Assembly: GCF_000383675.1 (NCBI RefSeq)
Contig: NZ_KB911824.1
Coordinates: 62,001-126,000, forward strand
Source: Terracoccus sp. 273MFTsu3.1
GTDB lineage: Bacteria; Actinomycetota; Actinomycetes; Actinomycetales; Dermatophilaceae
Direction of reading: 5' to 3'
Length of the DNA: 64,000 nucleotides
Of the stretch, positions 1-64,000 are shown piece by piece; position 1 is the stretch's first letter, and every line of letters begins with the position of its first letter. Below the pieces are notes generated by a model. That model did not search any database and was not told the DNA's origin. It was given only the letters and a program-made list of their open reading frames with translations. The position numbers and the translations under genes were made by a program.

Positions 1-621
1 GGCGCGGGTTGACCACCGCCTCCTCGAGGTAGAGCGTCGGGTCGCCGAACGCCGACTCGGCCTCGCGCTGGGCGGCCTCGAGCGCGTCGCGCAGGCCCTC
101 TCGGGCCTCGACGCGGCGCATGCCCCGACCGCCGCCACCGCTGACCGCCTTGACGAAGACGGGAAAGCCGATCTCCTCGGCCGCGGCCTCGAGGGCGTCG
201 AGGTCGGTGCCGGGCTCGGAGCCGCGCAGCGTCGGCAGGCCGGCCTCGCGGGCGGCGGCGATGGCGCGGGCCTTGTTGCCCGTGAGGTGCAGCACGGAGG
301 CCGGGGGGCCGATGAAGGTGATGCCGGCGGCGTCGCACGCCTCGGCGAGAAGGGGGTTCTCCGACAGGAAGCCGTAGCCGGGATAGATCGCGTCGGCGCC
401 GGCCTCGACGGCCTGGGCGACGATGGCCTCGTGGTCGAGGTAGGCGCGGACCGGGTGTCCCTCGTCGCCGATCTGGTAGGCCTCGTCGGCCTTGAGCCGG
501 TGCTCGCTCTTGCGGTCCTCGTAGGGGAAGACGGCGACCGTGCGGGCGCCGAGCTCGGTGGCGGCCCGGAAGGCTCTGACGGCGATCTCGCCTCGGTTGG
601 CGACGAGAACCTTGCGGAACA
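1..621 (-). CDS. pyc: Pyruvate carboxylase, N-terminal part (cut by window edge)
   Basis: Pyruvate carboxylase makes oxaloacetate from pyruvate, bicarbonate and ATP, an anaplerotic cytoplasmic step. Only the first 207 residues of the biotin carboxylase domain are in the window. The protein opens MFRKVLVANRGEIAVRAF, then has the pyc-type stretch EDRKSEHRLKADEAYQIG followed by GHPVRAYL. The glycine-rich ATP-grasp loop (KAVSGGGGRGMRRVE) lies near residue 175. The EDRxSxHRLKADEAYQIG wording favours pyruvate carboxylase over an acetyl/propionyl-CoA carboxylase alpha subunit, but the C-terminal domains that would prove it lie outside. The ATG at 621 is preceded by a GGAGG-like site (GGAGGTCC). It is transcribed divergently from ssrA. 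Confidence 0.88.
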
Positions 622-736
622 TCGGACCTCCAGGGTGCCGGGGGCGACGGGTGTGGTCCGCGTCGACCACGGTCGGCAGCCTAGTGGCGGGCCCGTCGCT
701 CCCGAGAGGGGTGTTCCCATCCGAGACGGGAATGGC

Positions 737-767
737 TTGGACCGCCCGAGCGTTCCTCCTGCATACT
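737..767 (+). promoter_or_regulatory. Candidate promoter of ssrA
   Basis: TTGGAC at 737-742 and CATACT at 762-767 are 19 bp apart and resemble -35 and -10 boxes of a housekeeping sigma factor. The start site would fall near 774, leaving about 60 nt of precursor leader before mature tmRNA. The spacing is longer than ideal, so this is tentative. Confidence 0.4.
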
Positions 768-835
768 GTGGACTCCACCTCGGTGGGACGCAGAGCAGCT
801 TGACAAGTGAACAGCGTGACGTGGACACCCCTCAT

Positions 836-1202
836 GGGGGTGATCGGTTTCGACGGTGGTCGACATGCCAGGGGAAGCGGGTCGAGGATGCAGGGTTATC
901 TCGTAAACGCTCCTTGCAAAACCATAGGTGCCAATTCCAAGCGCACCGACTTCGCCCTCGCCGCCTGAGCGAGCCTCGAAGTCTGTCAGCCTGAGCTAGT
1001 TTCCGACTCAGTGTCTGGCATCAGCTAGGAAACTTGCTGCGCAGTCATGTTGGGGGGCTGCGCGGGACTCTTACTCAACTGGGCCTGTCAGGGGACGTGT
1101 GCGTGCGAGCCCTGGGGCCGAGAAAAGCCATAGCGCACTGCACCCGGAGAAGCCCTGGTTTCTCGTCATCGGACGCGGGTTCAATTCCCGCCACCTCCAC
1201 CA
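836..1202 (+). ncRNA. ssrA: tmRNA (transfer-messenger RNA)
   Basis: tmRNA rescues stalled ribosomes and tags the unfinished protein for degradation. The 5' end GGGGGTGATCGGTTTCGAC and the 3' end TTCAATTCCCGCCACCTCCACCA form the tRNA-Ala-like half. GGGGGTG (836-842) pairs with CACCTCC (1192-1198) with the G-U wobble at the third pair that alanyl-tRNA synthetase needs, and CCA is encoded. The tag reading frame is 930-968: GCC AAT TCC AAG CGC ACC GAC TTC GCC CTC GCC GCC TGA, giving ANSKRTDFALAA, a normal actinobacterial tag. The length is 367 nt. It is followed by a strong hairpin shared with trxA. Confidence 0.96.
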
Positions 1203-1241
1203 CTCACGTGGTGGCCACGTCACGCTGTCGCTGACAAGCGC

Positions 1242-1275
1242 GAGGAGGGCGTCCCGTTCGCGGGACGCCCTCCTC
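1242..1275. terminator. Bidirectional terminator between ssrA and trxA
   Basis: A perfect 15-bp stem, GAGGAGGGCGTCCCG (1242-1256) with CGGGACGCCCTCCTC (1261-1275), closes on a TTCG tetraloop. It sits between the convergent ssrA and trxA genes. There is no U-tract, which is usual in high-GC actinobacteria. Confidence 0.85.
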
Positions 1276-1306
1276 GTCTGTGCCGTATGCCGTGTGGCCG
1301 GCCTCG

Positions 1307-1708
1307 TCAGGCCTGCTCGGTCTGGCCGCTCGGAGCGGCGCCGGCCGCCTCGGCCGCCATCTGCTCCTTGATCGGGGCCATGTCAAGGTTCTTGACCTGC
1401 TCGATGACGTCCTGGAGCGCGGACTGCGGCAGCGCACCGGGCTGGGCGAAGACGAGCACGCCTTCCTTGAAGGCCATCAGGGTCGGGATGGAGGTGATGT
1501 TCGCCGCCGACGCGAGGGACTGCTCGGCCTCGGTGTCGACCTTGCCGAACACGATGCCCTCGTTGTCACCGCTCTGCGAGGCGGCGTCGTAGACCGGGGC
1601 GAACTGTCGACACGGGCCGCACCAGGACGCCCAGAAGTCGACCAGGACGATGTCGTTGTCGAGAACGGTCTTCTCGAAGGACTGCGCGGTCAGGTCAGTG
1701 GTAGCCAT
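1307..1708 (-). CDS. trxA: Thioredoxin
   Basis: This is a 133-residue cytoplasmic disulfide reductase. The thioredoxin fold starts at residue 1 and the redox motif WCGPC is at 29-33 in the context VLVDFWASWCGPCRQFAP; the cis-proline is in SIPTLMAF. About 25 C-terminal residues rich in Ala, Gln and Gly extend beyond the usual 105-110 residue domain and probably form a disordered tail. No signal peptide is seen. It converges on ssrA, with the shared terminator between them. Confidence 0.93.
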   Translation of the reverse strand: MATTDLTAQSFEKTVLDNDIVLVDFWASWCGPCRQFAPVYDAASQSGDNEGIVFGKVDTEAEQSLASAANITSIPTLMAFKEGVLVFAQPGALPQSALQDVIEQVKNLDMAPIKEQMAAEAAGAAPSGQTEQA

Positions 1709-1747
1709 GTCTCTCCCAACGATCGGCGTGTGACGGGTATTCCGCCC

Positions 1748-2368
1748 TCAGCGCAGTGCCCAGGTGACAGTGACGGAGGCCCCGAGGTCGAGGTCACCCC
1801 CCTCGACGGGCATGCCGCCGGCGTCCATCGACGCCGCCATGAGCTTCATCTCGCGGCGCTGGACCGGGATGGCGCCCGCCTCGGCCACCCCGAGGACGGC
1901 GCCGAGCTCGGCGCCGGAGAGGGCGGCATACTGCTGCGCCTTGTCGCGGGCGTCGGCGAAGGCGGCGTCCCTGGCGCGCCGCAGCCCCTCGCTGCGGTCG
2001 GACACGTCGAGGCGCACCTGGTCGACGAGCAGGGCGTTGCCCACGGCGGCCGCGGCGGCCTCGAGGATCTCGCCGACCGACTCGAGCCGGCGCACCGTGA
2101 CGGCGAGCCGCTGCTGGGCCGTGAAGCCGACGGGGACTCCGGTGTTGTCCCAGCGCTGGTTGACACCGGCGTCGAGGGTGCGGATGTCGGCGTCGGCGAC
2201 GTCGTGGTCGCGAACGACGGCCCCGACCGTGGTGAGGCCCTCTGCCGCCCCGGCGAGGGCTGCCGCGACGTCGTCGGCGTCGTGCCCGAGCCGCAGGTCG
2301 AGCCGCACGACGTCCGGGGAGACGGCGGCCCGGCCGACGCCGTTGACGGTGACCGTGCGCTTGCCCAT
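1748..2368 (-). CDS. SIMPL domain (DUF541) protein
   Basis: This is a 206-residue SIMPL-family protein (DUF541, the periplasmic Bp26/YggE group) of unclear biochemical role. It opens MGKRTVTVNGVGRAAVSPDVVRL, the typical first strand of the fold, without a signal peptide, so a cytoplasmic location is likely. The C-terminal half has the pattern ARDKAQQYAALSGAELGAVLGVAE followed by DLGASVTVTWALR at the end. I chose the ATG at 2368, which has GAGGAAC upstream; a longer frame to 2419 has no support. It lies 39 bp downstream of trxA's start on the same strand. Confidence 0.8.
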   Translation of the reverse strand: MGKRTVTVNGVGRAAVSPDVVRLDLRLGHDADDVAAALAGAAEGLTTVGAVVRDHDVADADIRTLDAGVNQRWDNTGVPVGFTAQQRLAVTVRRLESVGEILEAAAAAVGNALLVDQVRLDVSDRSEGLRRARDAAFADARDKAQQYAALSGAELGAVLGVAEAGAIPVQRREMKLMAASMDAGGMPVEGGDLDLGASVTVTWALR

Positions 2369-2439
2369 GGGGTTCCTCTCGTCGCGGCCCTCGCCGAGGG
2401 GTCGGGGCCCTCGTCGCAACCTACCTAGACTGCCGTGCC

Positions 2440-2808
2440 ATGACGAGCCTCCCGCGACGGTCAGCCCCCACCTCGCGTCTCGTGGTCGGCCTGGCGGTCG
2501 CGGCCGTCGTGACGCAACTGCTCGTCCTGTACTGGCCCGTCGTCACCATCGAGGGCCCGGTCAGCTGGACCGACAAGGTCGTCCACCTCCTCGTCTTCGC
2601 CGTGCCGACGTATGCCGTGGGGCGGGCCCTGCGGTCCGTCCGGACCGCGGTCGTCGTCTTCGCGATCCATGCGCCGGTGAGCGAGCTCGTGCAGCACTAC
2701 CTGCTCCCCGGGCGCTCCGGCGACGTGTGGGACGCGGTGCTCGACCTCGTCGGCGTGGCCCTCGGGGCGGCCGTGCTCGTGGTCGGGCCTCGGCTGCGTC
2801 GCTGGTAG
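2440..2808 (+). CDS. VanZ-like membrane protein
   Basis: This is a 122-residue polytopic protein with about four hydrophobic segments (residues 15-35, 45-60, 68-80 and 98-118). The motif DKVVHLLVFAVPTYAVGRAL followed by a helix with E-L-V-Q and a final segment beginning WDAVLDLVGVALG is the VanZ/phosphotransbutyrylase-like signature; the last segment usually reads D-x-x-x-N-x-x-G. VanZ gives low teicoplanin resistance in enterococci, but most family members have no assigned role. It starts with ATG at 2440. Its stop codon overlaps a TAGACT motif that may be the -10 box of the helicase transcript. Confidence 0.72.
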   Translation: MTSLPRRSAPTSRLVVGLAVAAVVTQLLVLYWPVVTIEGPVSWTDKVVHLLVFAVPTYAVGRALRSVRTAVVVFAIHAPVSELVQHYLLPGRSGDVWDAVLDLVGVALGAAVLVVGPRLRRW

Positions 2809-3099
2809 ACTTGGCGGCATCCGACTCCGAGGTCTCCTCGGATCACGACGGAAGAGATGGCGCCGGGGATGCCCGGCGGGCAGGCTCGTCCGACGAGGTG
2901 ACACCCCTACCGGAAGACCGCGCAGACGGCGCGGCCCGGCACCGACGCGGAGCGGATCCGAACACCGGACGGCACAGATGCCGGGGACCGGGACACATGG
3001 GGCGCAGAGATTCCTGCGCCTGAGGCTCGTCTGCATGGTCGTGGTGTGACTCACGGCTCGAGGCGAAGTCTGCATCGAGTCAAGAGAGTTGAATACGCA
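2809..3099 (+). promoter_or_regulatory. Long leader of the DEAD-box helicase gene
   Basis: The 290 bp before the helicase start hold no credible gene. TAGACT at 2806-2811 could be a -10 box, which would give a leader of about 285 nt. A compact hairpin GGCGCAG-agattc-CTGCGCC lies at 3002-3021. Long structured leaders are common on cold-inducible helicase mRNAs, which would fit here. That regulation is inference. Confidence 0.45.
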
Positions 3100-5463
3100 A
3101 TGCCCAAGCACACCTCCTCCGGCGCGCCCAAGAAGGCCCGCTGGTCCACCGAGAAGAAGGCCGCCGCGACCAAGAAGCCGCATCGCGGACAGGGCGGACA
3201 GAAGTCCTCCGGTTCCTTCTCCGGCCCCAAGACCTCCCGCCCGGCATCGTCGGGCTCCTCGCACGTCGGTGGCCGCGAGTGGCGCGCCCCGCGTGACGAG
3301 CACCGTTCCTCCGACCGCCGCGACGACCGTGGTGGCGACCGTGGTGGCTTCCAGCGCCGTGACGACCGCGGTGACCGCGGCTTCCAGCGTCGTGACGACC
3401 GCCCGAGCTTCGAGCGCCGCGACGACCGCGGTGGCGACCGTGGTGGCTTCCAGCGTCGTGACGACCGCCCGAGCTTCGAGCGCCGCGACGACCGCGGTGG
3501 CGACCGTGGTGGCTTCCAGCGTCGTGACGACCGCCCGAGCTTCGAGCGCCGCGACGACCGCGGTGGCGACCGTGGTGGCTTCCAGCGTCGTGACGACCGC
3601 CCGTCCTTCGAGCGCCGCGACGACCGCGGTGGCGACCGTGGTGGCTTCCAGCGTCGTGACGATCGCCCGTCCTTCGAGCGCCGCGACGACCGCGGTGGCT
3701 TCCAGCGTCGTGACGACCGTGGTGGCGACCGTCCTGCCTACCAGCGTCGTGAGGACCGTCCGTCCTTCGAGCGTCGCGACGACCGTGGTGACCGTGGCTT
3801 CCAGCGCCGTGAGGACCGTCCGTCGTTCGAGCGTCGTGACGACCGTGGTGACCGAGGTTTCCAGCGTCGTGACGACCGTGGTGACCGTGGCTTCCAGCGC
3901 CGCGAGGAGCGCCCCCGCTTCGAGCGTCGCGACGACCGTGGCGCGGACCGCTTCGCCGACCGTGCTCCCGTGAGCTTCGACGACGCCGAGGCCGAGCGCA
4001 TGGACGCCGACACCTGGACGAAGTCGACCCGTGCCGACGTGTCCGAGGGACCCGTCGACGTCGCCGCCGACAACGGCTTCGCCGCCCTCGGCCTGCCCGA
4101 GCGGCTCGTCGAGCGCCTCGCCCGCGAGGGCATCACCTCGCCGTTCCCGATCCAGACCGCGACGATCCCCGACGCGCTGCTCGGCAAGGACGTCCTCGGC
4201 CGCGGCCAGACCGGCTCGGGCAAGACCCTTGCCTTCGGCCTGCCGCTCATCGCCCGGCTCCTCGAGGCCGACCTCAAGCGTCGCCCGCGCAAGCCGCACG
4301 CCCTCATCCTGACGCCGACGCGCGAGCTCGCGATGCAGATCTCCGACGCGCTCGAGCCGCTCGTGCACGTCGCCGGCCTGCGCCACAAGCTCGTGGCCGG
4401 TGGCCTCAGCTACACGACGCAGATCAACGCCCTCAACAAGGGCGTCGACATCCTCATCGCGACGCCGGGCCGCCTCAACGACCTGCTCGAGCGCGGCGCG
4501 GTCGAGATGGATGACATCGCGATCACCGTGCTCGACGAGGCCGACCACATGGCCGAGATGGGCTTCATGGCCGAGATCACGACGAGCCTCGACAAGATCC
4601 CGTCCGACGGCCAGCGCCTCCTCTTCTCGGCGACGCTCGACCGTGGCATCGACGCGCTCGTCGAGAAGTACCTCACCGACCCGGTGACGCACTCCACGAA
4701 CGACGCGACCGCGTCGGTCGAGGGCATGGACCACCACGTCCTGCTCATCGACCCGCAGCACAAGAAGGTCATCACGGCCGAGGTCGCCAACCGCGAGGGC
4801 CGCACCGTCGTGTTCTGCCGCACCAAGCTCGGCGCCGACCGCATCGCGCTCCAGCTGCGCGAGCAGGGCGTCATGGCGGCCGCGCTCCACGGTGGCCTCA
4901 ACCAGGGCCAGCGCAACCGCGTGCTCGGCGCGTTCCGTGACGGCACCCTCCCGGTGCTCGTGGCGACCGACGTGGCAGCCCGCGGCATCCACGTCGACGA
5001 CGTCTCCGTCGTCCTGCAGGTCGACCCGCCGGCCGACCACAAGGACTACCTCCACCGATCGGGCCGCACGGCTCGCGCCGGTGACAAGGGCACCGTGGTG
5101 ACCCTGGCCTTGCCGCACCAGCGTCGGACGATGGAGCGCCAGCTCAAGGATGCCGGCCTCGAGATCTCGCCCGTGCGGGCCACGCCCGGCGACGCGATCA
5201 TCGCGGCGACCGGTGCGACGACCCCGAGTGGTGTCGCGATCGCCGAGGACGAGTTCCAGCGCCTCATCGCCGGTCCCAAGCAGCACCGTCGTGCGCCTGC
5301 CGGTCCGCGTGGTCCGCGCCAGGGCCAGCGCAGCGGCTCGCGTCCGCAGCACGGTGGCGGTCGTTCCGACGACCGCCGAGGCCGTCGCAACGACCGCGGC
5401 GACGGTCTCGTGTCCCGCTGGGGCGACGACGACCGCCGTGGTCAGCGGGGCGCGCGCTTCTGA
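3100..5463 (+). CDS. DEAD-box ATP-dependent RNA helicase with repeat-rich N-terminus
   Basis: This 787-residue RNA helicase of the DeaD/RhlE type probably unwinds structured mRNA or assists ribosome assembly. Residues 1-320 are a basic, disordered region of RDDRGG/GFQRR/PSFERR units. The core follows: a Q-motif helix near 325-345 (LVERLAREGITSPFPIQTA), Walker A GRGQTGSGKT near 367, PTRELA, TPGRL, DEAD near 479, SAT near 510, VFCRTK, ATDVAARGI and HRSGRTARAG near 652. The C-terminus is again Arg/Gly-rich. I chose the ATG at 3100 (MPKHTSSG); an in-frame ATG at 3046 lacks support. The RG-rich ends probably bind RNA without sequence preference. Confidence 0.93.
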   Translation: MPKHTSSGAPKKARWSTEKKAAATKKPHRGQGGQKSSGSFSGPKTSRPASSGSSHVGGREWRAPRDEHRSSDRRDDRGGDRGGFQRRDDRGDRGFQRRDDRPSFERRDDRGGDRGGFQRRDDRPSFERRDDRGGDRGGFQRRDDRPSFERRDDRGGDRGGFQRRDDRPSFERRDDRGGDRGGFQRRDDRPSFERRDDRGGFQRRDDRGGDRPAYQRREDRPSFERRDDRGDRGFQRREDRPSFERRDDRGDRGFQRRDDRGDRGFQRREERPRFERRDDRGADRFADRAPVSFDDAEAERMDADTWTKSTRADVSEGPVDVAADNGFAALGLPERLVERLAREGITSPFPIQTATIPDALLGKDVLGRGQTGSGKTLAFGLPLIARLLEADLKRRPRKPHALILTPTRELAMQISDALEPLVHVAGLRHKLVAGGLSYTTQINALNKGVDILIATPGRLNDLLERGAVEMDDIAITVLDEADHMAEMGFMAEITTSLDKIPSDGQRLLFSATLDRGIDALVEKYLTDPVTHSTNDATASVEGMDHHVLLIDPQHKKVITAEVANREGRTVVFCRTKLGADRIALQLREQGVMAAALHGGLNQGQRNRVLGAFRDGTLPVLVATDVAARGIHVDDVSVVLQVDPPADHKDYLHRSGRTARAGDKGTVVTLALPHQRRTMERQLKDAGLEISPVRATPGDAIIAATGATTPSGVAIAEDEFQRLIAGPKQHRRAPAGPRGPRQGQRSGSRPQHGGGRSDDRRGRRNDRGDGLVSRWGDDDRRGQRGARF
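3394..3711 (+). repeat. 66-bp tandem repeat inside the helicase gene
   Basis: Four almost identical 66-bp units begin at 3394, 3460, 3526 and 3592. A shortened 54-bp fifth unit begins at 3658. Each encodes a 22-residue block DDRPSFERRDDRGGDRGGFQ plus RR. The near-perfect DNA identity suggests recent expansion and possible copy-number variation. Looser copies continue to about 3950. Confidence 0.9.
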
Positions 5464-5491
5464 GCAGTCGCCGGTGTGGAAGGCTGGGCCC

Positions 5492-6052
5492 GTGAGCTCG
5501 ACGTTCCACACCGGCCGCCTCCTCGTGGCGACGCCGTCCGTCGGGGGTGACGTGTTCCATCGGTCCGTCATCCTCATGCTCCACCACGACGACGGTGGCG
5601 CCCAGGGCGTCGTGCTCAACAAGCCCCTGTCGGCCGAGGTGGACTCGGTCCTGCCGGGCTGGCAGCGCGTCGTGACCGCCCCGCACGTCCTCTTCCAGGG
5701 CGGGCCGGTGTCGACGTCGTCGGCGCTGGGGCTCGTCACGGTGCCGGGCGACGAGCCGGAGCCGCTCGGGGTCAAGCGCCTCTTCGGCTCGATCGGACTC
5801 GTCGACCTCGACGTGCCCACCCCGGTCGTCGCGGCGGAGCTGGCGGGGCTGCGGATCTTCGCCGGCTACTCCGGGTGGGAGTCCGGCCAGCTCGAGAACG
5901 AGGTGCTGCGCGGCGACTGGTACGTCGTCGACGCGGAGGTGCGCGACGCCTTCACGCCGCGGCCCGAAGGGCTGTGGCGCGAGGTGCTCCGACGCCAGCG
6001 CGACAGCCTCGCCTACGTCGCGAACTTCCCCGACGACCCGTCGATGAACTGA
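5492..6052 (+). CDS. YqgE/AlgH family (UPF0301) protein
   Basis: This 186-residue protein of the UPF0301 family has a known fold but no established enzymatic activity. Family landmarks are GRLLVATPSVGGDVFHRSVILML at the start, GAQGVVLNKPL in the first third, LFQGGPVS, and FAGYSGWESGQLENEV. The best start is GTG at 5492, in frame and just before the conserved opening STFHTGRLL. It begins 29 bp after the helicase stop and probably shares its transcript. No signal peptide is seen. Confidence 0.85.
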   Translation: MSSTFHTGRLLVATPSVGGDVFHRSVILMLHHDDGGAQGVVLNKPLSAEVDSVLPGWQRVVTAPHVLFQGGPVSTSSALGLVTVPGDEPEPLGVKRLFGSIGLVDLDVPTPVVAAELAGLRIFAGYSGWESGQLENEVLRGDWYVVDAEVRDAFTPRPEGLWREVLRRQRDSLAYVANFPDDPSMN

Positions 6053-6101
6053 CGTGGGCGTCACGGGGCCCGTGCGGCCCGACACCGAGGAGCATCCCGG
6101 G

Positions 6102-6905
6102 ATGTCGAGGTCGTCCAGGCGAGTTGCCTTCGTCGACAGCGGTCTCGGGCTCCTCGGGTATGCCGACGCCCTCCACGCGCTGCGACCCGACCTCGGGCTC
6201 GTGCTGTCGCTCGACCCGGACAACATGCCGTACGGCCCGCGCACGCCCGCGGAGGTCCAGCGACTCATCCTCTCCTCGGCGCGCGCCACCCTGCCCCACG
6301 AGCCGGCCGCGATCGTCGTCGCCTGCAACACCGCCTCGGTGCACGGGCTCGGTGCCCTCCGCGCCGAGCTCGAGCCGGCCGTCCCCGTCATCGGCACGGT
6401 GCCGGCCATCCGCCCGGCGGCCGCCGGGGGCGGGCCGGTCGCCGTGTGGGCGACGGCTGCCACGACGTCGAGCGACTACCTCAGAGGCCTCGTCGACGCC
6501 TTCGCCGCCGACGTCGAGACGTATGCCGTCGCGGCGCTGGGGCTCGCCGAGGCCATCGAGTCCGGTGACCTTGACGCGGTGGACGCCTGCATCGCGTATG
6601 CCGCGTCGCAGACCCCCGCGGGCGTGCGCTCGCTCGTCCTCGGGTGCACCCACTACGGTCTCGTCGTCGACCGGATCGTCGCGGCCCTCGGTGACGGGGT
6701 CACGATCCACGACTCTCCCGTGGCGGTGGCCCGACAGACCTTGCGGCGCCTCGGTCTCGAGCCTGCGCCGGACGCCCCGGAGGCCGGTGTCGAGGCGGTG
6801 CTGCTCAGCGGCCGACCCGGTGCGCTCCCGGCCTCGTGGGCGGCCTACCCCGCGGGGGAGCGGCTCCTTCGGGGTGCGGCAGGGCGGCATACACTCTCGT
6901 CATGA
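6102..6905 (+). CDS. Glutamate/aspartate racemase family protein
   Basis: This 267-residue member of the Asp/Glu racemase superfamily is probably a glutamate racemase supplying D-Glu for peptidoglycan. Both catalytic cysteines are present: ACNTAS near residue 72 and GCTHYG near 187. The N-terminal VDSGLGLLG and the MPYGPRTPAEV segment match MurI's DSGVGG and VPYGPKS motifs but are divergent. I chose the ATG at 6102, which has CGAGGA upstream; a GTG at 6054 has none. It overlaps the next gene by 4 bp (ATGA). The usual actinobacterial murI position, downstream of clpS-DUF2017, is empty in this window. Confidence 0.72.
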   Translation: MSRSSRRVAFVDSGLGLLGYADALHALRPDLGLVLSLDPDNMPYGPRTPAEVQRLILSSARATLPHEPAAIVVACNTASVHGLGALRAELEPAVPVIGTVPAIRPAAAGGGPVAVWATAATTSSDYLRGLVDAFAADVETYAVAALGLAEAIESGDLDAVDACIAYAASQTPAGVRSLVLGCTHYGLVVDRIVAALGDGVTIHDSPVAVARQTLRRLGLEPAPDAPEAGVEAVLLSGRPGALPASWAAYPAGERLLRGAAGRHTLSS

Positions 6906-7222
6906 GCACGATGCCTCCCGACCCGTTCGAGCCCGAGCCGCTGCGGCGCACGAGCACGGCCACGATCGAGCGTGAGGAGGTCCGCGAGGAGCTCCAGGAG
7001 CCGGGTGACCACGAGCGCTTCTCGCACTACGTGCGCAAGGAGAAGATCCTCGAGAGCGCACTGTCGGGCGAGCCCGTCGTGGCCCTCTGCGGCAAGATCT
7101 GGGTCCCGGGGCGCGACCCCCAGAAGTTCCCGGTCTGCCCGGTCTGCAAGGAGATCTACGAAGGTCTTCGCGACCCCCAGGACGGCGGCGACGGCGACCA
7201 GGGCGGCGGCGGAGAGTCCTGA
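6902..7222 (+). CDS. DUF3039 family protein
   Basis: This is a 106-residue actinobacterial protein of unknown function. A charged N-terminus with EREEVREELQEPGDHERFSHYV precedes a small metal-binding-looking core, VALCGKIWVPGRDPQKFPVC followed by PVCKEIYEG, whose three cysteines could bind zinc. The tail is Gly/Asp-rich. Its ATG overlaps the racemase stop (ATGA), so the two are translationally coupled. In actinobacteria I recall DUF3039 lying next to a SSL2-like helicase; here a metalloprotease separates them. Family assignment is from sequence recognition. Confidence 0.8.
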   Translation: MSTMPPDPFEPEPLRRTSTATIEREEVREELQEPGDHERFSHYVRKEKILESALSGEPVVALCGKIWVPGRDPQKFPVCPVCKEIYEGLRDPQDGGDGDQGGGGES

Positions 7223-7379
7223 GCGACGCGTCCGCGAGCGCCTGACCGCCCCCGTCCGACCGAGGGTCTTTCCTTAAGGGTTCTTTACTCGCCCCGGCTC
7301 CGCCACTGACTGTCGCGTACCTACAGTCGCTGGGATCGTCGCCCGATCGGGCGTCGGGTCGGACGAGAAAGGTCTCCCC

Positions 7380-8348
7380 ATGAAGCTTCGCTCCCTGATG
7401 CTCGCGGCACCGCTCGCACTCGCCGCAGCGTCCCTCGGCGCACCCGCGCAGGCCGCGCCCGTGATGGAGGGCCACGGCAGCGCCGCGTGCCTCGACCCGG
7501 CGGCCGTGGGCGCGGTCGGGGCCCGCGGCACCCATGGCACCGCCAAGGACCCGCACGAGCTGACCGACGCGCAGGTGCGTGCCAACGAGGCCGCCCTGAC
7601 GAAGGCGCTCGCGGCGAAGGGACTGACCCGCGACTCGTCGGGCAAGGTCGTCACGGCGGGACAGAAGGGCAAGCCGGGCACCGGCGGCACGTTCGCCGCC
7701 ACGACGGTCAAGGTCTACTGGCACACCATCACGAACGGCACGCAGGGCGCGGTCAGCAGCAGCACGATCAACAGCCAGCTGAGCGTCCTCAACAACGCCT
7801 ACTCCGGGACGGGACTCCGCTTCAGCCTCGCCGGCTCCGACTCGACGAGCAACTCGTCGTGGTACACCGTGACGCCCGGCTCGGCGGCGGAGAAGAGCAT
7901 GAAGACGACGCTCCGCAAGGGCACCATGGCCGACCTCAACCTCTACTCGGCCAACATCGGCCAGGGGCTGCTCGGCTGGGCGACCTTCCCCAAGGGCACC
8001 TACGACGCCATGGACGGCGTCGTCATCCTCACGGCGTCCGTGCCCGGTGGCAGCGCGACGAACTACAACCAGGGCGACACGGCCACCCACGAGGTCGGTC
8101 ACTGGGTCGGGCTCTACCACACCTTCCAGGGCGGCTGTAACGGCAACGGCGACTACGTCGACGACACGCCCGCCGAGGCCAGCGCCGCCTACCAGTGCCC
8201 GACCGGCCGCGACACGTGCACGAGCCCCGGCCTCGACCCGATCAAGAACTTCATGGACTACACGTACGACTCCTGCATGAACACCTTCACGGCCGGCCAG
8301 GTCTCGCGCATGCAGGCCCAGTGGACGGCCTACCGCGCCGGTCGGTGA
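7380..8348 (+). CDS. Secreted zinc metalloprotease, M43 (pappalysin/cytophagalysin) type
   Basis: This is a 322-residue exported protease. A Sec signal peptide occupies residues 1-25 ([20 protein letters not shown] ending in AQA). The zinc-binding motif [11 protein letters not shown] is near residue 237, the extended HExxHxxGxxH form of metzincins, and a Met-turn [13 protein letters not shown] lies near 291. Several cysteines in the catalytic domain probably form disulfides outside the cell. Residues 26-115 look like a propeptide. The start ATG at 7380 follows GAGAAAGG. It stands alone between DUF3039 and the helicase and ends in its own terminator. Confidence 0.88.
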
Positions 8349-8405
8349 CCACCAGCGCGCCTGCTGCTCGGCTCCGCGAAACCGACTGAGCGGCATACCA
8401 TCCAG

Positions 8406-8438
8406 GCCGAGGCCCCGCCCGCAAGGCGGGGCCTCGGC
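8406..8438 (+). terminator. Terminator after the M43 protease gene
   Basis: A perfect 14-bp stem, GCCGAGGCCCCGCC (8406-8419) with GGCGGGGCCTCGGC (8425-8438), has a CGCAA loop. It separates the protease from the downstream helicase, so the helicase needs its own promoter. Confidence 0.82.
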
Positions 8439-8474
8439 ATGTCGTCCTCGCGGATTCGTTACGGTGGCCTCTCT

Positions 8475-10235
8475 ATGAGTTCAGGGGCCGCCTTCCACCT
8501 CCCACCCGCCTTCCCAGAGCGGGCTGCGTGGGGTACCGCCAGCAAGCTGCGCGCGTGGCAGCAGGAGGCCCTCGACCTCTACCTCGGCAAGTCGCCGCGT
8601 GACTTCCTCGCGGTCGCGACGCCGGGCGCCGGCAAGACGACGTACGCCCTACGCGTGGCCACCGAGCTGCTGAGCGCGGGCATCGTCTCCCGCGTCACGG
8701 TCGTCGCCCCGACGGAGCACCTCAAGACCCAGTGGGCCGACGCCGCCGCCCGCGTCGGCATCAGTCTCGACCCGAAGTTCAGCAACAGCATCGGCCGGCA
8801 CAGCGACGACTACCACGGTGTCGCCGTCACCTACGCCCAGGTCGCCTCCCGTCCGTCGCTGCACCGCGAGCTGACGACGTCACGATCGACCCTCGTCATC
8901 CTCGACGAGGTGCACCACGGTGGCGACGCGAAGAGCTGGGGCGACGGCATCCGCGAGGCCTTCGAGCCCGCGACCCGCCGGCTCTCGCTGACCGGCACGC
9001 CCTTCCGCTCCGACACCTCGCCGATCCCGTTCGTCACGTACGAGCTCGACGCCGAGGGCACTCTCGTCAGCTCGAGCGACTACACGTACGGCTACGCCGA
9101 GGCGCTGCGCGACGGCGTCGTGCGCCCCGTCCTCTTCATGGCCTACGGCGGCAGCATGCGCTGGCGCACCAAGGCCGGCGACGAGCTCGAGGCACGCCTC
9201 GGCGAGCCGATGACGAAGGACTTCGTCGCCCACGCGTGGCGCACGGCGCTCGACCCCAAGGGGGAGTGGATCCCTGCCGTCCTCGCCGCCGCCGACCGGC
9301 GCCTCACCGAGGTGCGGCGCCACGTCGAGGACGCCGGCGGCCTCGTCATCGCCTCCAACCAGACCCAGGCGCGGGCGTATGCCGCCATCCTCCGGTCGCT
9401 GACCGGCGAGGCCCCGACGGTCGTCCTCTCCGACGACCTCGGCGCGAGCAAGCGCATCGAGGACTTCGGGGCGAGCGACGAGCGCTGGATGGTCGCCGTC
9501 CGCATGGTGTCCGAGGGGGTCGACGTGCCGCGGCTCGCGGTCGGGGTCTACGCGACGTCCACCTCGACGCCGCTCTTCTTCGCCCAGGCCGTCGGACGCT
9601 TCGTGCGCGCCCGCCGGCGTGGTGAGACCGCGTCGGTCTTCCTGCCCTCGGTGCCCGTGGTCCTCGACCACGCGGCGCGGCTCGAGGAGCAGCGCGACCA
9701 CGCCCTCGACCGCAAGCCGAACCCCGACGACATCGGCCAGATGTGGGCCGAGGAGCAGAGCCTGCTCGACGAGGCCAACCGCGCTGACAAGGCGAGCGGG
9801 GCCCTCGACGAGGGCGCCTTCGAGGCGCTCGAGTCCGACGCCCACTTCGACCACGTGCTCTTCGACAAGCAGCAGTGGGGCATGCACGCCCAGATCGGGT
9901 CGGAGGCCGAGGAGGAGTACCTCGGCCTGCCCGGCCTGCTCGAGCCCGACCAGGTGTCGGCGCTGCTCCGCGAGCGGCAGAGCCGTCAGGTCAAGAAGGC
10001 GCCCCAGGGCGCCACCGCCCCCATGCCCGTCGCGGCCCACCGTGCCCTCGCCGCACAGCGCAAGGAGCTCAACACGCTCGTCTCGACGTACGCCCGTCAG
10101 AAGGGGCTGCCGCACGCCAACGTCCACATGGACCTCCGGCGCGTCTGTGGCGGACCCGACCTCGCGGCCGCCTCGACCGAGCAGGTGACCGAGCGCATCG
10201 CCAAGATCCGGCTCTGGCTCGTCGGCCGACGCTGA
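8475..10235 (+). CDS. SSL2-like superfamily 2 DEAD/DEAH helicase
   Basis: This is a 586-residue superfamily 2 helicase of the COG1061 (SSL2/XPB) group. Motif I ATPGAGKTTYAL is near residue 50, motif II DEVHHGG near 143, motif III LTGTPFRSD near 171, and motif VI QAVGRFVRARRRG near 371. The last 190 residues have no recognisable domain and are rich in charged residues. I chose the ATG at 8475 (MSSGAAFHLPP); an earlier ATG at 8439 touches the preceding terminator. The substrate, DNA or RNA, cannot be told from sequence. It probably works with the DUF3039 protein encoded just upstream of the protease; that link is inference. Confidence 0.85.
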   Translation: MSSGAAFHLPPAFPERAAWGTASKLRAWQQEALDLYLGKSPRDFLAVATPGAGKTTYALRVATELLSAGIVSRVTVVAPTEHLKTQWADAAARVGISLDPKFSNSIGRHSDDYHGVAVTYAQVASRPSLHRELTTSRSTLVILDEVHHGGDAKSWGDGIREAFEPATRRLSLTGTPFRSDTSPIPFVTYELDAEGTLVSSSDYTYGYAEALRDGVVRPVLFMAYGGSMRWRTKAGDELEARLGEPMTKDFVAHAWRTALDPKGEWIPAVLAAADRRLTEVRRHVEDAGGLVIASNQTQARAYAAILRSLTGEAPTVVLSDDLGASKRIEDFGASDERWMVAVRMVSEGVDVPRLAVGVYATSTSTPLFFAQAVGRFVRARRRGETASVFLPSVPVVLDHAARLEEQRDHALDRKPNPDDIGQMWAEEQSLLDEANRADKASGALDEGAFEALESDAHFDHVLFDKQQWGMHAQIGSEAEEEYLGLPGLLEPDQVSALLRERQSRQVKKAPQGATAPMPVAAHRALAAQRKELNTLVSTYARQKGLPHANVHMDLRRVCGGPDLAAASTEQVTERIAKIRLWLVGRR

Positions 10236-10371
10236 GGGTTCACGGAACCGACCGGTGCTGTCGGCCTATGGGTGGATGTGTCCGGCTATGGTCGTGCACT
10301 GCGCCTCGGGGGCGAGCCGCGCACCGTGAACCGGGACTGCTCCGATCGAGCACCTGACAGCGAAGGACGAC

Positions 10372-12222
10372 ATGAGCACCGACCCCACCCCTGACCTCCT
10401 CGGATCCTCCACCACCCGTCGCCAGCTGCTGGCCCTCGCCGCCGTCGGCGGCGCGGGCCTCGCGGCCGTGCGTTCGGCCGCGCCCGCCGACGCCGCTGCT
10501 GCGGCGGCCGGCCCGGGCACGAACGGCGAGGTCGTCCGGCTGACCGTGCTCGGTACGACCGACCTGCACGGCAACGTCTACAACTGGGACTACTTCAAGA
10601 ACGCCGAGTACACCGACGCCAAGGCCAACGACATCGGCGTGGCCAAGGCCTCCTCGATCATCAAGGCGATCCGGGCCGAGGTCGGCGCCGAGCGCACCCT
10701 GACGATCGACGCCGGCGACACGATCCAGGGCACGCCGCTCGCCTACTACTACGCCAAGATCGACCCCATCACCGGCGGCTCGACGCACCCCATGGCCGCG
10801 GCGATGAACCAGGTCGGCTACGACGCCGCCGCGCTCGGCAACCACGAGTACAACTACGGCCTCGACACGTTGCGCGCCTTCGAGAAGCAGCTGAACTTCC
10901 CGCTCCTGTCGGCCAACTCCGTCGACTGGAACACCGGTGCCCCCGTCTTCAAGCCGTGGGTCATCAGGACGGTCAAGCTGACCGACACCAAGGCGATCAA
11001 GGTCGGCATCCTCGGCCTCGTGACGCCCGGCGTCGCGATCTGGGACAAGGCCAACGTCGAGGGCAAGGTGAGGTTCCCCGGCATCATCGAGCAGGCGAAG
11101 GTCATGGTGCCTCGCCTCAAGGCCGCCGGCGCCGACGTCGTCATCGTCGCGTGCCACTCCGGTGACAACGGCAAGTCGTCGTGGGGCGACGCACTGCCCT
11201 ACGTCGAGAACGCCAGCGCCCTGCTCGCCGAGCAGGTTCCCGGCATCGACGCCATCCTGGTCGGCCACGCGCACCTCGAGATCCCGCAGCGCTACGTCAC
11301 GAACGCGCAGACGGGCAAGCAGGTCCTGCTCTCCGAGCCCTACTACTGGGGGATGCGCGTGACCCGGATGTCGATCGACGTCCAGAAGGTGCGCGGCCAG
11401 TGGGAGGTCGTCCACTCCGAGGCGACGCTCTACAACTCCAACGTCGCCCCCGAGGATCCCGCCGTCACCGGCGCCGTCGCGGCCGCCCACCAGAAGGTCC
11501 TCACGTACGTCAACGGCGTCATCGGCACGTGCACACAGGCCATGTCGGCCGCGACGTCGCGCTACGAGGACACCGCCGCGATCGATTTCATCAACTACGT
11601 CCAGGCCGACGCCGTGAAGAAGGCGCTCGCCGGCACCCCCGAGGCCGCGCTCCCGGTCCTGTCGATCGCCGCACCCTTCAACAAGCTCGCCGCGATCCCG
11701 GCCGGTGACGTGACGATCCGCGATGTGGCCGGGCTCTACATCTACGACAACACGCTCCTCGGCATCGTCCTCACCGGAGCCCAGGTCAAGGCGTACCTCG
11801 AGAAGAGCGCGGAGTACTTCAAGCCGTGCACGACGACGGGTCCGGTCGCAGCCGACACGATCACCAACGCCAACGCGACCCCGGACTACAACTACGACGT
11901 CATGGGCGGGCTCGACGCCGACCTCACCTACGACATCGACCTGGCCAAGGCGGTCGGCTCGCGCATCGTGAACCTCGCGTATGCCGGCAGCCCCGTGGCG
12001 CCGGACGCGCGCTTCGTCGTCGCGATCAACAACTACCGCCAGTCCGGAGGCGGCAACTTCCCGGGCGTCGTGGCCGCCCCGGTCGTCTACAACCGTCAGA
12101 TCGAGATCCGGCAGCTGCTCATCGACTGGGCGACCGCCAACAAGGTCATCGACCCGGCGGCCTTCTCGAGCCTCGACTGGAGGCTCGTCAGCAACGGGAG
12201 CGCGATCACCGTCACGCCCTGA
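10372..12222 (+). CDS. Secreted bifunctional 5'-nucleotidase / 2',3'-cyclic phosphodiesterase
   Basis: This is a 616-residue exported metallophosphatase of the 5'-nucleotidase family, which releases phosphate from nucleotides outside the cell. The N-terminus has a Tat-type signal (TTRRQLLALAAVGGAGLAAV, then an Ala-rich end near residue 45). The calcineurin-like domain shows TTDLHGN near 61, IDAGDTIQG, GNHEYNYG near 155, and GHAHLEIP near 297. The C-terminal substrate domain carries YDVMGGLDADLTYDID near 507. The double arginine suggests metal loading before export. The start ATG at 10372 follows AAGGACG. It is monocistronic, with a terminator 8 bp after the stop. Confidence 0.92.
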   Translation: MSTDPTPDLLGSSTTRRQLLALAAVGGAGLAAVRSAAPADAAAAAAGPGTNGEVVRLTVLGTTDLHGNVYNWDYFKNAEYTDAKANDIGVAKASSIIKAIRAEVGAERTLTIDAGDTIQGTPLAYYYAKIDPITGGSTHPMAAAMNQVGYDAAALGNHEYNYGLDTLRAFEKQLNFPLLSANSVDWNTGAPVFKPWVIRTVKLTDTKAIKVGILGLVTPGVAIWDKANVEGKVRFPGIIEQAKVMVPRLKAAGADVVIVACHSGDNGKSSWGDALPYVENASALLAEQVPGIDAILVGHAHLEIPQRYVTNAQTGKQVLLSEPYYWGMRVTRMSIDVQKVRGQWEVVHSEATLYNSNVAPEDPAVTGAVAAAHQKVLTYVNGVIGTCTQAMSAATSRYEDTAAIDFINYVQADAVKKALAGTPEAALPVLSIAAPFNKLAAIPAGDVTIRDVAGLYIYDNTLLGIVLTGAQVKAYLEKSAEYFKPCTTTGPVAADTITNANATPDYNYDVMGGLDADLTYDIDLAKAVGSRIVNLAYAGSPVAPDARFVVAINNYRQSGGGNFPGVVAAPVVYNRQIEIRQLLIDWATANKVIDPAAFSSLDWRLVSNGSAITVTP

Positions 12223-12229
12223 CGACGCG

Positions 12230-12257
12230 GGCCCGGCCGGGATGTCCCGGCCGGGCC
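12230..12257 (+). terminator. Terminator after the 5'-nucleotidase gene
   Basis: A 12-bp GC stem, GGCCCGGCCGGG (12230-12241) with CCCGGCCGGGCC (12246-12257), has an ATGT loop and is followed by TTCC. It lies directly after the nucleotidase stop codon. Confidence 0.82.
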
Positions 12258-12308
12258 TTCCGCGGTTATCCGGTGGAGGCCGGGCCGACGAGCCGGTTGG
12301 ATGGCCGG

Positions 12309-13061
12309 ATGCGTGCGTTCCAGGATCTCGTGGACGAGGCGACCGACGCCGACGTGACCGGCTGGGGGTTCGGCTGGCTCGACGGCCGGGCCACCGAGGA
12401 GCGGCCGGCCTGGGGCTACGCCGGGCTCCTCGCCGCTCGGCTGCCGACGGCCACGGCCGCTCTGGACCTCGACACCGGCGGGGGCGAGATCGTCGCTCAG
12501 ATGCCGGCCCTGCCGGAGCGGATGGTCGTCACGGAGGGCTGGGCGCCCAACACGGAGCGGGCGCGCGCCCTGCTCGGGGACCGCGGCGTCGAGGTGGTGC
12601 CGGTCGCGCCGGGTGACCCGCTGCCGTTCCCGGACGCGACCTTCGACCTCGTGACGAGCCGTCACCCGGTGCGACCGGACTGGGACGAGATCGCCCGGGT
12701 GCTCGTCGACGGCGGCACCTACCTCGCCCAGCACGTCGGCCCGGCCTCGGCGTTCGAGCTCATCGAGCAGTTCCTCGGTCCACTCCCGCGCGAGCGGCTC
12801 GGTCGCGACCCGGAGGCGGAGGCCCGGGAGGCCCGCGCAGCGGGGCTCGACGTCGTCGACCTGCAGACCGCGCGCTGCCGGATGGAGCTGTACGACGTGG
12901 GTGCCGTCGTGTGGCTCCTGCGCAAGTGCGTGTGGTGGGTGCCGGACTTCACCGTGGAGGCCTACCGCGAGACCCTCGAGCGCCTCGACGCCGGGATGCG
13001 GGAGGGCCGGCCGTTCGTCGCTCACTCGACGCGCCACCTCATCGAGGCGCGCCGCCGCTGA
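12309..13061 (+). CDS. SAM-dependent methyltransferase (class I)
   Basis: This 250-residue protein looks like a small-molecule methyltransferase. The SAM-binding motif I is ALDLDTGGGE near residues 49-58. A post-motif region PFPDATFDLVTSRHP and LVDGGTYLAQHVG match motifs II and III. The C-terminal WLLRKCVWWVPDFTVEAYRE may form the substrate lid. The ATG at 12309 gives the conserved frame; the nearby ATG at 12301 is out of frame. The substrate is unknown. It converges on the amylase gene. Confidence 0.78.
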   Translation: MRAFQDLVDEATDADVTGWGFGWLDGRATEERPAWGYAGLLAARLPTATAALDLDTGGGEIVAQMPALPERMVVTEGWAPNTERARALLGDRGVEVVPVAPGDPLPFPDATFDLVTSRHPVRPDWDEIARVLVDGGTYLAQHVGPASAFELIEQFLGPLPRERLGRDPEAEAREARAAGLDVVDLQTARCRMELYDVGAVVWLLRKCVWWVPDFTVEAYRETLERLDAGMREGRPFVAHSTRHLIEARRR

Positions 13062-13075
13062 CACGTCCCACCGGG

Positions 13076-13113
13076 GGCGTCCCGCTGCTTGGGAGTTCAG
13101 CGGGACGCCCCGT
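13076..13113 (+). terminator. Terminator after the methyltransferase gene
   Basis: A 13-bp stem, GGGGCGTCCCGCT (13076-13088) with AGCGGGACGCCCC (13101-13113), has a 12-nt loop. It starts 15 bp after the stop. The following stretch to 13300 shows no gene. Confidence 0.75.
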
Positions 13114-13303
13114 CCCGGCCGACCGGTTGGTGGGACGTCGGCACGGCAGAGACGTACCCGCCGGGACAGGGGAGCACCGACGGGTACGCAGCTCCATTCT
13201 CGCGGATCCGAGGCCGCTGCGTGAACGGTTTCGACGGGATCACGTCATGATCTGGGGGCTCGATCGTCTACCAGTCGACGGGACACGACCCCTGTGCCGT
13301 CCG

Positions 13304-13340
13304 GGGCCTCGGGCCGCCCGTGGAGGAGCGCCCGAGGCCC
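13304..13340 (-). terminator. Terminator after the amylase gene
   Basis: An 11-bp stem, GGGCCTCGGGC (13304-13314) with GCCCGAGGCCC (13330-13340), has a 15-nt loop. It lies 12 bp beyond the stop of the minus-strand amylase gene. Confidence 0.65.
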
Positions 13341-13352
13341 TGCTCCGTCGCG

Positions 13353-14663
13353 TCAGGCGCCGACGAGCACCTGGTAGCCCCAGGCCGGCAGGGTGTACTG
13401 CTGGCCCTGCGCCAGCTCGAGGGTCTCGCCGCTGAAGGCGTCGCGCCACGCGCCCGCCTGCGGGCCGACGCCGAGCGTCACCGTCCGGTCCTCGTCGCTG
13501 AAGTTGAACGCCCCGAAGACCCGGTCGTCGCCCACGGCTCGCACGAAGCTCAGCACCGCGGCCTCGGCCGAGTTGGGCACGCGCACCATGCGCCCGCCCG
13601 CAGCGCCGTTCCACAGCGCGGGATGCGCCTTCTTGAGGGCGAAGAGCTGCCGGTAGAGCTCACCCTGCTCGTCCTCGCGCCACTCGATCTCGTCCTTGTC
13701 GAAGAAGATGAGCCGCTTGTCGCTGCCGGCCTCCTGCCCGTTGTAGACGAGCGGCATGCCCTCGCTGACGACGGACAGGACGATCGCCGGCAGCAGGGCG
13801 TCGCCGAACTGCTCGTACTCGGTGCCTTCCCACGCGTTCTTGTCGTGGTTGCTGACGAAGAGCATCCGGTACGCGTCGCGCTGGTAGAAGCGGTCGTTCC
13901 ACGCGTAGTAGACCTTGAGGGCCTCGACGTCCGCCTTGCCGTGGGCGATCTTGTGGAGCGTCTCGTTCCAGCTCCAGCCGTACGTCATGTCGAAGGCGCG
14001 GACGTGCAGGTCGCGCGACTCCCACTCGGCGAGCATGAAGACCGGCTTGATCTCGTCGAGCTCGCGGCGGACGTTGTCCCAGAAGTCGACGGGCACGAAC
14101 CCGGCCACGTCGCAACGGAACCCGTCCACGTCGACGTCGCGGACCCAGAACTTCATCGCCTCGGTCATGTAGCGACGCAGCTCAGGGTTGTCGTAGTCGA
14201 GGTCGATGATGTCGTCCCAGTCCCACCAGGGCGTGGGGCGCAGGTCGCCCTTCCAGTCCCGGGCGTACCAGTCGGGGTGCTCATCGACGAGCGGGTTGTC
14301 CCACGCGGTGTGGTTTGCGACCCAGTCGAGGATGACGCGCAGACCGAGACCGTGCGCCGTGTCGACGAAGTGGCGCAGGTCCTCCAGCGTGCCGAACTCC
14401 GGGTTGACGGCGAGGTAGTCCTTGACGGCGTACGGGCTGCCGAGCACGCCCTTGCGGTTCAGCTCCCCGATCGGGTGCACCGGCATGAGCCACACGATGT
14501 CGATCCCGAGGTCGCGGATGCGGGGCAGGTGCGCCTCGGCGGCCCGGAACGTGCCCTCGGGTGTGAGGTGGCGCTGGTTGATCTGGTAGATCGTCGCGCT
14601 CTGGCTCCACTCCGGGTGGGTCAGCTCGACGTCGGGCCGCGGGGCGTAGGGGTTGGCGGTCAC
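13353..14663 (-). CDS. Alpha-amylase family glycoside hydrolase (GH13)
   Basis: This is a 436-residue GH13 enzyme without a signal peptide, so probably cytoplasmic hydrolysis of maltodextrins. GH13 conserved regions are present: DWVANHT (region I), DGFRCDVAG with nucleophile Asp near 185, MLAEWES with acid/base Glu near 213, and FVSNHDKNAWEG with the third Asp near 274. A C-terminal beta domain ends the protein. I chose the GTG at 14663, which has CAGGAG upstream and opens VTANPYAPRPDVEL. A frame to 14741 extends into a low-complexity His/Thr stretch. Whether it cleaves alpha-1,4 bonds of linear dextrins or a disaccharide cannot be decided. Confidence 0.87.
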   Translation of the reverse strand: MTANPYAPRPDVELTHPEWSQSATIYQINQRHLTPEGTFRAAEAHLPRIRDLGIDIVWLMPVHPIGELNRKGVLGSPYAVKDYLAVNPEFGTLEDLRHFVDTAHGLGLRVILDWVANHTAWDNPLVDEHPDWYARDWKGDLRPTPWWDWDDIIDLDYDNPELRRYMTEAMKFWVRDVDVDGFRCDVAGFVPVDFWDNVRRELDEIKPVFMLAEWESRDLHVRAFDMTYGWSWNETLHKIAHGKADVEALKVYYAWNDRFYQRDAYRMLFVSNHDKNAWEGTEYEQFGDALLPAIVLSVVSEGMPLVYNGQEAGSDKRLIFFDKDEIEWREDEQGELYRQLFALKKAHPALWNGAAGGRMVRVPNSAEAAVLSFVRAVGDDRVFGAFNFSDEDRTVTLGVGPQAGAWRDAFSGETLELAQGQQYTLPAWGYQVLVGA

Positions 14664-14742
14664 GGGTGGCTCCTGGTCCGGCTCGGTGGGGTGAGTGGTG
14701 CGGTGGGTCGTTCGGTGCTGCACGTGGTGCGAGCGTCGCACG

Positions 14743-16592
<1,850 letters not shown>

Positions 16593-16609
16593 GTCGCACC
16601 GGGGAGACC

Positions 16610-16660
16610 CTCGGCCCCGGTCCGGTCCCTGCCCTCGGGCGGGAACGGGCCGGGGTCGAG
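16610..16660 (+). terminator. Terminator after hppD
   Basis: A long, slightly imperfect hairpin pairs CTCGGCCCCGGTCCGGTCCC (16610-16629) with GGGAACGGGCCGGGGTCGAG (16641-16660). Most non-Watson-Crick positions are G-U. It starts 18 bp after the hppD stop. Confidence 0.72.
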
Positions 16661-16725
16661 GCCCACCCGCCACCAGTCGGGGCGCCGCGGGTCTGGGAAC
16701 GCCGATGCCGTGGCACAGTTGGGGC

Positions 16726-17550
16726 ATGAGCCAGCAGCCCTCCGGGTGGTACGACGACCCCAGCAACACCGACATGCTCCGCTACTGGGACGGCGTGTCG
16801 TGGACCAACCACACCGCCCCGAAGAAGTCGCCGACCATCGCGCAGAGCACCATCGGGCTGCCGCAGCAGAGCCCGCAGGGACAGGTCCCGCCGGACCGCA
16901 CCGGTGTTCCGGCGCCGACGACGCCGATGCCCCAGGGCAGCGGCTGGCAGACCCAGTCACCCGCGCAGCAGCAGGCGCCGCAGGGCTACTACCAGCAGGC
17001 TCCCGCCAACACGCAGTGGATGCACAACATCAAGACCACCGCCGACGGCGTCCCCCTCGCCTCCTGGGGCAAGCGTTTCGCGGCGTGGGTCGTCGACGGG
17101 CTCATCCTCGCCGTCGTCGGCGGGATCATCTCGTGGGCCGCGACACCGCGCCTGTCCGAGCTCTTCTCGCAGATGCTGACGGCCGCCCAGGCCGGCGACC
17201 AGGCGCGCCTCGTCGAGATCCAGAACGAGCTCACGGGACCCGCTGTGCAGTTCTCGCTCTTCCTGTGGCTCATCACGACGGCCTACTGCCTCGTGTTCTG
17301 GACGACGATCGCCCAGACGCCCGGCAAGATGGCGCTCGGCATCAGCGTCCGCCGTGCCGCCGCGCCCGGCCCGCTGCCGCTGGGCACCGCCGTCATGCGT
17401 CGGCTCGTCCCGCTGGCGGGCCAGTTCGTCCCCTTCCTGTCCCTGCTCGACGGCCTCTGGCCGCTGTGGGACGACAAGCGCCAGGCCTTGCACGACAAGG
17501 TCGCGAGCACCCAGGTCGTCGAGGGCAAGCAGCCGCGCAAGCAGGGCTGA
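16726..17550 (+). CDS. RDD family membrane protein with DUF2510 N-terminus
   Basis: This is a 274-residue membrane protein. Residues 4-30 are a DUF2510 module (GWYDDPSNTDMLRYWDGVSW), residues 35-100 a Gln/Pro-rich linker, and residues 105-265 an RDD domain with about three transmembrane helices (LASWGKRFAAWVVDGLILAV, FLWLITTAYCLVFWT, and a less hydrophobic C-terminal one). Q-T-P-G-K-M-A-L-G and D-K-R-Q-A-L-H-D-K-V are the RDD hallmarks. The family's function is uncertain; some members affect Na+/H+ exchange. The ATG at 16726 is used. It is probably not part of the tyrosine pathway despite its position. Confidence 0.82.
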   Translation: MSQQPSGWYDDPSNTDMLRYWDGVSWTNHTAPKKSPTIAQSTIGLPQQSPQGQVPPDRTGVPAPTTPMPQGSGWQTQSPAQQQAPQGYYQQAPANTQWMHNIKTTADGVPLASWGKRFAAWVVDGLILAVVGGIISWAATPRLSELFSQMLTAAQAGDQARLVEIQNELTGPAVQFSLFLWLITTAYCLVFWTTIAQTPGKMALGISVRRAAAPGPLPLGTAVMRRLVPLAGQFVPFLSLLDGLWPLWDDKRQALHDKVASTQVVEGKQPRKQG

Positions 17551-17684
17551 CGCCGGGAGGGCTCGGCCGGCGGCATAACTCGCTTGCGCCGCCGTCGGTG
17601 GTCGGCGCGAGAATGGAGACTGCGCGGGCAGTCCCGCGCCCACGGCGCCGATGCCGTCGAGCACCCTCGTCCCCCGGAGTCATC

Positions 17685-19247
17685 GTGTCTGCTCCCAGCG
17701 CTACCAGCCAGCCCAGCTATCCCGACAAGATCGACGGGCCGGTCCTCAAGATCGCCGGTGTCGTCGTGCTCGGGGCGATCATGTCGATCCTCGACATCAC
17801 CGTCGTCAACATCGCCCTGCCGACCTTCCAGACGGTCTTTGCCGAGAGCCCCGATCAGCCCTTGCCCTACTCCACCGTCGCGTGGACGGTGACGGCCTAC
17901 ACCCTCGCGCTCGCCACGGTCATCCCGCTCACCGGCTGGGCCGCCGACCGGTTCGGCACGAAGCGGCTCTACGTCCTCGCCGTGGCGCTCTTCACCGCCG
18001 GCTCGGCCCTGTGTGCCACGGCGGGGTCGATCGAGTTCCTCATCGGCTTCCGCGTCCTGCAAGGCCTCGGCGGCGGCATGCTGATGCCGCTCGGCATGAC
18101 GATCATGACGCGCGCCGCGGGTCCGGCCCGGATGGGTCGGCTGATGGCGATCCTCGGTGTCCCGATGCTGCTCGGACCGATCTTCGGACCCATCCTCGGT
18201 GGCTGGCTCATCGAGGTCGCGAGCTGGCACTGGATCTTCCTCATCAACGTGCCGATCGGCGTCGTCGCGGCGGTCTACGCCCTGTGGGCCCTGCCGTCCG
18301 ATGCCCCTGAGCCCTCCGAGTCCTTCGACGTCGTCGGCATGCTGCTCATGTCTCCCGGCCTGGCGCTCTTCCTCTACGGCATCAGCTCGATCCCCGGCGA
18401 GGGCACCTTCATCTCCACCAAGGTGCTGGTCCCGCTCGGCATCGGGCTCGCCATGCTCGTCACCTTCGTCTTCTACAGCTTCCGGCCCCAGCACCCGCTG
18501 CTCGACCTGCGGCTCTTCCGCAACCGCCGCCTCAGCGTCGCGACGATCACGATGTTCCTGTTCGCCGCGGCCTTCTTCGGTGGCCTGCTCCTCGTGCCGA
18601 CCTACCTCCAGCAGGTGCGGGGACTCGACACGCTCCACGCGGCGTTCCTCATGGTGCCCCAGGGCCTGGGCGCGATGGTGACGATGCCGATCGCCGGCGC
18701 CCTCTCGGACCGCATCCCGGTGGGCCGCATCGTGCCCTTCGGACTGCTGGCCATCACCGGCGGGATGTTCGCCCTGACCCAGGTGGGGGTCGACACCCCG
18801 TACTGGGGCTTCCTCATCCCGGTGCTCTTCGTCATGGGTCTCGGCATGGGCGCCACGATGATGCCGCTCATGACCTCAGCGCTCAAGACGCTCCAGAGCC
18901 ACCAGGTGGCGCGAGGCTCGACGCTGCTCAACATCACCCAGCAGATCGCGAGCTCGGTCGGTGTCGCCGTCATCTCCGTGGTCTTCACGAACTACCTCAG
19001 CGCGTCGGCGCTGGCCGGCCCGGCCATCGCGGCGCTGCACGACCCGACCCTCGTCGACGACGTCGGTGGGCCGGCGGCGGTCCAGCAGGGCCTGGCCGAG
19101 GCCGCCGACGCCTTCGGCGCCACGTTCCTCGTCGCCGCGATCCTCGTGGCGTTGACGCTGATCCCGGCGTCCTTCCTGCCCCGCAGGCACGAGAAGTCGC
19201 ACTTCCTCGACGACCAGACCGAGGGTGCGCCGGTCATCATCCACTGA
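17685..19247 (+). CDS. MFS drug-efflux transporter, DHA2 (EmrB/QacA) type
   Basis: This is a 520-residue, 14-helix proton-coupled exporter. Family motifs include LDITVVNIALPTFQ in helix 1, WAADRFGTKRLYVLAV (motif A) between helices 2 and 3, GFRVLQGLGGGMLMPLGMTI (motif B region), and GPIFGPILGGWLIE (motif C of antiporters). The best start is GTG at 17685, with GGAG a few bases upstream; the same frame runs open much further but reads out of frame through the RDD gene. It may export an aromatic compound, given the tyrosine-catabolism context, but nothing in the sequence fixes the substrate. It converges on fahA; a short CTGAGG/CCTCAG inverted repeat spans both stops. Confidence 0.88.
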   Translation: MSAPSATSQPSYPDKIDGPVLKIAGVVVLGAIMSILDITVVNIALPTFQTVFAESPDQPLPYSTVAWTVTAYTLALATVIPLTGWAADRFGTKRLYVLAVALFTAGSALCATAGSIEFLIGFRVLQGLGGGMLMPLGMTIMTRAAGPARMGRLMAILGVPMLLGPIFGPILGGWLIEVASWHWIFLINVPIGVVAAVYALWALPSDAPEPSESFDVVGMLLMSPGLALFLYGISSIPGEGTFISTKVLVPLGIGLAMLVTFVFYSFRPQHPLLDLRLFRNRRLSVATITMFLFAAAFFGGLLLVPTYLQQVRGLDTLHAAFLMVPQGLGAMVTMPIAGALSDRIPVGRIVPFGLLAITGGMFALTQVGVDTPYWGFLIPVLFVMGLGMGATMMPLMTSALKTLQSHQVARGSTLLNITQQIASSVGVAVISVVFTNYLSASALAGPAIAALHDPTLVDDVGGPAAVQQGLAEAADAFGATFLVAAILVALTLIPASFLPRRHEKSHFLDDQTEGAPVIIH

Positions 19248-19265
19248 GGCCGGTGCGCGGGCCCC

Positions 19266-20519
19266 TCAGCGGGCGGGTCGGACGGTGCCGGTGACCTCGC
19301 CGAGGCCGATGCGCGAGCCGTCGGGGCCCGGCGCCCAGGCCGTCATGGTGACCGTGTCGCCGTCCTCGAGGAAGCCGCGGGTCGAGCCGTCCGCGAGCGT
19401 CAGCGGCTCGGTGCCGTTCCACGTCAGCTCGAGCAGGCTGCCCCGGGTGTCGCGCGTCGGGCCGCTGATCGTCCCCGAGCCGAAGAGGTCGCCGTCACGC
19501 AGGGAGGCGCCGTTGACGGTGAGGTGCGCGAGCATCTGCGATGGCGACCAGTACATCCCGGCGTGCTCGGGCCGCGAGACGACCGTGCCGTTGAGGCTGA
19601 CCTCGACGTGCACGTCGAGGCCGAAGGCGTCACCGCGCAGATAGGGCAGCACCTCCGGATCCGACTGTCCCGGAAGGGGAACGCGGGCCGCGGCGAGCGC
19701 CTCGAGCGGGGTGACCCACGCCGAGACCGACGTGGCGAAGGACTTGCCGAGGAACGGCCCCAGCGGCACGTACTCCCAGGCCTGAATGTCACGGGCGCTC
19801 CAGTCGTTGAGGATGACGACGCCGAAGAGGTGGTCGAGCGCCTCGTCGACCGAGACGCGCGACCCGAGGGCGGTCGCGCCGCCGACGACGTAGCCCAGCT
19901 CCGCCTCGATGTCGAGACGGACGCTCGGCCCGAAGACGGGGGCGGGGTCGTTCGGGCCCTTGCGCTGGCCCGTCGGGCGGATGACCTCGGTGCCCGAGAC
20001 GACGACGGTGCCGGCGCGGCCGTGGTAGCCGATGGGCAGGTGCTTCCAGTTGGGTGGGAGCGCGGCGTTGTCCGGGCGGAAGATCTGGCCGACGTTGCTC
20101 GCGTGGTCCTCGCTGGCATAGAAGTCGACGTAGTCGGCGACCTCGAGGGGCAGGTGGAGCGTGACCTCCGCGAGGGGGTGCAGGTGCGGCGAGACGCCGT
20201 CGCGGTGCACCTCGTCGCGCAGCACCTCGGTCAGCCACTGCCGGGCGACGGTCCACGCCGGGCGTCCGAGGGCGAGGAAGGCGTTGAGGCTGGGGGTCTG
20301 CCAGGCCGTCGCGAGGTCGGGGCCGTCGCCGACGAGCCCCGCGTCGCGGCCGATCGCGGCCACGGCGCCTGCATCGAGCACGAGGTCACCGATGCGCACC
20401 CCGACGCGCCGCACCGGGTCGGCGGCCGTGCTGAAGACGCCGTAGGGGAGGGTGTCGATGCCGAACAGGTGGTCGGCGGGGACGTCGAGCCAGGTGCTCG
20501 GCCGGGTGGTCGTCGTCAT
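19266..20519 (-). CDS. fahA: Fumarylacetoacetase
   Basis: This is a 417-residue enzyme that splits fumarylacetoacetate into fumarate and acetoacetate, the last step of tyrosine breakdown. The N-terminal domain reads STWLDVPADHLFGIDTLPYG. The catalytic domain has the metal ligands in DIEAELGYVVGG and VVILNDWSARDIQAWEYVPL, then LGPFLGKSFATSVSAWVTPL. The length fits the family. The ATG at 20519 overlaps the stop of the upstream gene (ATGA), so it is translationally coupled to the unknown protein. Both genes are divergent from hmgA. Confidence 0.95.
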   Translation of the reverse strand: MTTTTRPSTWLDVPADHLFGIDTLPYGVFSTAADPVRRVGVRIGDLVLDAGAVAAIGRDAGLVGDGPDLATAWQTPSLNAFLALGRPAWTVARQWLTEVLRDEVHRDGVSPHLHPLAEVTLHLPLEVADYVDFYASEDHASNVGQIFRPDNAALPPNWKHLPIGYHGRAGTVVVSGTEVIRPTGQRKGPNDPAPVFGPSVRLDIEAELGYVVGGATALGSRVSVDEALDHLFGVVILNDWSARDIQAWEYVPLGPFLGKSFATSVSAWVTPLEALAAARVPLPGQSDPEVLPYLRGDAFGLDVHVEVSLNGTVVSRPEHAGMYWSPSQMLAHLTVNGASLRDGDLFGSGTISGPTRDTRGSLLELTWNGTEPLTLADGSTRGFLEDGDTVTMTAWAPGPDGSRIGLGEVTGTVRPAR

Positions 20520-21385
20520 GCGTGGGACTCCTCGGTGGTGATCAGCCCGAGTGCCTCGAGCTCGGTGAGCGGGTCGAGCACGCCGCAGCAGCCGTAGGCC
20601 GTGAAGCTCTCGCGGATGCGTTCCGCGTCGTCGGTGCCCAGACTGGAGACCGCGGTCACGAGCACCTCGGTGTCGCGGCGGGCGAGCTCGCCGGACAGCT
20701 CGCGGGCCTCGGCCCCGGCCAGCGCCTCGTGCGTGGCGAGCAGGACGTTGAGCAGGCCGTGCATCGGCTTGCCCTCCTGCGTGCCGCGGACGACGTGGTG
20801 GAGCCCGCCCGTCAGCTTGAAGGGCAGGCCGCGCAGCACGACGGCATCGAGGAAGCCGGCGAGCGTCGCCTCGTCGGGCCAGGGCCACGCGGGGGTGGCG
20901 CCGGTGCGGAACTTGGCGGTGACGTCGTGCTCGTGGTCGACGGCGTGGGCGATGTCGTCGAGGCCCGACTCCTGGTCCGAGCCCAGGCCGACCTCGACGA
21001 CGAGGGGGATGCCCAGGTCGAGGGCGCGGCGCCAGCCGTCGGGCCCCTCGGTCCAGCCGAGCTCGGCGGCGGACACGAGGACCCGGGGGTCGTCGCGCAG
21101 CAGGTCGACCGCGTCGAGGAGCGGTTCGAGGAGGGAGCCCGGACGGACGACGAGCGAGATCTCGAGCGGCGCCGCGACGGCCCGGTCGTCCCTCGCGGCG
21201 AGGCCGGCGAGCTCGGCCGCCGCGGTGGCCGGCACGAGCAGCGGACCGATGTGGGCGGCATACGGCCCCTCGCGTCGGTCGAGGTGCTCGCGGACGGCGG
21301 CGTCGAGGGGAGCCAGTCCCGGCGGGAACACTGCGGCGTCGTCGACGAGGTGGTCGAAGAGGGGCCCGAACGGCGTCCTTGACAT
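20516..21385 (-). CDS. Conserved protein coupled to fahA, unknown function
   Basis: This is a 289-residue soluble protein that I do not recognise as a named enzyme. Notable blocks are HLVDDAAVFPPGLAPLDAAV at the N-terminus, VVEVGLGSD, TAKFRTGATPAWPWPDE, GLPFKLTGGLHHVVRG and MHGLLNVLLATHEA. The alternating strand/helix pattern and the K-F-R-x-G and F-K-x-T-x-G-L-H-H blocks suggest a TIM-barrel-like fold. I chose the ATG at 21385 (MSRTPFGP), 27 bp inside the longest frame. It shares an ATGA overlap with fahA and a divergent promoter region with hmgA, so it almost surely acts in homogentisate catabolism, perhaps as the missing isomerase. Confidence 0.8.
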   Translation of the reverse strand: MSRTPFGPLFDHLVDDAAVFPPGLAPLDAAVREHLDRREGPYAAHIGPLLVPATAAAELAGLAARDDRAVAAPLEISLVVRPGSLLEPLLDAVDLLRDDPRVLVSAAELGWTEGPDGWRRALDLGIPLVVEVGLGSDQESGLDDIAHAVDHEHDVTAKFRTGATPAWPWPDEATLAGFLDAVVLRGLPFKLTGGLHHVVRGTQEGKPMHGLLNVLLATHEALAGAEARELSGELARRDTEVLVTAVSSLGTDDAERIRESFTAYGCCGVLDPLTELEALGLITTEESHA

Positions 21386-21404
21386 GACCGGGAGCGTACT
21401 CCAC

Positions 21405-21422
21405 TGTTGCAATAGCGATACA
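21405..21422. promoter_or_regulatory. Candidate IclR-type operator between fahA operon and hmgA
   Basis: TGTTGCAATAGCGATACA is an AT-rich, imperfect inverted repeat (TGT...ACA ends) in the 82-bp divergent region. It resembles the degenerate palindromes bound by IclR-family proteins, and the IclR gene follows hmgA. The match is partial. Confidence 0.4.
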
Positions 21423-21467
21423 TCCGCGTCCGCTCATCGGACGCGCTCGACGGAGAGGCCCTCGCCC

Positions 21468-22742
21468 ATGGCGCACTACCAGTCGGTCGGCAGCATCCCG
21501 CCCAAGCGGCACACCCAGCACCGTCGACCCGGCACCGGGACCACGCCGGGCGAGCTCTACTACGAGGAGCTCATGGGCGAGGAGGGCTTCAGCTCGGACA
21601 GCTCGCTGCTCTACCACCGCAACATCCCGTCGACGACGGTCGGCGCCGCCGTGTGGGATGTCCCTGACCAGTCGACGACGCCGAACCACCCGCTGACGCC
21701 CCGGCACCTCAAGCTCCACGACCTCTTCGACGCCGCCTCCGTCGAGCGCACCGACGTCGTCACCGGTCGCCGCCTCGTCCTCGGCAACGGCGACGTGCGC
21801 ATCTCGTATGCCGTCGCCGGCGCACCGAGCCCGTGGTACCGCAACGGGATCGGCGACGAGTGCGTCTACGTCGAGCGCGGCCGAGCTCGCGTCGAGACAG
21901 TCTTCGGCTCCTTCGACGTCGCCGAGGGCGACTACGTCATCATCCCGAGGGCGACGACGCACCGGTGGCTCCCCGAGGTCTCCGGCGACGAGCCGCTGCG
22001 GGCGTACTGCATCGAGGCGAACAGCCACATCGCGCCGCCCAAGCGCTACCTCAGCAAGTACGGCCAGCTCCTCGAGCACGCCCCCTACTGCGAGCGCGAC
22101 CTGCGCCAGCCCGACGGTCCGCTCCTCGCCGAGGACGTCGGCGCCAACCCCGACGAGCAGACCGAGGTCTACATCAAGCACCGCGGCAACGGGCCGGGTG
22201 GCGTCGTCGGCACGATCCACACGCTGCCGTTCCACCCGCTCGACGTCGTCGGCTGGGACGGCTGCCTCTACCCGTACGTCTTCAACGTGCGCGACTTCGA
22301 GCCGATCACCGGCCGCATCCACCAGCCGCCGCCCGTGCACCAGGTCTTCGAGGGCTGGAACTTCGTCATCTGCAACTTCGTGCCCCGCAAGGTCGACTAC
22401 CACCCGCTCGCGATCCCCGTCCCCTACTACCACTCGAACGTCGACAGCGACGAGATCATGTTCTACGTCGACGGCGACTACGAGGCCCGCAAGGGATCGG
22501 GCATCGGCAAGGGGTCGATCTCGGTGCACCCGGGAGGCCACCCGCACGGCCCGCAGCCCGGTGCGACCGAGGGCTCGATCGGCGTCGAGAGCTTCGACGA
22601 GCTCGCCGTCATGGTCGACACGTTCCGCCCGCTCGAGCTCGGCGAGGGCGGTGTGGCCGTGGACGACGGCCTCTACGCGATGTCGTGGTCCAAGGGGGCG
22701 GGGCGGGCGAGGACGTCCGGCGGCGCCCACTCCGAGGGCTGA
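21468..22742 (+). CDS. hmgA: Homogentisate 1,2-dioxygenase
   Basis: This is a 424-residue Fe(II) cupin dioxygenase that opens homogentisate to maleylacetoacetate. The N-terminal part has YYEELMGEEGFSSDSSLLYH. The metal site is recognisable in YYHSNVDSDEIMFYVDGDY and in ISVHPGGHPHGPQPG, which supply the His/Glu/His ligands. The ATG at 21468 follows GGAGAGG. It is divergent from the fahA operon and immediately upstream of the IclR regulator. The frame is intact and of normal length. Confidence 0.95.
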   Translation: MAHYQSVGSIPPKRHTQHRRPGTGTTPGELYYEELMGEEGFSSDSSLLYHRNIPSTTVGAAVWDVPDQSTTPNHPLTPRHLKLHDLFDAASVERTDVVTGRRLVLGNGDVRISYAVAGAPSPWYRNGIGDECVYVERGRARVETVFGSFDVAEGDYVIIPRATTHRWLPEVSGDEPLRAYCIEANSHIAPPKRYLSKYGQLLEHAPYCERDLRQPDGPLLAEDVGANPDEQTEVYIKHRGNGPGGVVGTIHTLPFHPLDVVGWDGCLYPYVFNVRDFEPITGRIHQPPPVHQVFEGWNFVICNFVPRKVDYHPLAIPVPYYHSNVDSDEIMFYVDGDYEARKGSGIGKGSISVHPGGHPHGPQPGATEGSIGVESFDELAVMVDTFRPLELGEGGVAVDDGLYAMSWSKGAGRARTSGGAHSEG

Positions 22743-22746
22743 CCGC

Positions 22747-23418
22747 GTGCCCGGTCCGGCTGCCCCACGAGGTGAGTCCTCCCAGACGCTCGACCGCGGC
22801 ATCCGCGTGCTCGAGACGCTCGCGGGCACCGAGGGGGCGGCAGGCCTGACGATCACCGAGCTCGCAGCGGACCTCGGCGTCGGACGACCCGTCGTCTACC
22901 GCCTCGTGACGACGCTCGAGGACCACCACCTCGTCTCCCGGGCATCCGACGGGCGGGTGCGTCTGGCGTTGGGCATCAGCCGACTCGCCTCTGCCGTGAC
23001 TCCCGTCGTGCGCAGCGAGGCCCGGCCCGTGCTGCGCGGCCTCGCCGACGCCGTGGGGGCGACGGCGCACCTGACGATCGCCGAGGGCGACGAGGCCCTG
23101 GCCCTCGTCGTCGTCGAGCCGTCGTGGACCGACGTCCACGTCGCCTACCGCTCGGGCGCCCGACACCGGCTCGACCAGGGCGCTGCGGGACGCGCGATCC
23201 TCGCGGGTCGGGCGGGGAGGAGCGGCGTCGTCGGCACCGACGGGGAGCTGCAGGCCGGCGCGCACGGGCTCGCGGTGTCGCTGTCGACCCGTACCGATCC
23301 GCTCCCGGGAGGCGTCGAGGCCTCGGTCGGTGTCGTCTCCCTCGAGCCGCTCGACGTGCGCACCGTGGGCCCGCGGCTCGAGGACGCCGCTCGCGCCCTC
23401 CGAGCCGTCCTCCGCTGA
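22747..23418 (+). CDS. IclR family transcriptional regulator
   Basis: This is a 223-residue IclR-type regulator. The winged helix lies at residues 12-70 (SSQTLDRGIRVLETLAG, LTITELAADLGVGRPVVYRL), and a GAF-like effector domain follows, with HLTIAEGDEALALVVVEP and HRLDQGAAGRAILAG. The start is GTG at 22747, five bases after the hmgA stop, with GAGGG nine bases before it. The C-terminal part is shorter than the usual 250-residue family length. Its position makes it the probable regulator of hmgA and fahA, with homogentisate or a related acid as effector. Confidence 0.85.
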   Translation: MPGPAAPRGESSQTLDRGIRVLETLAGTEGAAGLTITELAADLGVGRPVVYRLVTTLEDHHLVSRASDGRVRLALGISRLASAVTPVVRSEARPVLRGLADAVGATAHLTIAEGDEALALVVVEPSWTDVHVAYRSGARHRLDQGAAGRAILAGRAGRSGVVGTDGELQAGAHGLAVSLSTRTDPLPGGVEASVGVVSLEPLDVRTVGPRLEDAARALRAVLR

Positions 23419-23444
23419 CCTCTCCCGCGCCCTCGTCGCGCACC

Positions 23445-23510
23445 ACTCGAGTGAGCGCGCAACCCCAGTCGAGTGAGCGCGCAACCCCAGTCGAGTGAGC
23501 GCGGGTTCCC
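23445..23510 (+). repeat. 22-bp repeat array, left arm (3 units)
   Basis: Three 22-bp units begin at 23445, 23467 and 23489. The consensus is ANTCGAGTGAGCGCGCAACC plus CC; the third unit ends GGGTTCCC instead. The core ACTCGAGTGAGCGC is the inverse of the core in the right arm. It lies in the gap between the convergent iclR and pncA genes. Confidence 0.9.
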
Positions 23511-23535
23511 TTGTGACCGGGGCGTGTGGGACGAA

Positions 23536-23620
23536 GCGCTCACTCGAGTGGTACGGGGCGCTCACTCGAGTGGTACGGCGCGCTCACTCGAGTGGTACGG
23601 GGCGCTCACTCGAGTGGGAT
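23536..23620 (-). repeat. 22-bp repeat array, right arm (4 units, inverted)
   Basis: Four units begin at 23536, 23558, 23580 and 23602, each reading GCGCTCACTCGAGTGG and then TACG (GATG in the last). The period is exactly 22 bp. Each contains the 10-bp palindrome CACTCGAGTG. Relative to the left arm the units are inverted, so the two arms could pair as one long stem around 23511-23535. Confidence 0.9.
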
Positions 23621-23654
23621 GAGGGAATGGGCTACGGGGGCGTGCGGGGAAGGG

Positions 23655-24269
23655 TCAGCTGCCCACGTGTGGGGAGCCGAGCAGGCGCACGCCTGCCTCG
23701 CGCAGGCCCGCGAGCGCCGCGTCGGTCGTGGCCCGCCACACGCCCGCGGTGAGGTCGAGCAGCACCGTGGTCTCGAAGCCCTCACGCTGCGCGTCGGCCG
23801 CGGTGGCCCGCACGCAGTGGTCGGTCGCGATGCCGACGACGTCGACGCGGGAGACGCCGCGTTCGGTGAGCCACGCAGCAAGGGTGCTGTGCTGTTCGTC
23901 GTCCGACCGTCCCTCGAATCCGCTGTAGGCAGCGGCATGCTCGCCCTTGCGGAAGACCGCCTCGACGTGACCCAGGGCGCCGGCGAGTCTGGGGTGGAAC
24001 TCGGCACCCTCGCTGCCGGCGACGCAGTGCACGGGCCACGAGTCGACGAAGTCGGGGGCCGACGAGAAGTGCGGTCCGGGGTCGACGTGCCAGTCGGCGG
24101 TCGCGACGACGTGGTCGTAGTCCGCAGCGTGCCGGCTCACGTGCTCGCTCACCTCGCGGGCGACGTCCGCGCCCCCGGTGACGGCGAGGGACCCGCCCTC
24201 GCAGAAGTCGTTCTGGACGTCGACGATGATCAGCGCTCGTGCGCCGTCGGCATGCGTGGATCCGGCCAT
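23655..24269 (-). CDS. pncA: Nicotinamidase
   Basis: This is a 204-residue isochorismatase-like hydrolase that deamidates nicotinamide to nicotinate for NAD salvage. The catalytic triad is visible: Asp17 (IIVDVQNDF), Lys108 (VFRKGEH) and Cys152 (ATDHCVRATA). Metal ligands Asp59, His61 and His67 are in DWHVDPGPHF. KGEHAAAYSGFEG is typical of nicotinamidases rather than isochorismatases. The ATG is at 24269. It lies 3 bp from pncB and forms an operon with it, so two consecutive NAD-salvage steps are made together. Confidence 0.93.
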   Translation of the reverse strand: MAGSTHADGARALIIVDVQNDFCEGGSLAVTGGADVAREVSEHVSRHAADYDHVVATADWHVDPGPHFSSAPDFVDSWPVHCVAGSEGAEFHPRLAGALGHVEAVFRKGEHAAAYSGFEGRSDDEQHSTLAAWLTERGVSRVDVVGIATDHCVRATAADAQREGFETTVLLDLTAGVWRATTDAALAGLREAGVRLLGSPHVGS

Positions 24270-24272
24270 GGC

Positions 24273-25586
24273 TCAGTCCTTCTCGTAGACGGTGGGGATC
24301 ACGGGCTCGCCTCGCGACAGCTGGGCCGCCGCCCGGGGCAGCTCCGCGCGCGAGGCCTCATGGCGGGCACGGGCCTCGTGGATGTCCTGGTGGTCGACGA
24401 CCTCGCCGGCGCGGACGAGGTCGATCATGAGCCGACGGTCGTTGCCGTCGTCGCGCGGCTGCTCACCGATGCCGATGACCTCGGCCTGCGCGATCCCGTC
24501 GCGGCCGAGGCGCCGCATGGCCCACTTGCGTCCCCCGATCGACGTCTTGTCCTTGCTCTTCTTCTCGACGCCCCGCATCTGCCCCGACGCGTCCTCTCGC
24601 TGGACGAGCTTGTAGACCATGGAAGCCGTGGGCGCTCCGGATCCGGTCACGAGCGCCGTGCCGACGCCGTAGCCGCTGACCGGACCGGCCGCGAGGCCGG
24701 CGATGGCGTACTCGTCGAGGTCGGAGGTGACGATGATCCTCGTGTCGGTGTTGCCCGCGGCGTCGAGCTGGGCGCGCACCTCGGTGGCCTGGATGAGCAG
24801 GTCGCCCGAGTCGAGCCGAACCGCTCCCAGCTCGGGTCCGGCGATCTCCATGGCGAGGGCGACGGCCGTCCGGACGTCGTAGGTGTCGACGAGGAGGGTG
24901 GTGCCCTTGCCGAGCGACTCGACCTGAGCGGTGAAGGCCTCCTTCTCCGAGTCGTAGAGGAGGGTGAAGGCGTGCGCGGCCGTGCCCGTCGTCGGCACGC
25001 CGTAGCGACGCCCGGCCTCGAGGTTGCTCGTCGCGTCGAACCCGGCGACGTAGGCCGCCCGAGCGGCCGCGACGGCCGACTCCTCGTGGGTGCGTCGTGA
25101 GCCCATCTCGATGCACGGCCTGCCCATGGCGGCGGTCGTCATGCGCGAGGCCGCGGACGCGATCGCCGTGTCGTGGTTGAGGATCGAGAGAACGAGCGTC
25201 TCGAGGATGACGCCCTCGGCGAAGGTGGACTCGACGACGAGCACCGGAGACTGCGGGAAGTAGCACTCGCCCTCGGCGTAGCCGCTGACGTGACCGGAGA
25301 AGCGGTAGTCGGCGAGCCACTCGACGGTGGCCCGGTCGACGACCTTGCGGTCGGAGAGGAAACGCAGCTCGTCGTCACCGAAGCGGAACTGCTCGAGCGC
25401 CTCGAGCACCCGGCCCGTCCCCGCGATGACCCCGTAGCGACGTCCGTCGGGCAGCCGGCGGGCGAACGCCTCGAAGACGCAGCGCCGGTGCGCCTCGCCC
25501 GAGGCGAGGGCGGCCTGGAGCATCGTCAGCTCGTAGTGGTCGGTCAGCAGCGCCGTGCTCGCGGCGCGAGGGCTCGTCGGGCTCAC
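24273..25586 (-). CDS. pncB: Nicotinate phosphoribosyltransferase
   Basis: This is a 437-residue enzyme joining nicotinate to PRPP to give nicotinate mononucleotide. It opens TALLTDHYELTMLQAAL and contains FEAFARRLPDGRRYGVIAGTG, then GSRRTHEESAV (the phosphohistidine region), LLVDTYDVRTAVALA, VRLDSGDLLIQA and IIVTSDLDEYAIAGLA (the phosphate-binding end of the barrel). The ATG at 25586 is used. It is the first gene of the pncB-pncA operon and divergent from clpS. The pncB/clpS divergence is conserved in actinobacteria, for example pncB1-Rv1331 of M. tuberculosis. Confidence 0.95.
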   Translation of the reverse strand: MSPTSPRAASTALLTDHYELTMLQAALASGEAHRRCVFEAFARRLPDGRRYGVIAGTGRVLEALEQFRFGDDELRFLSDRKVVDRATVEWLADYRFSGHVSGYAEGECYFPQSPVLVVESTFAEGVILETLVLSILNHDTAIASAASRMTTAAMGRPCIEMGSRRTHEESAVAAARAAYVAGFDATSNLEAGRRYGVPTTGTAAHAFTLLYDSEKEAFTAQVESLGKGTTLLVDTYDVRTAVALAMEIAGPELGAVRLDSGDLLIQATEVRAQLDAAGNTDTRIIVTSDLDEYAIAGLAAGPVSGYGVGTALVTGSGAPTASMVYKLVQREDASGQMRGVEKKSKDKTSIGGRKWAMRRLGRDGIAQAEVIGIGEQPRDDGNDRRLMIDLVRAGEVVDHQDIHEARARHEASRAELPRAAAQLSRGEPVIPTVYEKD

Positions 25587-25658
25587 GTGCCCACCCTAGG
25601 TGTCACCGGCCCCCGGGGACCGTCCGCCTCACGCCCTCGGTGGACCTAGGGTGGCTCT

Positions 25659-25964
25659 GTGAGCCCAGCCACCCTCTCCCTCGCTCCCGTCGAGCAGGAG
25701 GTGACGTCCACCGACGAGGTCGTCGCACCCGACGTGCCGTGGGTGACGATCGTCTGGAACGACCCCGTCAACCTCATGACCTACGTGACGTGGGTCTTCG
25801 AGACGTACTTCGGCTACGCCCGTCCCAAGGCGGAGAAGCTGATGATGGACGTCCACGTCAAGGGCCGCGCGGTCGTCTCCAACGGTCCCCGCGAGTCGAT
25901 GGAGCGCGACGCCGAGGCGTTGCAGGGCTACGGCCTCTGGGCCACGTTCGAGAAGGACAGCTGA
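25659..25964 (+). CDS. clpS: ClpS adaptor for the Clp protease
   Basis: This is a 101-residue adaptor that passes N-degron substrates to ClpC/ClpA. The core [20 protein letters not shown], the histidine in [12 protein letters not shown] and the C-terminal [17 protein letters not shown] are classic ClpS. The start is GTG at 25659. It overlaps the DUF2017 gene by one base (TGATG). Its position between pncB and DUF2017 matches the conserved actinobacterial order. Confidence 0.95.
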
Positions 25965-26659
25965 TGGCCCGCGCCTTCCTGCGCGAGAAGGACCACTACG
26001 TCGCGCTCCTCGAGTCCACCGAGCGCACGGTGCTCCTCGGCCTCATGCAGCAGACGCGGCTGCTGCTCTCGCCCGAGATCGAGCCGACCGGTGACGCGTT
26101 CGACGACCTCGTGGCGTCCATGGGCCTGTCGCTGAGCGCTGCCGACCAGCAGACCGACTCGGCGTCGCTCGAGGACCGCGACCCGGCTCTCGACCGGCTC
26201 CTGCCGACGGCCCATCGCGGTGACCACGAGATCGCGGCCGAGTTCCGTCGCCTCACCGAGGAGGGCCTGCGCCAGCGCAAGAGCGGCAACCTCGACGTCG
26301 CGCTCGCGTGCGTCGACGAGGCGGTCGGCAACCGGGTCGTGCTCGACGAGTCGCAGGCGCCGGCCTTCCTCATGGCGCTCACCGACGTGCGCCTGCTCCT
26401 CGGGGAACGCATGGGCATGCGCACCGAGGAGGACGCCGAGGCGCTGCACGCCGCGATGGACGACATCGAGGACGACGACCCGCTCGGCTACGCCATGGCG
26501 TGGTACGACTTCCTCACCTGGCTGCAGGAGACCCTCACCCACGCGCTCATGGGCACCGACCTGCGTGACGTCGTGGCGGCATACGACGACGACCTCGACG
26601 ACGACCTCGACGACGACCTCGACGACGACGAAGGTCGGCGCCCGGACAACACGGTGTGA
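25964..26659 (+). CDS. DUF2017 family protein
   Basis: This is a 231-residue actinobacterial protein of unknown function, always found after clpS. It is mostly helical and acidic, with blocks LESTERTVLLGLMQQTRLLL and WYDFLTWLQETLTHAL. The C-terminus is a run of acidic DDDL units encoded by tandem 12-bp GACGACGACCTC repeats (about 26586-26630). The ATG at 25964 overlaps the clpS stop, so translation is coupled. A link to ClpS-dependent proteolysis is suggested only by gene order. Confidence 0.88.
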   Translation: MARAFLREKDHYVALLESTERTVLLGLMQQTRLLLSPEIEPTGDAFDDLVASMGLSLSAADQQTDSASLEDRDPALDRLLPTAHRGDHEIAAEFRRLTEEGLRQRKSGNLDVALACVDEAVGNRVVLDESQAPAFLMALTDVRLLLGERMGMRTEEDAEALHAAMDDIEDDDPLGYAMAWYDFLTWLQETLTHALMGTDLRDVVAAYDDDLDDDLDDDLDDDEGRRPDNTV

Positions 26660-26715
26660 CGCACCCGACGCCGCGCCGTCGGGCCGGAGTCGGTGCCGGC
26701 ACCTAGGCTCGTGAC

Positions 26716-27483
26716 GTGGACGTCACGATCGTCGGGTGCTCGGGATCCTTCGCGGGTCCACGCTCGCCCGCCTCGTCCTACCTCGTCCGCACCGAGCACG
26801 AGGGCCGCACGTGGAGCATCGTGCTCGACCTCGGCAACGGCGCCCTCGGCGCCCTGCAGCGCCACATCGAGCCGTATGCCGTCGACGCGGTGCTGCTCAG
26901 CCACCTGCACGTCGACCACTGCATCGACATGTGCGGGCTCTACGTCATGATGCGCTACCTCCCCGGCGGACCCGGGCGCGCGACGATGCCGGTCTGGGGT
27001 CCCGCGGGCACCGGAGTGCACCTTGCCCGCGCGTACGGCGGTGGCGAGGCCGAGGGTGTCCTGTCCGTCTTCGACTTCCACGACCTGCGCCACCGCGAGC
27101 CGGTCACGGTCGGTCCGTTCACGATCACGCCGGTCCACGTCAACCACCCGGTCGAGGCCTACGGCTTCCGGGTCGAGGCCGACGGTCGCGTGCTCGCCTA
27201 CACCGGCGACACCGACTCGTGCGACCAGCTCGACGAGCTCATGACGGGCGCCGACCTCGTGCTCGCCGACTCGGCCTTCGTCGAGGGTCGCGACACGGTG
27301 CCCGACATCCACCTCTCGGGTCGCCGCGCCGCCGAGGCGGCCGTCCGGGCCGGGGGAGTACGCCGCCTCATGCTCACCCACATCCCGGCCTGGAACGACC
27401 CCGAGGTGTGTCGGGAGGAGGCCGCCGCGGTGTGGCCGGGATGCGTCGAGCTCGCCGAGCCGGACGCCACCTACCGCCTCTGA
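26716..27483 (+). CDS. MBL-fold hydrolase, Rv1339-like cyclic nucleotide phosphodiesterase
   Basis: This is a 255-residue metallo-beta-lactamase-fold protein. The metal motif LLSHLHVDHCID (HxHxDH) is near residue 62, and later ligands are in VHVNHPVEAYG, YTGDTD and LTHIPAWND. It sits where M. tuberculosis has Rv1339, between the clpS-DUF2017 block and rph-rdgB. Rv1339 has been reported as an atypical class II phosphodiesterase that lowers cAMP, so the same role is likely here. It starts with GTG at 26716. An RNase Z-like function is the main alternative. Confidence 0.78.
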   Translation: MDVTIVGCSGSFAGPRSPASSYLVRTEHEGRTWSIVLDLGNGALGALQRHIEPYAVDAVLLSHLHVDHCIDMCGLYVMMRYLPGGPGRATMPVWGPAGTGVHLARAYGGGEAEGVLSVFDFHDLRHREPVTVGPFTITPVHVNHPVEAYGFRVEADGRVLAYTGDTDSCDQLDELMTGADLVLADSAFVEGRDTVPDIHLSGRRAAEAAVRAGGVRRLMLTHIPAWNDPEVCREEAAAVWPGCVELAEPDATYRL

Positions 27484-27601
27484 CGGTCCGGCTGCGGGTG
27501 ACGGCCCCGGAACCCGGGTATGGACCGTGACGGTGCGTCGCGCGCCCGGCAGTCGCCGGACGTTCGCCGACGACCGGAACGACCGAACCAAGGAGGCACC
27601 G

Positions 27602-28471
27602 TTGCAGCAGCGAACCATCGGATCGAGGAAGGTCAGCGCGATCGGTCTCGGCGGCATGCCGATGTCCATCGAGGGGCGGCCCGACGAGGACCGCTCGGTC
27701 CGGACCATCCACGCCGCGCTCGACGCCGGCGTGACCCTCATCGACACGGCCGACGCCTACCACCGTGACGCCGGCGAGGTGGGCCACAACGAGTCCCTCA
27801 TCGCCAAGGCGCTCTCGTCGTGGTCCGGCAGTGCGGCCGAGGTCCTCGTCGCCACGAAGGGCGGGCACCTGCGCCCCGGGGACGGGTCATGGACCCTGAA
27901 CGGTCGGCCGGACCACCTCAAGGAGGCCGCCAAGGCCTCGCTCCAGAGGCTCGGCGGCGACGCCATCGGGCTCTACCAGTTCCACCGGCCCGACCCCGAC
28001 GTGCCGTACGCCGAGTCCGTCGGTGCGCTCGTCGACCTGCTCGACGAGGGCGTCATCGAGATGGCCGGCATCTCCAACGCCGACCCCGCCCAGATCCGCG
28101 AGGCGCAGGAGGTGCTCGGGGACCGGCTCGTGTCGGTGCAGAACCAGTTCTCGCCCGCCTTCCGCAGCAGCCGGTCGGAGCTCGACCTGTGCGCCGAGCT
28201 CGGCATCGCCTTCCTGCCGTGGAGCCCGCTCGGCGGCATCAGCAGGGCGGGTGACCTCGGGAACCGGCACGACGCGTTCGCGGAGGTGGCGAAGGCCCAC
28301 GACGTGAGCCCGCAGCGCGTGGCCCTCGCGTGGGAGCTGGCGCTCGCGCCGACCGTCGTGCCCATCCCGGGCGCCTCCCGGCCGGAGAGCATCGAGGACT
28401 CCGTGCAGGCCGTCGACCTCGAGCTGTCGGCCGACGAGGTCGAGCGACTCTCGGCCGAGACGCTCGACTGA
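27602..28471 (+). CDS. Aldo/keto reductase
   Basis: This is a 289-residue NADPH-dependent aldo/keto reductase. The active-site pattern is visible: IDTADAYHR (Asp and Tyr), VATKGGHLR (Lys) and YQFHRPDP (His). The C-terminal cofactor segment is VVPIPGASRPESIEDS. The start is most likely TTG at 27602, because a perfect AAGGAGG lies five bases upstream (27590-27596); the frame extends to 27527 without any ribosome site. It interrupts the conserved MBL-rph order seen in mycobacteria. The substrate is unknown. Confidence 0.87.
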   Translation: MQQRTIGSRKVSAIGLGGMPMSIEGRPDEDRSVRTIHAALDAGVTLIDTADAYHRDAGEVGHNESLIAKALSSWSGSAAEVLVATKGGHLRPGDGSWTLNGRPDHLKEAAKASLQRLGGDAIGLYQFHRPDPDVPYAESVGALVDLLDEGVIEMAGISNADPAQIREAQEVLGDRLVSVQNQFSPAFRSSRSELDLCAELGIAFLPWSPLGGISRAGDLGNRHDAFAEVAKAHDVSPQRVALAWELALAPTVVPIPGASRPESIEDSVQAVDLELSADEVERLSAETLD

Positions 28472-28569
28472 TCAGCCCGTCAGCACGTCGCGGGGACGGG
28501 TCCTTACGGTTCACGAACGAGCCGTGCGGGCCCGTCCCCGCACCCGCGATTGAGGCCTAGCGTGGAGTC

Positions 28570-29328
28570 ATGGCTAGCCTCGTGGGCATGACTGACCGAC
28601 ATGACGGCCGTGCCCCCGACCAGACCCGTGAGGTGCGGATCACCCGCAACTGGCTCGACCACGCGGAGGGCAGTGTCCTCGTCGAGTTCGGGCGCACGCG
28701 CGTGCTGTGCGCGGCGTCCTTCACGGAGGGCGTCCCGCGCTGGCTCAAGGGCAAGGGCACCGGCTGGGTCACCGCCGAGTACGCCATGCTGCCCCGCGCC
28801 ACCAACACCCGTTCCGACCGCGAGAGCGTCAAGGGCCGCATCGGCGGCCGCACCCACGAGATCAGCCGTCTCATCGGGCGCAGCCTGCGTGCTGTCATCG
28901 ACACCAAGGCCCTGGGCGAGAACACCATCGTCCTCGACTGCGACGTCCTGCAGGCCGACGGCGGCACTCGCACCGCCGCCATCACCGGCGCGTACGTGGC
29001 CCTGGCCGACGCCGTCGAGCACGCCCGCTCCCAGGGCCTCATCGGCAAGAAGGCCCAGCCGCTGACCGGCTCGGTCGCCGCCGTGTCCGTCGGCATCGTC
29101 GAGGGCCGAGCGGTCCTCGACCTCGACTACCCCGAAGACTCGACGGCCGAGACCGACATGAACGTCGTCATGACCGGCGACGGCCGGTTCATCGAGGTCC
29201 AGGGCACCGCCGAGGGTGCGCCCTTCGACCGTGACCTGCTCGGCCAGCTGCTCGATCTCGCGACGAGGGGCTGCGCCGACCTCACCGACCGGCAGCACGC
29301 CGCCTTGGCCGGGGAGGTCGCCCCGTGA
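28570..29328 (+). CDS. rph: Ribonuclease PH
   Basis: This is a 252-residue phosphorolytic 3'-5' exoribonuclease that trims tRNA precursors. The family signature blocks are [74 protein letters not shown] and [20 protein letters not shown]. The ATG at 28570 has GGAG just upstream; a second ATG at 28588 would give the more usual N-terminus. It overlaps rdgB by 4 bp (GTGA). Confidence 0.95.
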
Positions 29329-29945
29329 CGCAGGTCGTCCTCGCCACGCGCAACGCCCACAAGGTCGAGGAGCTGCGCGAGATCCTCGCCGACGTCAGCG
29401 CCGACCTCGGGCTCGAGATCGTCGGTCTCGACGGCTTCCCCGACGCGCCGGACGTCGTCGAGGACGGCGTCACCTTCGAGCAGAACGCCATCCTCAAGGC
29501 CGCGTCCGCCGCCCACGTGACGGGCCTGCCCGCCCTGGCCGACGACTCGGGGCTGGCCGTCGACGTGCTCGGCGGCTCACCCGGCATCTTCAGCGCCCGC
29601 TGGTCCGGTGGGCGCGGAGACCGCGCCAACCTCGAGCTGCTCCTCGCACAGCTCGGGGACGTCCGGGACGAGCACCGCGCCGCAGCCTTCGTCTGCGCCG
29701 CCGCCCTCGTGCTGCCGGACGGTCGCTCGGCCGCGGAGCTCGGTCGCTTCCCCGGCACCGTCGGACGCGAGCCGAGAGGCACCAACGGCTTCGGCTACGA
29801 CCCGATCTTCCTGCCATCCGACCAGCCGGACGGCAACGAACGCACACTGGCGGAGTACGACGCCGACGAGAAGAACCACGTCTCGCACCGGGCGCTCGCC
29901 TTCCGTGCACTCGTGCCACACCTGAAGGAGCACCTGAGGCCATGA
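29325..29945 (+). CDS. rdgB: RdgB/HAM1 NTP pyrophosphatase (dITP/XTP)
   Basis: This is a 206-residue house-cleaning enzyme that hydrolyses dITP and XTP to monophosphates. It opens [18 protein letters not shown] (SxN/TRNxHK motif) and contains [21 protein letters not shown] (catalytic Asp), SARWSG and [13 protein letters not shown], ending with [14 protein letters not shown]. The GTG at 29325 overlaps rph (GTGA). The 3' end overlaps the next gene by 4 bp (ATGA), forming a tightly coupled three-gene unit. Confidence 0.95.
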
Positions 29946-31507
29946 CCACCACCAGCCCGGCAACCCGTCCCGAGACCGCCCCACAGCAGCCGGCCCGTCC
30001 GCTGTGGTGGGGCGCCGTCGACGGGCTGGTGGCCGGGCTGCTCACGGTCGGGCTCGCGACGCTGGCCGCGGCGCTGCTCACGGCCGTCGGCCAGTCCTCG
30101 GGCCAGCCGGCCCCGATCGCGGCGGTCAGCGGCGCCTTCATCGACCGGACTCCGCCGTGGCTCAAGGACTTCGCCATCGCGACCTTCGGCACCAACGACA
30201 AGCGGGCCCTGCTCGTCGGCACCGTCGTCGTGCTCGCCCTCGCCTGCGCCGCGGTCGGCGTGCTCGCGAGCCGCCACCTCGTCGCGGGCCTCGTCGTCTT
30301 CGCCGTCCTCGGCGTCATCGGTGCGGCCGCGGTGCTCACGCGTCCGGGCGCCGGCCCCGCGGACGTCCTGCCGACGATCCTCGGCACCGCAGCCGGCATC
30401 TGGTTCCTCAGCCGCGCCTCCGCCCCCTCGGCCGGCGCGGCGGGCGCTGCGGGTCCCGGCCGACGCTGGGTCATCGGGGGAGCGGTCGGTGCCGTCGCGG
30501 CCTACGCCGGCAGCTACCTCGGCGGCGACTCCGCAGCCGCCACGGTCTCGCGTGACGCGCTCAAGAGCACACCGCTCAAGGGCACGAAGCTCGCCATCCC
30601 CGCCGGAGCCGACCTCAAGGTGCCGGGGCTGACGCCGTACATCGTCCCGAACGCCGACTTCTACCGCATCGACACGGCGATCGTCGTGCCCCGCATCGAC
30701 GCCAACGACTGGAAGCTCAGGGTCACCGGCATGGTCGACCGCGAGGTCGAGATCGACTGGAAGACGTTGCAGGGCAAGCAGATGCAGGAGGCCCTCGTCA
30801 CCCTGACGTGCGTCTCCAACGAGGTCGGGGGCGACCTCATCGGCAACGCCGTCTGGACCGGCTGGCCCGTGCGCGAGCTCCTCGCGATGGCCGGCCCCAA
30901 GGCCGGTGCCGACATGGTGCTCCAGACGAGCATCGACGGCTTCACCGCCTCGACCCCGCTCGGTGCGCTCACCGACGACCGCAACGCCCTGCTCGCGATC
31001 CGGATGAACGGAGAGCCGCTGCCCTTCGAGCACGGCTTCCCCGTGCGTGTCGTCGTGCCGGGTCTCTACGGCTTCGTTTCGGCGACGAAGTGGGTCACCG
31101 AGCTCAAGGTGACGACGTATGCCGCTGACGTGGCCTACTGGACGCCGCGAGGCTGGTCGGCGACCGGACCGATCAAGACGGCGTCGCGCATCGACGTCCC
31201 CCAGGCCGGGGCGAGCGTCAAGGCCGGCACCGTCGCCGTCGCCGGGGTCGCGTGGGCGCAGCACACCGGCATCTCCAAGGTGGAGGTCCAGGTCGACCAG
31301 CAGCCGTGGACCGCGGCTCGCCTCGCCGCCGACGCGAGCATCGACACGTGGCGTCAGTGGGTCTACGAGTGGGAGGCGACGCCGGGTAGCCACGACATCC
31401 GCGTGCGCGCCTACGACGCCAAGGGGCAGGTGCAGTCGCCGCTCGAGGCGCCGCCCGCCCCCGACGGGGCCACGGGCATCCACGTCGTCAACGTCAGGGT
31501 GGAGTGA
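29942..31507 (+). CDS. Membrane-anchored molybdopterin-dependent (sulfite oxidase-like) oxidoreductase
   Basis: This is a 521-residue protein with an N-terminal membrane part of about five helices (residues 22-195) and a sulfite-oxidase-type molybdopterin domain. The Mo-ligating cysteine is in ALVTLTCVSNEVGG, within the domain that begins YRIDTAIVVPRIDANDWKL. It ends with a Mo-co dimerisation/Ig-like domain (GVAWAQHTGISKVEVQVD and a WRQWVYEWEA stretch). No Tat RR motif is seen, so how the domain crosses the membrane is unclear. The ATG overlaps the rdgB stop. The substrate is unknown; many actinobacterial homologues are only annotated as molybdopterin-dependent oxidoreductases. Confidence 0.85.
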   Translation: MTTTSPATRPETAPQQPARPLWWGAVDGLVAGLLTVGLATLAAALLTAVGQSSGQPAPIAAVSGAFIDRTPPWLKDFAIATFGTNDKRALLVGTVVVLALACAAVGVLASRHLVAGLVVFAVLGVIGAAAVLTRPGAGPADVLPTILGTAAGIWFLSRASAPSAGAAGAAGPGRRWVIGGAVGAVAAYAGSYLGGDSAAATVSRDALKSTPLKGTKLAIPAGADLKVPGLTPYIVPNADFYRIDTAIVVPRIDANDWKLRVTGMVDREVEIDWKTLQGKQMQEALVTLTCVSNEVGGDLIGNAVWTGWPVRELLAMAGPKAGADMVLQTSIDGFTASTPLGALTDDRNALLAIRMNGEPLPFEHGFPVRVVVPGLYGFVSATKWVTELKVTTYAADVAYWTPRGWSATGPIKTASRIDVPQAGASVKAGTVAVAGVAWAQHTGISKVEVQVDQQPWTAARLAADASIDTWRQWVYEWEATPGSHDIRVRAYDAKGQVQSPLEAPPAPDGATGIHVVNVRVE

Positions 31508-31901
31508 CGCCGGACGTCCCCGAGCCGACGACGGCGTCGGCCTCGATCTCGACGAGCAGGTCGGGCTCGATGAGGGCGGTCACCTGGACCATCGTCGAGG
31601 CCGGCCGTACGTCGGCGAAGACCTCGCCGTGTGCGCGACCCACCGCCTCCCAGTCACGGATGTCGGTGACGAACATCCGGGTCCGCACGACGTCCGCGGG
31701 CGAGGCTCCGCACTCCGCGAGGGCCTCGACGACGATCTCGAGCGCGACCTTGGCCTGGGTGTAGGCGTCGCCGGGTGCGACGACCCGGCCCTCGCGGATC
31801 GCCGTGGTCCCTGCCACGTGCACGGTGTCCCCGATGCGGACGGCCCGCGAGTAGCCGACGACGCTCTCCCACGGACCGCCCGTGCCGATGTTGCGCCTCA
31901 T
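31494..31901 (-). CDS. RidA/YjgF family protein
   Basis: This is a 135-residue member of the Rid superfamily, which hydrolyses reactive enamine/imine intermediates. It has SRAVRIGDTVHVAGTTA at the N-terminus, QAKVALEIVVEALAECGA in the middle, and VVRTRMFVTDIRDWEAVGRA. In the terminal segment PDLLVEIEADAVV replaces the usual IEV. The key arginine (RTRMFV) is present, so deaminase activity is plausible. The last 14 bp overlap the convergent oxidoreductase gene. The ATG is at 31901. Confidence 0.88.
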   Translation of the reverse strand: MRRNIGTGGPWESVVGYSRAVRIGDTVHVAGTTAIREGRVVAPGDAYTQAKVALEIVVEALAECGASPADVVRTRMFVTDIRDWEAVGRAHGEVFADVRPASTMVQVTALIEPDLLVEIEADAVVGSGTSGVTPP

Positions 31902-32122
31902 GAGCGCAGGCTAGTCCTGACCGGTGAGCGGGCGGGCGGGCTCGACAGCGACGCGGCCGGCAGGAGGAACCAGTGCCGGGCAACGCAGAGCACCCGCGCG
32001 TGCTCGACGGGCCCGTCGGTGCTCTCCAGCACCGCGCGTTCCGTCACCTCGGCGAGGGCTCCGCACTCCGGGCACGTCGTCGTGTCGAGCGCGGCCCCGA
32101 CCGATGCGTTGGTCCTGTCCAT
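31898..32122 (-). CDS. Small CxxC protein, unknown function
   Basis: This is a 74-residue protein. It has a CPEC zinc-ribbon-like pair near residues 16-19 and a further cysteine in VLCVARHWFLLP, so a small metal site is possible. The ATG at 32122 follows GAGGAGG at good spacing, the main reason for calling it. It overlaps the RidA start by 4 bp, so the two are coupled. No family is recognised. Confidence 0.65.
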   Translation of the reverse strand: MDRTNASVGAALDTTTCPECGALAEVTERAVLESTDGPVEHARVLCVARHWFLLPAASLSSPPARSPVRTSLRS

Positions 32123-32222
32123 GACGCACCTCCTCGTCCGTGGGTCATGGGAGACGGAGGCGGGACGGCGGCTCCTGATACCCGACCGCCGCCAACTACA
32201 GTGGGGGCCGCGCATCGCGCGA

Positions 32223-32306
32223 GCGGACGTGGTGGAACTGGTAGACACGCAGGATTTAGGTTCCTGTGCCCTAGGTGTGCGGGTTCGAGTCCCGCCGTCC
32301 GCACCA
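32223..32306 (+). tRNA. tRNA-Leu (anticodon TAG)
   Basis: The acceptor stem GCGGACG/CGTCCGC, anticodon arm CAGGA-TTTAGGT-TCCTG with anticodon TAG, a class II long variable arm and T arm GCGGGTTCGAGTCCCGC are all present. The gene is 84 nt with CCA encoded. It reads CTA/CTG-type leucine codons. Confidence 0.95.
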
Positions 32307-32371
32307 GCCGGACCGACCTCGCGTCCGGAACGGGTACGAGCCCGGCAGACATGACGACGAAGGAGCAGATC

Positions 32372-32845
32372 GTGACCACACGACTCGAGCCCGGCCAGCA
32401 GGCGCCTGCCTTCAGCCTCATCGACGACACCGGCCAGACCGTCAGCCTCGCCGACTTCGCGGGCCGCAAGGTCATCGTCTACTTCTACCCGGCCGCCATG
32501 ACGCCGGGCTGCACCAAGCAGGCCTGCGACTTCTCCGAGTCGCTCGACTCGCTCAAGAAGGACGGCTACGACGTCGTCGGCATCTCCAAGGACAAGCCGG
32601 CGAAGCTCGCGCAGTTCCGCGAGCGCGACCACCTCACCATCCCGCTGCTCAGCGACGAGGACCTCGCGGTCCACACGGCATACGGCGCCTGGGGTGAGAA
32701 GAAGCTCTACGGCAAGACCGTCGAGGGCGTCATCCGGTCGACCTTCGTCGTCGACGAGGAGGGCAAGGTCAGCCACGCGTTCTACAACGTCAAGGCGACC
32801 GGCCACGTGGCCAAGCTCCGTCGCGACCTCGGCATCGCCGACTAG
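32372..32845 (+). CDS. bcp: Thioredoxin-dependent peroxiredoxin (Bcp/PrxQ)
   Basis: This is a 157-residue peroxiredoxin that reduces hydroperoxides using thioredoxin. The peroxidatic cysteine is in AAMTPGCTKQACDF, with the CxxxxC spacing of the alpha-PrxQ class and a resolving cysteine five residues later. The catalytic Thr and Arg are in MTPGC and VIRSTFVVD. The start is GTG at 32372, six bases after AAGGAG; an ATG at 32351 is upstream of that site. It follows tRNA-Leu, and DUF3618 follows it. Confidence 0.93.
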   Translation: MTTRLEPGQQAPAFSLIDDTGQTVSLADFAGRKVIVYFYPAAMTPGCTKQACDFSESLDSLKKDGYDVVGISKDKPAKLAQFRERDHLTIPLLSDEDLAVHTAYGAWGEKKLYGKTVEGVIRSTFVVDEEGKVSHAFYNVKATGHVAKLRRDLGIAD

Positions 32846-32875
32846 AGTCGCAACCGTCCCCCGAAAGGAAGCCAG

Positions 32876-33127
32876 ATGAGCGACACCGCACGGATCGAGC
32901 AGGACATCCAGGCCGCCCGCGCGCGCCTCGAGGGCACCGTCAACGAGCTGGCCTACCGGGCCCAGCCGCAGGTCATCGCCCAGCGTCAGGTGCAGGGCCT
33001 CAGGCTGCGTCTCGCCGCGGCCACCCACACCGAGGACGGGGAGCTGCGCATCGAGCGCATCGGCGCCGTCGTGGCGGCAGCCGTCGTCGTGGTGGTCGCC
33101 GTCGGCTTCCTGCGTCGCCGTCGCTGA
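32876..33127 (+). CDS. DUF3618 family membrane-anchored protein
   Basis: This is an 83-residue protein. A helical N-terminus (RIEQDIQAARARLEGTVNEL) has the DUF3618 signature, and a C-terminal transmembrane segment (AVVAAAVVVVVAVGFL) ends in RRRR. The topology is probably N-in with a single anchor. The ATG at 32876 follows AAAGGAAG. It is commonly found near phage-holin-like DUF1469 genes in actinobacteria, which are absent here. Function is unknown. Confidence 0.85.
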   Translation: MSDTARIEQDIQAARARLEGTVNELAYRAQPQVIAQRQVQGLRLRLAAATHTEDGELRIERIGAVVAAAVVVVVAVGFLRRRR

Positions 33128-33149
33128 GCCGACCGGCGCACCCACTCCC

Positions 33150-33671
33150 GTGGCCAAGAAGGATGCTGTCGCCGCGGCGGCCCGACTGCCCGTCCGGATG
33201 CTGCACGACCGCGTCCTCGTCTCCCTCGAGAACGAGGGTGAGCGACGCTCCGGCGGCGGCATCCTCATCCCCGCGACCGCGTCGGTGGGCAAGCGCCTCG
33301 CGTGGGGCGAGGTCGTCGCCACCGGCGCCAACGTGCGCCAGGTCGAGCTGGGCGACCGTGTCCTCTTCGATCCGGAGGACCGCGGCGAGGTCGAGCTGCA
33401 CGGCAAGGACTACGTCCTGCTCCGCGAGCGCGACCTGCACGCCGTCGCGGCGCGTCGCGTCGAGGACGGCCAGACCGGCCTCTACCTCTCGCCCCGGCGG
33501 TCGGCTGTGGGTCGGGCGTCGGCCGGGCGTCAGTCGGGGCGCAGCCCGAGCTTGCGCAGCAGCCCCGGACCGGGCCACACCGGCTTGCTCGGCAGCGGCC
33601 ACTTCTTCGGGTCCTTCTGGTTGAGCATGGCGTACTTGTCGAAGCAGACCTGCTGCGACACCGGCCCGTAG
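33150..33671 (+). CDS. GroES-like co-chaperonin protein with C-terminal extension
   Basis: This is a 173-residue reading frame. Residues 12-112 are a Cpn10/GroES domain (LPVRMLHDRVLVSLENEGER, GGGILIPATASVGKRLAWGE, VELGDRVLFDPEDRGEVEL, KDYVLLRERDLHAV). Relatives of this paralog generally end at QTGLYL, but here the frame continues for about 60 residues of low-quality, Arg/Ser/Gly-rich sequence. That extension overlaps the convergent CHAP-like gene by 142 bp. It is probably a divergent paralog, not the main groES partner. It starts with GTG at 33150. Confidence 0.78.
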   Translation: MAKKDAVAAAARLPVRMLHDRVLVSLENEGERRSGGGILIPATASVGKRLAWGEVVATGANVRQVELGDRVLFDPEDRGEVELHGKDYVLLRERDLHAVAARRVEDGQTGLYLSPRRSAVGRASAGRQSGRSPSLRSSPGPGHTGLLGSGHFFGSFWLSMAYLSKQTCCDTGP

Positions 33672-34336
33672 AGGTCTGAGGCCTCGCTCATCCACGCCTT
33701 CTGGTGCGAGGCGCGGTAGTCGGCGGGCATCGAGTCCCACAGCGCCTTGTTGAACCGTCGGACCGAGGGGTTGCGCTTGCCCGGTCGGATCGCCTCGTCG
33801 TCGACGGCACCGCCGCCACCGGCCAGCGCGGTCTGGCCCGCGCCGATCCCGGGGATCGCGGTGCCCGCGAAGTCGGCCGACCAGCCTCGGTAGGTGATGC
33901 CCCAGGCCTTCGTGATCACGTCGATGTCGACCTCGCCGACCTTGCCCTTGGCGGGCCAGTCCGTCGAACGGACCCGGCCCCCGCCGACGGACAGGGCGAT
34001 GTGGCCGTGCTTGCCGCCGGCCCAGTAGACGGGGGCGCCCGCTGGGGCGTCCGTGCCGCTGCGGCGCTGTGCCGCGCGTGCCCAGGCGGCGTTGGCGTCG
34101 GCCAGCCCGAACGTGTGAGGAGCGGCGATGCAGTTCCACACGAAGTTGCAGCACATCCCGACGGGCAGGTAGGTCGTGAAGGCGCGCGCCTTGCTGACGC
34201 TCGCTCCCGGACCGCGCACCGTGACGTCGCGGTCGCCCCCGCCCGGGGGTGGGGGCTCCTCGACCCACGGCAGGTCCGGCGTGACCTCCCGCTCGCCCTG
34301 GTCGCCTCGGTCCAGCTCGTCGTCCCAGCCGCTCAT
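33530..34336 (-). CDS. CHAP/NlpC-like peptidase domain protein
   Basis: This is a 268-residue protein with an acidic, Pro/Gly-rich N-terminus (residues 1-45) and a domain whose cysteine (VGMCCNFVWNCIAAP) and histidine (GGKHGHIALSVGGG) fit a papain-like CHAP or NlpC/P60 fold, as in phage lysins and bacterial wall hydrolases. The C-terminal region carries PADYRASHQKAWMSEASDLY. No signal peptide is seen, which is odd for a wall enzyme. I chose the ATG at 34336, with GGGGAGA upstream. Function is tentative. Confidence 0.62.
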   Translation of the reverse strand: MSGWDDELDRGDQGEREVTPDLPWVEEPPPPGGGDRDVTVRGPGASVSKARAFTTYLPVGMCCNFVWNCIAAPHTFGLADANAAWARAAQRRSGTDAPAGAPVYWAGGKHGHIALSVGGGRVRSTDWPAKGKVGEVDIDVITKAWGITYRGWSADFAGTAIPGIGAGQTALAGGGGAVDDEAIRPGKRNPSVRRFNKALWDSMPADYRASHQKAWMSEASDLYGPVSQQVCFDKYAMLNQKDPKKWPLPSKPVWPGPGLLRKLGLRPD

Positions 34337-34449
34337 CGCATCTCCCCTCGAGCCGGCGACGCGGTCACCCGCGCCCCGGGTGGTACCTCCATCGTCCAAG
34401 GGAGGCGCGGCGCTGTCAGCCTGATACGCGAATCGACGGGGACAAGGGG

Positions 34450-34485
34450 AAGACCCCCGTCCGGATCGCTCCGAACGGGGGTCTT
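34450..34485 (-). terminator. Terminator after tRNA-Lys
   Basis: AAGACCCCCGTCCGGA (34450-34465) pairs with TCCGAACGGGGGTCTT (34470-34485) around a TCGC loop with one mismatch. It lies 4 bp beyond the 3' end of tRNA-Lys on the minus strand. Confidence 0.82.
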
Positions 34486-34489
34486 GAAG

Positions 34490-34562
34490 TGCGCCGCCAG
34501 GGACTCGAACCCCGAACCCAGTGATTAAGAGTCACTTGCTCTGCCAATTGAGCTAGCGGCGC
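34490..34562 (-). tRNA. tRNA-Lys (anticodon CTT)
   Basis: Read on the minus strand: acceptor GCGCCGC/GCGGCGC, D arm AGCTCAATTGGCAGAGC, anticodon arm AGTGA-CTCTTAA-TCACT with CTT, and T arm CGGGGTTCGAGTCCCTG. It is 73 nt with discriminator A; CCA is not encoded. Confidence 0.95.
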
Positions 34563-34684
34563 AACGAGGGGAAACGTTAGCAGCCGTCCCGTGCCGGGAC
34601 AAAATCGGCCTGGGGTGTCCCGAGCTGCCCGTCAGGACCCTCGCAGGGCCCGGGCGACCCGGTGCTGCGGGCGGATTCGCGTGA

Positions 34685-34789
34685 CTACGGGGTCGCGCTC
34701 GCCGTCGAGATGAGTGACAGCGCGAGGCTGACGACGATGACGCCGATGATGACACCGACCGTGATCCGCTGGGCCTTCTTGTTCCCCAT
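34685..34789 (-). CDS. Single-helix microprotein (Prli42-like pattern)
   Basis: This is a 34-residue protein: MGNKKAQRITVGVIIGVIVV followed by SLALSLISTASATP. It has a basic N-terminus with NKK and one transmembrane helix. The pattern MxNKKxxRI plus a helix with a central Ser resembles the firmicute stressosome anchor Prli42, but the match is short. Start codons at 34789 and 34795 are both possible, with a GGGG run upstream. It is too small for confident family assignment. Confidence 0.55.
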   Translation of the reverse strand: MGNKKAQRITVGVIIGVIVVSLALSLISTASATP

Positions 34790-34990
34790 GAGCATGACCC
34801 CATTGTGCGGTATGCCGCCGAGGGGCCGGTGCGTCGCCACGGGCGTACGCTGAGGTCGAGACAGGGTCACCCGGTCAGGGTGCCCGTCGGCAGCAGAGGA
34901 CCCGACCCTTGCGCGGCGTCGGTCCTCCAGGGCAGGAAGTGACGAGCGAGCCGCGGTCACCCACCTCGCCATGCTCCCGGAGGAGCCACC

Positions 34991-35419
34991 GTGAACGCCA
35001 TGCCCCTGTCCCCGCCCAGCGCCCCCTCCCAGCCGGAGGCCCTCGCCGCCGGGCCGCCCCTGGACCTCACGAGTCGCCTCGCCCTGTCGCCCCGTCCGGG
35101 GGTGAGCGCCTCCGACGGCGTGTGGTGGCCGAGGTCGGGCGACCTACGCGTCGAGGTGCCCCTGCTCGACGTCGCCGTCCACGACCGCACTCGCGCTCGG
35201 ATCGCCCGGTTCGGCTACGAGCGTGCCGGGTGGGAGGACGGGCCTCGCACGGTGCGCAGCCCGATCGGGATCACGCACCTCGGCTGGTTCGAGCACAGTC
35301 GCTTCCCCGACCACGTCCTGCTGTCCCTCAGCAACTACGGACGGCTCGTGCTCACGGTCCTGCCGCCCGACACCGATGACGAGACCGCCCGCTCGGCGCT
35401 GGCGACGGCAGGGCAGTAG
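34991..35419 (+). CDS. DUF5994 family protein
   Basis: This is a 142-residue actinobacterial protein of unknown function. Typical wording is SRLALSPRPGVSASDGVWWPRSGDL near residue 30 and IGITHLGWFEHSRFPDHVLL near 90, then LVLTVLPPDTD. The start is GTG at 34991, directly after AGGAGCCACC. No membrane segment or signal is seen. It is flanked by the microprotein (divergent) and the GCS2 ligase (convergent). Confidence 0.8.
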   Translation: MNAMPLSPPSAPSQPEALAAGPPLDLTSRLALSPRPGVSASDGVWWPRSGDLRVEVPLLDVAVHDRTRARIARFGYERAGWEDGPRTVRSPIGITHLGWFEHSRFPDHVLLSLSNYGRLVLTVLPPDTDDETARSALATAGQ

Positions 35420-35454
35420 CGGGCGCGGGCGCCATCCCGGCGGTCCGCAGGACG

Positions 35455-36627
35455 TCAGCGGCCGTCCGAGACGAGCATGGCGCGTACCGCCGCCCTCAGG
35501 TCGCCGCTGCCGTCGCCGGTGACGGCAGCGCGCATTCGCTGGTAGCCGGCCCCGTCACGCAGGATGTCCTCGATCCCTGCGAGCTCACGGGTGCAGGCGA
35601 GGCGCCGCGCGGCGGGCTGCAGCTGCTCGAGGAGGTCGTGGATGTCGTCGACGACGTGGACCTCGGTGTTGTCGGCGTCGCGGATGATGATCGCGTCGAG
35701 CCCGTAGCGGGCTGCCCGCCACTTGTTCTCCTGCACGTGCCACGGGGGCAGCGGGCGCGCGAGGACGCCCTCGTCGAGCTGGTGCTCGAGGTGGGCGACG
35801 AGGCAGTGGATGAGCGCGGCGACGGCGGCGACGTCCTGCGGCCGCGAGAAGCCGTCGCAGGCCCGGACCTCGATGGTGCCGAGGCGCAATGACGGCCGTA
35901 CGTCCCAGCGCAGCTCGCTCGCGTCGGTGACGACCCCGGTCGTGAAGACGTCGTGGAGGTAGGCGCGGTACTGGGCCCACGTCTCGAACTGGAAGGGCAG
36001 GCCGGCCGTGGGCAGCTGCTGGAAGAGCATCGTGCGGTTGCTCGCGTAGCCGGTGTCCGCCCCCGAGCCGTAGGGGGACGACGCCGAGAGGGCCGTGAGA
36101 TGGGGGTGGTAGGTCAGCAGGGCGTTGACGAGGGGCCACACCTTCGCGGCGGAGCGGACGCCGACGTGGACGTGGACACCGAAGATCACCATCTGGCGAC
36201 CCCACCACTGGGTGCGGTCGATGAGGGTGGCGTAGCGCTGGCCCTCGGTGACCTGCTGGTCTTCCCATCGGGCGAAGGGGTGCGCGCCACCGCCGTAGAG
36301 CAGGACGTCGAGCTCCGAGGCCGCGCGCTGGACGCGCCCGAGGCCGTCGGCGAGGTCCGCGGCCGCCTCCTCGGCGTTCGCGCAGATGCCGGTGACGATC
36401 TCGACGGTGTTGCGCAGCAGCTCCTGCGTCACGGTCGACCGGGACTTCGTCGGTCGGGCGTGACCGGTGTCCTCGGGTCCGTTGGCGAGGCCGAGCAGCT
36501 CGACGGCGCGCGAGGTGAGGTCGAGCGTGGCCGGGTCGAGCAGACCGATCTCCCACTCGACGCCCAGGGTCTGACCGGCAGATGGCGAGAACCGCGCGTC
36601 CACCGACGGCGGGCTCGGGTCGTTCAT
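35455..36627 (-). CDS. Carboxylate-amine ligase, GCS2 (YbdK) family
   Basis: This is a 390-residue GCS2-family ligase with weak glutamate-cysteine ligase activity in characterised homologues. It has TLGVEWEIGLLDP with the metal-binding Glu, ELLRNTVEIVTGICANAEEA, GGGAHPF, VIFGVHVHVGV, SLRLGTIEVRACDG and ENKWRAARYGLDA. Actinobacteria usually make mycothiol rather than glutathione, so gamma-glutamylcysteine may serve ergothioneine synthesis or another pathway. The ATG is at 36627. Confidence 0.87.
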   Translation of the reverse strand: MNDPSPPSVDARFSPSAGQTLGVEWEIGLLDPATLDLTSRAVELLGLANGPEDTGHARPTKSRSTVTQELLRNTVEIVTGICANAEEAAADLADGLGRVQRAASELDVLLYGGGAHPFARWEDQQVTEGQRYATLIDRTQWWGRQMVIFGVHVHVGVRSAAKVWPLVNALLTYHPHLTALSASSPYGSGADTGYASNRTMLFQQLPTAGLPFQFETWAQYRAYLHDVFTTGVVTDASELRWDVRPSLRLGTIEVRACDGFSRPQDVAAVAALIHCLVAHLEHQLDEGVLARPLPPWHVQENKWRAARYGLDAIIIRDADNTEVHVVDDIHDLLEQLQPAARRLACTRELAGIEDILRDGAGYQRMRAAVTGDGSGDLRAAVRAMLVSDGR

Positions 36628-36761
36628 GGGTCACCTCGGGGTCGTCGGGGAAGCGACCGCAGAGCAGCGTTGCGGGCTGCGGGCCGGTATGAGCGGCTGT
36701 CTCGAGCCTAGCCGGGCCGGACTGCCTCGGTCCGGGACCGGCCCGAGATGCAGCACGGCCC

Positions 36762-36779
36762 GGCTCCCCTCGGGGAGCC
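36762..36779. terminator. Hairpin left of attL
   Basis: GGCTCCC-CTCG-GGGAGCC is a compact 7-bp stem 33 bp outside attL. Before the island inserted it probably ended the tRNA-His transcript; now it may end nothing on the minus strand. Confidence 0.45.
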
Positions 36780-36812
36780 AGGCCATGCGTTCGTCCTGAC
36801 GAGCAGGACCGT

Positions 36813-36839
36813 TGGGGTGAGTGACGGGACTTGAACCCG
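36813..36839. repeat. attL: 27-bp copy of the tRNA-His 3' end
   Basis: The sequence TGGGGTGAGTGACGGGAC followed by TTGAACCCG is identical to 40087-40113. On the minus strand it is the last 27 nt of tRNA-His, from the T arm to CCA. The rest of a tRNA is absent here, so this is the orphan copy made by site-specific integration. Confidence 0.9.
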
Positions 36840-36907
36840 ACCGATTCACGCTCCACGCTCAACCATCTGTGCGTCTCTCATGCGTGGACTGCTGTTGAGT
36901 TGGGTGT

Positions 36908-36930
36908 CGATGTTCCCTCAGGGAACATCG
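36908..36930. promoter_or_regulatory. Perfect palindrome at island left end (arm-type site)
   Basis: CGATGTTCCCT-C-AGGGAACATCG is a 23-bp perfect palindrome containing two inverted GGGAACA words. It overlaps the stop codon of the excisionase-like gene. It may bind integrase or Xis, and could also act as a terminator. Confidence 0.6.
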
Positions 36931-37157
36931 TCGACTGGCCGTCGTCGGGCCCGGATGGGTACGGGGAGGGCGTCAATCGTCGTCTCCGGATCGACGCGCG
37001 ATTCCTGCAGGATCGCCAACAAGTCCGCCTCCGAGAATCGGATGTCACGCCCGAACACGTGGTGGGGAATCCGTCGCTGACGACACATGCGCCAGACCGT
37101 CGCTCGGGTCAGGCCCAACACTTCCGCGACCTCCGCGACGGTCATGAGCGGTTTCAT
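36918..37157 (-). CDS. Excisionase-like helix-turn-helix protein
   Basis: This is a 79-residue DNA-binding protein of the MerR-like excisionase (HTH_17) family. The motif MTVAEVAEVLGLTRATVWRM is followed by RRIPHHVFGRDIRFSEADLL, the usual layout. The C-terminal 20 residues are Pro/Arg-rich. Being 78 bp from attL, it is well placed to act as the recombination directionality factor. It may instead repress the divergent XRE gene. The ATG at 37157 gives MKPLMTVAEV. Confidence 0.82.
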   Translation of the reverse strand: MKPLMTVAEVAEVLGLTRATVWRMCRQRRIPHHVFGRDIRFSEADLLAILQESRVDPETTIDALPVPIRARRRPVDDVP

Positions 37158-37333
37158 CGCGCCCCCTGCCCTCTCGTCGATCCGTCAACGTTGCCTGCGT
37201 CGCCTGGACCAAGAGTGAGCCAAATAGTCGGCAAAAACAAGCCAATCGGGAAGGCGCGCCCCTGCTATCGGGACGCACGCTAGCCACCCCCGCTACGGTC
37301 CACGTGCTCACCACGAAATGACAGGACGGCTGC
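37158..37333. promoter_or_regulatory. Divergent promoter region of the island
   Basis: These 176 bp separate the excisionase-like and XRE genes. An AT-rich run with three GCC/GGC-A words (GAGCCAAATAG, TCGGCAAAAA, CAAGCCAATC) at about 37214-37248 is a plausible promoter and operator cluster. Exact boxes cannot be placed. Confidence 0.4.
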
Positions 37334-37669
37334 ATGACCGGCTCACCTCAGGCTCTCGCAGACGCCGTGCGAAGCCGGCGAGCCTCGATGGGGTGGACCC
37401 AGTCGGACGTGGCCGAGCGCGGGGGGCCGTCCGACACCACGTTGTCCAAAATCGAATCGGCCAGCCCATCGAGTCTGGCGGAACGCACCCTCCGCCGATT
37501 GGATACAGGGTTGGGCTGGAGTCCGGGTACAGCCCGTCAGATCTACCTAGAGCGGGGCAGCCGCGTAGAGGGTGACGCTCCTGCCAGTGGTAAGGGGCCC
37601 CTTCTCGCGGAAGCGACGAACCAACAGCTTCTGGCCGAACTCGCAGGGCGACTAGGGACCAGTCGCTAG
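37334..37669 (+). CDS. XRE family transcriptional regulator
   Basis: This is a 111-residue protein with an N-terminal XRE helix-turn-helix (residues 5-55: LADAVRSRRASMGWTQSDVA, then TTLSKIESASP). After it come about 55 residues including RQIYLERGSRVEG and a helical C-terminus (EATNQQLLAELAGRLG). The ATG at 37334 has AGGA upstream. It is divergent from the excisionase-like gene and probably the island's regulator. Confidence 0.82.
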   Translation: MTGSPQALADAVRSRRASMGWTQSDVAERGGPSDTTLSKIESASPSSLAERTLRRLDTGLGWSPGTARQIYLERGSRVEGDAPASGKGPLLAEATNQQLLAELAGRLGTSR

Positions 37670-37710
37670 GGTCCCCAACACTCGCCGCTGATGGCCGGTG
37701 TGGGTACATC

Positions 37711-38127
37711 ATGGGGAGCATGACCATCCCCAACCCACGTGACTATGGGCTCCCAGACGACGCGGTCGTGGTCAACATCAACGGTGTAGTGCGGGACCTG
37801 CGCACAGTCCCCACTGAGGAAGGTGGCGACTGGGTGCCACCAACGCCCAAGGAACTTGGGCAAGTGGACGCGCTCGACGGGACCCCGCCAGCGCCAGGCA
37901 CGGGCACGGTCTGGATCACGCCAGTAGAGGGTTACTGGTTCGCCAGCTGGGCGCATGCGGATGAGGGTTCCCCCGTGGTCCGACATCTGGAGGGTCCCGA
38001 AGGCATGACCCATGACGAGGCGATCCAGTGGTCGCTGGCCCAGCCCGCAGCGCGTCGCATGATCTACGACGAGGGCCAGGGCGACTTCCTCGAGGTGCAG
38101 GCCGGTGACGCTAAGCCGCACTTATAG
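37711..38127 (+). CDS. Island protein of unknown function
   Basis: This is a 138-residue acidic protein (MGSMTIPNPRDYGLPDDAVV at the start; VWITPVEGYWFASWAHADEG in the middle; GMTHDEAIQWSLAQPAARRM near the end). No family is recognised. The ATG at 37720 is an alternative start. It follows the XRE gene by 41 bp. Its last 17 bp overlap the convergent ImmA gene. Confidence 0.65.
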   Translation: MGSMTIPNPRDYGLPDDAVVVNINGVVRDLRTVPTEEGGDWVPPTPKELGQVDALDGTPPAPGTGTVWITPVEGYWFASWAHADEGSPVVRHLEGPEGMTHDEAIQWSLAQPAARRMIYDEGQGDFLEVQAGDAKPHL

Positions 38128-39145
38128 GCACAAGATGACGGACGTACTCTCGAATCTCGCCTGGATGGATATCCAGTGCAGTTGCCGCATCCTTCGCGCT
38201 CACCCGTGACTGCGAGCCATACATCACCTTGCGCAGTAGCTGCGAAGTCTCGGGCATGATCCCGTCCGGCTCTGATCTCCTATACCCGCGGTCTGACAGC
38301 GTGATGCAAGTCGACCTGTACTGCCAATCACTTAGCAGCTGCAGTTCGCGCAGGCGGTGCGTCATAGCCATGGCTGAGGTCCGCCAATAGGACCGGGCGG
38401 CAAGGATGCGATCGATGCCGGCACCATTCATGGACTGAGCGAGCACGGCACTTCGGGGCATCAGAAAGTTTGCAGCGAAGGCGTTGGCTTCTGCCTCACG
38501 TGACTTTGAGGTGGCCGGGACCATCTCTAGGTGACCGTGCAGGACAAGGTGGCCCAGTTCATGAGCAGCATCGAACCGTTGGCGCTCACCGGACTTCGAC
38601 GTATTGAGAAACACATATGGGACACCGTCCTGGATGAAGCAGAAGGCGTCGATATCGCTGTATTCGTGGTTCAGCGAGGCCAAGCGGACACCCTTGGACT
38701 CCAAAAGGTGGACCATGCTGGAGATCGGACGATCGCCCAGGTTCCATTGGCGCCGCACCAAGTCGGCGGCCTGCTCTGGGGAAAGCTTGTCGAAAGAAGG
38801 GATGCTTGGATCGGGTAGTCGAAAACGGTTCTCAATCGTCTTGAAGAACTCTATCGTGAGCGCCGCTGTCGCAAGCACAGCCCCACGTCGAGTTGCCGTG
38901 GCCTTGCTCAACTTGCGGAAGCTCGCGGCTTCCACGGGGACGGGGTCAATCGCCTCCCGCTCGAAAAAGTGAGGCGCTACGAACAGTGCGCCAGCGAGGC
39001 GGGTCAGGTTCTCCTCGCTCGGCTCCCGTTTGCCGTTTTCGTACTCGGTGAGCGAGCGCAACGACACGCCGCTGGTCTCGGCAAGTTTGGTGATGGTAAG
39101 GCCCAGCCGCAGGCGGGCCAGTCTGAGTCGAGACGGGTTGAACAT
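38111..39145 (-). CDS. XRE-HTH fused to ImmA/IrrE zinc metallopeptidase
   Basis: This is a 344-residue two-domain protein. The N-terminal HTH (residues 6-60: RLRLGLTITKLAETSGVSLR) is joined to a COG2856/ImmA-IrrE peptidase with the zinc motif RFDAAHELGHLVLHG (HExxH form) and a downstream Glu in SREAEANAFAANFLMP. Such proteins cleave repressors (ImmA of ICEBs1, IrrE of Deinococcus) or act as the antitoxin side of defence cassettes. The frame is intact with all catalytic residues. It begins 18 bp after the 217-residue partner, with which it forms an operon. Confidence 0.88.
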   Translation of the reverse strand: MFNPSRLRLARLRLGLTITKLAETSGVSLRSLTEYENGKREPSEENLTRLAGALFVAPHFFEREAIDPVPVEAASFRKLSKATATRRGAVLATAALTIEFFKTIENRFRLPDPSIPSFDKLSPEQAADLVRRQWNLGDRPISSMVHLLESKGVRLASLNHEYSDIDAFCFIQDGVPYVFLNTSKSGERQRFDAAHELGHLVLHGHLEMVPATSKSREAEANAFAANFLMPRSAVLAQSMNGAGIDRILAARSYWRTSAMAMTHRLRELQLLSDWQYRSTCITLSDRGYRRSEPDGIMPETSQLLRKVMYGSQSRVSAKDAATALDIHPGEIREYVRHLVPISAA

Positions 39146-39163
39146 GTGGAGGCTCAGCTGCTT

Positions 39164-39817
39164 TCAGCGTGGTTCGACCTGGACTTCGAAAGCGTCGTCG
39201 CCGTCGGGATTATCGAACACTGAAAGATCTCCATCGAGATCCAAGTGCTCGACCGCGATGCGGTCCGCCCATTCGGTGACGCTTCCACCCCAGGTCATTT
39301 GAGCAGGCCTTGAGAACTCAAGGAGCAGCCCGTTGCCATGGTGAATACGCTCGCAGAGAAGGAAGTAGAGGGGTGCGTCCGAGGCCGCGCCCGACATCTG
39401 CCCTTCATGCGCGGCGTCGTTGAAGTCGAACAGCGAGGCCGGGCGGGGCGGGGTTGCGAGCGCCTTTCGGGTCGCCAGTCCTTTGCGCTTCGTGCGCGGC
39501 ATGCGCATCGTGGACTTTCCCACGTTGACTCCAGAGGAGATGGCGAAGGCGACAAGTCCCTGGGGGTGAAGGAGTCGCGGCTGCTGATCAACTGACCTCA
39601 GGCGCCAACCGTCGGCATGGAGAAGCTGAGCGAACTGCTCCATGCCGTCGTGGTAGATGTCGGTTCCCGCTGAAGACCGCAGGGCAAGCGCGCTGCGGTT
39701 CGCTGCGCGCGACGCCCCTGCGCGCAATCCTGCGTGGAGAAGCTCGCTCGACAAGCCGAAGGCCTTCAAGCGGCCCTCGTCGTTGGCTCCCTGCGGTGAA
39801 GCATTGGCGGCAGTCAT
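39164..39817 (-). CDS. Partner protein of the HTH-ImmA/IrrE gene, unknown
   Basis: This is a 217-residue protein with no recognised domain. Visible blocks are GLSSELLHAGLRAGASRAAN at the N-terminus, GTDIYHDGMEQFAQLLHADG, VAFAISSGVNVG, a basic stretch MPRTKRKGLATRKALAT, and APLYFLLCERIHHGNGLLLE. I chose the second ATG of ATGATG at 39817 because GGAGGGG is then six bases away; the first, at 39820, is too close to it. It is the first gene of the cassette. A toxin or sensor role is inference from the pairing with ImmA/IrrE. Confidence 0.7.
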   Translation of the reverse strand: MTAANASPQGANDEGRLKAFGLSSELLHAGLRAGASRAANRSALALRSSAGTDIYHDGMEQFAQLLHADGWRLRSVDQQPRLLHPQGLVAFAISSGVNVGKSTMRMPRTKRKGLATRKALATPPRPASLFDFNDAAHEGQMSGAASDAPLYFLLCERIHHGNGLLLEFSRPAQMTWGGSVTEWADRIAVEHLDLDGDLSVFDNPDGDDAFEVQVEPR

Positions 39818-39839
39818 CATTCCCCTCCCGGTTGTTGCT

Positions 39840-39872
39840 CGAAACGCTACCACGTTTGTGGTCGCGAAACGC
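39840..39872. promoter_or_regulatory. Candidate operator of the ImmA/IrrE cassette
   Basis: Two direct CGAAACGC words (39840-39847 and 39865-39872) flank an inverted repeat ACCAC-GTTT-GTGGT (39849-39862). They lie 23 bp before the start of the cassette, where an XRE protein would be expected to bind its own promoter. Confidence 0.5.
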
Positions 39873-39939
39873 GCAACCGCGGCGTGTCGCGGCGGCTGGT
39901 CCGTCTGGGGGTGGATCGCATGGCCGTCAGCGCAGCAGA

Positions 39940-39957
39940 GCCGTTGAAGAAAACGGC
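39940..39957. terminator. Weak hairpin in the island
   Basis: GCCGTT-GAAGAA-AACGGC forms a 6-bp stem in the otherwise geneless 39818-40086 stretch. Its role is uncertain. Confidence 0.3.
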
Positions 39958-39981
39958 AAGCGAGCGGGCTTCTGTCCATCC

Positions 39982-39996
39982 GAGTGACGGGACTTG
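39982..39996. repeat. Third, partial copy of the att core
   Basis: GAGTGACGGGACTTG repeats 15 bp of the 27-bp core and is followed by GTCCCG rather than AACCCG. It lies 91 bp inside attR. It may be a scar of an earlier insertion. Confidence 0.7.
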
Positions 39997-40006
39997 GTCC
40001 CGTACG

Positions 40007-40038
40007 CCCAAGGTGTCCGTGGGAACACCTTGGGAACA
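40007..40038. promoter_or_regulatory. Right-end inverted repeat with two GGGAACA words
   Basis: CCCAAGGTGT (40007-40016) pairs with ACACCTTGGG (40025-40034). GGGAACA occurs at 40021-40027 and 40032-40038 as direct repeats. The same word occurs twice near attL, so these are candidate arm-type sites for the recombinase. Confidence 0.55.
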
Positions 40039-40040
40039 TC

Positions 40041-40081
40041 AAAAAACGCCTCTGACCCGCGTTTCCGCAGGTCAGAGGCGT
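40041..40081 (-). terminator. Rho-independent terminator of tRNA-His
   Basis: ACGCCTCTGACC (40046-40057) pairs with GGTCAGAGGCGT (40070-40081). On the minus strand the stem is followed by TTTTTT. It is one of the few terminators here with a U-tract, and it lies inside the island's right end. Confidence 0.85.
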
Positions 40082-40086
40082 TCTCA

Positions 40087-40113
40087 TGGGGTGAGTGACG
40101 GGACTTGAACCCG
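40087..40113. repeat. attR: 27-bp core within tRNA-His
   Basis: This is identical to 36813-36839. It restores the 3' end of tRNA-His, so the tRNA stays functional after insertion. Confidence 0.9.
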
Positions 40114-40163
40114 CGGCCACCTGGACCACAACCAGGTGCTCTACCAGCTGAGCTACACCCACC
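40087..40163 (-). tRNA. tRNA-His (anticodon GTG)
   Basis: On the minus strand: acceptor GTGGGTG/CACTCAC with G at -1 (40163) and discriminator C, D arm AGCTCAGCTGGTAGAGC, anticodon arm CCTGG-TTGTGGT-CCAGG with GTG, T arm CGGGTTCAAGTCCCG, and encoded CCA ending at 40087. The last 27 nt are the attachment core and were supplied by the inserted island. Confidence 0.95.
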
Positions 40164-40308
40164 ATGCACAACACGAGCCGGGCCCGGGGGCTCGGCACCG
40201 TGTCACGGCGTCGACAATGCTACATGTTCTCGTGCGGTGCTCGTGACCACCCCGTCGACGGCGCGGTCGACGGCATACGCCATCGCCCGAAGGGCTGCCC
40301 GGCAGGGC

Positions 40309-40932
40309 TCAGTGGTCGATGACGTGCGGCGACGCGAGCGCCTTCGCCGTGGCGCTGTCCGGGCCCGGCTGCGGCACGAAGACCGCCTCGCGGTAGTAGC
40401 GCAGCTCCGCGATCGACTCACGGATGTCGGCGAGGGCACGGTGCCCACCGGACTTCTTCGGCGCGTTGAAGTAGACCCGGGGGTACCAGCGACGCGAGAG
40501 CTCCTTGATCGAGCTGACGTCGATGATGCGGTAGTGCAGGTAGGACTCGAGCACCGGCATGTCGCGCGACAGGAAGCCTCGGTCGGTGGCGACGGTGTTG
40601 CCGCCGAGCGGGGCCTTGCGGGGCTCCGGGACGAAGGTGCGCACGTAGTCGAGGACGATGTGCTCGGCCTCCTGGAGCGTCACCCCGGAGTCGAGCTCGG
40701 TGATGAGGCCCGAGCTGGTGTGCATGTCGCGGACGAAGTCGTCCATCTGCTCGAGGGCCTCGTCCGGCGGCTTGACGACGACGTCGATGCCGTCGCCGAG
40801 CTGGTTGAGCTCGAAGTCCGTGACGAGGGCGGCCACTTCCACGAGGGCGTCGGACTTCAGGGACAGGCCCGTCATCTCGCAGTCGATCCAGATGATCCGG
40901 TCGGCGATGGCTCGGTGGTTGGTGTCGCTCAC
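40309..40932 (-). CDS. orn: Oligoribonuclease
   Basis: This is a 207-residue DEDDh 3'-5' exoribonuclease that degrades 2-5-nt RNAs, including pGpG. Motifs: [12 protein letters not shown] (Asp, Glu) near residue 15, [19 protein letters not shown] in the middle, and [14 protein letters not shown] (His, Asp) near 175. The length is normal for Orn. The start is GTG at 40932 ([12 protein letters not shown]); a frame to 40989 lacks a ribosome site. It is divergent from the PrsW gene. Confidence 0.95.
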
Positions 40933-41001
40933 CGGTCCACCATAGAGGCTGACGGGGTCGAGCCCCGCTCGGCGGCCACAGGGCTGCACTAGCCTGCCCT
41001 C

Positions 41002-42192
41002 ATGACCTCAGGGGACGTGACGACGCAGGGGACCGGCGCGAGCCCGGGCGGGCAGGCGCAGCAATGGAGCCCGGCGCGCAACCCGACCCGGCGACCGATG
41101 CTGCGCACCGCGCTCACCATCGGCGTCGCGGCGTCGGTCTTCCTCGTCTGCCTGCTCATCCTGCTCGGCATCCTGGGCGAGCGGCTCACGACCCAGACGA
41201 TCGTCACGTCGGCGCTCATGGCGATCATCCCGGTGCTCGTCATCGTGCCGACCTTCCTCTGGCTCGACCGCTACGAGGCGGAGCCGGCGCGCTACATCGT
41301 CTTCGCCTTCCTCTGGGGGGCGCTCGTCGCCGTCGTCGGTGCCTTCTTCCTCAACACCTTCGGCCTCAAGATGCTGCTCGAGGCGCGCTGGACCGACCCG
41401 CTCGAGACGGGGGCCGTCTACCTCGCCCCGGTCACCGAGGAGACGCTCAAGGGCCTGGGCATCCTGCTCATCTACCTGTTCCGTCGGCGCGAGTTCGACG
41501 GCATCATCGACGGCATCGTCTACGCCGGGCTCATCGGGGCGGGCTTCGCCTTCAGCGAGAACATCCTCTACCTCGGGCAGGCCTACAACGAATACGGCGG
41601 TGAGGGCCTGACGTCGACCTTCCTCGTCCGTGGGCTCATGGGTCCGTTCGGCCACCCGCTCTTCACGTCGCTGACGGGCATCGGGATCGGCATCGCCGTG
41701 TCTGCCCGACGTCCGGCCGTCCGCGTCGTCTCGATCCTCGCCGGGTGGATCTGCGCCATGCTGCTCCACGGCCTATGGAACCTCTCGGCGCTCGCCGGGA
41801 TGGACGGCTTCTTCGCGGCCTACGTCTCCTACCAGGTGCCGCTCTTCCTCGCCTTCATCGGCTTCCTGCTCTGGCTGCGGCGCCGGGAGGGCCGGCTCAT
41901 CGGTCGCTACCTCTCCCCGTACGCCGACGCCGGCTGGCTCACGCACGCGGAGGTCACGATGCTCTCCCACCTCCGGCTGCGTCGTGCGGCGCGTGCCTGG
42001 GCCCGACAGAACGGCGGTCGCGCTGCGAAGAGGTCGATGGACGCCTTCCATGACAGCGCGAGCGACCTGGCGCTGCTGCGCTCGCGGCTCGTCCACGGCA
42101 CCGCCGAGGACGGCGCGTCCGAGCGCGAGATGGTGCTGCTCGAGGCGATCACGTCGCACCGTCGTGACTTCGTCGGCTCGCCCGTGACCTGA
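41002..42192 (+). CDS. PrsW family intramembrane metalloprotease
   Basis: This is a 396-residue polytopic protein with about eight helices. The active-site set of PrsW/CAAX-like proteases is present: EE in [17 protein letters not shown] in [12 protein letters not shown] in FGHPLFTS and H in LLHGLWNLS. PrsW of Bacillus starts degradation of the anti-sigma factor RsiW; no anti-sigma gene is adjacent here. The C-terminal 110 residues are cytoplasmic and helical. The ATG at 41002 is used. Confidence 0.9.
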
Positions 42193-42248
42193 GCGGGCCT
42201 GCCGGTCCGCGGTGCCTATCATTGGACGGCGCCCGGATCGGGCGACCC

Positions 42249-42321
42249 GCCCCTGTAGCTCAGCGGATAGAGCAAGAGCCTTCTAATCTCTTGGTCGCAG
42301 GTTCGAGTCCTGCCGGGGGCA
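42249..42321 (+). tRNA. tRNA-Arg (anticodon TCT)
   Basis: Acceptor GCCCCTG/CGGGGGC, D arm AGCTCAGCGGATAGAGC, anticodon TCT in loop CTTCTAA, T arm CGCAGGTTCGAGTCCTGC. It is 73 nt with no complete CCA encoded. The anticodon stem AGAGC/TCTCT has a C-T mismatch at pair 31-39, just below the loop. Confidence 0.9.
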
Positions 42322-42453
42322 CCGTGCCGTGGCCTGCCGGAATCCCCGGCGCGCTCCTTCCGCGGCTGCGATGCTGGGAGGCGTCAGCCGGCGCGTGAGG
42401 GATCGCACCGCCCCCGGTGCCGCCCGCGCGCCTGACGGGAGGGCGGCGCGCTC

Positions 42454-44163
42454 ATGTCGGATCGAACCTCTGGAGTCGGCAGGATCCCCATCATCGGCTG
42501 GCTGCGCTCGTACGACCGCAGCTGGCTCAGGGGAGACCTCATCGCCGGCATCACCGTGCTCGCGCTCGTCGTCCCGAAGAACCTCGGGTATGCCGGCATC
42601 GCAGGGATTCCGGTGCAGAACGGCCTCTACGCGGCCGCCGCCGGGGCGATCCTCTACGCCGTCTTCGGGACGAGCCGGCAGATCTCGGTCGGGCCGAGCT
42701 CGGGACTCGCGGCCGTCGCGGCGAGCGCCGTCCTCGCGGCCGGCATCGTCGACGAGAAGGCCGTCGCGTCGTTCGTCGCTGGAATCACCCTCGCGTCCGG
42801 GGTCCTCTACCTGCTCGTCGCGGTGCTGAAGATGGGGTGGATCGCCCAGTTCCTTTCCCGTGCCGTCGTCACCGGTTTCCTCTTCGGGGCCGCGATCGAC
42901 GTCGTCATCGGCGAGCTGCCCAAGCTCACCGGCACGAAGGTGTCGGGGAACAACCCGCTCCAGGAGCTGCGTTCGTGGTTCACGACGCTCGGCGACGCGC
43001 ACGGCACGACGGTGGTGGTGGGCCTCATCTCGCTGGCCGTCGTCTTCGGTCTGCGCGTCGTCGCGCCGAAGGTTCCGGGTGCGCTCGTCCTGGTGGTCGG
43101 CGGTCTGCTCGCCTCGTGGCTGCTGGGTCTCGGTGACCACGGCGTCGCGCTCGTCGGAGACGTACCGAGAGGTCTGCCGACGGTCGTCCTGCCCGACATG
43201 CAGCTGATGTGGGACCACGTCGGCGTCGGGGCCGTGGCGGCCTTCGCCCTGGTGCTGATCGGCTTCTCGCAGACCGCCGGCGACGCACGCGCCTTCGCCG
43301 CCAAGCACCGCTACCAGATCGACATCGACCAGGAGTCGGTCGCGCAGGGGTTCGCCAACGCCGGTTCGGGCGTCCTCCAGGGGATGCCCGTCTCGACCAG
43401 CCTGTCGGCGAGCTCGCTCAACGACCACTCCGGGGCCAGGTCGGGGCTGGCCTCGCTCACCACGGGATTCGCCGTCCTCCTGACGCTGCTGCTGCTGGCG
43501 CCCCTCTTCTCCGACCTGCCCACGCCCGTGCTGGCCGCCATCATCATCGAGGCCGTCGTCATGGGGATGATGGATCTTCCGGAGATGCGACGCCTCTTGC
43601 GCGTCAAGCGCTTCGACTTCGCGGTGGCCGTCGCGGCCCTGCTCGGCGCGCTCGTCTTCGGCGTGCTGGCCGGCGTCATGATCGGTGTGGCGCTGTCGAT
43701 CTTCTGGCTCATCAAGGTCTCCACCCGTCCGTACATCCCGACGCTCGCACGCGAGCCGGGCACGGACGTCTTCCGCGACCTCGCCGACCACCCCGACGGT
43801 GAGACCGTCCCCGGCATCGTGGTGATCCGGATGGACGGCGGGCTGTTCTTCGCCACGTCGGACGCCCTCGAGGACCGCGTCCGTGAGGTCATCCACGAGG
43901 ACCCGGCGGTCAAGGCGATCGTGCTGGACTGTGGCGGCATCGACTTCGTCGACTCCCAGGGGTCGGCCAAGATGGCTGACGTGCTCGACCTCGCGGAGGA
44001 CTCCGGAGTCGTCCTGCGGCTGGCCAGGCTCAAGGCGGCGGTGCGGTCGACGCTCGAGCTCGACGGCGTCATGGAGCGTCTCGGTGCCGACCACGTCCAC
44101 GGCAACGTCGCCCGGGCCGTGGCGGCCGAGCGCCGGGAACGGGCTGGTCAGCCGGACGAGTGA
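42454..44163 (+). CDS. SulP family anion transporter with STAS domain
   Basis: This is a 569-residue SLC26/SulP transporter. The membrane domain (residues 15-420) opens LRGDLIAGITVLALVVPKNL and includes GTSRQISVGPSSGLAAVAAS and GFSQTAGDARAFAAKHRYQI. The C-terminal STAS domain (residues 445-560) reads VIRMDGGLFFATSDALEDRV and DFVDSQGSAKMADVLDLA. Substrates of the family include sulfate, bicarbonate and C4-dicarboxylates; none can be assigned. The ATG at 42454 is used. It stands alone after tRNA-Arg. Confidence 0.92.
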   Translation: MSDRTSGVGRIPIIGWLRSYDRSWLRGDLIAGITVLALVVPKNLGYAGIAGIPVQNGLYAAAAGAILYAVFGTSRQISVGPSSGLAAVAASAVLAAGIVDEKAVASFVAGITLASGVLYLLVAVLKMGWIAQFLSRAVVTGFLFGAAIDVVIGELPKLTGTKVSGNNPLQELRSWFTTLGDAHGTTVVVGLISLAVVFGLRVVAPKVPGALVLVVGGLLASWLLGLGDHGVALVGDVPRGLPTVVLPDMQLMWDHVGVGAVAAFALVLIGFSQTAGDARAFAAKHRYQIDIDQESVAQGFANAGSGVLQGMPVSTSLSASSLNDHSGARSGLASLTTGFAVLLTLLLLAPLFSDLPTPVLAAIIIEAVVMGMMDLPEMRRLLRVKRFDFAVAVAALLGALVFGVLAGVMIGVALSIFWLIKVSTRPYIPTLAREPGTDVFRDLADHPDGETVPGIVVIRMDGGLFFATSDALEDRVREVIHEDPAVKAIVLDCGGIDFVDSQGSAKMADVLDLAEDSGVVLRLARLKAAVRSTLELDGVMERLGADHVHGNVARAVAAERRERAGQPDE

Positions 44164-44296
44164 GCGGCCGGACGCCCGTGTCCGTCGGGCGGATCCGGTG
44201 CCCGCGTGGCACTCTCAGGTCACGACTCGGGGTATGTCGTAGGGGCGCGCCGCCTTTCAGTTTGGTTGTGCCAGTGCGACACGGAAGGATACGGGC

Positions 44297-46006
44297 GTGG
44301 CAGGTGATTCAGGGGTGGGCAATGCCCGTCTCCTCGCGAGCGTTCAGGCACTTCGGTCTGCCGTTGCCGACGCCTCCCTGCCCCTCGACCTCTCGTCTGC
44401 GCCGGCCGCGCGCCTCGCGCGCACCCGGCTGCTCGACCAGCTCGACGACTACGTCATCCCGCGCCTGACCTCGCTCGACGCCCCGCTCCTCGCTGTCGTC
44501 GGCGGCTCGACCGGCGCCGGCAAGTCGACGCTCGTCAACTCGGTCGTCGGGCGCGAGGTGACCCTGCCCGGCGTCCTGCGGCCGACCACCCGCTCGCCGG
44601 TGCTCATCCACCACCCATCCGACGCCGCGTGGTTCTCGGGTCCGCGCATCCTGCCGACCCTGGCCCGCATCACCGGTCGCCACTCGTCGTCGGACGGCCC
44701 GGGCGCGGTGCGCCTCGTCTCGACGGACGAGGTCGCCGCCGGGCTGGCCCTGCTCGACGCGCCCGACATAGACAGCGTCGTCGAGGCCAACCGAGACCTG
44801 GCGACGCAGCTGCTCGCCGCGGCCGACCTCTGGGTCTTCGTCACGACGGCCGCCCGCTACGCCGACGCCGTCCCCTGGGAGCTGCTGCGCGAGGCCTCCG
44901 AGCGTGGCACCGCCGTCGCCGTCGTCCTCGACCGCGTGCCTGCGGGCGCCGTCGACGAGATCCGCACGCACTTCGCGTCGATGCTGCGCGAGCAGGGGCT
45001 CGACCAGGCGCCGATCTTCACGGTCGTCGAGTCCGAGCTCGTCGACGGCCTGCTGCCCGCCGACCAGACCGAACGCCTGCGGGGCTGGCTCGCGGCTCTC
45101 GCCGGTGATGCGCAGGCTCGCGCCGACGTCGTGCGCCAGACGCTCCAGGGCGCGCTCGTCTCGCTCGACACCCGCACCCGGTCGCTCGTGGCCGCCTCCG
45201 AGGACCAGACCGCGGCGGGGCGGGCGCTCGTCGACGCGGCCGCAGCGGCCTACGACGAGGCCAGGGCGCAGGTCCACGAGGGCATGCTCGACGGCACGCT
45301 GCTCCGCGGCGAGGTGCTCGCTCGGTGGCAGGAGTTCGTCGGCACCGGAGAGTTCTTCCGGCAGGTCGAGTCGACCGTCTCGAGGGTGCGCGACCGGTTC
45401 ACGTCGTTCCTCAAGGGCGAGCCGGCCCGGGCCGACCACCTCGGCGAGGCGCTCCAGTCGGGCGTCGAGTCCCTCGTCGTCAACCGCGCCGAGCTCGCGG
45501 CCGGCGCCATCGCGCGCTCGTGGCGCACCCTGCCCGGTGGTGACCAGCTGCTCACCGCCGACCCGACCCTGGCGCGGTCCGGCACCGACGTCGACAAGCG
45601 GATCCAGCGCCTCGTCCGCGACTGGCAGGGCGACATCCTCCAGATGGTCCGTGACGAGGGTCGCGACCGCCGCACGACGGCCCGGATCATGGCCTACGGC
45701 GTCAACGGTCTCGGCGTGGTCCTCATGCTCGTGACCTTCGCGAGCACGGCTGGGATCACGGGCGCCGAGGTCGGCATCGCGGGCGGCACGGCCCTCGTCG
45801 GCCAGAAGCTGCTCGAGGCCGTCTTCGGCGACCAGGCCGTCCGAGAGCTCGCGCGCCAGGCCCGCGAGCAGCTGACCGCGCGCGTCGACACGTTGTATGC
45901 CGCCGAGCTCGCCCGTTACGAAGGAGCTGTCACGACGTTGCACGTCGACACCGACCAGACCGAGCACCTGACCGCGGCCGCAGCAGCGGTCAAGGCTGCG
46001 CGATGA
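44297..46006 (+). CDS. Dynamin-like GTPase, first of a coupled pair
   Basis: This is a 569-residue GTPase. The P-loop GGSTGAGKSTLVNSVVG is near residues 69-85, the G2-region LRPTTRSPVL follows, and DAPDIDSV is the G3-like motif; the G4 motif is VVLDRV rather than NKxD. The C-terminal half is helical, with a hydrophobic segment near residues 475-520 (GVNGLGVVLMLVTFASTAGI). Paired dynamin-like genes in Streptomyces (dynA/dynB) support membrane fission at sporulation septa, and a comparable membrane-remodelling role is possible here. The GTG at 44297 is used. It overlaps the next gene by 4 bp. Confidence 0.8.
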   Translation: MAGDSGVGNARLLASVQALRSAVADASLPLDLSSAPAARLARTRLLDQLDDYVIPRLTSLDAPLLAVVGGSTGAGKSTLVNSVVGREVTLPGVLRPTTRSPVLIHHPSDAAWFSGPRILPTLARITGRHSSSDGPGAVRLVSTDEVAAGLALLDAPDIDSVVEANRDLATQLLAAADLWVFVTTAARYADAVPWELLREASERGTAVAVVLDRVPAGAVDEIRTHFASMLREQGLDQAPIFTVVESELVDGLLPADQTERLRGWLAALAGDAQARADVVRQTLQGALVSLDTRTRSLVAASEDQTAAGRALVDAAAAAYDEARAQVHEGMLDGTLLRGEVLARWQEFVGTGEFFRQVESTVSRVRDRFTSFLKGEPARADHLGEALQSGVESLVVNRAELAAGAIARSWRTLPGGDQLLTADPTLARSGTDVDKRIQRLVRDWQGDILQMVRDEGRDRRTTARIMAYGVNGLGVVLMLVTFASTAGITGAEVGIAGGTALVGQKLLEAVFGDQAVRELARQAREQLTARVDTLYAAELARYEGAVTTLHVDTDQTEHLTAAAAAVKAAR

Positions 46007-47715
46007 GCCCGATCAGGATGGGCCGCGCCCGGGTGGCGACGGTCTCGGCGGCTGAGCTGGGCACGCGCACGACCGAGCTGTCGATGGCGCTCGTGTCGGG
46101 CGCCGACGAGCTCGACCCCTCGGGCGTCGAGCTCGCGCGACGGGTCGTCGACCGGGCCGTCGAGCGTTCCGGCATCGCCGGTGATCACACGGTGGTCGCG
46201 CTCGCCGGGGCGACGGGCAGCGGCAAGTCCTCGCTCTTCAACGCCCTCGTCGGCGCCGACGTCGCCACGATCGGTGCCCGACGCCCGACGACGTCCCGGC
46301 CGACGGCCGGGCTCTGGGGCGACGCCGACGCGTCCGAGCTGCTCGACTGGCTGGGCGTGGCCTCCCGTCACGTCGTCGACCCGGCCGCCGGTGAGGGGCA
46401 GGGGCCCGGTGTGGGGTTCGGTGCGGGTGCCGTCCAGGTGGCGGGTTCCCTCGACGGGCTCGTGCTCCTCGACCTGCCCGACTTCGACTCCCGCGAGCTC
46501 GAGCACCGACGTGAGGCCGAGCGCGTCCTCGAGCTCGTCGACGTCTTCGTCTGGGTGACCGACCCGCAGAAGTACGCCGACGCCCGACTGCACGACGAGT
46601 TCGTGAGCCTCCTGTCACACCACGACGCCGTCACCCTCGGCGTGCTCAACCAGGCCGACCGCCTCACCGCCGAGACTGTCACGGTCCTCACGCAGGACCT
46701 GACGAAGCTCCTCGTGGCCGACGGAGTCGCCGACGCCAAGGTGCTTGCGACCTCCGCCCTGACCGGTCAGGGGATCCCCGAGCTCAAGCAGCGACTGGCG
46801 AATGCCGTTGCCGGACATGCCGCTTCGCGTCAGCGGCTCAAGGCCGATGTCGTCGGTGCCGCGACGAAGCTGCGTCCCGGGGTCGCCGACTCCGAGGCGG
46901 ATGTGGGACGGGTCCCTCGCGAGGCCCTCGACGCCTCGCTGGCTCGCGCGGCCGGTGTCCCCATCGTCCTCGACGCCGTCGCGCGCGACTACCGTCGCGA
47001 GGCGTTCGCGCACACCGGCTGGCTCTTCGCCCGGTGGACGAAGGGCTTCGCCTCGGACCCGCTCCGACGTCTCCGTCTCGACCGCACCGGTGGTCGGCCG
47101 CCGATCCCCGTCGAGATCGACGGCGCCGACGTGCGGGCCGTGCTCGGTCGGTCGTCGATCCCGGCCCCGACCGTGTCGACCGTCTCCGCGGTCGACCTCG
47201 CGACGCGCAGCTTCGTGCGCGACGCGACCGAAGGGCTGCCGGTCCGCTGGGCCCAGGCCGTCGAGGACGCCGTCGACGGCGGCGACGGCGGAATGAGCGA
47301 CTCCCTCGACCGTGCGGTCATCGGCACGTCCCTGCGCGCGCGCCGCCCCGTCTGGTGGTTCGTCGTCAACATCCTCCAGTGGGTGCTGGGACTCGTCGCC
47401 CTCGCCGGACTCATCTGGTATGCCGTGCTGTGGGTCTTCGCGCTGCTGCAGCTCCCGCGCCCCGAGACCCCCGCTGTCGGCATCCTGCCGCTCCCGCTCG
47501 TCATGCTCGTCGTCGGCGTGCTCATCGGTGTCGGGCTCGGGATCCTGTCCCGGTGGTGGGCGCGCGTCGGTGCCAGGCACCGGCGGTCCGTCGTCGGCAA
47601 GCGGCTGACCGAGTCCGTCGCGGCGGTGGCCGACGAGCACATCCTCATCCCCGTCGACGAGGTCCTGCTGCGTCACCGCGAGACCCGGGAGCACCTCGAG
47701 GCCGCGGCCGGCTGA
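46003..47715 (+). CDS. YfjP-type membrane GTPase, second of the pair
   Basis: This is a 570-residue GTPase with P-loop AGATGSGKSSLFNALVG near residue 69, G3 DLPDFDS, G4 NQAD and a G5-like VLATSALTG. Two adjacent transmembrane helices lie at about residues 450-475 and 485-512 (WWFVVNILQWVLGLVALAGL; LPLPLVMLVVGVLIGVGLGI), and the C-terminal 50 residues are helical. The ATG overlaps the first GTPase's stop (ATGA). It resembles Era/YfjP-like proteins that pair with dynamin-like partners. Confidence 0.82.
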   Translation: MSPIRMGRARVATVSAAELGTRTTELSMALVSGADELDPSGVELARRVVDRAVERSGIAGDHTVVALAGATGSGKSSLFNALVGADVATIGARRPTTSRPTAGLWGDADASELLDWLGVASRHVVDPAAGEGQGPGVGFGAGAVQVAGSLDGLVLLDLPDFDSRELEHRREAERVLELVDVFVWVTDPQKYADARLHDEFVSLLSHHDAVTLGVLNQADRLTAETVTVLTQDLTKLLVADGVADAKVLATSALTGQGIPELKQRLANAVAGHAASRQRLKADVVGAATKLRPGVADSEADVGRVPREALDASLARAAGVPIVLDAVARDYRREAFAHTGWLFARWTKGFASDPLRRLRLDRTGGRPPIPVEIDGADVRAVLGRSSIPAPTVSTVSAVDLATRSFVRDATEGLPVRWAQAVEDAVDGGDGGMSDSLDRAVIGTSLRARRPVWWFVVNILQWVLGLVALAGLIWYAVLWVFALLQLPRPETPAVGILPLPLVMLVVGVLIGVGLGILSRWWARVGARHRRSVVGKRLTESVAAVADEHILIPVDEVLLRHRETREHLEAAAG

Positions 47716-47866
47716 CGCGCGCCAGGGCACTGCTCCGTCCACATCCCCGCCGGCCGGTGCCCTGCTGTCCACAGGCGGCCGACGCCCCCTGTCGTCCGGA
47801 CCCGTCGCGTCCGAGGGTGGGTGCAGGCGGCGCGAGGCCGCCCCTGGAACCCTCCGAGGAGCAGCG

Positions 47867-48469
47867 ATGAACGAGACCCGCATCACCGTGCACGGCAACG
47901 TCGTGACCGAGCCCGTCGAGCGACACGGCCGCAACGGCAGCATCTTCACGACCTTCCGCGTCGCCACGACGCCCTACCGCCGCACTGCCGACGGTCGCTT
48001 CGTCGACGGCGACACGAGCTTCTACAGCGTCATCGCGTTCAACGCGCTCGCGGCCAACGCCGCCTCGGCGCTGCGCAAGGGCCAGCCGGTCATCGTCGAG
48101 GGCAACCTGTCGATCAAGCAGTACGTCGGCAACGACGGCCAGCCGCGCACGTCGCCCGAGATCGACGCCGACCACGTCGGTCACGACCTGTCGTGGGGAC
48201 GCGCGAGCTTCGAGCGGGTCAGCCGCGCGGCCGCGCTCGGCCAGGACCGCACGGCCGACCCCGACGTGCAGGCGTCCGTGCGTGCCCTGGCCGAGGGCGA
48301 GTCGGCGGTCGCCGACCAGCGCCCCGCCCACGTCGACGCCGACGGGGTCGTCGACGACGACTACGACCCGGACGCGGCGGACGCGGCGCGCGACGACGCC
48401 GGCGGGGTGCTCGCCACCGGTGACCCCGAGACCGACGACTACGAGGTCGTCGAGCGGCTCACGGCCTGA
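47867..48469 (+). CDS. ssb: Single-stranded DNA-binding protein
   Basis: This is a 200-residue SSB-family protein. The OB fold spans residues 1-110, with TRITVHGNVVTEPVERHGRN, FTTFRVATTPYRR and FYSVIAFNALAANAASALRK. The tail is acidic (DDDYDPDAADAARDD) but does not end in the DDDIPF motif that canonical SSB uses to recruit partners, so this looks like a paralog (SsbB-like). The ATG at 47867 is used. It follows the GTPase pair. Confidence 0.88.
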   Translation: MNETRITVHGNVVTEPVERHGRNGSIFTTFRVATTPYRRTADGRFVDGDTSFYSVIAFNALAANAASALRKGQPVIVEGNLSIKQYVGNDGQPRTSPEIDADHVGHDLSWGRASFERVSRAAALGQDRTADPDVQASVRALAEGESAVADQRPAHVDADGVVDDDYDPDAADAARDDAGGVLATGDPETDDYEVVERLTA

Positions 48470-48524
48470 CGTCGACGAGGTCCGCGAGCGCGGACACCGA
48501 TTCGGTGCCGCGCTCGCTGACAGA

Positions 48525-48537
48525 TAGCCTTCTGCGC

Positions 48538-48540
<3 letters not shown>
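48525..48540 (+). promoter_or_regulatory. Possible leaderless promoter of ettA
   Basis: TAGCCT at 48525-48530 is placed 7 bp before the ATG, so transcription would begin at or next to the start codon. No ribosome site is seen. TTCGGT at 48501-48506 is a weak -35. Confidence 0.4.
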
Positions 48541-50220
<1,680 letters not shown>

Positions 50221-50246
50221 CCGCGAGCGACGGCGACGCCGACGAC

Positions 50247-50280
50247 GAGAGGGCCGGGATGCACGCATCCCGGCCCTCTC
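50247..50280. terminator. Bidirectional terminator between ettA and corA
   Basis: A 15-bp perfect stem, GAGAGGGCCGGGATG (50247-50261) with CATCCCGGCCCTCTC (50266-50280), has a CACG loop. It serves two convergent genes. Confidence 0.85.
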
Positions 50281-50283
50281 GCG

Positions 50284-51324
50284 TCAGATCCAGCCCTTGC
50301 GCCGGAAGACGCCGTAGAGCGTCACGGCCACTCCGGCAATGACGGCCGCGCTGAGCAGGACCCCCCAGGGTCGTCCGAATCCGGGGTAGGGCACGTTCTG
50401 GCCGAACCATCCCGTCACGGCGGTCGGGACGGCGATGATCGCGGCCCAGCCGGTGAGCTTCTTCATCACGGTGTTGAGCCGGGCGTCCTGCAGCGACAGG
50501 TTGGTCTCGAAGATCGTCGTCACCATGTCGCGCAGCGACTCGGTCCACTCGGCGGCCCGGAGGACGTGGTCGTAGAGGTCGTCGTAGAAGCCGTCGAGCT
50601 CGGTGTGCCTCTGGTCGAGCTCACCGCGGTGCCGGAGCACCGCGTTGACGACGTCGCGCATCGGCAGCACGACACGTCGCAGCTCGACGAGCTCCTTGCG
50701 CAGCCGGTAGGTGCGCACCTGGACGGCGTGCGTGCGTCCGCTCTCGTCGAAGAGGAGGTCCTCGAGGTCCTCGATCGCGTCGTCGAGCTGCTGGATCGCC
50801 TCGAAGTGCCCGTCGACGACGGTGTCGAGCAGTCCGTGCACGAGTGCCCCGACACCGAGCGCGAGCAGCTCGGGGTCGTCGTTCCACCGGTCGAGCACCT
50901 GCTGCATGTCGACCTCGTCGCTGCCGCGGACGGTGATGATGCCGCCGGGGAGCACGAACGCCGAGATCCGCGCGGTGCGCAGGCGGGACTCCGGCCCGAG
51001 CGGCTCACGGTCGTCGGCGCCCGTCGAGGTGCCGCGGTGCTCGAGACGGGTGGCGTAGACGGTGAGGAAGGTGTGCTTGGCGTGCCGGGTCGCCTTCGGA
51101 CGCTCGCCGGCGGAGACGGCGTCCTCGACGGCGTGCGGGTCGAGCCCGAGCTCCGCGGACAGCGCGCGCAGCCCGGCGTGGTCCGGCTCGCACAGGTCGA
51201 CCCAGATGAGCGAGTCCTCGCGAGCGAGTAGCTCGGACACGTCCTCGAGCGGGAAGCCCTCGTCGACGACCTTGCCGTGCTCCCACCGGCAGGAGGTGAT
51301 GCGCCCGGTTCCGTCGTTGCTCAC
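50284..51324 (-). CDS. CorA family divalent metal transporter with GQN motif
   Basis: This is a 346-residue CorA-like channel. The N-terminal cytoplasmic domain includes LIWVDLCEPDHAGLRALSAE. The long helix is ELVELRRVVLPMRDVVNAVL, and the C-terminal pair of helices is KKLTGWAAIIAVPTAVTGWF and RPWGVLLSAAVIAGVAVTLY. The filter motif is GQN (WFGQNVPYPGF) rather than GMN. GxN variants occur in the ZntB/CorA-like group and may alter ion choice. The ATG is at 51324. Confidence 0.88.
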   Translation of the reverse strand: MSNDGTGRITSCRWEHGKVVDEGFPLEDVSELLAREDSLIWVDLCEPDHAGLRALSAELGLDPHAVEDAVSAGERPKATRHAKHTFLTVYATRLEHRGTSTGADDREPLGPESRLRTARISAFVLPGGIITVRGSDEVDMQQVLDRWNDDPELLALGVGALVHGLLDTVVDGHFEAIQQLDDAIEDLEDLLFDESGRTHAVQVRTYRLRKELVELRRVVLPMRDVVNAVLRHRGELDQRHTELDGFYDDLYDHVLRAAEWTESLRDMVTTIFETNLSLQDARLNTVMKKLTGWAAIIAVPTAVTGWFGQNVPYPGFGRPWGVLLSAAVIAGVAVTLYGVFRRKGWI

Positions 51325-51359
51325 GCGGCCAGTCTCTCAGCCGCGAGGCTCTGGAACGG

Positions 51360-52805
51360 TCAGGCGATGAGGGGAGTGACGTCGCGGGTCGTGGGGCGCT
51401 CGCCGAGCGCGAGCTGCCAGGCGGTGGCGAGCCGTCGACCGACCTCGTCGGCCTCGTCGGGTGCGACGCAGAAGGGCACGCGGACCCAGCGGGTGAAACC
51501 GCCCTCGACCCCGAACTGTCCACCACGGGCCAGCCGGACACCGGCGGACTCGGCGACCCGAGCGAGCTCGTCGCCCCGGGCCTCGGGCAGCTCGCACCAG
51601 AGGTTGAGGCCGCCCGAGGGCACGGTGAGGCGCCAGTCGGGGACGTGCTGTCGCAGGGCCGTGACGAGGGCGTCGCGCCGGGAGCGCGCCTCGCGGCGGC
51701 GCTCGGTCAGCAGGGACTCACCCTGCCGCAGCAGGTCGGTGACGACGAGCTGCTCGAGGACCGCCGTCCCGAGGTCGAGGCTGTGGCGAGCCTCGATGAC
51801 GGCCTCGGCACCGCCGCGGGGTGCTCGCACCCAGCCGACGCGCAGGCCGCCCCACCACGTCTTGCCGGCGCTGCCGAGGGTGTGGGCGGCGGGGGAGGAG
51901 GCTGCGAAGGGAGACGGTCGACTCGTGGTCGTCTCGTCCTCGAGGCCGAGCTCGACGAACGTCTCGTCGACGACCGGGACGGTGTTCGCCCGGGCCAGCA
52001 CGCCGGCCAGCGCCTGTCGCGTCGGCGCATCCATGACGAGCCCGGTCGGGTTCTGGTGGTCGGGGATGAGGTAGGCCGCCCGCGCGCCGCTCTGGCGCAG
52101 CCCGACCTCGATCGCCTCGACGTCCCACCCGGTCGCCGTCAGCTGGGCCGGCACCGCTCGGTACGCCGAACGCCTCACTCCCACCAGGGCGTTCGGGTAG
52201 GTGGGGCTCTCGACGAGGATCCGGTCCCCGATCTCGAGCTGTGAGCGCAGCACGGCCGACAGGCCGCCGTGGGCGCCCGAGGTGATGACGACCTGGTCCG
52301 GTGAGGTGGGCAGCCCCCGGTCCTCGAACCAGGCGGCCACGGCGGCGCGGGTCTCGGCGAGCCCGCGTGGGTCGTAGCCCGCCGTCGCGAGGAACCGCGG
52401 GAGCTCCAGGAGGGACCGCTCGTACGCCGCGGTGACACCGGCCGCGGCCGGCAGGGCGGCATACGTGAGGTCGATGACGTCCGGGGGGACGTCGGTGGGG
52501 ATGAGGCCGGCCTGCGACAGCGCGAGGCCCGAGGGGCCGGCGGGCAGGCAGACGACGCTCCCGGACCCACGCCGCGTCGCGACGAAGCCCTCGTCGCGCA
52601 GGGCGTCGAGGGCAGCGCCGACGGTCGTGCGGCTCAGGCCCAGCTCGGTGGTCAGCGTGCGCTCGCTGGGCAGTCGGGTCCCGACGAGCAGCCGGCCGTC
52701 GGAGACGAGTCGGCGGATGCCGTCGGCGAGGCCGCGATAGGCCGGCCGGGGGAGGGGACCGGACCCGAGAAGCAGGGCCAGTGACCGAGCCGAGATGGTG
52801 CGCAC
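51360..52805 (-). CDS. MocR/GntR-type PLP-dependent regulator, YczR-like
   Basis: This is a 481-residue MocR regulator. A GntR winged helix (residues 10-80: GLADGIRRLVSDGRLLVGTR, SRTTVGAALDALRDEG) is fused to a fold-type I aminotransferase domain with the PLP lysine near residue 315 (TLGSAGKTWWGGLRVGW), DHQNPTG and VVDETFVEL. I chose the GTG at 52805 (VRTISARSLALLLG); further upstream the frame lies in the regulatory region. It is divergent from the YczE-type gene, the known YczR-YczE arrangement, so it probably controls that gene. Confidence 0.88.
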   Translation of the reverse strand: MRTISARSLALLLGSGPLPRPAYRGLADGIRRLVSDGRLLVGTRLPSERTLTTELGLSRTTVGAALDALRDEGFVATRRGSGSVVCLPAGPSGLALSQAGLIPTDVPPDVIDLTYAALPAAAGVTAAYERSLLELPRFLATAGYDPRGLAETRAAVAAWFEDRGLPTSPDQVVITSGAHGGLSAVLRSQLEIGDRILVESPTYPNALVGVRRSAYRAVPAQLTATGWDVEAIEVGLRQSGARAAYLIPDHQNPTGLVMDAPTRQALAGVLARANTVPVVDETFVELGLEDETTTSRPSPFAASSPAAHTLGSAGKTWWGGLRVGWVRAPRGGAEAVIEARHSLDLGTAVLEQLVVTDLLRQGESLLTERRREARSRRDALVTALRQHVPDWRLTVPSGGLNLWCELPEARGDELARVAESAGVRLARGGQFGVEGGFTRWVRVPFCVAPDEADEVGRRLATAWQLALGERPTTRDVTPLIA

Positions 52806-52807
52806 CG

Positions 52808-52848
52808 GTCCACTGTCGCACGACTGGCCCTTAAAAGGCAGTCCACTG
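52808..52848. promoter_or_regulatory. MocR direct-repeat operator
   Basis: GTCCACTG at 52808-52815 is repeated exactly at 52841-52848, 33 bp apart, about three helical turns. MocR proteins such as PdxR bind spaced direct repeats in divergent promoters. The repeats span the gap between the regulator and the YczE gene. Confidence 0.65.
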
Positions 52849-52857
52849 GTCGGCATC

Positions 52858-53586
52858 ATGGACGGTATGAGACGTCACGTCCCCCTCGCGAACCTCACCC
52901 CGCGCCAGCAGCTGCGCGCCGGGCGCCTCCCGCGCCGCGTCGTCCAGCTCCTCGTGGGGCTCGTGCTCTACGGCGTCTCCATGGCGATGATGATCCGCTC
53001 GACGCTCGGCCTCGACCCGTGGGACGTCTTCCACGCCGGGATCGCGACGCACGTGCCGCTGACCTTCGGGCAGGTGACGATCATCGTCGGTGCGCTCGTC
53101 CTGCTGCTCTGGGTGCCGCTGCGGCAGTGGCCCGGGCTCGGGACGGTGGCCAACGTCGTCGTCATCGGCCTCGCCGCGGACGCCGGCCTCGCCCTCATCG
53201 AGCCGCCCGAGGCGATGTGGGCGCGGGTGCTGCTGCTCACCTCCGGCATCGTGCTCAACGGTGTCGCCGGCGGCCTCTACATCGGCAGCCAGCTCGGTCC
53301 CGGCCCCCGCGACGGGCTCATGACGGGCTTCGCGCGGCGCACCGGGGTGTCGATCCGCCTCGTCCGCACCACGATCGAGGTCGTCGTGCTCGCGGCCGGC
53401 TGGCTGCTCGGCGGACCCGTCGGTCTCGGCACCGTGCTGTATGCCGTGACGATCGGCCCCCTGGTCCAGTTCTTCCTGCCCCGCCTGACCATCGACCTCG
53501 GCCACGCGGGAGCGCCTGAGGTCACGCCCGAGGAGGGCGCCGTCCCGGTGACGCCGACGTCGGCGCTGGGGTCGACGACGAGCTGA
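52858..53586 (+). CDS. YczE/YyaS/YitT family membrane protein
   Basis: This is a 242-residue membrane protein with five or six helices. It has RRVVQLLVGLVLYGVSMAMM, the family motif STLGLDPWDVFHAGIA, GLYIGSQLGPGPRDGLMTGF and GLGTVLYAVTIGPLVQFFLP. YczE homologues are paired with MocR regulators and affect phosphopantetheinyl-dependent synthesis in Bacillus; the mechanism is unknown. The start is ATG at 52858, with ATG 52867 as an alternative. The C-terminal 35 residues are cytoplasmic and acidic. Confidence 0.85.
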   Translation: MDGMRRHVPLANLTPRQQLRAGRLPRRVVQLLVGLVLYGVSMAMMIRSTLGLDPWDVFHAGIATHVPLTFGQVTIIVGALVLLLWVPLRQWPGLGTVANVVVIGLAADAGLALIEPPEAMWARVLLLTSGIVLNGVAGGLYIGSQLGPGPRDGLMTGFARRTGVSIRLVRTTIEVVVLAAGWLLGGPVGLGTVLYAVTIGPLVQFFLPRLTIDLGHAGAPEVTPEEGAVPVTPTSALGSTTS

Positions 53587-53590
53587 CGGC

Positions 53591-54133
53591 TCAGGTGCCG
53601 GTGAGGCGCCAGGACCGGAGCAGCCTGCAGGCACCCGGCTCGTACCACGCGAGGTCGAGCCGTTCGGCCCGACAGCGAGCCGGGAGACGGGGGCCGGCCA
53701 GTCGGCGGGTCGACTCCTCGGTGACCACGTCGGAGAGGGCGTCGAGCGTCAGGTGCGGCACCACGTCACCGAAGCGACCGGCATACGGCGGGCACTGGGG
53801 GAAGGCGTCCCACAGCCGTGAGGTGAGGGTGGCGAAGGGCGCCGACGGCTCGGGCAGCAGGTGGACGATCCCGTTGGGGAAGGTGTCGACGGTCTCGAGC
53901 GTGAACGCGAACGGCTTTGTCGTCGCTGCGATCTCGGCGACGACGTCGAGGGCGGTCCGGGTCAGGGCGCCGAGGTCGAGGAACGGCGCGAGCGCCGTGA
54001 CGTGCGCGTGGACGAAGTCCGGGTCTGCCGAGACGTAGTCGGTGTCGTAGTGCGCCGTGCGGGAGAGGACGAACGGCTCGAGCGCGGGCACGGGCACGTG
54101 GAGCACCGAGTGGCCGGTGGCGGCCGAGGTCAC
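53591..54133 (-). CDS. 2'-5' RNA ligase-like 2H phosphodiesterase family protein
   Basis: This is a 180-residue 2H-superfamily protein. The two HxT/S motifs are HVT (FVHAHVTALAPFL) and HLT (VVPHLTLDAL), about 90 residues apart, as in 2'-5' RNA ligases and cyclic phosphodiesterases. The start is GTG at 54133, 11 bp after the TetR stop, without a clear ribosome site, so coupling to the TetR gene is likely. The substrate is unknown. Confidence 0.77.
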   Translation of the reverse strand: MTSAATGHSVLHVPVPALEPFVLSRTAHYDTDYVSADPDFVHAHVTALAPFLDLGALTRTALDVVAEIAATTKPFAFTLETVDTFPNGIVHLLPEPSAPFATLTSRLWDAFPQCPPYAGRFGDVVPHLTLDALSDVVTEESTRRLAGPRLPARCRAERLDLAWYEPGACRLLRSWRLTGT

Positions 54134-54144
54134 GGTGGCGACAC

Positions 54145-54771
54145 TCAGTGGCCGGCGCCCACGAGCCGCAGCGCGAGGGCGGCGTTCGTCCCGCCGATCT
54201 CGGCGGGACTGCGTCGGATCGTCGGGGAGTACCAGCGGGCCACGTCGACGACGATCGAGAGCAGGGCCAGGGCCGTGTCGGCGCTGTCGTCGACGGAGAA
54301 CGTGCCGTCGGCGACACCGCGGTCGAGGACGTCGCGCACCAGCGAGTCCATCTCCTTGCGCAGCTTGAGGACCTCGGCGTGGTGCTCGGGGGTCAGGTGG
54401 TGGTGCTCGTACTGCACGACACGAGCCACCTGGTACTGCTCGACGTGCCACTCCGTGAAGCGCGCCATGACGGTGACGAGCTGCTCTGAAGGCGTCGAGC
54501 CCTCGGCGATGGCCGAGCGCATGAGCCGCAGCGCGGACTCGTGGCCGCTGCGGCTCAGGGCGAAGAGCAGCTCCTCCTTGGAGCCGAAGTGGACGTAGAC
54601 CCCGGCAGGCGAGAGCCCGGCCCCGGAGGCGATGTCGCGCGTGGTCGTGGCGTGGAAGCCCTTGTCGGCGAACGCGTGCGCCGCGGCCTGCAGCAGCCGC
54701 TCGACGGTCGAGGCGTCGGGGTCGGCCGTCCGGGCGCCGACGGACGGCGGGGTCGTGGTGGGCTGCGGCAC
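54145..54771 (-). CDS. TetR family transcriptional regulator
   Basis: This is a 208-residue TetR regulator. The helix-turn-helix lies at residues 22-65 (VERLLQAAAHAFADKGFHAT, TRDIASGAGLSPAGVYVHFG) and is preceded by a Pro/Thr-rich start. The C-terminal ligand domain contains HHLTPEHHAEVLKLRKEMD. I chose the GTG at 54771. It is divergent from an acyl-CoA dehydrogenase, with a palindromic site between them, so it probably represses fatty-acid or branched-chain acyl-CoA breakdown. Confidence 0.87.
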   Translation of the reverse strand: MPQPTTTPPSVGARTADPDASTVERLLQAAAHAFADKGFHATTTRDIASGAGLSPAGVYVHFGSKEELLFALSRSGHESALRLMRSAIAEGSTPSEQLVTVMARFTEWHVEQYQVARVVQYEHHHLTPEHHAEVLKLRKEMDSLVRDVLDRGVADGTFSVDDSADTALALLSIVVDVARWYSPTIRRSPAEIGGTNAALALRLVGAGH

Positions 54772-54797
54772 GTTGACAGCATGCCGCAGGGGAGGGA

Positions 54798-54817
54798 AAC
54801 TAAGCAAGCGCTTAGTT
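54798..54817. promoter_or_regulatory. TetR operator upstream of the acyl-CoA dehydrogenase
   Basis: AACTAAGCAAGCGCTTAGTT has perfect 8-bp inverted arms (AACTAAGC, GCTTAGTT) around a 4-bp centre. It lies 52 bp before the dehydrogenase start and 26 bp before the TetR start, in an AT-rich patch. Confidence 0.72.
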
Positions 54818-54869
54818 ACCGACGGGTACCGGCGCGTCGCACCCGTGAGCACGCCCGATGGAGGACGTT

Positions 54870-56015
54870 ATGCCCCGCAACATCTACGACGAGGACCACG
54901 AGGCGATGCGCGCCTCCGCGCGCGAGTTCGTCGCCCGCACGCTCGCGCCGCGCGCCGAGGAGATGATCGAGGGCAAGTCGATCCCGCGCGACATCTGGCT
55001 CGAGGCCGGCAAGCAGGGCTTCTTCGGCCTCGACATCCCCGAGGAGTTCGGCGGCGCCGGCGTCGACGACTACCGCTTCAACGCCGTGGTGGCCGAGGAG
55101 ATGTCGCGCTTCAACGCCGCGACGAGCTCGTGCTTCGGCATCCACTCCGACGTGTGCCCGCCCTACATCGTCGACCTCGGCACCGAGGAGCAGAAGCAGC
55201 GCTGGCTGCCCGGCATGGCGAGCGGTGAGCTCATCTGCGCCATCGCCATGACCGAGCCCTCCGGCGGCTCCGACCTCGCCGCGCTCAAGACGACCGCCGT
55301 CCGGGACGGTGACTCGTGGATCCTCAACGGCTCCAAGACGTTCATCACCAACGGCTACCAGGCCGACCTCGTCATCGTGGCGGCGCGCACCGACCCGTCC
55401 AAGGGCGCCAAGGGCATCACGCTCCTCATGGTCGAACGCGGCATGGAGGGCTTCGAGAACGGCCGCAAGCTCGACAAGGTCGGCATGGACGAGTCGGACA
55501 CGGCCGAGCTGTTCTTCGAGAACGTCCGCGTCCCCGACGAGAACCGCCTCGGCCCCGAGGGCATGGGCTTCATCTCGATGATGCAGCGCCTCCCGCAGGA
55601 GCGCGTCGGCGCCGCCGTCTCCAACGTCGCCCACGCCAAGGCGATCCTCGAGGAGACGATCCAGTACGCCAAGGACCGCAAGGCCTTCGGCCAGCCGATC
55701 GGCGCCTTCCAGCACAACAAGTTCCTCATGGCCGAGCTCGTGACGAAGATCGAGGTCGCCGAGGCCTACGTCGACGACTGCATCGCGGCCCACGCCGAGG
55801 GCAAGCTCTCGGCCGTCGACGCCGCCAAGGCGAAGTGGTGGAGCTCGGAGGTGCAGAACGACGTGCTCGACCACTGCGTCCAGCTGCACGGTGGCTACGG
55901 CTTCATGAACGAGTACCGCGTGGCCCGCGCCTGGCGCGATGCCCGCGTCACGAAGATCTGGGCCGGCTCCAACGAGATCATGAAGGAGCTCATCGGCCGG
56001 GACCTCGGCTTCTGA
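54870..56015 (+). CDS. Acyl-CoA dehydrogenase, long-chain/isovaleryl type
   Basis: This is a 381-residue FAD flavoprotein that makes a double bond in acyl-CoA. FAD/substrate motifs are ICAIAMTEPSGGSDLAALKT and WILNGSKTFITNG. The base that MCAD-type enzymes carry near the C-terminus is absent (IWAGSNEIMKE has Ala in place of the Glu of IYEGT). Instead Glu244 in RLPQERVGAA matches the alternative base of long-chain and isovaleryl enzymes. The ATG at 54870 follows GGAGGAC. It overlaps the SDR gene by one base. Confidence 0.9.
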   Translation: MPRNIYDEDHEAMRASAREFVARTLAPRAEEMIEGKSIPRDIWLEAGKQGFFGLDIPEEFGGAGVDDYRFNAVVAEEMSRFNAATSSCFGIHSDVCPPYIVDLGTEEQKQRWLPGMASGELICAIAMTEPSGGSDLAALKTTAVRDGDSWILNGSKTFITNGYQADLVIVAARTDPSKGAKGITLLMVERGMEGFENGRKLDKVGMDESDTAELFFENVRVPDENRLGPEGMGFISMMQRLPQERVGAAVSNVAHAKAILEETIQYAKDRKAFGQPIGAFQHNKFLMAELVTKIEVAEAYVDDCIAAHAEGKLSAVDAAKAKWWSSEVQNDVLDHCVQLHGGYGFMNEYRVARAWRDARVTKIWAGSNEIMKELIGRDLGF

Positions 56016-56791
56016 TGGCGCCCGACGTGGGCGGCAGGCGTCACGAGGGCGCCGTCGCGATCATCACCGGGGCCAGCCGGGGGATCGGCCTCGGCATCGC
56101 CGAACGCCTGGTCGCCGAGGGTGCCAAGGTGGTCATCACGGCACGCAAGCCCGAGGCGCTCGCCGAGGCCGTGGAGCAGCTGGGCGGACCGGCTCATGCC
56201 CTCGGCATCGCGGGCAACGCGGCCGACGAGTCCCACCAGGACGACGTCATCGCGGCGGCGCGCGAGACGTTCGGCGGGCTCCACCTGCTCGTCAACAACA
56301 CCGGCATCAACCCCGCGTACGGCCCGATGCTCGACTCCGGGCTCGACATCGCGCGCAAGGTGCTCGACGTCAACGTCGTCGCGGCGTTCTCGTGGATCAA
56401 GAAGGCGGTCGCGGCGGGGCTCGGCGACGAAACCCATCCCGGGTCGGTCGTCAACCTCGCCTCCGTCGCCGGTCAGGGTGCGAGCGGCGTCATCGGCTGG
56501 TACGGCGTGTCCAAGGCGGCGCTCATCCACCTGACCACCGAGCTCGGCTACGAGCTAGGTCCCGACGTGCGGGTCAACGCCGTCGCGCCGGCCGTCGTCA
56601 AGACGAAGTTCGCCGAGGCGCTCTACGAGGGGCGCGAGGACAAGGTCGTGCGCGCCTACCCGATGAAGCGTCTCGGTCTCCCGGAGGACGTCGCGGGCGC
56701 CGTCAGCTTCCTGCTGAGCAGCGACGCGTCGTGGGTCACCGGTCAGACGCTGACGATCGACGGTGGCGTCACCTTGGGCGGCGCACTCTAG
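56015..56791 (+). CDS. Short-chain dehydrogenase/reductase
   Basis: This is a 258-residue SDR of the classical type. The cofactor motif TGASRGIGLGIAE is near residue 19 and NNTG near 94. The catalytic Ser and Tyr-x-x-x-Lys are in VVNLASVAGQ and GWYGVSKAALIHL. The C-terminus SFLLSSDASWVTGQTLTIDG is typical of FabG-like 3-oxoacyl reductases. It overlaps the acyl-CoA dehydrogenase by one base (TGATG), so it may take the hydroxyacyl or oxoacyl step of the same pathway. Confidence 0.9.
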   Translation: MAPDVGGRRHEGAVAIITGASRGIGLGIAERLVAEGAKVVITARKPEALAEAVEQLGGPAHALGIAGNAADESHQDDVIAAARETFGGLHLLVNNTGINPAYGPMLDSGLDIARKVLDVNVVAAFSWIKKAVAAGLGDETHPGSVVNLASVAGQGASGVIGWYGVSKAALIHLTTELGYELGPDVRVNAVAPAVVKTKFAEALYEGREDKVVRAYPMKRLGLPEDVAGAVSFLLSSDASWVTGQTLTIDGGVTLGGAL

Positions 56792-56811
56792 CCACGGGGG
56801 CAGACGCCGTG

Positions 56812-56854
56812 ACGGCCGGCGGGAAGGGTGGACAAGACCCTTCCCGCCGGCCGT
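56812..56854 (+). terminator. Terminator after the acyl-CoA dehydrogenase/SDR operon
   Basis: An 18-bp perfect stem, ACGGCCGGCGGGAAGGGT (56812-56829) with ACCCTTCCCGCCGGCCGT (56837-56854), has a 7-nt loop. Confidence 0.85.
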
Positions 56855-56901
56855 TCGTCATGTCAGCGTGGTCCCGAATCCCTGTGGGCAGAGGAGAGCT
56901 C

Positions 56902-57639
56902 ATGGACCGGCAGGTGGCGCTGGTGACGGGTGCGACGCGCGGCATCGGGCGGGAGGTCGTGGCACAGCTCGGTCGGGGCGGCTTCACGGTCATCGCGACG
57001 GGGCGGTCCGACGCCGACGCGATGTCGGCTGCGGCGGGGGTCGTCGCCGCCGACCCGGGCGCAGACGTCCGGGCTCTGGGTCTCGACCTGGACGTCGCGG
57101 ATGCCGCATCGGTCGCGCTGCTCCCCGATGCCGTGCGACGCGTCGCAGGCAGGCTCGACGTCCTCGTCAACAACGCGGCGGCCTTCGTCGACTGGGACGA
57201 GCTCGGGTCCGACGCCGACCTGGAGCTCGCGCGTTCGGTGATGGAGACCAACCTCTTCGGTGCCTGGCGGGTCACCCAGGCCCTGCTCCCGCTGCTGCGC
57301 GAGAGCGCGCACGCCCGGGTGGTCAACGTCTCGAGCGGCGCAGGCTCCCACGGCGACGAGGCGTTCGGGCTCGCGCGACGGAGTGGCCGGGCGGCCAGCT
57401 ATGGCGTGAGCAAGGCCGCGCTGGGAGCGCTGACCTCGACCCTGGCTGCCGAGCTCGACGGCACGGGCATCCTCGTCAACGCCGTCTGCCCAGGACTCAC
57501 GGCGACGTGGCCCGGAGCCGAGGAGATGGGGGCCCGTCCCGTCTCCGAAGGGGCGGCCTCGGTGGTCTTCGCGGCCACCCTGCCCGACGGCGGCCCCTCC
57601 GGCGGTTCCTACCGCGACGGCCGTCCCCTGCCCTGGTAG
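56902..57639 (+). CDS. SDR family oxidoreductase, second
   Basis: This is a 245-residue SDR. The cofactor motif TGATRGIGREVV is near residue 9, NNAA near 92, the catalytic Ser in VVNVSSGAGSH and Tyr/Lys in ASYGVSKAALGAL. It lacks the FabG-like ending and finishes with PSGGSYRDGRPLPW. The ATG at 56902 follows GAGGAG. It lies after a terminator, so it is probably transcribed from its own promoter. The substrate is unknown. Confidence 0.87.
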   Translation: MDRQVALVTGATRGIGREVVAQLGRGGFTVIATGRSDADAMSAAAGVVAADPGADVRALGLDLDVADAASVALLPDAVRRVAGRLDVLVNNAAAFVDWDELGSDADLELARSVMETNLFGAWRVTQALLPLLRESAHARVVNVSSGAGSHGDEAFGLARRSGRAASYGVSKAALGALTSTLAAELDGTGILVNAVCPGLTATWPGAEEMGARPVSEGAASVVFAATLPDGGPSGGSYRDGRPLPW

Positions 57640-57658
57640 GGCATCGGTTTGACATGAA

Positions 57659-57692
57659 TTAGGTGAGGCTTACTAAGGTAAGCCTCACCTAA
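57659..57692. promoter_or_regulatory. IdeR/DtxR double iron box
   Basis: TTAGGTGAGGCTTAC (57659-57673) and GTAAGCCTCACCTAA (57678-57692) are perfect 15-bp arms around TAAG. TTAGGTGAGGCTTACTAAG resembles the 19-bp DtxR consensus, and its mirror copy overlaps it. This marks iron repression of the siderophore operon. Confidence 0.85.
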
Positions 57693-57758
57693 TGCCGTCT
57701 CGGGGGAGTGTCCGACAGAGGTGGCGTGGGACCCGTCCCCGACAGAGAGACCGTCACC

Positions 57759-58820
57759 GTGTCGCGCCTTCGCACCGCCCTCCTCGCCGCCGTCGCCGCG
57801 GCCCTCGTCCTCGCCGGCTGCACCACCGGTCCCAGCGGCGACTCCGCCTCTCCTGCCGGAACTGCAGCGGCAGGAGCCGGCGCCACGGGAGCCGACCCGA
57901 CGGCATACCCCGTCACCCTGAAGGACGCCTTCGGCACGGCCACCATCACGAAGGAGCCGCAGCGGGTGGTGACCCTCGGCTGGTCCGACGCCGACCACGT
58001 GGCAGCGCTCGGCGTTGCCCCCGTCGGCGCCCCCAAGGTCACGTGGGGCGGCAACGCGAACCTCTCGACGGACTGGTTCGACGCGCAGCTGGCCACCTTC
58101 GGCGGCACCGCGCCGACACGTTTCGACGACACCGACGGCAACCCCGTCGAGGAGATCGCCCGGCTGCAGCCCGACCTCATCCTCGCGACGAACTCCGGCA
58201 TCACGAAGGACGAGTACGACACGCTGAGCAAGCTCGCACCCGTCGTCGCCTATCCGGAGGTCGCCTACGGCACGCCGTGGCAGGACTCGCTCGAGACGAC
58301 CGGGAAGGCACTCGGGCGCTCGAAGCAGGCGGCTGCCGTCGAGGCGAAGACCGTCGGGGCACTCGAGGCGGCCAGGGCGAGGTACCCGCAGCTCGCGGGC
58401 AAGACCTTCATCTACGGCTACGTCGCCCCGACCGACCTCTCGCAGATCGGCTTCTACACCCCGAGCGACCTCCGCCCGCAGATGCTGACCGCGCTCGGCA
58501 TGAAGAACGCGCCGTTCGTCGAGGAACGGGCCAGGGGCTCCAAGGAGTTCTACCTCACGGTCAGCGCCGAGCGGGCCGCGACCCTCGAGGCCGACGTCTT
58601 CCTCACCTACATCACCGAGGACTCGGAGGTCGAGGTCATGACGAAGGACCCGCTCGTCGGCCAGGTGCCCGCGATCAGGGCCGGTGCGCTCGTCGCGACG
58701 AAGGACCAGAAGGTGGGCCTGACGATGAGCTCGCCGACGCCGCTGTCCATCCCGTACATGACCGAGCTGTTCGTGCCGCTCGTCGCGGCCGCGGCGGACA
58801 AGGCCGACGCCGCCCGATGA
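57759..58820 (+). CDS. Siderophore ABC transporter, lipoprotein substrate-binding protein
   Basis: This is a 353-residue lipoprotein that captures ferric siderophore outside the membrane. Signal residues MSRLRTALLAAVAAALVL lead to the lipobox LAGC with Cys21. A Ser/Ala-rich linker precedes the FecB/FepB-type fold (EPQRVVTLGWSDADHVAALG, IARLQPDLILATNSGITKDE, SKLAPVVAYPE). The start is GTG at 57759. It is the first gene of the operon, 66 bp after the iron box, and overlaps the permease by 4 bp. Confidence 0.93.
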   Translation: MSRLRTALLAAVAAALVLAGCTTGPSGDSASPAGTAAAGAGATGADPTAYPVTLKDAFGTATITKEPQRVVTLGWSDADHVAALGVAPVGAPKVTWGGNANLSTDWFDAQLATFGGTAPTRFDDTDGNPVEEIARLQPDLILATNSGITKDEYDTLSKLAPVVAYPEVAYGTPWQDSLETTGKALGRSKQAAAVEAKTVGALEAARARYPQLAGKTFIYGYVAPTDLSQIGFYTPSDLRPQMLTALGMKNAPFVEERARGSKEFYLTVSAERAATLEADVFLTYITEDSEVEVMTKDPLVGQVPAIRAGALVATKDQKVGLTMSSPTPLSIPYMTELFVPLVAAAADKADAAR

Positions 58821-59896
58821 GCACCTCCCCGACGCTCGAACGGGAGGGCCCGGTGACGTCGCCCGGGGGCGGCGGCAGGGGATCCTCGGGTGCGCCCCGC
58901 CGCACGCCAGGGCTCGCCGCCCTCCTGGTCGCGCTGGCCGCCCTGCTCGTCGTGGCCGTCGTCACGTCGATCGTGCTGGGCTCCAAGGCGATTCCTCTCG
59001 GTGACGTCCTGCAGGTCCTCACGGGACACGGAGACGGCGTGGCCGATCGAGGCATCGTCGATGCCCGGGTCGCCCGGACGCTCGTGGGTGTCCTCGTCGG
59101 TGCGGCCCTCGCCGTCGCGGGCGCCGCGATGCAGGGACTCACCCGCAACCCTCTCGCGGACCCGGGCCTGCTCGGCGTCAATGCCGGCGCCGGACTCGCC
59201 GTCGTCGTGGCGATCGCCGTCTTCGGCGTCGGCTCGCTCAGCGGCTACGTCTGGTGGGCCATGGCTGGTGCGGGCCTGGCGGCAGTCCTCGTCCACGCGC
59301 TCGCCGGGCTCGCCGGCGGCGGCGTCACACCCCTGCGACTCACCCTCGCCGGGGCCGCCGTCACGGCCGGCCTCGCGAGCTGGTCGTCCGGGCTGCTCGT
59401 CTCGAGCAAGCAGTCCTTCGACTCCTTCCGCTTCTGGCAGGTGGGCACCATCGGGGGACGGGGGTTCGACCTCGTCGTCACCGTGCTGCCCTTCTTCGGC
59501 GTCGGGCTCGTCGTCGTCCTCCTCGCCGTCCGTCGGCTCAACGCCCTCGCGCTGGGTGACGACCTCGCCCGCGGCCTCGGCGAGAACGTCCTCCTCGCCC
59601 GCGCCACCGTCGCCGTCGGCGTCGCCGTCCTGTGTGGCGCCGCGACCGCCCTCGCGGGGCCGATCGGTTTCCTCGGCCTCGTCGTGCCCCATGTCGCCCG
59701 CTTCGTCGTCGGCCCCGACCACCGGAGGATCATCCCGGTCTGCCTCGTCGCGGGCCCGACCCTGCTGCTCGCCGCAGACACCGTCGGACGGCTCGTGGCG
59801 CAGCCGAGCGAGGTGCAGGCCGGCATCATGACCGCCGTCATCGGCGTGCCCGTCTTCGTCGTGCTCGTGCGCCGCGGACGGATGGCGAGCCTGTGA
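58817..59896 (+). CDS. Siderophore ABC transporter permease (FecCD), first subunit
   Basis: This is a 359-residue permease with about nine helices. The family pattern RVARTLVGVLVGAALAVAGA followed by MQGLTRNPLADPGLLGVNAG is present, with GPIGFLGLVVPHVARFVVGP in the coupling loop (EAA-like region) that docks the ATPase. The ATG overlaps the lipoprotein stop (ATGA). It forms a heterodimer with the next gene. Confidence 0.93.
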   Translation: MSTSPTLEREGPVTSPGGGGRGSSGAPRRTPGLAALLVALAALLVVAVVTSIVLGSKAIPLGDVLQVLTGHGDGVADRGIVDARVARTLVGVLVGAALAVAGAAMQGLTRNPLADPGLLGVNAGAGLAVVVAIAVFGVGSLSGYVWWAMAGAGLAAVLVHALAGLAGGGVTPLRLTLAGAAVTAGLASWSSGLLVSSKQSFDSFRFWQVGTIGGRGFDLVVTVLPFFGVGLVVVLLAVRRLNALALGDDLARGLGENVLLARATVAVGVAVLCGAATALAGPIGFLGLVVPHVARFVVGPDHRRIIPVCLVAGPTLLLAADTVGRLVAQPSEVQAGIMTAVIGVPVFVVLVRRGRMASL

Positions 59897-60990
59897 CCGC
59901 CGACCTGCTCACCCACGCCGGGGCTCGCGCCGGTGCCCGTGACGTGACGGCCGTGGACTCGGTCGACGTCGCGCACGTCGTCCGGGCCCGCCGGCGTCCC
60001 GCGCGTCGCGTGCGGCTGGTCGTCGCGACTCTCGCCGTGGTTGCGCTCGCCGCAGTCCTCGTCCGCGTGCTCCTCGGCGACTACGTCGTCGCGCTCACCG
60101 ACCTGCTGCCGATCCTCCGGGGCGAGACGCTGCCCGACGTCCCGGGCGCCTCCTTCATCGTCATGGAGGCCAAGCTGCCGCGTGCCCTGCTGGGGCTCCT
60201 CGCGGGTCTGGCGTTCGGGGCCTCCGGGGCGATGTTCCAGACCACCTTGCGCAACCCGCTGGCGAGCCCCGACATCATCGGCATCAGCCTCGGCGCGTCC
60301 GCCGCAGCGGTCATCGCCCTGACGTTCCTCGACGCGCAGGGCCTCTGGCTTCCGGCTGCTGCCCTGGTCGGCGCCGTGGCCGTCTGCCTGATCATGTATG
60401 CCGTGGGCCGGGGGGCCACGTTCGCCGGCCAGCGCATGGTGCTCGTCGGCATCGGCGTCGCCGCCCTGCTGTCCAGCGTCATCCAGCTCGTCATGACGCG
60501 CACCTCGATCCAGGACGCGCAGGCTGCCCTCGTCTGGCTCACCGGGAGCCTCGCGCGCGCGACGTGGCCGGTCATCGGGCTGCTCTCGGTCGCGACCGTC
60601 GTGCTCGCGCCGCTGCTCGCGGCGTGTGCGCGGTGGATGCGGCTCGCCGAGCTCGGCGACGACCTGTCGACGACGCTCGGGGCGCCCGCGGGTCGAGCTC
60701 GTCTCGGTCTCGTCGTCGCCGTGGCCCTCGCCGCCGTCGCGACGAGTGCGACCGGCCCCATCGCGTTCGTCGCCTTCCTGGCGGGGCCGACCGCGCGTCG
60801 GCTCTGCGGTGGCCGGCCCTCCCTGTGGGCGGCCGCCCTCGTCGGAGCGGTCGTCGTCGTGCTGTCGGACTTCGCCGGCGACTACCTCATCCCCGACGTC
60901 AACCTCCCCGTCGGGGTCGTCACGGGCGCCCTCGGGGCACCCCTCATGCTCGCGGTCGTCGTCACCGCGGGCCGAGCCGGAAAGGCCTGA
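59893..60990 (+). CDS. Siderophore ABC transporter permease (FecCD), second subunit
   Basis: This is a 365-residue permease. Typical FecCD motifs are LPRALLGLLAGLAFGASGAM, FQTTLRNPLASPDIIGISLG and GPIAFVAFLAGPTARRLCGG. The start is GTG at 59893, overlapping the first permease (GTGA). A 40-residue cytoplasmic N-terminus rich in Arg and Val precedes the first helix. Confidence 0.93.
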   Translation: MTADLLTHAGARAGARDVTAVDSVDVAHVVRARRRPARRVRLVVATLAVVALAAVLVRVLLGDYVVALTDLLPILRGETLPDVPGASFIVMEAKLPRALLGLLAGLAFGASGAMFQTTLRNPLASPDIIGISLGASAAAVIALTFLDAQGLWLPAAALVGAVAVCLIMYAVGRGATFAGQRMVLVGIGVAALLSSVIQLVMTRTSIQDAQAALVWLTGSLARATWPVIGLLSVATVVLAPLLAACARWMRLAELGDDLSTTLGAPAGRARLGLVVAVALAAVATSATGPIAFVAFLAGPTARRLCGGRPSLWAAALVGAVVVVLSDFAGDYLIPDVNLPVGVVTGALGAPLMLAVVVTAGRAGKA

Positions 60991-60991
60991 C

Positions 60992-61843
60992 ATGACCTCC
61001 TCGACCCTGGCGCGCTCCACCGCGGACGGCGTCGCCGTGCGCGCACGGGGCCTGACGCTCTCCTACGACGGTCGGCGGGTCGTGGACCACCTCGACCTCG
61101 ACGTGCCGGCCGGCAGGATCACCGTCGTCGTCGGGCCCAACGGCTGCGGCAAGTCGACCCTCCTGCGCGGGCTGTCACGTCTGTTGCGCCCCACCGAGGG
61201 CAGCGTCCACCTCGCCTCCGACGGCGCCCGAGACGACGTCTGGTCGCTGCGGCCCAGGGAGTTCGCCCGCCGCGTCGCGCTCCTCCCGCAGAGCCCGCCG
61301 GTGCCCGAGGGCATCAGCGTCGTCGACCTCGTCGGTCGCGGTCGACACCCGCACCACACCCTCGTCCGCCGGTGGTCGGGGGCCGACGACGAGGCCGTCG
61401 CCCGGGCCATGCGTGCGACCGGGACCCTCGAACTGGCCGAGCGACCGGTCGACGAGCTGTCCGGCGGCCAGCGGCAGCGCGTGTGGATCGCCCTGACCCT
61501 CGCCCAGGAGACCGACGTCGTGCTCCTCGACGAGCCCACGACCTACCTCGACCTCGCACACCAGGTCGACGTCCTCGACCTGCTGCGCGGCCTCAACCGC
61601 AGCCGGGGGACGACCGTCGTCATGGTCCTGCACGACCTCAACCTCGCGGCCCGCTACGCCGACCACGTCGTCGCCCTGCGCGACGGCCGTCTCGTCGGCA
61701 GCGGCGCGCCGGCGGATCTCGTCGACGAGGAGTTCGTGGCGCAGGTCTTCGGCCTCGGCAGCCGCGTCATCGCCGACCCCGTCACCGGTTCGCCGCTCGT
61801 CGTGCCCACCTCCACCCACCACCAGAGCGGACCCGCCCCGTGA
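60992..61843 (+). CDS. Siderophore ABC transporter ATPase
   Basis: This is a 283-residue FepC-type ATPase. Walker A GPNGCGKSTLLRGL is near residue 49, Q-loop VALLPQSPPVPEG, signature ELSGGQRQRVWIAL, Walker B TDVVLLDEPTTYLDL and H-loop VLHDLNLAARYADH. The ATG at 60992 follows AAAGGCC. It is fourth in the operon and overlaps the siderophore reductase gene by 4 bp. Confidence 0.95.
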   Translation: MTSSTLARSTADGVAVRARGLTLSYDGRRVVDHLDLDVPAGRITVVVGPNGCGKSTLLRGLSRLLRPTEGSVHLASDGARDDVWSLRPREFARRVALLPQSPPVPEGISVVDLVGRGRHPHHTLVRRWSGADDEAVARAMRATGTLELAERPVDELSGGQRQRVWIALTLAQETDVVLLDEPTTYLDLAHQVDVLDLLRGLNRSRGTTVVMVLHDLNLAARYADHVVALRDGRLVGSGAPADLVDEEFVAQVFGLGSRVIADPVTGSPLVVPTSTHHQSGPAP

Positions 61844-62826
61844 CCACGACCACCGTCAGCCCCGTCCTGCTCCTCACGGCGGTCGTCCGCCGGGTCGAGC
61901 GTCTCAGTCCGTCGTTCGTCCGAATCAGGTTCGGTGGCAGTGGTTTCGAGCACGTCGGCCCCGAGGGGCCGACGCTCGACCAGCGCATCAAGCTCCTCAT
62001 CCCGGCACCGGGGCGCCCTGCTCCGAGCGCGCTCCTGCACCCCGAGGGGTGGTATGCCGCGTGGCTCGCGCTGCCCGAGGCCGACCGTGGGCACCTGCGC
62101 ACCTACACGGCCCGTGCCGTCGAGGGGGAGGGGGACGACCGCCATCTCGTCGTCGACTTCGTCCTGCACGGTCACGGCCCGCGCGATGCAGCCGGCGCAG
62201 CTGCCGGTCCCGCCGGAACGTGGGCGGCGGGCGCCGCCGTCGGCGACGAGATCGGCCTGCTCGCGCCGCGCCGCGGTCAGGAACGCGCCTTCGGAGGCAT
62301 CGAGTTCGACCCGGGGACGGCGAGGCGTCTCGTCCTCGTCGCCGATGAGACGGCGCTCCCCGCCCTCGCCTCGATCGTCGAGTCCCTGCCGGCGGGCACC
62401 CGGGGCGTGGCCGTCGTGGAGGTGCCCGACGCCACGGACTTCCTCGACGTCCGCTTCCCTCCCGGGATCGAGCGTCACTGGATCGCTCGCGGGACCCGAC
62501 CGCGGGGTGAGCAGACCCTTGCCCTGCTGCGTGCGTGCCTGGGCCTGCAACCGGACGAGCGCGCCGTCGCGGACGTGGCGGGCCTCGGTCCTGGCGTCGA
62601 CCTCGACGAGGACGTGTGGGAGACCCCGGTCCACAGCTCCTCGGGTGCCGAGATCACGACGGTGAGCAGCGCGCCGGTGCGGGCGGACGTCAGGGAGACG
62701 TACGCGTGGGTCGCCGGTGACTCCGACACGGTCAAGGCCTGTCGACGGCTCCTCGTGGGCGAGGGCGGCATGGACCGTCCGCAGGTGGCCTTCATGGGGT
62801 ACTGGAAGCAGGGACGCGCCAGCTGA
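61840..62826 (+). CDS. Siderophore-interacting protein (ferric-siderophore reductase)
   Basis: This is a 328-residue SIP-family flavoprotein that reduces imported ferric siderophore with NAD(P)H to release iron. The FAD-binding domain has VRRVERLSPSFVRIRFGGSG and HLRTYTARAV (R-x-Y-T). The C-terminal part has RLVLVADETALPALASIVES and TYAWVAGDSDTVKACRRLL, ending in a GYWKQGR motif typical of SIPs. The GTG at 61840 overlaps the ATPase. No siderophore synthesis genes are in the window, so the cell may import a siderophore made elsewhere. Confidence 0.93.
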   Translation: MTTTTVSPVLLLTAVVRRVERLSPSFVRIRFGGSGFEHVGPEGPTLDQRIKLLIPAPGRPAPSALLHPEGWYAAWLALPEADRGHLRTYTARAVEGEGDDRHLVVDFVLHGHGPRDAAGAAAGPAGTWAAGAAVGDEIGLLAPRRGQERAFGGIEFDPGTARRLVLVADETALPALASIVESLPAGTRGVAVVEVPDATDFLDVRFPPGIERHWIARGTRPRGEQTLALLRACLGLQPDERAVADVAGLGPGVDLDEDVWETPVHSSSGAEITTVSSAPVRADVRETYAWVAGDSDTVKACRRLLVGEGGMDRPQVAFMGYWKQGRAS

Positions 62827-63006
62827 GCAGCGCCTTCTCCACCCCGCCCGGACGGCGCGTCGCGGCACGGCGCGCCGACCGGCATACGGCCGCTTGCGCT
62901 CGACGGGCCCGGGCAGGGGAGAATGCGCTGTGCGGCCACCGTCGTCCGCAGGTCGCCACGCCGTGGCGCCGCGGCGCTGCCGCGACCGAACGACGGAAGA
63001 AGGTCC

Positions 63007-64000
63007 ATGGAGATCTGGCCGGGCAAGCCCTACCCACTCGGAGCGACGTACGACGGTTCGGGGGTCAACTTCGCCGTCTTCTCCGAGGTCGCCGAACGGA
63101 TCGAGCTCTGCCTGCTCGACGACGACCTGAACGAGACGCGCCTCGACCTGCCCGAGACGGACGGCTTCGTGTGGCACGGCTACGTCCCCTACGTCCAGCC
63201 GGGGCAGCGCTACGGCTTCCGGGTGCACGGGCCCTACGACCCCGCGAACGGTCACCGGTGCAACCCGAGCAAGTTCCTGCTCGACCCGTACGCCAAGGCG
63301 ATCGAGGGCCAGGCCGAGAACGACCAGTCGCTCTACTCGTACACCTTCGGCGACCCCAAGGCCGCGACGACGACGAAGATCAACACCGACGACAACGTGC
63401 GCCACACAATGCACTCGATCGTCATCAACCCGTTCTTCGACTGGGGCGACGACCGCCCGCCGCGCCACGAGTACCACGAGAGCATCATCTACGAGGCCCA
63501 CGTCAAGGGCCTGACGATGCTCCACCCGGAGATCCCCGAGGAGATCCGCGGCACGTACGCCGGCATCTCGCACCCCGCGATGATCAAGCACCTGAGCGAC
63601 CTGGGCATCACCGCCATCGAGCTCATGCCCGTCCACCAGTTCGTCCAGGACGCGCCGCTCGTCGACCGTGGCCTGTCGAACTACTGGGGCTACAACACCA
63701 TCGGCTTCCTCGCGCCGCACAACGAGTACGCCGCCGGTGGGCAACGCGGCCAGCAGGTGCTCGAGTTCAAGGCGATGGTCAAGGCGCTGCACGCGGCGAA
63801 CATCGAGGTCATCCTCGACGTCGTCTACAACCACACCGCCGAGGGCAACCACATGGGCCCGACGCTGGCGTTCCGCGGCCTCGACAACAACAGCTACTAC
63901 CGCCTCGTCAGCGACGACCTCAGCCACTACTACGACACGACGGGCACCGGCAACAGCCTCCTCATGCGCAGCCCGCACGTGCTGCAGCTCATCATGGACT
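63007..64000 (+). CDS. glgX: Glycogen debranching enzyme, N-terminal part (cut by window edge)
   Basis: This is the first 331 residues of a GlgX/TreX-type isoamylase that hydrolyses alpha-1,6 branches. It opens MEIWPGKPYPLGATYDGSGV with a CBM48 domain (VNFAVFSEVAERIELCLLDD), then the GH13 barrel: IIYEAHVKGLTMLHPEIPEE, ITAIELMPVHQFV, NYWGYNTIGFLAPH and EVILDVVYNHTAEGNH (region I). The catalytic residues lie beyond the window. The ATG at 63007 follows AAGAAGG. The reading frame has no stop before the edge. Confidence 0.95.
   Translation, partial: MEIWPGKPYPLGATYDGSGVNFAVFSEVAERIELCLLDDDLNETRLDLPETDGFVWHGYVPYVQPGQRYGFRVHGPYDPANGHRCNPSKFLLDPYAKAIEGQAENDQSLYSYTFGDPKAATTTKINTDDNVRHTMHSIVINPFFDWGDDRPPRHEYHESIIYEAHVKGLTMLHPEIPEEIRGTYAGISHPAMIKHLSDLGITAIELMPVHQFVQDAPLVDRGLSNYWGYNTIGFLAPHNEYAAGGQRGQQVLEFKAMVKALHAANIEVILDVVYNHTAEGNHMGPTLAFRGLDNNSYYRLVSDDLSHYYDTTGTGNSLLMRSPHVLQLIMD

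Follow-up and report, generated by a model that had tools for sequence, protein, structure and literature searches.

An integrated element at tRNA-His

The window, a 64,000-nucleotide stretch of DNA from Terracoccus sp. 273MFTsu3.1, contains a tRNA-His (gtg) gene that ARAGORN places on the minus strand at 40087-40162. The 3' end of this gene is a 27-mer, TGGGGTGAGTGACGGGACTTGAACCCG, that occurs twice, at 40087-40113 and again as an orphan plus-strand copy at 36813-36839; the two copies are 100% identical and the repeat cannot be extended on either side. Between them lie 3,247 bp of inserted DNA (36840-40086; 3,274 bp when one core copy is included), with the orphan copy as the chromosome-side attachment site and the island's own core copy providing the 3' end of the tRNA. 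The GC content of the island is 0.627; 271 overlapping windows of the same length, all taken outside it, average 0.715 (sd 0.012) and never fall below 0.683. A preliminary description of this DNA had pointed to an exact 27-bp repeat around a compositionally different segment of about 3.3 kb, and both observations hold (27/27 positions identical). It had also proposed looking at this tRNA-His in relatives without the insert; two genomes of the same genus (G008 and G007) indeed have an intact, empty site with a single 27-bp copy each, and the segment therefore arrived by site-specific insertion. Neither of the two situations that would have spoken against an insertion was encountered: the two clearest relatives lack the insert, rather than all relatives having the same genes without the repeat, and the orphan repeat, searched as an exact pattern, is present in 1 of 186 family genomes, the present one, rather than being conserved without an insert.

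All five genes reported earlier are open frames. What had been described as an HTH-ImmA/IrrE gene plus partner looks like a RosmerTA pair, the main cargo of the island, RosmerTA being a toxin-antitoxin type for which anti-phage activity is reported (PMC10440598). The putative antitoxin RmrA (38111-39145, minus strand; PADLOC PDLC03949, 4.7e-129) combines an HTH domain (HTH_3, 1.3e-14) with an M78 (ImmA/IrrE) peptidase domain (PF06114, 9.1e-21) whose HELGH motif is visible in the translation. Its frame is 18 bp from that of the adjacent putative toxin RmrT (218 aa, 39164-39820, minus strand; PDLC03935, 8.1e-35), for which we chose the start at 39820, the listed frame extending to 40198. RmrT is 52-61% identical to the partners of RmrA in three other genomes (G075, G085 and G026), which have the same pairing. 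None of its hydrophobic stretches is long enough for a membrane helix (best 19-residue mean 1.07), and its structure prediction is too poor to use (pLDDT 39). The distribution of RmrT is patchy: it occurs in 9 of 186 family genomes, its own included, and in none of the eight other genomes of the genus. Eight plasmid records contain relatives, whereas searches of IMG/VR and of the phage collection and a single-protein scan of the genome_contigs collection did not find it.

Three further genes complete the island. An Xis-like excisionase or HTH_17 protein of 79 aa (36918-37157, minus strand) matches PF12728 (1.4e-15), TIGR01764 (4.6e-12, over the cut-off) and phrog_66, 'excisionase and transcriptional regulator' (6.1e-11); nothing in the phage collection matches it. 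It also resembles, more weakly, the defence-system HTH protein MAD1, with 9.4e-10 in PADLOC and a sub-threshold score in NCBIfam. Divergent from xis is a gene for an XRE-type HTH protein of 111 aa (37334-37669, plus strand; HTH_31 9.1e-08, HTH_3 1.6e-07), followed by an open frame for a 138-aa protein (37711-38127, plus strand) that matches no family at 1e-3 or better in four libraries. Remote relatives of the latter are found in 4 of 395 other genomes of the order and once more in the present genome, with one further relative in G001 (L046); its predicted structure (pLDDT 40) is unusable.

Both ends of the island have paired GGGAACA repeats. On the left, an inverted repeat with perfectly matching 11-bp arms, CGATGTTCCCT-c-AGGGAACATCG (36908-36930), overlaps the end of xis and is a candidate integrase or Xis arm site; on the right, a tandem 11-bp repeat, CCGTGGGAACA/CCTTGGGAACA (40017-40038, plus strand), offers candidate integrase arm sites. 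The GGGAACANNNTGGGAACA pair occurs in the present genome only at the island. TGTTCCC pairs with an identical 11-bp spacing are found in phage L100 and also in L113, where they lie beside tRNA-Pro. A third, decayed core (39982-40002, plus strand, 19/21), which may be an old attachment site, is found 111 bp inward from the tRNA end. Just downstream of tRNA-His, the island carries a strong terminator-like hairpin with a T-run (40045-40082, minus strand; 17-nt arms, 94% complementary), and tRNA and hairpin folded together give a z of -4.65; a consensus scan listed no terminator.

The missing recombinase and the tRNA-His phages

The earlier statement that no recombinase frame is present was borne out by every search. 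PF00589 has five matches in the genome and none in the island, and the single PF00239 match is likewise outside it. A profile built on five integrases of tRNA-His phages, with which control integrases do score, found nothing among the 90 island frames of at least 20 aa (best E 8.1), and eight translated pieces of the island ends matched no Pfam family at E 1. We thus found no recombinase, pseudogene or recognisable integrase remnant in the island, and no transfer family among its five genes. At tRNA-His lies an integrated element that lacks an integrase.

The same core is present in phages. It occurs in seven IMG/VR contigs, with 27/27 identity in five and 25/27 in two, and five of the seven loci, L100 included, encode an L100-related integrase whose invariant columns include R, K, H-x-x-R, H and Y, which we take to be the catalytic residues. 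In 5/5 loci the integrase is on the core side that ends up at the tRNA, the end occupied in the island by rmrT, and the distance from the core to its start is about 110 bp in L100, and to the frame start about 0.5 kb in L097 and L101. Of the seven contigs, one (L100) has repeats of the GGGAACA type no more than 220 bp from the core, and that pair is inverted relative to the island pair; six have GACCTGC or GCAGGTC at +40 or +62/63, counted from the core, a motif that the island's left end lacks. Because of these mismatches in the arm repeats and in GACCTGC/GCAGGTC, the lost enzyme need not have belonged to the L100 clade.

An alignment of the five phage integrases matches in 132 of 186 family genomes at 1e-25, and 26 of 30 inspected family loci with an L100-type integrase have a tRNA within 3.6-4.3 kb, yet the tRNA-His core is at none of the 30 (best 20/27). 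One of these loci, L148, gives in addition a doubtful tRNA-His(atg) call. One integrase near tRNA-His, in G001, was assigned on sequence grounds to the neighbouring tRNA-Lys. In the host genome, none of the tRNA-His-phage type was found at 1e-25 (10 of 33 candidates scored), and none of the five PF00589 matches, considered as possible helpers, is at tRNA-His. One (C4) is the end of a long frame that reads like a XerC/XerD-type recombinase, two (C2 and C3:531920) are Xer-like by reading and length, one (C3:523667) belongs to an int-xis element at tRNA-Ser whose repeats near the int end differ, and one (C10:333) is a short frame at a contig start.

A probable stranded island and its alternatives

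We consider the locus to be a stranded, integrase-less, CIME-like island retained for its defence cargo, with a probability of roughly 0.6. A tyrosine integrase, since lost, would have joined a small circular element to tRNA-His at its T-arm and 3' end; that the enzyme was of this kind is suggested by the site and by the phages sharing it. Integration would have restored the tRNA and left the former 3' end as the orphan repeat. The integrase may then have been lost, or the element may have come in next to a neighbour that carried an integrase and was later deleted. Since both cores, the candidate arm sites and the Xis-like gene have been kept, the island is in effect of the cis-mobilizable type; on its own it should be fixed, because an Xis would only direct an integrase. 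We propose that it persists because it carries RosmerTA, in which, by analogy with the family, RmrA would restrain RmrT and free it on sensing a phage, halting the infected cell.

The preliminary description had left the choice between a satellite with a helper integrase and a decayed element kept for its cargo. The latter fits better: an exact-pattern search of the 186 family genomes found no sibling ends, the host showed no integrase like those of the tRNA-His phages at 1e-25 (10 of 33 candidates scored), and an additional core has decayed. The former, a true helper-dependent satellite that never had an integrase, would take one from tRNA-His phages or ICEs entering the cell and bias excision with its own Xis. 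We judge it unlikely but retain it as a rival because the Xis-like gene, both cores and the candidate arm sites (paired at both ends) remain intact. The core also occurs in phages, L100 shares the 11-bp spacing of TGTTCCC pairs, and the island holds no integrase debris. With no debris, cores at 27/27 and neat candidate arm sites, an integrase may have been lost or may have been absent from the outset. Against a satellite stands the search for island copies with the same ends, proposed earlier, which returned the orphan core at the island itself and no sibling among the 186 family genomes (exact pattern). Three orphan-core stretches in the genome_contigs collection, from which the island's own genome is perhaps left out, have no GGGAACA repeats (8 kb each); one of these matches, between elongation-factor genes, looks like a hairpin. 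A search of the host genome with the island DNA gave the island itself and nothing else, and the GGGAACANNNTGGGAACA pair is likewise confined to it; the DNA has no match in 50,697 phage records, while 97 relatives gave only RmrTA or short matches (at most three candidates scored per genome). The two arm patterns were not found in IMG/VR, and a literature search for satellites using a helper phage's integrase found none.

A second alternative, which we judge quite unlikely, starts from the third core. Here a RosmerTA island would have sat in tandem with an integrase-bearing element, of which the 84 bp separating the third core from the tRNA would be all that is left; the third core itself would be the old middle site. 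The third core is far above chance: 0.01 matches are expected per 64 kb (at most 3 mismatches), and its 19/21 compares with a best of 16/21 among 100 Markov-resampled islands. It lies between the cargo and the tRNA-side arm repeats and has no counterpart in the seven phage loci, whose second-best matches do not exceed 18/27, and accretion is described for CIMEs (PMC5704250). However, this is one genome in which no intermediate was seen, and some other event could have supplied the third copy as a secondary site.

It is improbable that the island is a minimal defence satellite with a shared switch, in which a phage-sensing RmrA would both free the toxin and relieve an XRE repressor of xis, so that one sensor would serve defence and mobility and excision would be timed to the tRNA-His phage supplying the integrase. 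Between xis and the XRE gene there is one weak inverted repeat but no direct repeat, and a sigma-70-type promoter scan of the island found none; neither observation favours the switch. Finally, ordinary chromosomal defence genes beside a tRNA-end copy made by chance or gene conversion, with no insertion, can be dismissed, since the precise empty sites in two relatives refute this, the GC contrast also argues against it, and we found no evidence in its favour.

The stranded island we prefer would be a compact defence island that has the sites and the apparent directionality factor of a mobile element and is missing the enzyme. If tRNA-His phage integrases do move it, defence genes spread on the phages they resist; if it is immobile, it is an example of defence cargo becoming fixed in the chromosome.

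Comparison with known systems

Elements that target tRNA genes with a tyrosine integrase insert at the tRNA 3' end, restore the tRNA and carry an integrase gene. The island shows the insertion and the restored tRNA; the integrase gene is lacking. PICI-type phage satellites have their own integrase and genes for phage interference or packaging, and none of these features is found among the five island genes.

In its cargo, the island resembles the RosmerTA systems of PMC10440598, in which, as they are presented there, an HTH-ImmA antitoxin adjoins a small toxin gene, toxin first, and the PADLOC models match. For the Kita toxin, the same source describes predicted membrane segments and a depolarising effect on membranes, whereas RmrT has no long hydrophobic stretch. 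In ICEBs1, ImmR and ImmA are described as controlling xis (PMC8032392). The island likewise has, in one element, an ImmA-type protease and an XRE gene that diverges from xis, but here the protease carries a fused HTH of its own and has a putative toxin as partner, and there are no integrase or conjugation genes.

CALINs and MITEs, which are described as relying on the recombinase or transposase of another element (PMC11389934), have also retained ends and no enzyme, although both enzymes and ends differ (integron attC sites, inverted repeats). The microcin H47 island of E. coli is likewise small, bounded by direct repeats and without its own recombinase gene; it is reported as 13 kb with extensive imperfect repeats and observed excision (PMC3191183, PMC5426353), whereas the repeat of the present island is short, perfect and derived from a tRNA, and an Xis-like gene is present. 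Among the Dehalococcoides ssrA islands, 15 without integration modules are presented as possible cis-mobilizable elements (PMC3146451). They are likewise site-specific with the recombinase missing, but use another target gene and a serine-recombinase system.

Our reading likens the island to the CIME, defined as a cis-mobilizable element (PMC5704250). Formal CIME status means descent from an ICE or IME, and for such descent and movement by a neighbour the island offers the decayed third core, which hints at tandem integration, with no conjugation gene or other trace of ICE/IME ancestry. It also differs in keeping an Xis-like gene, and any mobilisation would be hypothetical. In its architecture it resembles a CIME: integration and transfer genes are absent, the site is a tRNA 3' end, and the flanking attL and attR are retained as a 27/27 repeat matched by empty sites in relatives.

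Insertion at tRNA-His

The 27-bp 3' end of the tRNA-His gene (40087-40162, minus strand), here called the core, is duplicated exactly at 36813-36839. Identity stops precisely there on both sides, so the direct repeat reported in the preliminary description holds and cannot be extended. The 3,247 bp between the two core copies (36840-40086, the island) have a GC content of 0.627, compared to a mean of 0.715 (sd 0.012, minimum 0.683) in 271 overlapping windows of island length outside it, which agrees with the differing composition noted earlier. The host, probably a high-GC actinobacterium to judge by composition and relatives, has a 4.94-Mb genome whose contig C5 contains the window; at 3322-3860 the window also has a direct-repeat array with a 66-bp period.

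Using tRNA-His and the start of the adjoining region as a query gave a match in 56 of 58 genomes (own included), and 29 relative loci (L003-L031) were compared in detail. In two genomes of the same genus, G008 and G007, the left flank, 94-95% identical over ~1.4 kb, is continuous with an intact tRNA-His, and a single 27-bp copy is placed exactly at both junctions. The alignment with relatives lacking the insert that had been proposed as a check therefore yields single-copy empty sites in both genomes, and the island is an insertion at tRNA-His with target duplication. Three other same-genus genomes (G003, G004 and G005) keep just the last 86-98 bp of the left flank beside the core, at 74-83% identity, and the remaining loci show the core or the tRNA alone, or another arrangement. 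Among 186 family genomes the orphan repeat was found in one, the host itself, by a search for an exact 24-mer followed by a non-C base, a pattern that divergent cores, or cores reaching deeper into the tRNA, escape.

Comparison of the island DNA with 98 genomes (own included, at most three candidates scored per genome) gave matches of more than 1 kb in three others, all inside the rmrT-rmrA pair, and 38 further short matches, 27 of them to the hairpin near the tRNA (40045-40082). Hairpins like it, of the CTCTGACCTGCGGAAACGCAGGTCAGAG type, stand directly downstream of diverse tRNAs (loci L037-L061), and in 15 of 18 inspected loci, out of the 27 matches, a tRNA (Pro, Asn, Tyr or Val) ends within about 16 bases of the hairpin, which may be a terminator common to tRNA genes and to element ends that copy them.

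Absence of an integrase and the third core

In six-frame searches of the whole genome PF00589 gave five matches, none in the island, and PF00239 gave one, outside it. The island has 90 frames of 20 aa or longer, and a profile built from five integrases of tRNA-His phages found nothing in any of them (best E 8.1; control integrases in the same run, 1.7e-10 to 3.8e-195); eight translated pieces of the island ends matched no Pfam family at E 1. The integrase is absent from the island, and the PF00589, PF00239 and phage-integrase searches bear out the earlier statement that it has no recombinase frame. The host genome likewise gave no integrase of the tRNA-His phage type at 1e-25 (10 of 33 candidates scored). 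In the same-genus genome G001, an int and an Xis-like gene (C13; L104:14016-15707) end beside tRNA-Lys, itself adjoining tRNA-His; the DNA between these two tRNA genes differs among four same-genus regions compared.

Seven IMG/VR phage contigs (L095-L101) carry the core, at 27/27 in five and 25/27 in two, followed by a base absent from the tRNA there, and thus look like attachment sites for tRNA-His. In five of the seven, L100 included, there is a relative of the L100 integrase, and the invariant columns of these proteins include R, K, H-x-x-R, H and Y, which we take to be the catalytic set. These five integrases are all encoded on the core side that comes to adjoin the restored tRNA; the start codon is ~110 bp from the core in L100, and the frame begins ~0.5 kb from it in L097 and L101. 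The corresponding, tRNA-side end of the island is occupied by rmrT and a third core, which would fit the loss or replacement of an integrase at this end.

The third core, GAGTGACGGGACTTGGTCCCG (39982-40002), is identical to the core at 19 of 21 positions. Chance would give 0.01 core matches with up to three mismatches per 64 kb, and the best core match in 100 Markov-resampled islands never exceeded 16. A second core copy of that kind is absent from the seven phage loci (second-best 15-18 of 27). On the simplest reading, the third core would be an old attachment site, left by tandem integration and then deletion. The MAG contig L109, which has an orphan tRNA-His end, shows near position 1197 a second partial core 125 bp off (19/27), possibly another trace of repeated integration.

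Candidate arm sites

GGGAACA is part of 11-bp repeats at both ends of the island, in tandem at the right and as a perfect inverted repeat at the left; four of the eight copies of this heptamer in the window, over both strands, are at the island ends. Of 396 order genomes, three have the sequence GGGAACANNNTGGGAACA; the host genome has it nowhere but in the island. L100 likewise has TGTTCCC pairs at 11-bp spacing on the equivalent side, with a comparable palindrome on the opposite side, and a TGTTCCC pair is also present at a site adjoining tRNA-Pro in genome G355. We infer that the GGGAACA repeats are candidate arm sites. A simple match to the phages is argued against by the scarcity of the heptamer, found within 220 bp of the core in one of the seven contigs (L100, the pair inverted relative to the island's), by the empty searches of IMG/VR with two arm patterns, and by the lack at the island's left end of GACCTGC or GCAGGTC, a motif that lies +40 or +62/63 from the core in six of the seven contigs. 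The motif, which also occurs downstream of the tRNA-His core in the genome contigs L109 and L110 (at 59 and at 32/57) and so keeps near-constant distances, may be where that integrase clade binds.

RosmerTA-type cargo and known kinds of element

The gene content of the preliminary description was recovered: a Xis-like HTH_17 protein (xis), which shows a weaker resemblance to MAD1, an HTH protein from a defence system, a divergent XRE gene, a 138-aa protein with no family match and, on the strand opposite to the latter two, an operon-like pair. This pair, described as HTH-ImmA/IrrE and a partner, matches RosmerTA in PADLOC (RmrA 4.7e-129, RmrT 8.1e-35), a system reportedly first described by Millman et al. 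in 2022. RmrT and RmrA relatives adjoin each other in three genomes (G075, G085 and G026; RmrT identity 52-61%). RmrT relatives were found in 9 of the 186 family genomes, counting the host, whereas the eight other same-genus genomes have none. They are also present in eight plasmid records and absent from the phage collection. PMC10440598 presents RosmerTA of Gordonia phage Kita as a toxin-antitoxin pair protective against some coliphages, and RmrA as an antitoxin bearing a protease. Elsewhere in the host, a relative of the 138-aa protein lies at C3:541171, ~17 kb beyond an int-xis element at tRNA-Ser (C3:523600-525050).

The island would have been integrated by a tyrosine integrase, either supplied in trans or lost afterwards, and would be immobile for as long as it is offered no such enzyme. 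Phage defence would retain it, and possibly toxin-antitoxin addiction as well. In ICEBs1 a repressor of the xis promoter is removed by the ImmA protease (PMC8032392); like ICEBs1, the island has an ImmA-type protease and an XRE gene divergent from xis, an analogy which suggests that xis/XRE control and the protease may form a shared switch. The xis-XRE gap has no clear operator repeats and no sigma-70-type promoter match.

Cis-mobilizable elements (CIMEs) are islands with the flanking attachment sites attL and attR but without integration and transfer genes (PMC5704250). PMC3146451 describes 15 ssrA islands of Dehalococcoides that lack integration modules and are suggested to be cis-mobilizable, and PMC3191183 and PMC5426353 describe excision of the E. 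coli microcin H47 island despite its having no recombinase gene of its own. The tRNA-His island has the sequence features of a CIME and would work like one, with a putative descent from an ICE or IME. Its cargo is a RosmerTA-type defence pair, and it retains an Xis-like gene.
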